From positions 1 through 20,446 of the IMG/VR virus record IMGVR_UViG_3300024261_000188: a stretch of 20,446 nt of DNA; one strand, written 5' to 3'. How positions within the stretch are numbered: the stretch's first letter is position 1; each line of letters starts with the position of its first letter. The position numbers and the translations under genes are program-made. The notes under the pieces were generated by a model that saw nothing but the letters and a program-made list of their open reading frames with translations, was not told the origin of the DNA and ran no database searches. This stretch comes from a virus. Positions 1-20,446 of the stretch are shown in pieces.

Positions 1-84
1 ATTAGAGGAAAGATATATTTACAGCCGACTAAGTCAGTAGAATTTATTTCACTTGATTTTGTTGTAACTAATTCAATTGATTAA
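1..84 (+). CDS. Contractile tail sheath protein, C-terminal end only (gp18-like)
   Basis: Only the last 27 codons and a TAA stop are present; the gene enters from the left edge. The residues include IYLQPTKSVEFISLDFV, which closely follow the C-terminal strand of T4 gp18-type sheath proteins (T4 has a similar 'P-x-R-S-I-N-Y-I-T-L-N-F-V' stretch). In contractile tails this strand takes part in the subunit-to-subunit mesh that holds sheath rings together. A tail tube gene follows 36 bases downstream, giving the usual sheath-then-tube order of T4 genes 18 and 19. The identification rests on a short segment and on context, but both agree. This would be the canonical sheath of the phage, distinct from the much larger sheath-like gene after the tube gene. 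Confidence 0.8.
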   Translation: MRGKIYLQPTKSVEFISLDFVVTNSID

Positions 85-94
85 TATATAGATA

Positions 95-102
95 TATAAA
101 GA
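95..102 (+). promoter_or_regulatory. Possible T4-type late promoter (TATAAAGA)
   Basis: TATAAAGA matches seven of eight bases of the T4 late promoter element TATAAATA and lies 18 bases before the tube gene start, in the gap after the first sheath gene. The tube is needed in many copies, so a local late promoter is plausible. In DNA this AT-rich such matches arise often by chance, so this is only a candidate. Confidence 0.25.
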
Positions 103-120
103 ATTTTAGGAGAATATAAA

Positions 121-609
121 ATGGCAGAGACACTTTCAGTTACTGAAATGATTCCGAACAAGTTTGAGCCAAAAAGAAAGAATCGCTGGATTTTCGCAAT
201 TGAGGGTATTGATGCCTTTATCCTTAAAACTGCTGCACGTCCTTCTTTCACAATTGGTGAGCAAGAGATTAACTTTATTAACGCAAAAAGATATATTGCA
301 GGCAAAATGACGTTTGATCAGTTGAATGTTACATTGCATGATCCGATTGCACCTAGTGGAGCTCAACAAGTTATGGAATGGATTCGTACACATTATGAAT
401 CAGTTAGCGGTAGAGCAGGATATGCAGATTTCTATAAAAGAGACTGCCAGCTTAAGATGCTTGATCCCGTAGGAACAGTTGTAGAGTTATGGGATATCAA
501 AGGCGCGTTTCTAACTAATGCAAACTTTGGAGATTTATCTTATGATGGCGAAGAGCCAACAGATATCTCATTAACTATTAGATTTGATAATTGTGTTCTT
601 CAATATTAA
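121..609 (+). CDS. Tail tube protein (T4 gp19 family)
   Basis: This 162-aa protein would form the stacked hexameric rings of the inner tail tube through which DNA passes. Its length is almost that of T4 gp19 (163 aa). It shows the family layout: a basic start followed by a strand (KNRWIFAIEGID), the central INAKRYIAGKMTFDQLNVTL segment that corresponds to 'N-R-K-I-N-V-A-G-D-R-T-F-D-D-W-T-V-T-V' of T4, a mid-protein helix (QQVMEWIRTHYESV), and C-terminal strands (VVELWDIKGAFLTNANFGDL, then SLTIRFDNCVLQY). The start is supported by AGGAG at 108-112, eight bases before ATG. It sits between two sheath-type genes. No internal oddities are seen. Codon use is like that of its neighbours. Confidence 0.93.
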   Translation: MAETLSVTEMIPNKFEPKRKNRWIFAIEGIDAFILKTAARPSFTIGEQEINFINAKRYIAGKMTFDQLNVTLHDPIAPSGAQQVMEWIRTHYESVSGRAGYADFYKRDCQLKMLDPVGTVVELWDIKGAFLTNANFGDLSYDGEEPTDISLTIRFDNCVLQY

Positions 610-617
610 TTTAAAAC

Positions 618-670
618 TTCTGTTTTTGTTCTTGTTAAATAAATAATATTATATAAGAGCAAAAACAGGA
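618..670 (+). promoter_or_regulatory. Long hairpin that covers the SD of the second sheath gene
   Basis: CTGTTTTTGTTCTT (620-633) pairs with AAGAGCAAAAACAG (655-668): 14 base pairs with a single G-U wobble. Pairing extends outward to 618/670 (U-G, then U-A) and inward to 635/653, leaving an AT-only loop of about 17 bases. The right arm contains AGGA (667-670), the SD of the gene starting at 677, so the folded RNA would hide that ribosome binding site. There is no T-run after the right arm, so it does not look like an intrinsic terminator. A role in translational control or in RNA stability at the tube gene 3' end is inferred. Confidence 0.7.
638..645 (+). promoter_or_regulatory. Possible late promoter in the hairpin loop (AATAAATA)
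   Basis: AATAAATA differs from the T4 late element TATAAATA only at the first base. It lies in the loop of the 618-670 hairpin. Transcripts starting from it would begin near 650, lack the left arm, and so leave the SD at 667-670 free. Chance matches are common in such AT-rich DNA; the position rather than the match is what makes it worth listing. Confidence 0.25.
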
Positions 671-676
671 TCTTAA

Positions 677-3600
677 ATGTCTAACGTAAATAAGAGTCAA
701 ATAAGCGCTAATATTAGCACACCTTTAGTATTCAAAGAAGAAGAAAGTGTATCTTTATTAGATGAAACGCTTTGTGTTGTTGGGACTGCAAAGGAAGGTC
801 CCGCATTTATCCCGCAGCAAATTAGAAGTTTTGAAAGTAACGACAGTATACTGAATTCATGGGAAAATATTTTTGGTAACTTTTCGACACAAAACAAAGA
901 TCCCGGTCCAATATCAGCTAGGGTTTGGCTTGAAAACGGAAAAAATCAAGTAAGTTATATAAGAGTATTAGGAACATCTGATGATGGGAATGCTGGCTTC
1001 GAAGCAGGTGATCTTGTCTTGAGTGGTAGTGTTACTAACGGTGTTAAGGGAGAAAGTAAATTTACTAATACTGGGGGAGATAAAGGTAAAGTTCATTTTT
1101 TAACAACAGTAGTAAAATCAATTGTAGAACCTGAGTATATATCGCCTTATTCAGACTATCTTGGGCAACTAAACATCTCTGAAGACGAAGTAGGAGTAAT
1201 TACAGATTGTATAATGTGCACACACGGTTCATCATTATATTTGCAAAATGATGAAAATGATAATATAAATATTATTTCTAAGAAAAAAGAGCTTTCAACA
1301 AAAAGCAACATAGCTGCACCTTTTCTTGGAAATATATTCACTACAATTGAAAATCCTATGATATACGTTCAAGGACTTAAAGACTCATCAAAAAATGTAA
1401 TTAATATGTACAATGATGCAAGTTTAAAGCAAGGATTTGAAGCTGATCTTTTAAATACAGACTTAGAGTGGATACTTGATAAAGGACACTTTGTATACAC
1501 GAAGTTTCGAAACTTAAATAGTTTTAATAAAACAATTGTTCCAGCTGACACAAAATATTTGATGCTTACTAGCAAAGTTAATATAGACTTAGAGTATGAA
1601 GACTTTAAATCTTCATTCAAAAAAGCAAGAACACCTTGGATAGTTTCACAGCCAATTAATAGAGGTAATATTTCTGACGAAGAAAAGACTGACATTCATA
1701 AGTATTGCAAGAAGTTATTTAGATTTCATACATACAGTGATGGTGATGCTGGTAACAACATAAGAATTAGAATTATGCCTAGAAGAAAAGGCGACATCGA
1801 CAGTTTAAATGATTCTGAACGTTGGTCTATTTTTGATATATCTATTTATATTATTGAAAATAATGACTTTGTATTGAAAGAACAGTTTAGGAATATTACT
1901 TTAAATCCGAATGATAAAAATTATATATGTAATATAATAGGAACTGAGCATGATGTTTATAACGCAGCAACAAAAAAAGTAGAAAATATAGGAAGTTATA
2001 GAAAAACAAACAATATTGTTTTTGTTGAAGTTGTAGAAGAAATTGAAGATGAAGTTATAAACACAGATTTAATGCCATGCGGCTTTATGCCTTATCCTAG
2101 GGTTAATGTAAGTAGTAACCTTTTAAATACACCTGCTTCATTTACAAGCCCGATAATACAAAATCCTCTTAATTACGTAGGAAATCATATGATCCTAGGA
2201 AAATCTAAAGAAGAATTAAACTTTGGGGATAGATACTGGGGTGTTTTATTTGATAACGTCAAAAAAACAAAGTTTGAAAACAAAAAAGTGTCGGGACAAA
2301 ATTATAATTTTTTACTTGATGTAGTTAAAGATAGTGTAAAAACAAAATTTAAAAATGTTTTAGATTACACTAGATTTTTTAAAAATGATTATGAAGATGT
2401 TAGCAAAAACATTTGGGTAGAAGACTTAAAAGACAATGACACTGATTTTTTTAATTCATTTTTTCATTTAGAAAAAATTCTTTATGCTTATAACGAAAGT
2501 TCTATTAAAGACATGTGGGATTTTTCTTTTTATCAAAGAGATGGCCGTAATATAAGTAACGTAAACAAAGTTGATTCTTCAATATACAAGTATGTCAATA
2601 TAGATGATATAACAAAGTCAAACACACTATCAGACTCGCAACATTCAAAGTTTCTTTGTTTTGACTTAATGACATTCGGTGGCTTTGACGGATTTAACAT
2701 TCTTGACAATCATAAAAGAGAAAATCATGGTATTTCAATAATCAGAGAGTTATCTGGTGAAGAAGCCAATAAAACTAAGGGTCAGATATACGAATCTTAC
2801 GATTTAGCAGCAGATATTATTATAGATGACGAAAATTATCGCTGTGACGTTTTTTGCATGCCAGGTATATCTCATAATGAATTGTTGAAAAAAGTATTAC
2901 AGAAAGCAAACGATAAACAGTTTACTTTTATTGCTGATGTGCCTGAAAGAGTTTATAATGATAATTCTATAAACGGGAATTATAATAGTATTGACTCTTA
3001 TTTGATTGACCCAATATTTTTTAAAAATAAAGACAATATTCCTAGTCAATATTTAGAAGAAAGAGAAGACCTGAATTACTTGACATCACTTGCGTCTGAT
3101 AAGACAATTGATGACTTTGTTGGACAAAATTACTATTCAGAATATGGTTTATTTGTTTTAAATAGCATAAAGTCGTCTAGCGTCAATGAAGAATTTTTAG
3201 TACCCTCGAGCATCCTGGCTATAAATTCAATTTCATCTAAAGATGTTCAAGAGCCTATAGACAGCGGAGAATTAGTATACCCAGATTTTATATCATTTAA
3301 TACTGTAATTAATAAGAGTTATATTTACAATAATAATAGATTCGATAGTTTAATTGAGAAAGTCAAAAAACATGATATTACTATTAATCCTGTAGGTATT
3401 ATGACTGCAGACAGAAAATTAAAATTACTTTCTGGAAATACGACAGCTAATAATAATAAAAGTGTTATGAAGTCATATCATAATGTTAGAATAAAACAAC
3501 TAATATCTAGAGAATTAGAGGACTTTTTAACAAGGGCTCCAATATTTCAAGGCAATAGTTTACTATTCTCTAATAATAGTAAGAACTCATCTTTCTTCAA

Positions 3601-3877
3601 TATAAAGACAGCTTTGTTAGTTTCTTTAGAAAATATACTGCAGAAATTTGTAGATGAAAAAATAATCAAAACATTTTCAGTCTATGTAGACATAGCTGAT
3701 TTAAATAGAAGTTCTAATTACAATTATATAAACAATATAGTTCATGGAGAAATTAGTTTTTCTTTATTTGATATAGGTCCTGACAATTTTGTTTCTTTAG
3801 ATATAAATAAGATTTTAAATAACATAAAACAGTTTACGTCAACTAATAATATTAATATAATTAATAATACTATATAG
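677..3877 (+). CDS. Second, very large contractile sheath-like protein
   Basis: This 1066-aa protein has sheath features in four places. Residues 1-110 follow the sheath N-terminus: VVGTAKEGPAFIPQQI, then a segment ending QVSYIRVLGTSDDG. Residues about 345-430 look like a sheath core domain: SDGDAGNNIRIRIMP and later FRNITLNPNDKNYICNIIGT. Residues about 705-760 fit the conserved core strand and helix (CDVFCMPGISHNELL, then FTFIADVPERV). Residues about 930-1050 fit the C-terminal domain, with an 'N-x-R-I-K-x-L-I' helix and final strands HGEISFSLFDIGPDNFVSLD. T4 gp18 is 659 aa, so some 400 residues are extra, mostly Asn/Lys-rich stretches around 120-340 and 480-700. The AGGA SD is six bases before ATG and inside a hairpin. 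Its role (alternate sheath, baseplate-proximal ring or sheath adaptor) is inferred; the tail is clearly the setting. Confidence 0.82.
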   Translation: MSNVNKSQISANISTPLVFKEEESVSLLDETLCVVGTAKEGPAFIPQQIRSFESNDSILNSWENIFGNFSTQNKDPGPISARVWLENGKNQVSYIRVLGTSDDGNAGFEAGDLVLSGSVTNGVKGESKFTNTGGDKGKVHFLTTVVKSIVEPEYISPYSDYLGQLNISEDEVGVITDCIMCTHGSSLYLQNDENDNINIISKKKELSTKSNIAAPFLGNIFTTIENPMIYVQGLKDSSKNVINMYNDASLKQGFEADLLNTDLEWILDKGHFVYTKFRNLNSFNKTIVPADTKYLMLTSKVNIDLEYEDFKSSFKKARTPWIVSQPINRGNISDEEKTDIHKYCKKLFRFHTYSDGDAGNNIRIRIMPRRKGDIDSLNDSERWSIFDISIYIIENNDFVLKEQFRNITLNPNDKNYICNIIGTEHDVYNAATKKVENIGSYRKTNNIVFVEVVEEIEDEVINTDLMPCGFMPYPRVNVSSNLLNTPASFTSPIIQNPLNYVGNHMILGKSKEELNFGDRYWGVLFDNVKKTKFENKKVSGQNYNFLLDVVKDSVKTKFKNVLDYTRFFKNDYEDVSKNIWVEDLKDNDTDFFNSFFHLEKILYAYNESSIKDMWDFSFYQRDGRNISNVNKVDSSIYKYVNIDDITKSNTLSDSQHSKFLCFDLMTFGGFDGFNILDNHKRENHGISIIRELSGEEANKTKGQIYESYDLAADIIIDDENYRCDVFCMPGISHNELLKKVLQKANDKQFTFIADVPERVYNDNSINGNYNSIDSYLIDPIFFKNKDNIPSQYLEEREDLNYLTSLASDKTIDDFVGQNYYSEYGLFVLNSIKSSSVNEEFLVPSSILAINSISSKDVQEPIDSGELVYPDFISFNTVINKSYIYNNNRFDSLIEKVKKHDITINPVGIMTADRKLKLLSGNTTANNNKSVMKSYHNVRIKQLISRELEDFLTRAPIFQGNSLLFSNNSKNSSFFNIKTALLVSLENILQKFVDEKIIKTFSVYVDIADLNRSSNYNYINNIVHGEISFSLFDIGPDNFVSLDINKILNNIKQFTSTNNINIINNTI

Positions 3878-3895
3878 TACGGAGAATTATAATAT

Positions 3896-4738
3896 ATGAA
3901 CAATCTAGATGAGCCAATTAATCCTAATCAAGTAGCTGAATCGAGTCCTATCAAGAAATCAAATGTAATGATAGATGACTTTGGAATTGACATACCTGTG
4001 GAGACAGTTCCTTTACCTTCTAGAGGTATTATATACAAAACTGAGGGTGCTTTGTTTGGTCAAGAAACTTTAGATATTAAACCTATGACAGCTAAGGAAG
4101 AAGATATTCTAACTTCTAGAGCATACATTAAAAATGGATCTGTTATAAGCAAGCTAATAAGTAGTTGTCTAACAAATAAAAATATAAATCCAGACGATTT
4201 AATTTCTGGAGACAGAAATGCGCTATTAATTGCGTTAAGAATTACAGGGTACGGCTCTGACTATGAGTTAGAGATAACTTGTCCAGAATGTTCAAAATCA
4301 AGCAAGAATTCTTTTGACTTGTCAACTTTGTCAATTAAAAGACTTGTAGTTGATCCTGTAGAAATAGGCGTAAATGAGTTTGAAGTAGAATTACCAGTAA
4401 CTAAGAAAACTGTAAAGGTTAGATTTTTAACAGGTAAAGATGAAAGAGAAATGATGACTATCTCAGAAAGAAAAAAGAAAAGTGGTCTCAATACAGAAAG
4501 CGCAATTACTGATAGACTTAATAGATCAATTTTAGCTGTTGGTGATATCACAGACAAAAATAAAATTTCTATGTTTGTAAGGAATATGCCTGTTAGAGAC
4601 TCTCTTTCATTAAGGAAATTCCTTGATAATCATGAGCCCGGTGTAGATATGAAGTCACATATGACTTGTACACATTGTCATGAGGAAAGTGAGGTTGACT
4701 TACCAATCGGCGCTTCATTTTTTTGGCCTGACGCCTGA
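3896..4738 (+). CDS. Baseplate hub assembly protein, T4 gp26-like, with zinc-ribbon cysteines
   Basis: This 280-aa protein fits the T4 baseplate protein family that includes gp26. Diagnostic stretches are LPSRGIIYKTEG (40-51), KPMTAKEEDILTSRAYIKNG (62-81), GDRNALLIALRITGYGSDYE (105-124), and a C-terminus FFWPDA. Two cysteine pairs, C129/C132 (CPEC) and C258/C261 (CTHC), can form one zinc-binding site, as in other family members. The protein is expected to act in the cytoplasm in assembly of the central baseplate, before tape measure and tube are built. GGAG (3881-3884) lies upstream of ATG with a rather long spacer of about 11 bases. Its last 59 bases overlap the next small gene in the +1 frame, and the overlap contains a run of seven T. 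Confidence 0.85.
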   Translation: MNNLDEPINPNQVAESSPIKKSNVMIDDFGIDIPVETVPLPSRGIIYKTEGALFGQETLDIKPMTAKEEDILTSRAYIKNGSVISKLISSCLTNKNINPDDLISGDRNALLIALRITGYGSDYELEITCPECSKSSKNSFDLSTLSIKRLVVDPVEIGVNEFEVELPVTKKTVKVRFLTGKDEREMMTISERKKKSGLNTESAITDRLNRSILAVGDITDKNKISMFVRNMPVRDSLSLRKFLDNHEPGVDMKSHMTCTHCHEESEVDLPIGASFFWPDA

Positions 4739-4952
4739 AAATAAAACAATAATCCTAGAACAGTTATACATCTTGATAAAACATGCAAATTTTACATACT
4801 TAGACGCTTACAAACTCCCAGTGTGGAAAAGACTCTGGTTTATATACAAACTCAAAGAAGATAACGAAAAGGAAAACGAGACAATTAAAAACTCATCACA
4901 AAATTCTTCTAACAGTAATAACAATAATAACATATTTAAAAAAGGTTTCTAG
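4680..4952 (+). CDS. Small protein between gp26-like gene and tape measure (putative hub or tail assembly factor)
   Basis: Up to 90 aa, overlapping the end of the gp26-like gene in the +1 frame. The core (about 28-58: LYILIKHANFTYLDAYKLPV, then WKRLWFIYKL) resembles small proteins found at this place in contractile tail clusters, where a helix, a 'F-T-Y-x-D-x-x-x-L-P' turn and a 'W/Y-x-R-x-W/F' helix follow one another. The tail is Ser/Asn-rich with an Asn run. The start is uncertain. ATG 4680 has no SD, whereas TTG 4695 has AGGA (4683-4686) eight bases upstream. The frame is open from 4665, so entry by frameshift from the upstream gene is also possible. Function is inferred from position and a short resemblance: perhaps an assembly chaperone for hub or tape measure. 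Confidence 0.65.
   Translation: MRKVRLTYQSALHFFGLTPENKTIILEQLYILIKHANFTYLDAYKLPVWKRLWFIYKLKEDNEKENETIKNSSQNSSNSNNNNNIFKKGF
4718..4724 (+). other. Run of seven T, possible +1 frameshift site
   Basis: The gp26-like frame reads TCA TTT TTT TGG here, five codons before its stop. A Phe-tRNA on TTT could slip one base forward and re-pair fully, after which ribosomes would read GGC CTG in the frame of the 90-aa ORF and make a fusion. No obvious downstream stem was identified by eye. The call is speculative. Confidence 0.2.
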
Positions 4953-4978
4953 TTAATATAACTGCTTAGGAGTTTTAA

Positions 4979-7900
4979 ATGTCAAATACAGACAAATTAA
5001 TTGCTGCAATAGGTGAATTTACAAAAGCAATGGAAAACATCAAAGTAAGCAGTAGCTCTGAGAACACTGATGTTTTGTCTGGGCACACAGCTGTTATAAA
5101 AGAACAAACAGAAAAGATAATAGAATTAACAGCTGCGATGAAAGAAAAAAGTTCTGAAGATCAAGAAAGTCAAAAATCAAAAGACGCAGCAGATGAAAAA
5201 TCTTCCAAACAAACAGAAAAGCTTATAGGGATGCAAAAAGAACTGGCTAATATATGGCCTAAGTTCGGACCAAAACTTATAAACGGATTAAATAAATTCA
5301 CATCAGCATTAACTTCTATAAAGTCCTCTTTTGGAAATCTTACTAAGAAGTTTAAAGGCATGTTCAGCGGAGGAGCATTTGGGAAAAAGCTAGGATCAGT
5401 AGGTAGTCTTATGGGTAAGGGCTTAAAAGGAGCATTCGGCGGTATAGGAAAACTTGGCAAAAGCATTTCAGGTATAGGGAAAGGTATATTAGGCGGTGTT
5501 AAAAGCTTTTACGGGAAAATTAAAACGGGTCTTAACGTTTTTTTACTTTCTAATCCAATTGGAATGGCAGTTAAAAAAATAGGCGGATTTATTTTTAGTA
5601 AAACAGTAGGCAAGATGTTAGGCGCGACAGCAAAAATTTTCAAAACAGGGATTACATATGGCGCAAAATTTGCCAAGGTAATGGTAGGATTACCCCTGCA
5701 AATAGTAGGAGCTGTTGCTAAAATAGGACATTCCTTCAGAAGAAACGTTGTTGAAGTTATTGGTGGAGCTGTTGAAGGAGTTAAAGACTTTGTGGATGTC
5801 AATGACGGTCTAGGAAAATCAATTAAAGACATGTCAACATCTTCAGCAATGTCTTTAGACAAATTTAGTGACCCTACGAGTGATTTAGTCAAAATGTTTG
5901 GAGACGGACCAAGCGGTTTAGCAAATGCTTTACAAGCAGCTGGGACAGCAATGCAAGATATGGGTCAATTTGCTGATGTTGCAGGAAGGTCAATAATAAA
6001 GAATGAAAAAAACTTTTTGCATTATACAAAAGCAACAAGAAGTTTAGGTATGGCCAGCGATGATATTGGGTATATTACTGCAGAAGCTGTAAAAAATGGA
6101 GAAAGCATATATGCAGCGTTAGATAAGGTTGTAATCGCTTCAGACGCAACTTCAAAACAATTTGGTGTAGATAGAAAGAAACTTTCTAAAAACTTTTTTG
6201 TTTTAAGAAAAGATATAACAAATTTTGGTCATTTGTCAAACAAAGAGTTGATGGAAACTTCTGCAAAGTTAACACAGATGGGTGTATCAATGGCAGAAGC
6301 AGCTGCTGTATTTAATAAGATGGATACGTTTGAATCAGCTGCGCAAACATCAGCAATGTTGTCACAAACTTTTGGAATGAATCTAGATGCTTTGAAGCTT
6401 TTGAGAGCTGAAAAGCCTGAAGAGATTATCGAGCAATTTAGTAAAGCAATGCAATCAACTGGAAGATCTTTTGATGATTTAAATCGACACGAAAAGTCTT
6501 TGATGGCATCTCACACAGGATTGTCTGCTGAATCTTTAAAAATGACAATGAATTATAGAAACTTAGGGATGTCATATAAAGATATACAAAAGAAAATGAA
6601 AGAAGACGATCCTACACAACAGCAAATAAAAAATCTTAAGATGATGAGTGGTTCTCTAAAAGAAATAAAAAAGACACTTGGCGGCGAGAATGTCTTTAAA
6701 AGGTTTGCAGACGGTGTTTTGGAAACTGTCAAAGCGAATTCTGGGTTGTCAAAAACATTCCTTACAGTTTCAAAAAGATTTGAAGACTTTTTCGTTGCAG
6801 GTCTAAAGATTTCTGACAAGGCAAAAGGCTCGTTTGAAAAAGCTTTTTCTCCTTTTAAAACTGTTTTAGAACAAATGGTTGGTGACGGAACTGATGGTAA
6901 TAAAGGGTTGTTAGATGCTAGCAAGTTTAAAGATTCTTTTGAAGAATTTGCTGGAACTTATGGTGATTACCTTGGTAGAGCATTTAAAGGAGACAGTCTT
7001 AGCAATCTTCAAGTAGAAATACGTAATAGTCTTAAATCTGCTTTTGACTTTAAAAATTTAAATCAAGGGAATACTTTTGTCGGGAAGCTATTCAAGTCAA
7101 GTGGTGAACTCATTGGTCAAATATTGAAAGGATTTGCAGCATTTGGTCCAGGTTTAATTGATATAACTTTCGATGCTATGGATAGTTTAATAGACTTTTT
7201 AGTAAACTATAAAGATAGTCCTAAAGCAAACGGGTTGTTGTATAATAATAGTATAAAAGGAATGCTCTCAAATTTACTGGGATTAAATGAAGATGATCAA
7301 ACAGCTATTTTGGGTACCTTTGGTCATCTAATTGATAGAGTCATATCCTCTACAGGCCCTTTAATGCGATTATATGCTTGGATTAATGTTAAGTTTGCAG
7401 AACTTATAAAGGATGCCATGTCTGCAGTTATCAACGCTGCTGAAGAAGGGTTTAAGAATTCGCCGATTGGATCATTTATTTATAGCTTTAACTTTGGTTC
7501 TAATAAATATAATTTCGAGCAAGGACAAAAAGGAGGCAAATCTTTAAGTCTATCAAGCCTTAACAAAGAGTCGCTAGGAAAACTTCATAATAGAGAAAAT
7601 TACGAAGCCTTTGAGGTAGATCAAATAGGAAAAATATATTCAATGCTAGAGAGCGAAGCAAAAAAACAAAAATTTGATACTTTAAAAGTAAATAAATTAC
7701 AAAAAATAATGAATCAAATTCAAAGTGCCAAAGGAGAAACAGGATGGGATCTTGATGATGATGATTTTGTTAAAAGTATTGCAAGTCAGGTTGCTAAATA
7801 TCGAGGTATTACTTTAGACATTGATAAAGCAAATGGCATCGTTCAGAATGCGCAAGGTAAACTGTTAGGACCGGGAGGCTTGGCAACATTAAAAGCAACA

Positions 7901-8230
7901 CCTGACGGGCTTCAAGTTACTCAGCTTGCGCCTGGCGATAATTTGGTGGCAGCTAAGTCAGGTGAAATAAGTTATGGAGGTAATGCTGCAAGTGGATTCC
8001 AAAGCGTGTCAAACATTTCAGCACAGCAAAATGTAGGACAAACATCAATGCAGGGTCCATCTGAGTTAAAGATTTGTCTTCAAGTTGATGGTAATACATT
8101 GACTGAAGTTTGTTTAGATAATGATATAATTAGAAAAGCGACGCAAGTAAAAAATGGAAGAGCAACGTTAGGTGATGGAATAGTTGTTGATGCAGCAGGA
8201 AGTCGTGTACAGAGCTCTAACCTTCGATAA
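4979..8230 (+). CDS. Tape measure protein
   Basis: At 1083 aa this is the likely tail-length ruler, packed inside the tube and released at injection. Evidence is its place after the gp26-like and small assembly genes, its size, and its composition. It has a polar helical N-terminus (1-95), a Gly-rich run of hydrophobic 'G-x-x-G-K' steps (about 120-185, e.g. MGKGLKGAFGGIGKLGKSIS), and hydrophobic helices to about 250. A long helical Ala/Lys/Met-rich middle follows. The beta-looking C-terminus (LKICLQVDGNTLTEVCLD, about 1025-1042) resembles the ends of other tape measures. With the usual rule of about 0.15 nm per residue the tail would be up to about 160 nm, longer than the T4 tail (gp29, 590 aa). 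No lysozyme or peptidase motif was seen. AGGAG lies just upstream of ATG. Confidence 0.85.
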   Translation: MSNTDKLIAAIGEFTKAMENIKVSSSSENTDVLSGHTAVIKEQTEKIIELTAAMKEKSSEDQESQKSKDAADEKSSKQTEKLIGMQKELANIWPKFGPKLINGLNKFTSALTSIKSSFGNLTKKFKGMFSGGAFGKKLGSVGSLMGKGLKGAFGGIGKLGKSISGIGKGILGGVKSFYGKIKTGLNVFLLSNPIGMAVKKIGGFIFSKTVGKMLGATAKIFKTGITYGAKFAKVMVGLPLQIVGAVAKIGHSFRRNVVEVIGGAVEGVKDFVDVNDGLGKSIKDMSTSSAMSLDKFSDPTSDLVKMFGDGPSGLANALQAAGTAMQDMGQFADVAGRSIIKNEKNFLHYTKATRSLGMASDDIGYITAEAVKNGESIYAALDKVVIASDATSKQFGVDRKKLSKNFFVLRKDITNFGHLSNKELMETSAKLTQMGVSMAEAAAVFNKMDTFESAAQTSAMLSQTFGMNLDALKLLRAEKPEEIIEQFSKAMQSTGRSFDDLNRHEKSLMASHTGLSAESLKMTMNYRNLGMSYKDIQKKMKEDDPTQQQIKNLKMMSGSLKEIKKTLGGENVFKRFADGVLETVKANSGLSKTFLTVSKRFEDFFVAGLKISDKAKGSFEKAFSPFKTVLEQMVGDGTDGNKGLLDASKFKDSFEEFAGTYGDYLGRAFKGDSLSNLQVEIRNSLKSAFDFKNLNQGNTFVGKLFKSSGELIGQILKGFAAFGPGLIDITFDAMDSLIDFLVNYKDSPKANGLLYNNSIKGMLSNLLGLNEDDQTAILGTFGHLIDRVISSTGPLMRLYAWINVKFAELIKDAMSAVINAAEEGFKNSPIGSFIYSFNFGSNKYNFEQGQKGGKSLSLSSLNKESLGKLHNRENYEAFEVDQIGKIYSMLESEAKKQKFDTLKVNKLQKIMNQIQSAKGETGWDLDDDDFVKSIASQVAKYRGITLDIDKANGIVQNAQGKLLGPGGLATLKATPDGLQVTQLAPGDNLVAAKSGEISYGGNAASGFQSVSNISAQQNVGQTSMQGPSELKICLQVDGNTLTEVCLDNDIIRKATQVKNGRATLGDGIVVDAAGSRVQSSNLR

Positions 8231-8239
8231 GGAATAATT

Positions 8240-8503
8240 ATGGACAAAAATAATATAAAAAATCAAGCTGCTATTTTATTAAAAGAAAACAATATTCTAG
8301 ATGTATTTGCCGAGATCTATTCTAAAAAGCTTAATATAGATATTAGTGATGCCAAAAAGCTTGTCCAGATAAAAACAGAGAACAGATTGAACGACATAAC
8401 AAACCTACTTGAAGCAAGGGTTAATCAAGAATCAATTAAAAACAAAAGCGAGAATGTTGATCTAGATGAATATTTAAATAATAAGCCTGTTATTAAAGGA
8501 TAG
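8240..8503 (+). CDS. Small helical protein of unknown function in the tail operon
   Basis: 87 aa, nine bases after the tape measure and three bases before the next gene. The SD AAGGA overlaps the tape measure stop (ataAGGAata), which suggests coupled translation. The sequence is mostly charged and helical, with a heptad-like middle (about 25-65) and a polar, Asn/Lys-rich C-terminus. No signal peptide, membrane segment or cysteine is seen. Size and position would fit a tail assembly chaperone or a minor baseplate component, but I do not recognise the family. Confidence 0.7.
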   Translation: MDKNNIKNQAAILLKENNILDVFAEIYSKKLNIDISDAKKLVQIKTENRLNDITNLLEARVNQESIKNKSENVDLDEYLNNKPVIKG

Positions 8504-8506
8504 AAA

Positions 8507-11014
8507 ATGTCATCTAAAAAATATGTTCTCAATCCAGATGGAAGTGTTACAAGAAAATCTGTAGATGAAATCGGACGTTCTATTGTAGAATCAATAAGCC
8601 CCAATCGTGCTTCAAATGATCAGATGTTAGGCTTTGACAACTTCGAGTCGTTAAGATCTGGTGGCAGTGTAAAGTCATCATCTGCTTTGATGTTGCCTCT
8701 TGGCCCTTTGTTGAAGAAGTACAAACCTTCAGCGATTAGTGAAGACAAAGATGGTTTACTGGAAAATAAGTCTTTTGGGTCTGATGACATCATACAATAT
8801 TACAATCAGTTTAATTCTATATTTAGTGATGAAAAAATTCATAAAAAAGTGTTTGCTGAAGAGCTTGAAATGCTTGCTGGGTTTGATGTTAATTCTATTG
8901 GAATTATAGATTTTAACGGGTCATTAGATTTAATAAAATTTAGTTTTATTTTAGATTATGTTTTAGAGTCTGTTTTGTATGTTGTTATTGCTGAGTTAAT
9001 TATGTCGTATCCTGGTGAGAATGTTTTCTATAGCTACTTTTATGACGTTTTAAATTATCCTAAATTTAGTAAAGATAAGCTTAAATTTGAGCCACTTGCA
9101 TACTTCCTTATAGGATTGAACGAATTTATTAATACAGACCCAAAGTTTGATGAGTTAATAAAAAACAAAATATTAAAAAAAGCAAATATAAACATATTCG
9201 ATATTGATTATAAATCTCCAAACGTTTTATGGACTATGTTATTAAACAATCTCGCTGATAATTTGTTTAGCTTGTCTAAATTGGAGCATAATAGAATAGG
9301 TCTTTTAATTAGAAAATTTCAAAAAGAATCTTATTGGCATAAAGAATTACTATACCGCGCAAAAGAAGATTCAATAGAGAATTGGGTCGACAAGTTGTTC
9401 GTAGAATTTAGTCAGTACTACTTTAAATTTATTATTGAAAGAATGCATATCGGTAGAATGATATGGCGTAGAAAAGTCAATATACAGACTAAAAAAACTA
9501 GTCTGATTACAGGAAGAAATCGATTATCGGAAGAAAGAAATATTAAATCAGATAGTAAAGACATGATAGTTTTCAAAAGAGAAGACAACTATAATTCTTA
9601 TTCTTGGAATCCAACTGTAGCAAGAGATTTAGGTAATAATACATTATCATTGACTTCTCTACCACAACTTTTAAAAACAAATTCTTATATTAAGAAAACA
9701 GTCTTACAAAAGCAAAAAATTCAACAGAACTTTGATGATTCAGATAAGAACGAGCAAAAAAGATTATCTCCGAAATTGGTAAAAGAAATAGAAAATCATT
9801 TAGATAATGAGTATATGCCTTTTTATTTTCATGATTTGAGAACAAATGAAATATTGGCCTTTCACGCATTTATCGATACAATATCTGACAGTTTTAGCCC
9901 TGAATACACATCATCAACAGGTTATGGCAGAATAGATGATGTAAAGCATTATGTAAAAACTACTAGGTCAATAAACGCCACATTTAGTCTTGTTTCATAT
10001 AATCAAGATGACCATGACTTAATGTGGTATCAAATAAACAAGATAGTATCTATGGTCTATCCTCAATGGTCTAAAGGAATAAAAATAAAAAAAAATAATA
10101 AAGATACAGCGCACGCTTATCCATTTACGCAAATGCCAACAGCATCGCCTTTAATAAGATTAAGAATTGGTGATGTAATAACGTCTAATTACAGCAAGGA
10201 AAATCTAGCAAGATTACACTCGGCTAAAAGACAAAAAAACAAAAATCCTAAAACTAAAAAATCAGAAGATTATTTTGAGGCATCACTTAAAATAAAAGAT
10301 AATGCTTATGCAATGCCTGTTTTTTATCCAGGAAGTGATAGAAGTAAGCTAGGTGAATCCAGAAGAGACAACGAAGACAAATATTTTGATAAAAAACCAA
10401 TATCTAAAGAAGAATATAATAACTTATCAAGTGAAAGTAAAAAGAAGTTTGTTGCGCCAAGAATGATTAGTAATAAAAACGATTCTGGTTTTGTAGATTT
10501 TCAATATTTCACTGACATGGATAATGAATTACATATCTTTCATACAGAACATCGAGTCAACGTAGTTGAGTCTGTAGATTCTAATTGTTTTGTTGCAGAA
10601 AGAGTTGATGATACTGGCAAAGCTATTAGTAAAAAATTCTACGTTGTCAAAGGTAATAACATAAAAATCACAAAAAGTAAAGAGTATAGAAACGCTGCGG
10701 GAAAAATTGTTGTAGATGCAAAGAGGCAAGGACGAATAAACAACCCATTTACAGCAGCGTATGAATCATCAAGGGGAGAAGGTTTAGCAGGATTTATAAC
10801 AAACTTAGATGTTAACTATAATGAGTCAACTTGGCAGACTGAGATTAAAGGTTCTAGGGCACCAATGATGGTTAAGTTAACAATTTCATTTGCACCGGTG
10901 CATGACATACCACCTGGACTTGATCATCTTGGCGAAATGAGGGCACCCGTTTACAATGTAGGGAGTATAAATAGAAAAATGTTTAGAACTCCTTACGATG
11001 ACATAGATAATTAA
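8507..11014 (+). CDS. Large baseplate or tail structural protein, probably tube-proximal
   Basis: 835 aa between the tape measure and the wedge gene. Two parts look conserved. About 430-530 holds MPFYFHDLRTNEILAFHAFI, ISDSFSPEYTSSTGYGRID and, later, VYPQWSKG, a pattern I associate with virion proteins of T4-like marine phages. About 760-835 holds WQTEIKGSRAPMMVKLTISF, then PVHDIPPGLDHLGEMRAPVY, a tube-fold-like beta segment similar to tube-initiator proteins that cap the baseplate. Residues about 141-170 are unusually hydrophobic (LIKFSFILDYVLESVLYVVI) but carry acidic residues, so a buried helix is likelier than a membrane span. A gp48/gp54-like role, starting tube growth on the hub, is inferred from position and C-terminus. 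The SD AGGA lies inside the preceding gene. Confidence 0.7.
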   Translation: MSSKKYVLNPDGSVTRKSVDEIGRSIVESISPNRASNDQMLGFDNFESLRSGGSVKSSSALMLPLGPLLKKYKPSAISEDKDGLLENKSFGSDDIIQYYNQFNSIFSDEKIHKKVFAEELEMLAGFDVNSIGIIDFNGSLDLIKFSFILDYVLESVLYVVIAELIMSYPGENVFYSYFYDVLNYPKFSKDKLKFEPLAYFLIGLNEFINTDPKFDELIKNKILKKANINIFDIDYKSPNVLWTMLLNNLADNLFSLSKLEHNRIGLLIRKFQKESYWHKELLYRAKEDSIENWVDKLFVEFSQYYFKFIIERMHIGRMIWRRKVNIQTKKTSLITGRNRLSEERNIKSDSKDMIVFKREDNYNSYSWNPTVARDLGNNTLSLTSLPQLLKTNSYIKKTVLQKQKIQQNFDDSDKNEQKRLSPKLVKEIENHLDNEYMPFYFHDLRTNEILAFHAFIDTISDSFSPEYTSSTGYGRIDDVKHYVKTTRSINATFSLVSYNQDDHDLMWYQINKIVSMVYPQWSKGIKIKKNNKDTAHAYPFTQMPTASPLIRLRIGDVITSNYSKENLARLHSAKRQKNKNPKTKKSEDYFEASLKIKDNAYAMPVFYPGSDRSKLGESRRDNEDKYFDKKPISKEEYNNLSSESKKKFVAPRMISNKNDSGFVDFQYFTDMDNELHIFHTEHRVNVVESVDSNCFVAERVDDTGKAISKKFYVVKGNNIKITKSKEYRNAAGKIVVDAKRQGRINNPFTAAYESSRGEGLAGFITNLDVNYNESTWQTEIKGSRAPMMVKLTISFAPVHDIPPGLDHLGEMRAPVYNVGSINRKMFRTPYDDIDN

Positions 11015-11025
11015 AGAGAATTAAA

Positions 11026-11307
11026 ATGGCAATATCTAGATTTGTAAGTATAAGAGGAAAAGAGTTAAACATATCAGGACTAATTTATAGAGCTGTAGTA
11101 AATGGCGAGATTGATGTAGACGTAAGAATATCTGAAGAAGGTAAACGTTTAGATCACTATGCACATGAATATTACGGAGATGCAGGAAATTGGTGGGTAA
11201 TTGCAGCTGCTAGTGGTATTGGTTGGTGGATGCAAATACCTGCTGGAACTTACTTGTTAATACCTACAAGTTTAGCGGAAATAGAAAGTCTTAAAGAGAG
11301 TTTATAA
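11026..11307 (+). CDS. LysM-like baseplate wedge protein (T4 gp53-like)
   Basis: This 93-aa protein has the small LysM-like pattern seen in phage baseplate proteins such as T4 gp53. RLDHYAHEYYGDAGNWWVIA (41-60) gives the first helix with the 'Y-Y-G-D' turn and the 'W-W-x-I-A' helix. GIGWWMQIPAGTYLLIPTS (64-82) ends in the typical 'I-P-x-G-T-x-L-x-I-P' strand. In gp53 and related proteins this fold joins wedge arms or attaches to tube and hub rather than binding cell wall. T4 gp53 is 196 aa, so this is a short version that keeps mainly the LysM domain. Its stop overlaps the start of the hub gene by one base (TAATG), implying translational coupling. The upstream SD (AGAGA) is weak. Confidence 0.8.
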   Translation: MAISRFVSIRGKELNISGLIYRAVVNGEIDVDVRISEEGKRLDHYAHEYYGDAGNWWVIAAASGIGWWMQIPAGTYLLIPTSLAEIESLKESL

Positions 11308-14300
11308 TGGCTAAAAATTCAATACCGAAGAAGTCAGAGATTGATAAGGTAAATGATAGAATAGTTAAAACAAACTATAAAAAGGCACAAAAAGCGCTAT
11401 CAAACTCTAGCTTTCACGGATACGTCCCATCAGCATCTGAAGATGAAATATTAAAGCTTTCTTTAACACCAACACTTGAAGCGACTAAAATAAAAAACGT
11501 TGCTAGATTTCTAAAAACAATTTCAGATATAATGCAGTCTATGACTACAAAAGGGTTTACTACCTTTGAAATAGTATCGTTTATTGCGTCAGAGATAAAT
11601 AAGTTTGGCGGGGATAAAGGAAAAATAATTGATTTCTTAGAATCTTCATATACAATAATACACTCAGACTACAGCAATGATTTGTCTAAAAAGTATTTAA
11701 ACAATGTAAGAAGAATTTTATTTAATCATGCCAAAGAAGAAGATTTCGGAGCCTATACAGATATTGGTTATAGATTAATAGGTATTAATCCAAAAGTAAA
11801 CAGAGATATAAAAACATTGTGCATATCAAAAAATGCAAACATTGTAAATAAAATATCACAGGCAACAGTTTCACCTGTTATACCAAAAAAAATAAAGTCT
11901 ATATTTGATAGTTATTATAACAATATTAATATTAACAAAAATATAAAAAACCCAACTAAAAACAATCCTTCTTACTCTAGTATAATGATAACAAACCCAG
12001 ATGTCAAAGTAGGATCTAGAAACGCTATTGAACTGTCTACGTTTTTCAACTCAGTAAGTAATGTAGAATTCGATAGAGCGTATCCCTATTTTAATGCTGA
12101 ATTTATTATTCCTAACTATTCAAAGCAAGATGCTAATGCAATAATTAAGGCAGCTTCGATTAACCAGTTTATTCATGGAACAATAGACAGTAGTAAAACA
12201 ACACAAAATTATAAAAATCTTGAAGGCGGTAATGTAGAAAGAGAAAATTTAAACAAAGGTGAAAAAGTTATAAAGACAAACATGTCACTCTTTACGTCAC
12301 CACAAACTATGACTAATCTAGACGAAGATATTGGCCATAGTTCAAATAAAAGCAGAAAGTCTCTAAGACTCACTTCTGTAAAAGATTCTACACAACCTTT
12401 TATGACTTTAAAAAGTTTGTCAATTAATGTTTCACCTACTAAAGGTCTTATGTCTTTCAAGACTGGAAAATTAAGTTTGACTTTGCACGACAGAAGTAGA
12501 CTACCAGACATTGCGCCTTTTGTAAAACATGATTTGTTTGGCGCTTTTGGCGCTGAGATTGTTCTAGAATATGGTTGGTCTCATCTAGATGAAGAAAACC
12601 CTGAAGAAAATCCTTTGGGCGCATTTATTGGTAACTCAAGATCAAAAGAAGTTTACATGATAACAAATAGCAGTTTTTCTATGGATCAAACTGGTATGAT
12701 AAATATTGACCTATCTATTTCAATGAAGGGCGCAAGCTTATTAAAAAATACAGAAATAAGCTTTGTGTCTTCAAATCGAATTAAAGAAGCTTCTTTGAAA
12801 TCAATACTAACAACAATCACAAGCTGCAGAATGAGTCTAGGTCTAGAGTCAGAAGTGAGTATACATTCAAGATTTTCAAAAACAGACATATTAAACCCAG
12901 TTAAAACAATAACTTCTTCAGTCGCAAAAGAAATAATTGCTTTTAGAATGAATAGTTTTTTTCTTACACATAAAAATATCACATCAAACTTAAGCGTAAA
13001 AAAGCTTGATGATGATAATGGTAAACAAAGATATTTAGTTGAGGTTAATGATGATAACACGTTAAGAGATAAACAAGATTTATTCTTAAAACTAATTTTT
13101 GGAAGTAAACTAAATGATATTAATAGTGATGAAGAAAGGACTATCTCTTCCGATGAAGATGAAGAAACCGTAAGATCTCTTTTAAATCAGATTTTAATAT
13201 CATTTAGCGAGCTTCATAAAGTTGCTGAAACGTTGTTGCAACAAGATACTCAAGAAGAAGATAATGAAGCTGCTATACTAGAAACAATTGTCGGAGGTAT
13301 AGACTTTGTAGATCCTTACTACCCAGTTGATAAAGGGTTTTATGAAAGCATAAGTGAACATGCATCTTTTGTCTCTTTGGGCTCAATTGTCAGCTCTTTG
13401 ATTCAAACACATGTCGTAAATAAGACACCATCCGATTTTGATGAAGTACAAACAATATTTTACTCTTCAAATCAATTCGCTGCTGGCATGAGATTTAAAA
13501 ACTTGGCAACGTTTCTTGTGCCCAAAGAAGAGTTAAAATCTTTTATAAAAAAAGAAATAAAAAAAGAAATAACAGACAATAGAGGTAAAACTACAAAAGG
13601 CGTAACAGTTGTGACTATAGAGTCAATTATTTCACAAATTATAAACAGATTTATTATTAATAAAAACAACGTAAACTATGGTCTTACTGATCTTTACAAA
13701 AACGAAAATAATTCAGTAGTTACTGTACACAAAGATCAAGATGTTCATGAAAAAAGTCTTAAACGTAAATTACATAAAATATATTATCCGAATTTTAAAG
13801 GAAATATAACTTCAAGTACAAATAATTGTACTTTCAAAGTTCCTACAATTAAATTTTCCTTTGACTGTGTATCTTCTTCTAACAAACACAAAGAAAACTC
13901 TAAGTCTATTTTGAGAATATCGATATATGACGAAAACGATTCTCCATACGACACAGTGTCAAGTGTGTTGGAAAGTCTATATACAGATGACTTTACAAAA
14001 AAAGTTAGCTCAATAGCGAAAATAAATTCAAAATATCAAAGTTTAGGATCAAAAGCGTTATACAAGAAAAAAATGGATAATGAATTTGAAGCTTTAATTG
14101 CTGAAAAATACATCATTACAAAAGGCAACAACTATGAATTCAATCCACTTGCAAAAGTATCATCTATTAACAAACAAAGCGGAATCAAAAATTTCTACAA
14201 AAGTCTGTTCCCGTCAATGACTTTCGGCACACAACACACAGCAATGCTTTCAGCAAATGTATCTACTGTTAATGATAATAAGCTTGCAACTGTCTATATA

Positions 14301-17300
14301 ACAAGAGCTGATAGAAATAATCAAAGTGAAATAAACTCCAGAGTAAAAACTAACTTGCCGCTCAGAGTCATGCCAACGCAAGCTTCTATAGAGACTTTTG
14401 GATGCCCTTGGATAAACTTCGGTCAATTTATTTTCTTAGACTTTGATACCGGTACGACAATAGATAATAAATACGCAGTCACAGGTATCACACATAATTT
14501 CTCTCCAGGTAAATTTTCTACTAGCCTTACACTTTCATACGGTGATGTATACGGTCAATATGAGTCTGCCGCTGATATGATAGAATCGATAATACCTTCT
14601 TTAAGCGTGCAAAAAGAATCTAGTATTAATTTAAATAATAATGAAAGTAATGAAAACAATTCTAAAGATATTATTATTTACGGCGCCAAATATAGAGAAA
14701 ATGATTTTTATAAACCTTCACACAGTCCATCTAATGCTGCGCTGGTAAGATCTAATAGAAAACAAGGTGTCATTGAGTATGTAAATCCTATTAACAGCAA
14801 GTTTTCAAATAGCCCGCTCATGTTAATGTTCTTTGATAATACATACGCAAAAAAAGCAATCAAGTCTGAACATTATAAAGAAACACTATATAAAGATTAT
14901 AAAACTTCACCCAATCCAATAATTAGCGCATTCAACAGTATATTCAAGGCAGATATGTATCATCAATTAGATTTACATGCAGAAGCGCTGCCCAAAGATA
15001 ATAAACTACCATTTGTATTTAATACTTTAAATAAAGCTAGACAAGAATTTAAAGAAGATGGGAGTTATAAGACGAAAAAACTTTTAGTCTCGCAAAAATC
15101 ACAGACTTTGAAAGTTAGCATAAAAAACCCAGGCATTATGTTTGGAGAAAAGTCCGAGAAAATTAATTTAAATAAAATATCTCCTAACTTTATACTGCAA
15201 TCTCAAAATGTGTGGATAGAAAAAATAAAGAAAGAAGATCAAGGGAGCTCACCTAATACCGAAAATTTCAAAGGATCAAACAGATTGTTTATTGATCTTC
15301 ATGAACACATAAATAAAGTTTACAAACTGCAGGATGATAACTTTTTTACACTAAAGACTAGAATGTTGACGCTTAAAGATTTCTTAAGTGAAGACTTTGC
15401 TGACAATCAATACGAGAAAGTTGTAACCAGAGTTGTTGGCTTCAAGTTTGGGCGTCAAGTAGAGCACAAATCTGGAACCATCAACAAAAAATTCGCAGAT
15501 GCAGAAGATTTTCTCAGGGTTAAAAAACCAAAAACAACGAAGAGTAAAATTCATGGTTATGGCAAAGATCACATAGTTACATATGAATTAGTAGAACAAT
15601 CGCCAGTTAGAAAGAAGATAAAAGAAATAAACGAAAATCTCAAAAATGGAGACATTTTAGAAATTAATGTTGGAAAGGCAAAAAAAATCCTCGACAATGA
15701 TTATAGGCTTTCATATATAAAATCATACAATATTTTCAAAACTTTCGATGTATCTTTTGAAACTAATATTGAAGTAAAAATTAACTTAACAAAAGCAGCT
15801 ATAAATAACAACGAACTTCTGAGTCAAGAAGGAATAATGTTCTATAATGCTACGCTTAATCAAGATATCTTGAAAAGAGTATATGACGAAACTGCTATCA
15901 CAACTATTAAAGTTTTGCATGGCGGGACGCCTCAAGCAAAATTGTTAATAATTGTAACAGAATATGATATAATTGATGGCTTTGTAGATTACAATAAAAA
16001 AGGGACGGGAAACATTAACTTAGTTAATCCGCTATTTACTATTGCAACAATATTTGACAAGAACTTCTTTGGTAAAGACCCAAAAATGCCTGGGTATCAA
16101 TTTAATTCTGGAAAACCTGAAAATCATGATGGCGTTAATGACGCTATGCCGTCATCAAAAACAACATCATACGAAGTAAAGCTTTCTTCGTTCTATGAAT
16201 ACATTACAGAAAAGATTGCCAAGTTTATTAGCGCTGATGGTGATAATAAAAAAGAATTTACCTTGTATAAACATAATTTTGATAAAAAAATTCTTGGACA
16301 ACGCGTAGCAAATGAAAAATCAAAAGACATTAAAAGCGACATTATAAAAATAAAACATAGTGTTAATTACGAACCTGCTGTCAATCAGTTTTTTAGTCGT
16401 TTGAAAAGTAGTATATCGAGTCTAGACAGCAAAGACTTACATTCCCTCTCGGTGGAGCCAATTAGTTGGAATGAAGAAATTAGTGATCCATCAAAAGTCA
16501 AGTCAGTGCCGGCAATAGTTACAGCGTCAACAGAAGAGTATAGAGGTATTAAAAAGAAGAATCTTCCGCCGGCGCAAAAGAAGAATCTTAACTTGATGGT
16601 GATGGAGGTGTGGGTGCCGCCTGCAAACGTAAACACAGGGACAATGACTTCTGCAGATGGTTTTAATGTTTCAGAATCGTTTAATTATAAAAAGCTCGAA
16701 GAATCGTTTAAAACTGCGCATAAAGACATCATCAGCGCAAAGGCTGAGTATGACAAACTATTCCCGCTAGATAACTCTAAAACTTTTGTAGACATAAGAT
16801 CAGTTAAACAAGGAACACCGCAAGCAGGAAAGTTTTTAGATGTAAAAATTAGTGATCTGGCGATACAACATTCTACACCTGATTCTGCAGTGTTAGATAA
16901 AGAAACAAAAGTTCAAATTGAATACGCCAAATCCATAGTAAATAACATAAAAACAGTCGGAGAAACTCAACAGAGAAGAATAAAAATACAGCCAGCGTTG
17001 TTTTATTTGTTAAAATATGCAGCTTCGTTAACTTTAAAAAACAAGCCTGGAGCATTTGATAAAATTTATATAAATTCAGGAGGAGATATTCCTTTGTATT
17101 TAGTAACTTTTAGAAACAATTCTTTAACAATAAGACATGATAGTGGCTATGGAGCCGACGTAATGATATACAAGGGTAATAAACCATTACAGTTAACAGA
17201 AAACGCTGAGAATGACGCAAATAAAGATGCTGTTAATCAAATAATATGGTTTTTCCTTAAAACGTGTAAAGAGTTAGGTTCAACTGGTATTGGAGCAGAT

Positions 17301-17564
17301 TTTAATTATGATAAGGGAAAAGCTTTCCATGTAGATATAGCGTCTAAAAACAAAGACTTAAGCTCAGGTAACTACAGTAATAAAGAAATATCTATAAAAT
17401 ACGGTGGCAAACAAGAAGTTCTCTCTATAGCAAAATTAATAAAAAAAGTAAAGATAACCAAGAACAGTCGATATTGGGGGAAGGACAATGAAGGTAAGCA
17501 CACAGCGCATGGAGCGCCTGCGTCCTTAAAAGATATTTTTCAAAACAAAAAAGTAAAAAAATAA
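11307..17564 (+). CDS. Giant baseplate hub protein with C-terminal M15-type peptidase domain
   Basis: 2085 aa. Residues about 370-480 and 1000-1095 carry hub-like segments. The second includes RVMPTQASIETFGCPWINFG, FLDFDTGTT, YAVTGITHNFSPGKF and YGDVYGQYESAADM, the gp27/VgrG-type pattern found in phage hub proteins. Residues about 1100-1880 are unassigned. Residues about 1890-2020 form an M15-like peptidase: SGGD near 1923, RHDSGYGAD with H1944 and D1951 ('H-x6-D'), GSTGIGADF, and FHVDIA with H2008 and D2010. H1944, D1951 and H2008 can bind zinc; D2002 or D2010 could serve as the acid/base. The hub tip would cut peptide cross-links of the cell wall during injection, taking the place of the lysozyme of T4 gp5. 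A basic tail (2025-2085) follows. Start is fixed by the TAATG overlap with the wedge gene. Confidence 0.85.
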   Translation: MAKNSIPKKSEIDKVNDRIVKTNYKKAQKALSNSSFHGYVPSASEDEILKLSLTPTLEATKIKNVARFLKTISDIMQSMTTKGFTTFEIVSFIASEINKFGGDKGKIIDFLESSYTIIHSDYSNDLSKKYLNNVRRILFNHAKEEDFGAYTDIGYRLIGINPKVNRDIKTLCISKNANIVNKISQATVSPVIPKKIKSIFDSYYNNININKNIKNPTKNNPSYSSIMITNPDVKVGSRNAIELSTFFNSVSNVEFDRAYPYFNAEFIIPNYSKQDANAIIKAASINQFIHGTIDSSKTTQNYKNLEGGNVERENLNKGEKVIKTNMSLFTSPQTMTNLDEDIGHSSNKSRKSLRLTSVKDSTQPFMTLKSLSINVSPTKGLMSFKTGKLSLTLHDRSRLPDIAPFVKHDLFGAFGAEIVLEYGWSHLDEENPEENPLGAFIGNSRSKEVYMITNSSFSMDQTGMINIDLSISMKGASLLKNTEISFVSSNRIKEASLKSILTTITSCRMSLGLESEVSIHSRFSKTDILNPVKTITSSVAKEIIAFRMNSFFLTHKNITSNLSVKKLDDDNGKQRYLVEVNDDNTLRDKQDLFLKLIFGSKLNDINSDEERTISSDEDEETVRSLLNQILISFSELHKVAETLLQQDTQEEDNEAAILETIVGGIDFVDPYYPVDKGFYESISEHASFVSLGSIVSSLIQTHVVNKTPSDFDEVQTIFYSSNQFAAGMRFKNLATFLVPKEELKSFIKKEIKKEITDNRGKTTKGVTVVTIESIISQIINRFIINKNNVNYGLTDLYKNENNSVVTVHKDQDVHEKSLKRKLHKIYYPNFKGNITSSTNNCTFKVPTIKFSFDCVSSSNKHKENSKSILRISIYDENDSPYDTVSSVLESLYTDDFTKKVSSIAKINSKYQSLGSKALYKKKMDNEFEALIAEKYIITKGNNYEFNPLAKVSSINKQSGIKNFYKSLFPSMTFGTQHTAMLSANVSTVNDNKLATVYITRADRNNQSEINSRVKTNLPLRVMPTQASIETFGCPWINFGQFIFLDFDTGTTIDNKYAVTGITHNFSPGKFSTSLTLSYGDVYGQYESAADMIESIIPSLSVQKESSINLNNNESNENNSKDIIIYGAKYRENDFYKPSHSPSNAALVRSNRKQGVIEYVNPINSKFSNSPLMLMFFDNTYAKKAIKSEHYKETLYKDYKTSPNPIISAFNSIFKADMYHQLDLHAEALPKDNKLPFVFNTLNKARQEFKEDGSYKTKKLLVSQKSQTLKVSIKNPGIMFGEKSEKINLNKISPNFILQSQNVWIEKIKKEDQGSSPNTENFKGSNRLFIDLHEHINKVYKLQDDNFFTLKTRMLTLKDFLSEDFADNQYEKVVTRVVGFKFGRQVEHKSGTINKKFADAEDFLRVKKPKTTKSKIHGYGKDHIVTYELVEQSPVRKKIKEINENLKNGDILEINVGKAKKILDNDYRLSYIKSYNIFKTFDVSFETNIEVKINLTKAAINNNELLSQEGIMFYNATLNQDILKRVYDETAITTIKVLHGGTPQAKLLIIVTEYDIIDGFVDYNKKGTGNINLVNPLFTIATIFDKNFFGKDPKMPGYQFNSGKPENHDGVNDAMPSSKTTSYEVKLSSFYEYITEKIAKFISADGDNKKEFTLYKHNFDKKILGQRVANEKSKDIKSDIIKIKHSVNYEPAVNQFFSRLKSSISSLDSKDLHSLSVEPISWNEEISDPSKVKSVPAIVTASTEEYRGIKKKNLPPAQKKNLNLMVMEVWVPPANVNTGTMTSADGFNVSESFNYKKLEESFKTAHKDIISAKAEYDKLFPLDNSKTFVDIRSVKQGTPQAGKFLDVKISDLAIQHSTPDSAVLDKETKVQIEYAKSIVNNIKTVGETQQRRIKIQPALFYLLKYAASLTLKNKPGAFDKIYINSGGDIPLYLVTFRNNSLTIRHDSGYGADVMIYKGNKPLQLTENAENDANKDAVNQIIWFFLKTCKELGSTGIGADFNYDKGKAFHVDIASKNKDLSSGNYSNKEISIKYGGKQEVLSIAKLIKKVKITKNSRYWGKDNEGKHTAHGAPASLKDIFQNKKVKK

Positions 17565-17592
17565 ATTTGTAAAATATTGTTTTGAAAAATAT
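17533..17592 (+). repeat. Perfect 16-bp inverted repeat around the hub stop codon
   Basis: ATATTTTTCAAAACAA (17533-17548) is the exact reverse complement of TTGTTTTGAAAAATAT (17577-17592), with a 28-base AT-rich spacer that holds the hub stop codon. The right arm overlaps the -10 element of the candidate polymerase promoter. No T-run follows the right arm, so a classic intrinsic terminator is not seen. It could be an operator, an RNA processing or stabilising hairpin, or a weak pause site. Confidence 0.75.
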
Positions 17593-17595
17593 AAT
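17567..17595 (+). promoter_or_regulatory. Sigma70-like promoter before the polymerase gene
   Basis: TTGTAA (17567-17572) and a consensus TATAAT (17590-17595) are separated by 17 bases. The expected transcription start lies six to seven bases after TATAAT, at or next to the ATG at 17602, so the mRNA would have almost no leader. The right arm of the 16-bp inverted repeat overlaps the spacer and the first bases of the -10. AT-rich DNA gives false hits, but spacing and -10 are both ideal. Confidence 0.45.
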
Positions 17596-17601
17596 GTATA
17601 T

Positions 17602-18645
17602 ATGAATATAGATTATTACAAGTTATATGACATAGACTATTATGAAGATTTTAGTAGATTTATAAAATTTTTTGATGACATTAAAGATGATAAATTTGAC
17701 ATAGAAGAAGTATTGCCAGACCATTTAATAGAAAGATTTAAAAGACATCTTGAAGAAAAAAAATCATACTTAGAAAGTAGAGACGATAATTTTAAATATT
17801 TGAGTTTGTATGAATTGCATAATTTTTTATTTGAAAGTCTAGAGGCAGCGAGGGTAGATCTTTTAGCGTTTAAAGCTTTTATAGAAATTGAGAAGAATGA
17901 AAGCATTATTTCTAATTTGAAAAGTTTTAAAATGAAAAACAGTTTTTGTAAAAAAGTTATATATGAAAGGTGTAACAATGTAACAGGTCGTTTAGTTGTG
18001 AAAGAAGGACCAAGAATATTAACTCTACCCTCAAGGTATAGATCAATATTAAAGAGTAGATTTGATGAAGGTGAAGTCTATAGCATAGACTTTTCAGCAT
18101 TGGAGCCAAGAATTACAGCAAAGCTTTCTGGCGTTGAAACTAAAAAGGATATATATGAAGAAATATTGAACTTATTAAGCTTTAATGCAGATCGTTCTAT
18201 TATTAAAAAAGCTGTTATTTCAAGTATATACGGCGCTAATTATACATCTTTAGAGGGTTTGTCTTTAGAGCGAAGCAAAGAAATATTTGATCAAATAAAT
18301 AAATACTTTGATTTTAAAAAAATACTTGAAATTTCTTCTAATATTGATGAGATAGGTATTAGAAGAAATTATTTTGGAAGACCTTTATGGAATCTTTCAG
18401 AAAAAAGAGAAAACGTTTTAATAAACAACTACATACAATCTACAGCAGTAGATATATCACTAACATACTTTACTAATTTGATTAAAAAAATAAACTTTGC
18501 AAAACCACTTTTTATTTTACACGATGCACTTATCATTGATCTAGACCAAAAAGATTATGATGTTGTAAGAAATGAAGTTGATAGTGGTTATAATGATTCA
18601 AAGTTAGGTTATTTTCCTCTTAAACTTGAAAAATTTAATATATAA
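17602..18645 (+). CDS. Minimal family-A DNA polymerase (polymerase domain only)
   Basis: 347 aa with the ordered motifs of the PolA fold. These are TGRLVVKEGPRILTL (128-142, like the TGR motif of Klenow), motif A SIDFSALEPR with D163 and E168, motif B R198-x3-K202 ending IYG (209-211), YFGRPLW (257-263), NYIQSTAVDI (276-285), and motif C LHDA with D308. Both metal-binding Asp are present. Departures from Klenow: motif C is HDA instead of HDE, and Ile206 replaces the motif B aromatic residue (F762, Tyr in T7) that governs sugar selection. No 3'-5' or 5'-3' exonuclease is present, and the first 120 residues are too short for a full thumb plus exonuclease. ATG 17602 has no SD; no other Met occurs before residue 111. 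It probably makes DNA in replication or repair; the gene lies oddly among tail genes. Confidence 0.85.
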   Translation: MNIDYYKLYDIDYYEDFSRFIKFFDDIKDDKFDIEEVLPDHLIERFKRHLEEKKSYLESRDDNFKYLSLYELHNFLFESLEAARVDLLAFKAFIEIEKNESIISNLKSFKMKNSFCKKVIYERCNNVTGRLVVKEGPRILTLPSRYRSILKSRFDEGEVYSIDFSALEPRITAKLSGVETKKDIYEEILNLLSFNADRSIIKKAVISSIYGANYTSLEGLSLERSKEIFDQINKYFDFKKILEISSNIDEIGIRRNYFGRPLWNLSEKRENVLINNYIQSTAVDISLTYFTNLIKKINFAKPLFILHDALIIDLDQKDYDVVRNEVDSGYNDSKLGYFPLKLEKFNI

Positions 18646-18669
18646 TGTTATAATAAAAAGAGGTACAAA

Positions 18670-18921
18670 ATGAACAAACTTAAAGAACAATACTTGCATA
18701 GAATTGCTTCTAACTACATATTAGGAAATGAAGTTGATGTTGATATAAAAGGATCAGCTATTCAACTAGAATGTTTTAAAGAATTGTTAGAATGTTCTAG
18801 AGAATTAAAAGTATTACTTGATGAAGGTAAAAACTTTACACAAATAAAATTAACTCTTAACGAAAAAAAGAATCTAACAAAAAGATTCCAAGACCTAACA
18901 GGTATTACCTGGAAGTTATAA
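18670..18921 (+). CDS. Small protein of unknown function
   Basis: 83 aa, likely all helical, with an acidic middle and a basic C-terminal third ending GITWKL. AGAGG (18659-18663) lies six bases before the ATG, a good SD, and the gap to the next gene is eight bases with its own SD, so it is probably cotranscribed with the polymerase and the HD-like gene. Two cysteines (C35 and C42) are present, without a second pair, so a zinc site is unlikely. I do not recognise it. Confidence 0.75.
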   Translation: MNKLKEQYLHRIASNYILGNEVDVDIKGSAIQLECFKELLECSRELKVLLDEGKNFTQIKLTLNEKKNLTKRFQDLTGITWKL

Positions 18922-18929
18922 GGACAACA

Positions 18930-19535
18930 ATGTACAAGGAACGCGACGTAGCGACTTTATGGGAAAAGTATAGTAAACTATTAGAAAGACTAAACGATGA
19001 AAACGTGAGCAATCTGATAACGTCTATGGATCAGAGAATTTTAATGTCTTCGTTTTCGCAAAGAGAAAAAGAACCTTTTTGTGGAATTGGCGGAAATGTT
19101 GAATATTCGCTAGAGCTAGCTAAGAAAGCGAATACTTTAAATAAAGCTTTTGAGTATGACCTAAGTAAGGCATCCATTATAAAGTGCGCTTTGCTGGTAA
19201 TATTAGGAAGAGTAGGGACATTAACAATAAACAGATACGTTGAAACAACATCAGAATGGCATAAAGAAAAGCTAGGTCAGTATTATGATTGGAACGAAGA
19301 CTGTCCAAAGTATCAAATAAATGATATGACGTTGTTTTTGTTGCAGTTTTATAATGTTAAGTTAACGTGGGAAGAATGGAATGCAATTTCTCTTATAAAG
19401 GATATGACATCAGAAGACAATAAGTTTTACAATTTACATAAGTCAAGAATGGCGTTAATATTACAGTTAGCTCACGAAGCTGTGATGAAAGATGAAAAAG
19501 ATAAAATCGATGGTGTTTTTAAAGTTCCTTTTTGA
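18930..19535 (+). CDS. HD-domain family protein lacking metal ligands (pseudo-HD)
   Basis: 201 aa resembling the HD phosphohydrolase-like proteins of T4-like phages. The shared frame is clear: FCGIGGNVEYSLELA (50-64) for the usual 'G-G-L-x-x-H-S-L', SIIKCALLVILGRVG (82-96) for 'S-x-x-x-x-A-L-F-H-D-L-G-K-V-G', then ETTSEWHKEKLGQYY (105-119), and LFLLQFYNVKLTWEEWNAI (135-153). The metal-binding residues are replaced: the first His by Tyr59 and the His-Asp pair by Val90-Ile91. The final Asp also appears absent (LAHEAV near 180). It should not hydrolyse nucleotides or phosphate esters by the usual mechanism, so a binding or structural role is more likely. AAGGA precedes ATG. The ORF is intact, so this is not a decayed gene. 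Confidence 0.75.
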   Translation: MYKERDVATLWEKYSKLLERLNDENVSNLITSMDQRILMSSFSQREKEPFCGIGGNVEYSLELAKKANTLNKAFEYDLSKASIIKCALLVILGRVGTLTINRYVETTSEWHKEKLGQYYDWNEDCPKYQINDMTLFLLQFYNVKLTWEEWNAISLIKDMTSEDNKFYNLHKSRMALILQLAHEAVMKDEKDKIDGVFKVPF

Positions 19536-19541
19536 TAAATA
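19534..19541 (+). promoter_or_regulatory. Possible T4-type late promoter (GATAAATA)
   Basis: GATAAATA differs from TATAAATA at one base and is followed by ATAGTATATT, then SD AGAGG and the ATG at 19566. It overlaps the stop of the pseudo-HD gene. Spacing to the start would give a short leader. Candidate only, as AT-rich DNA yields chance matches. Confidence 0.25.
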
Positions 19542-19565
19542 TATAGTATATTAAAGAGGTGTTTT

Positions 19566-20446
19566 ATGAGAGACGAAATTTATCAAAAGGTAGTAGAGCG
19601 ACTTTTAAGCGAGTTTAGTTCAATGGGTGGAGGATCTGTTGGCGGCGTTTCAACGCCATTAGGGACAGGTCCAAAAGCTGGCTCACGTGGCGAAAATATT
19701 TACAAAGATTCTACTGCTACTGACAAAGAGCATCGTTCAAAAGGTAAAAAGAAAAAAACTTATACAAGATCTGTTCAATGGTATCTTAAAAACGGTGGAG
19801 AAAAAGGTAGAAAAAGAACATTTAAAGAAATGTTTTCTTATTTGTGTGGAGATATTCTTCTTGAAAGAACTGACAGACTTTATAACTTAACACCTGACAA
19901 TGTTCTTAGCTTTTTGTCTCATTTAAGAGGCGATGTGCAGCAAGAAACAACTTTTACAATGTCAGAAAAAATAAGTGGACAAAACACGACAGTCGGTATT
20001 TTAGGAACACCTGAAGGTCGAAATACATACTTTTTTGCATTGAAAGATTCTCTCAAGAAAAACAACGATGTTTTTCACCCTAAGTATGATTCCAGATCAG
20101 GAGCGTCAGGATATGTTTCCAAAAGATTTCAAAGTAGATATCATCGTGTTAAAGTCTTAGAACCTGGAGAAAAAATAACATTAGGTTTAGAAATAATAAA
20201 AGCTGATAGAGAAAAGCCAGACTATATTGCTTATAATGTTCCTAAGCGAACAACGCAAGTTGCAGTCTTTTCTGGACCTTTTGATAAAAGAGCAGCAAAA
20301 ATTATGTCAGATAAATACGTTAACTTTTTGACTTTAGAAGATATTGCAAGAACGCCTGCAGGAAAAGACTTGTTATCACAAGAAATTCTAGAAAAAATAG
20401 ACGAGCTTTATAAACTAACTTTAAAAAGTATAGATTTAAACAAAGA
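19566..20446 (+). CDS. Nucleotidyltransferase-like protein, truncated by the window end
   Basis: At least 293 codons, open to the right edge. AGAGG (19555-19559) gives a good SD. The N-terminus has a Gly-rich patch (MGGGSVGGVSTPLGTG, 20-35) and a basic run (SKGKKKKTYTR, 58-68) that suggest contact with nucleic acid or another virion part. Residues 134-140, EKISGQN, fit motif I of the ligase/nucleotidyltransferase fold (EKxDG), with K135 as the possible AMP-accepting lysine and Ser in place of Asp. LGLEIIKADREKPDYIAYNV (207-226) fits the later 'E-I-x-x-x-x-x-N-I-I-P-Y' region of phage proteins of that type. RNA or DNA ligase-like activity is inferred and not certain: the Asp to Ser change and the missing C-terminus leave room for a non-catalytic role. 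Confidence 0.55.
   Translation, partial: MRDEIYQKVVERLLSEFSSMGGGSVGGVSTPLGTGPKAGSRGENIYKDSTATDKEHRSKGKKKKTYTRSVQWYLKNGGEKGRKRTFKEMFSYLCGDILLERTDRLYNLTPDNVLSFLSHLRGDVQQETTFTMSEKISGQNTTVGILGTPEGRNTYFFALKDSLKKNNDVFHPKYDSRSGASGYVSKRFQSRYHRVKVLEPGEKITLGLEIIKADREKPDYIAYNVPKRTTQVAVFSGPFDKRAAKIMSDKYVNFLTLEDIARTPAGKDLLSQEILEKIDELYKLTLKSIDLNK

Follow-up and report, generated by a model that had tools for sequence, protein, structure and literature searches.

Three tail sheath paralogues around a single tail tube gene, the third without the conserved sheath signatures

In this work we have analysed the tail genes in a window of 20,446 nt, the whole stretch of DNA under study, which covers positions 1 to 20,446 of the IMG/VR virus record IMGVR_UViG_3300024261_000188. 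Sheath paralogues of 1015, 1127 and 1066 aa are named S1, S2 and S3, and the following features lie at the locus.

1 to 84, + strand: 3' end (27 codons and stop) of S2, a giant gp18-type sheath gene, assigned by contig overlap and sheath matches
121 to 609, + strand: tail tube protein (gp19-like), 162 aa; phrog_4542 E 1e-28, Pfam Phage_T4_gp19 E 2.5e-4
618 to 670, + strand: RNA hairpin in the spacer between the tube gene and S3; MFE -21.5 kcal/mol, z -7.0
677 to 3877, + strand: S3, a divergent third sheath paralogue, 1066 aa, assigned by predicted fold, alignment with S2 and tree
3896 to 4738, + strand: baseplate hub protein (T4_baseplate family), the next gene after S3; PF12322 E 9e-21, phrog_150 E 4e-25
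4979 to 8230, + strand: probable tape measure protein, 1083 aa, assigned by position and a weak phrog_167 match (E 0.059)

The tape measure candidate has a homologous ORF at the equivalent position in the long loci, and in Flavobacterium phage immuto this position is held by an annotated tape measure. Further along the window there is a DNA polymerase A domain (17602-18645).

The partial ORF which opens the window reads IRGKIYLQPTKSVEFISLDFVVTNSID and continues in two other contigs. Contig L001 (IMG/VR 3300004280_000445) and the window overlap over 3876 bp, with 4 mismatches, and L001 yields 895 S2 codons. A perfect overlap of 157 bp joins L001 to contig L211 (3300024339_000315), which adds 232 codons and brings S2 to 1127 aa over L211, L001 and the window. 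L211 also carries S1, a further sheath gene, upstream of S2. The joined order is a head-tail adaptor (phrog_211, E 1.6e-9), ORFs of 218 aa and 404 aa, S1, S2, tube, S3, hub, a small ORF, the probable tape measure and further baseplate genes. Because of these overlaps, and because the order S1-S2-tube-S3-hub is also present on single contigs (e.g. L015, L019, L032, L063, L074), the three paralogues can be placed in the same virus: three sheath paralogues lie around one tail tube gene. The original prediction had two sheath genes flanking the tube, the second one giant. Several paralogues do surround the tube, but there are three, with S1 outside the window, and S3 does not stand out by its size, as S1 and S2 are comparably long. 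The roughly 400 extra residues noted for S3 are there relative to T4 gp18 (659 aa), but S2 is just as large and they are not special to S3.

That the first 27 codons end a gp18-type sheath was borne out through L001. The 895 codons of S2 match PHROG 23 (tail sheath) at E 4e-46, Pfam Phage_sheath_1C above its cut-off and the T4 gp18 chains in the PDB at E 4e-25. In S1 both Pfam sheath domains exceed their cut-offs and PHROG 23 matches as well, so by these profiles the phage has more than one canonical sheath paralogue. The sheath signatures are common in both proteins: WxxPxG, RxNxRR and the C-terminal arm were found in 100, 95 and 75 of 104 S1 sequences and in 118, 120 and 101 of 126 S2 sequences, and single-sheath and other tandem loci (n=14) have 13, 14 and 12, respectively. 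Since S1 and S2 retain the conserved core and arm motifs and are highly conserved, they are probably the bulk sheath subunits and co-assembled. The structure predicted for S2 (the L032 copy) was a poor model (pLDDT 56) and was left out of the comparisons.

S3 taken alone has no significant sequence match in Pfam, PHROG or PDB. Its relationship to the sheath proteins appears when it is compared with S2: BLASTP aligns residues 256-755 at E 6e-33 and a profile-profile alignment with hhalign covers the whole length (Prob 100, E 3.9e-90, 897 columns). An AlphaFold2 model built from 22 S3 sequences (pLDDT 79.2, pTM 0.80) gave 23 top Foldseek matches which were all tail sheaths, the best being phiKZ (E 1.2e-10) and T4 (E 6.3e-10). 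With the same model VIA ranked the KP1 sheath best (Z 22.4, 449 residues aligned), followed by sheath chains from phages and contractile injection systems. The original prediction of a sheath-type protein after the tube thus agrees with both the S2 alignment and the structure prediction, in which the sheath fold is present. As judged from the model, S3 keeps this fold and belongs to the gp18-like contractile sheath superfamily; the paralogue alignment and the predicted fold rule out a non-sheath protein. A large insertion domain decorating the sheath was also suggested, but the middle domains are common to S2 and S3 in both alignments. Is S3 closer to the trunk or to the baseplate paralogue of injection systems? 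The structural comparison does not separate the two, as Afp4 (Z 18.4) and Afp2 (Z 17.8) are tied and the baseplate-end paralogue is not preferred over the trunk one.

Although the fold seems to be retained, the signatures of the canonical sheaths are gone. WxxPxG, RxNxRR and the C-terminal arm motif (handshake strand) were each found in 0 of 43 S3 sequences. In place of the usual C-terminus, S3 ends in a different tail, modelled as a strand followed by a helix, with the last residues (1051-1066) at low confidence. The pattern of constraint is inverted as well. Over the same 66 locus pairs, the tube has a median identity of 84%. The S2 core follows with 79% and the S2 middle with 50%, and S3 reaches 39% in its middle and 29% in its core. 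In all 66 pairs S2 was better conserved in its core than in its middle, and in 62 of 66 S3 was less well conserved in its core; these pairs are not independent but their direction is uniform. A fold that is kept while core and arm conservation is lost is best read as a specialised subunit, and on these sequence patterns S3 is probably made in low copy number and is not a second bulk sheath. The amount of S3 could not be read from composition. In nearly every locus S3 is richer in N/K/I/F/Y than S2 and slightly higher in amino-acid cost, but the tube exceeds both in cost, and synonymous divergence, higher for S3 than for S2 in 88 of 126 pairs, separates the two weakly; amino-acid cost, GC3 and synonymous divergence are therefore not decisive for an expression class.

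A set of 193 loci, annotated with profiles of the three sheath types, the tube and the hub, forms a series with one, two (S1 and S2) or three sheath genes. The single sheath-tube-hub loci include the cultured phages Mel-JY01 and immuto. The order S1-S2-tube-hub was found in 45 loci and S1-S2-tube-S3-hub in 23 complete loci and about 45 cut by contig ends, a few of the three-sheath loci being the same contig counted twice. The counts also hold on long contigs: G001, G008, G010 and G011 (133-240 kb) have exactly three sheath genes, all in the tail cluster, and G014-G016 and G019 exactly two, with two-sheath contigs reaching 257 kb. The tree groups S1, S3 and the single sheaths into one clade each with support 100 (SH-aLRT only), and S2 is not firmly one clade. 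When the tree is rooted on the single sheaths, S1 splits from S2 and S3, and S3 has a single origin on a long stem. By this sequence phylogeny S3 arose through a duplication that groups with S2. Close S3 relatives are absent from the cultured phages in the collection, the sole match being the metagenomic LR756508 (484 kb; 31% over 160 residues). Bacterial genomes held only four distant relatives, in three Bacteroidales-type MAGs and one Mycoplasmatota MAG, and a host assignment from them was rejected.

The spacer between the tube gene and S3 deserves separate attention. The S3 Shine-Dalgarno sequence AGGA (667-670) sits in the 3' arm of the hairpin at 618-670. Hairpins with z<-3 occur in 45 of 63 tube-S3 spacers and in 25 of 41 tube-hub spacers of two-sheath phages, and in none of the S1-S2 (0/26), S2-tube (0/52) or S3-hub (0/21) spacers of S3-bearing loci. 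Of 56 loci, 37 had the S3 Shine-Dalgarno region paired (P>0.7); for the tube this was so in 0 of 46. Among 12 near relatives 5 of 18 stem pairs have changed on both sides. With or without S3, the hairpin stands where the sheath-tube block meets the genes behind it; as it follows the tube gene in two-sheath phages too, it did not arise for S3. In T4, genes e and soc are controlled by a hairpin which sequesters the ribosome-binding site, and the S3 spacer resembles them in that its hairpin also pairs this site. The loop holds AATAAATA, but words resembling TATAAATA are no commoner than in shuffled sequences and a T4-like late promoter (TATAAATA) before S3 is unsupported.

What could such a protein do in the tail? 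We see roughly even chances that S1 and S2 build the sheath and that S3, its ribosome-binding site sequestered by the hairpin, forms one or a few low-copy specialised rings, most likely a baseplate-proximal adaptor. The hairpin after the tube gene would hide the S3 ribosome-binding site and lower the amount of S3. The S3 ring would most likely join the sheath initiator (gp25-like) to the S1/S2 sheath at the baseplate, a placement that may be likened to Afp4/Pvc4-type paralogues, which apparently sit there in AFP and PVC. We infer the low copy number, the ring and the baseplate end, and our best guess for S3 is a terminal ring tied to that end. The sheath subunit of phage phiKp24 inserts its N- and C-terminal arms into the ring below (PMC9700779), and a ring with altered arms would therefore fit the bottom of the sheath, where it faces baseplate proteins. 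The gene order neck adaptor, S1, S2, tube, S3, hub follows the tail from its neck down to the baseplate, and S3 adjoins the hub. The PDB has Afp4 and Pvc4 chains in no entries other than 6rao/6rgl and 6j0n, two of which (6rao and 6j0n) are described as baseplate structures in their titles, and Afp2/Pvc2 chains are also in trunk or cap entries. Could S3 replace the gp25-like initiator or gp15? This was rejected: S3-bearing contigs encode a gp25-like initiator (PF04965) and also show a weak match to a gp15-like terminator, several matches to these families falling below the curated cut-off. As an initiator is encoded alongside it, S3 would be an added ring, not a substitute. There is no evident need for an extra ring beside initiator and terminator, and this counts against the baseplate-adaptor reading.

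Other roles can be considered. It may be that S3 lies outside the lattice, as a decoration or whisker protein or as a sheath assembly chaperone acting through its better conserved middle domains. Its invariant residues fall at 36-356 and the near-invariant ones mostly up to about 640, with almost none in the C-terminal core, and additional domains in known sheaths are located away from the tube (PMC9230969). A decoration would not need a core, however, and the predicted S3 structure retains the core fold in full, which makes this role unlikely. Slightly less likely is a specialised ring under the neck (cap-proximal), or one joining S1 and S2 segments. Lost bulk-lattice signatures are to be expected of any end ring and the exchanged C-terminus would suit such a position too; S3 adjoins the baseplate hub, and upstream of S1 there are a neck adaptor and a gp15-like gene, which are weak arguments for the baseplate end instead. 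Still less probable is a role for S3 as an ordinary third bulk subunit, in mixed or alternating rings with S1 and S2, for which its full-length homology, its sheath fold and the two-component sheath of Pseudomonas phage PaBG (PMC7412058) could be cited. The core and arm motifs are missing in 43 of 43 S3 sequences, the S3 core evolves far faster than the S2 core and the tube in the same genomes, and the S3 ribosome-binding site is sequestered. Because the lattice signatures are lost, it is also unlikely that the second kind of sheath ring proposed in the original prediction is a bulk ring made of S3. Fast core evolution might even suggest a decaying duplicate without function, but this is highly improbable and in practice refuted: S3 is under purifying selection, with dN/dS of 0.13-0.17 where divergence is moderate, its ORFs are intact (1013-1231 aa) where the locus holds the whole gene, and about 70 loci share one well-supported origin.

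Contractile tails are usually treated as having homopolymer sheaths. The widespread uncultured lineage described here, with its one-, two- and three-sheath members, is a natural evolutionary series in which to study how a sheath is attached to and triggered by the baseplate and which residues the lattice needs. In S3 one can see what the fold can do without once a paralogue leaves the bulk. More tentatively, we suggest that sheaths increased stepwise from one to two to three within a T4-type lineage and that the third may have become a dedicated low-copy adaptor ring at the baseplate which starts or triggers contraction, an independent counterpart of the AFP/PVC arrangement.

Sheaths with several paralogues are already known from PaBG and from AFP/PVC, and what is unusual here is their number, three in a phage. 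A phage with three sheath proteins was not described in the literature searched (open-licence papers). T4 gp18, the sheaths of Mel-JY01 and immuto and RaK2 gp041 have the fold in common with S1-S3, but each of these phages has one sheath gene; Microcystis phage Mel-JY01 and immuto also share the synteny sheath-tube-hub-tape measure. Great length is not confined to our paralogues, since the RaK2 sheath is a large multidomain protein of 888 aa (PMC3622015) and PHROG sheath profiles reach 1135 positions. The statement in the original prediction that phages usually need one sheath protein has published exceptions: some phage genomes have two sheath copies (PMC9230969), and in PaBG (Lupandier group) a gene duplication gave a two-component tail sheath of gp76 and gp213, which are 38% identical, about 58 kDa each and both visible as virion bands (PMC7412058). 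PaBG resembles our phage in having more than one sheath paralogue by duplication. In PaBG, however, there are two genes, far apart by number, whereas our phage has three around the tube, each of more than 1000 aa, with the signatures gone from the third. The uncultured LR756508.1 (484 kb) has two tandem 824-aa sheath genes upstream of the tube and no S3; these fall with the single-sheath group in the tree and therefore represent a separate duplication. Closest in number are AFP and PVC, with three sheath paralogues per system (Afp2-4, Pvc2-4; PMC12961389, PMC8894135), and the comparison with them made in the original prediction holds in that S1, S2 and S3 also lie in one tail cluster. AFP and PVC are headless, whereas our virus, with a head-tail adaptor and DNA polymerase genes nearby, is a true phage, and its giant multidomain sheaths have an independent origin inside a T4-type single-sheath lineage.

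Duplication of the sheath gene occurred more than once among the relatives compared here. On the locus L113, two S2-class ORFs of 858 and 966 aa represent a tandem duplication of the single sheath gene, and a separate tandem duplication of this kind is found in the uncultured 484-kb phage LR756508.1 (L004:14299-20259). In the tree, the tandem copies of both group with the sheaths of single-sheath phages, so there was more than one duplication event. The length of the second sheath paralogue, S2, varies between about 970 and 1790 aa (for example L019:7415-12415, L034:7204-11691 and L037:9500-12508), a spread caused by a hypervariable insert in the N-terminal half of the protein. In some copies (L034) this insert contains modular repeats with the pattern GHNG..I...G..TLTQ...G..GNT; the lengths of S1 and S3 are far less variable. 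The S1 or S2 ORF is broken into two on L084, L085, L107, L159 and L030, which may reflect a frameshift, an inserted element or a sequencing error.

Three further features of the window concern us here:

618-670, strong, covarying RNA hairpin downstream of the tail tube gene
11307-17564, 2085-aa protein
17602-18645, stand-alone DNA polymerase A domain (347 aa), directly behind the baseplate genes

The tube–S3 and tube–hub spacers of many loci carry this hairpin, in which the ribosome-binding site of the following gene is base-paired. It is present in both three-sheath and two-sheath phages; the remaining spacers of the tail cluster lack such a hairpin.

The 2085-aa protein gave no significant match in Pfam or PHROG. 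Judged by eye, its C-terminal sequence looks peptidase-like, and the gene at the equivalent position in the cultured Flavobacterium phage immuto is annotated as a carboxypeptidase. The polymerase ORF lacks an exonuclease part, and the related Rhodothermus phage RM378 likewise has a short DNA polymerase gene.
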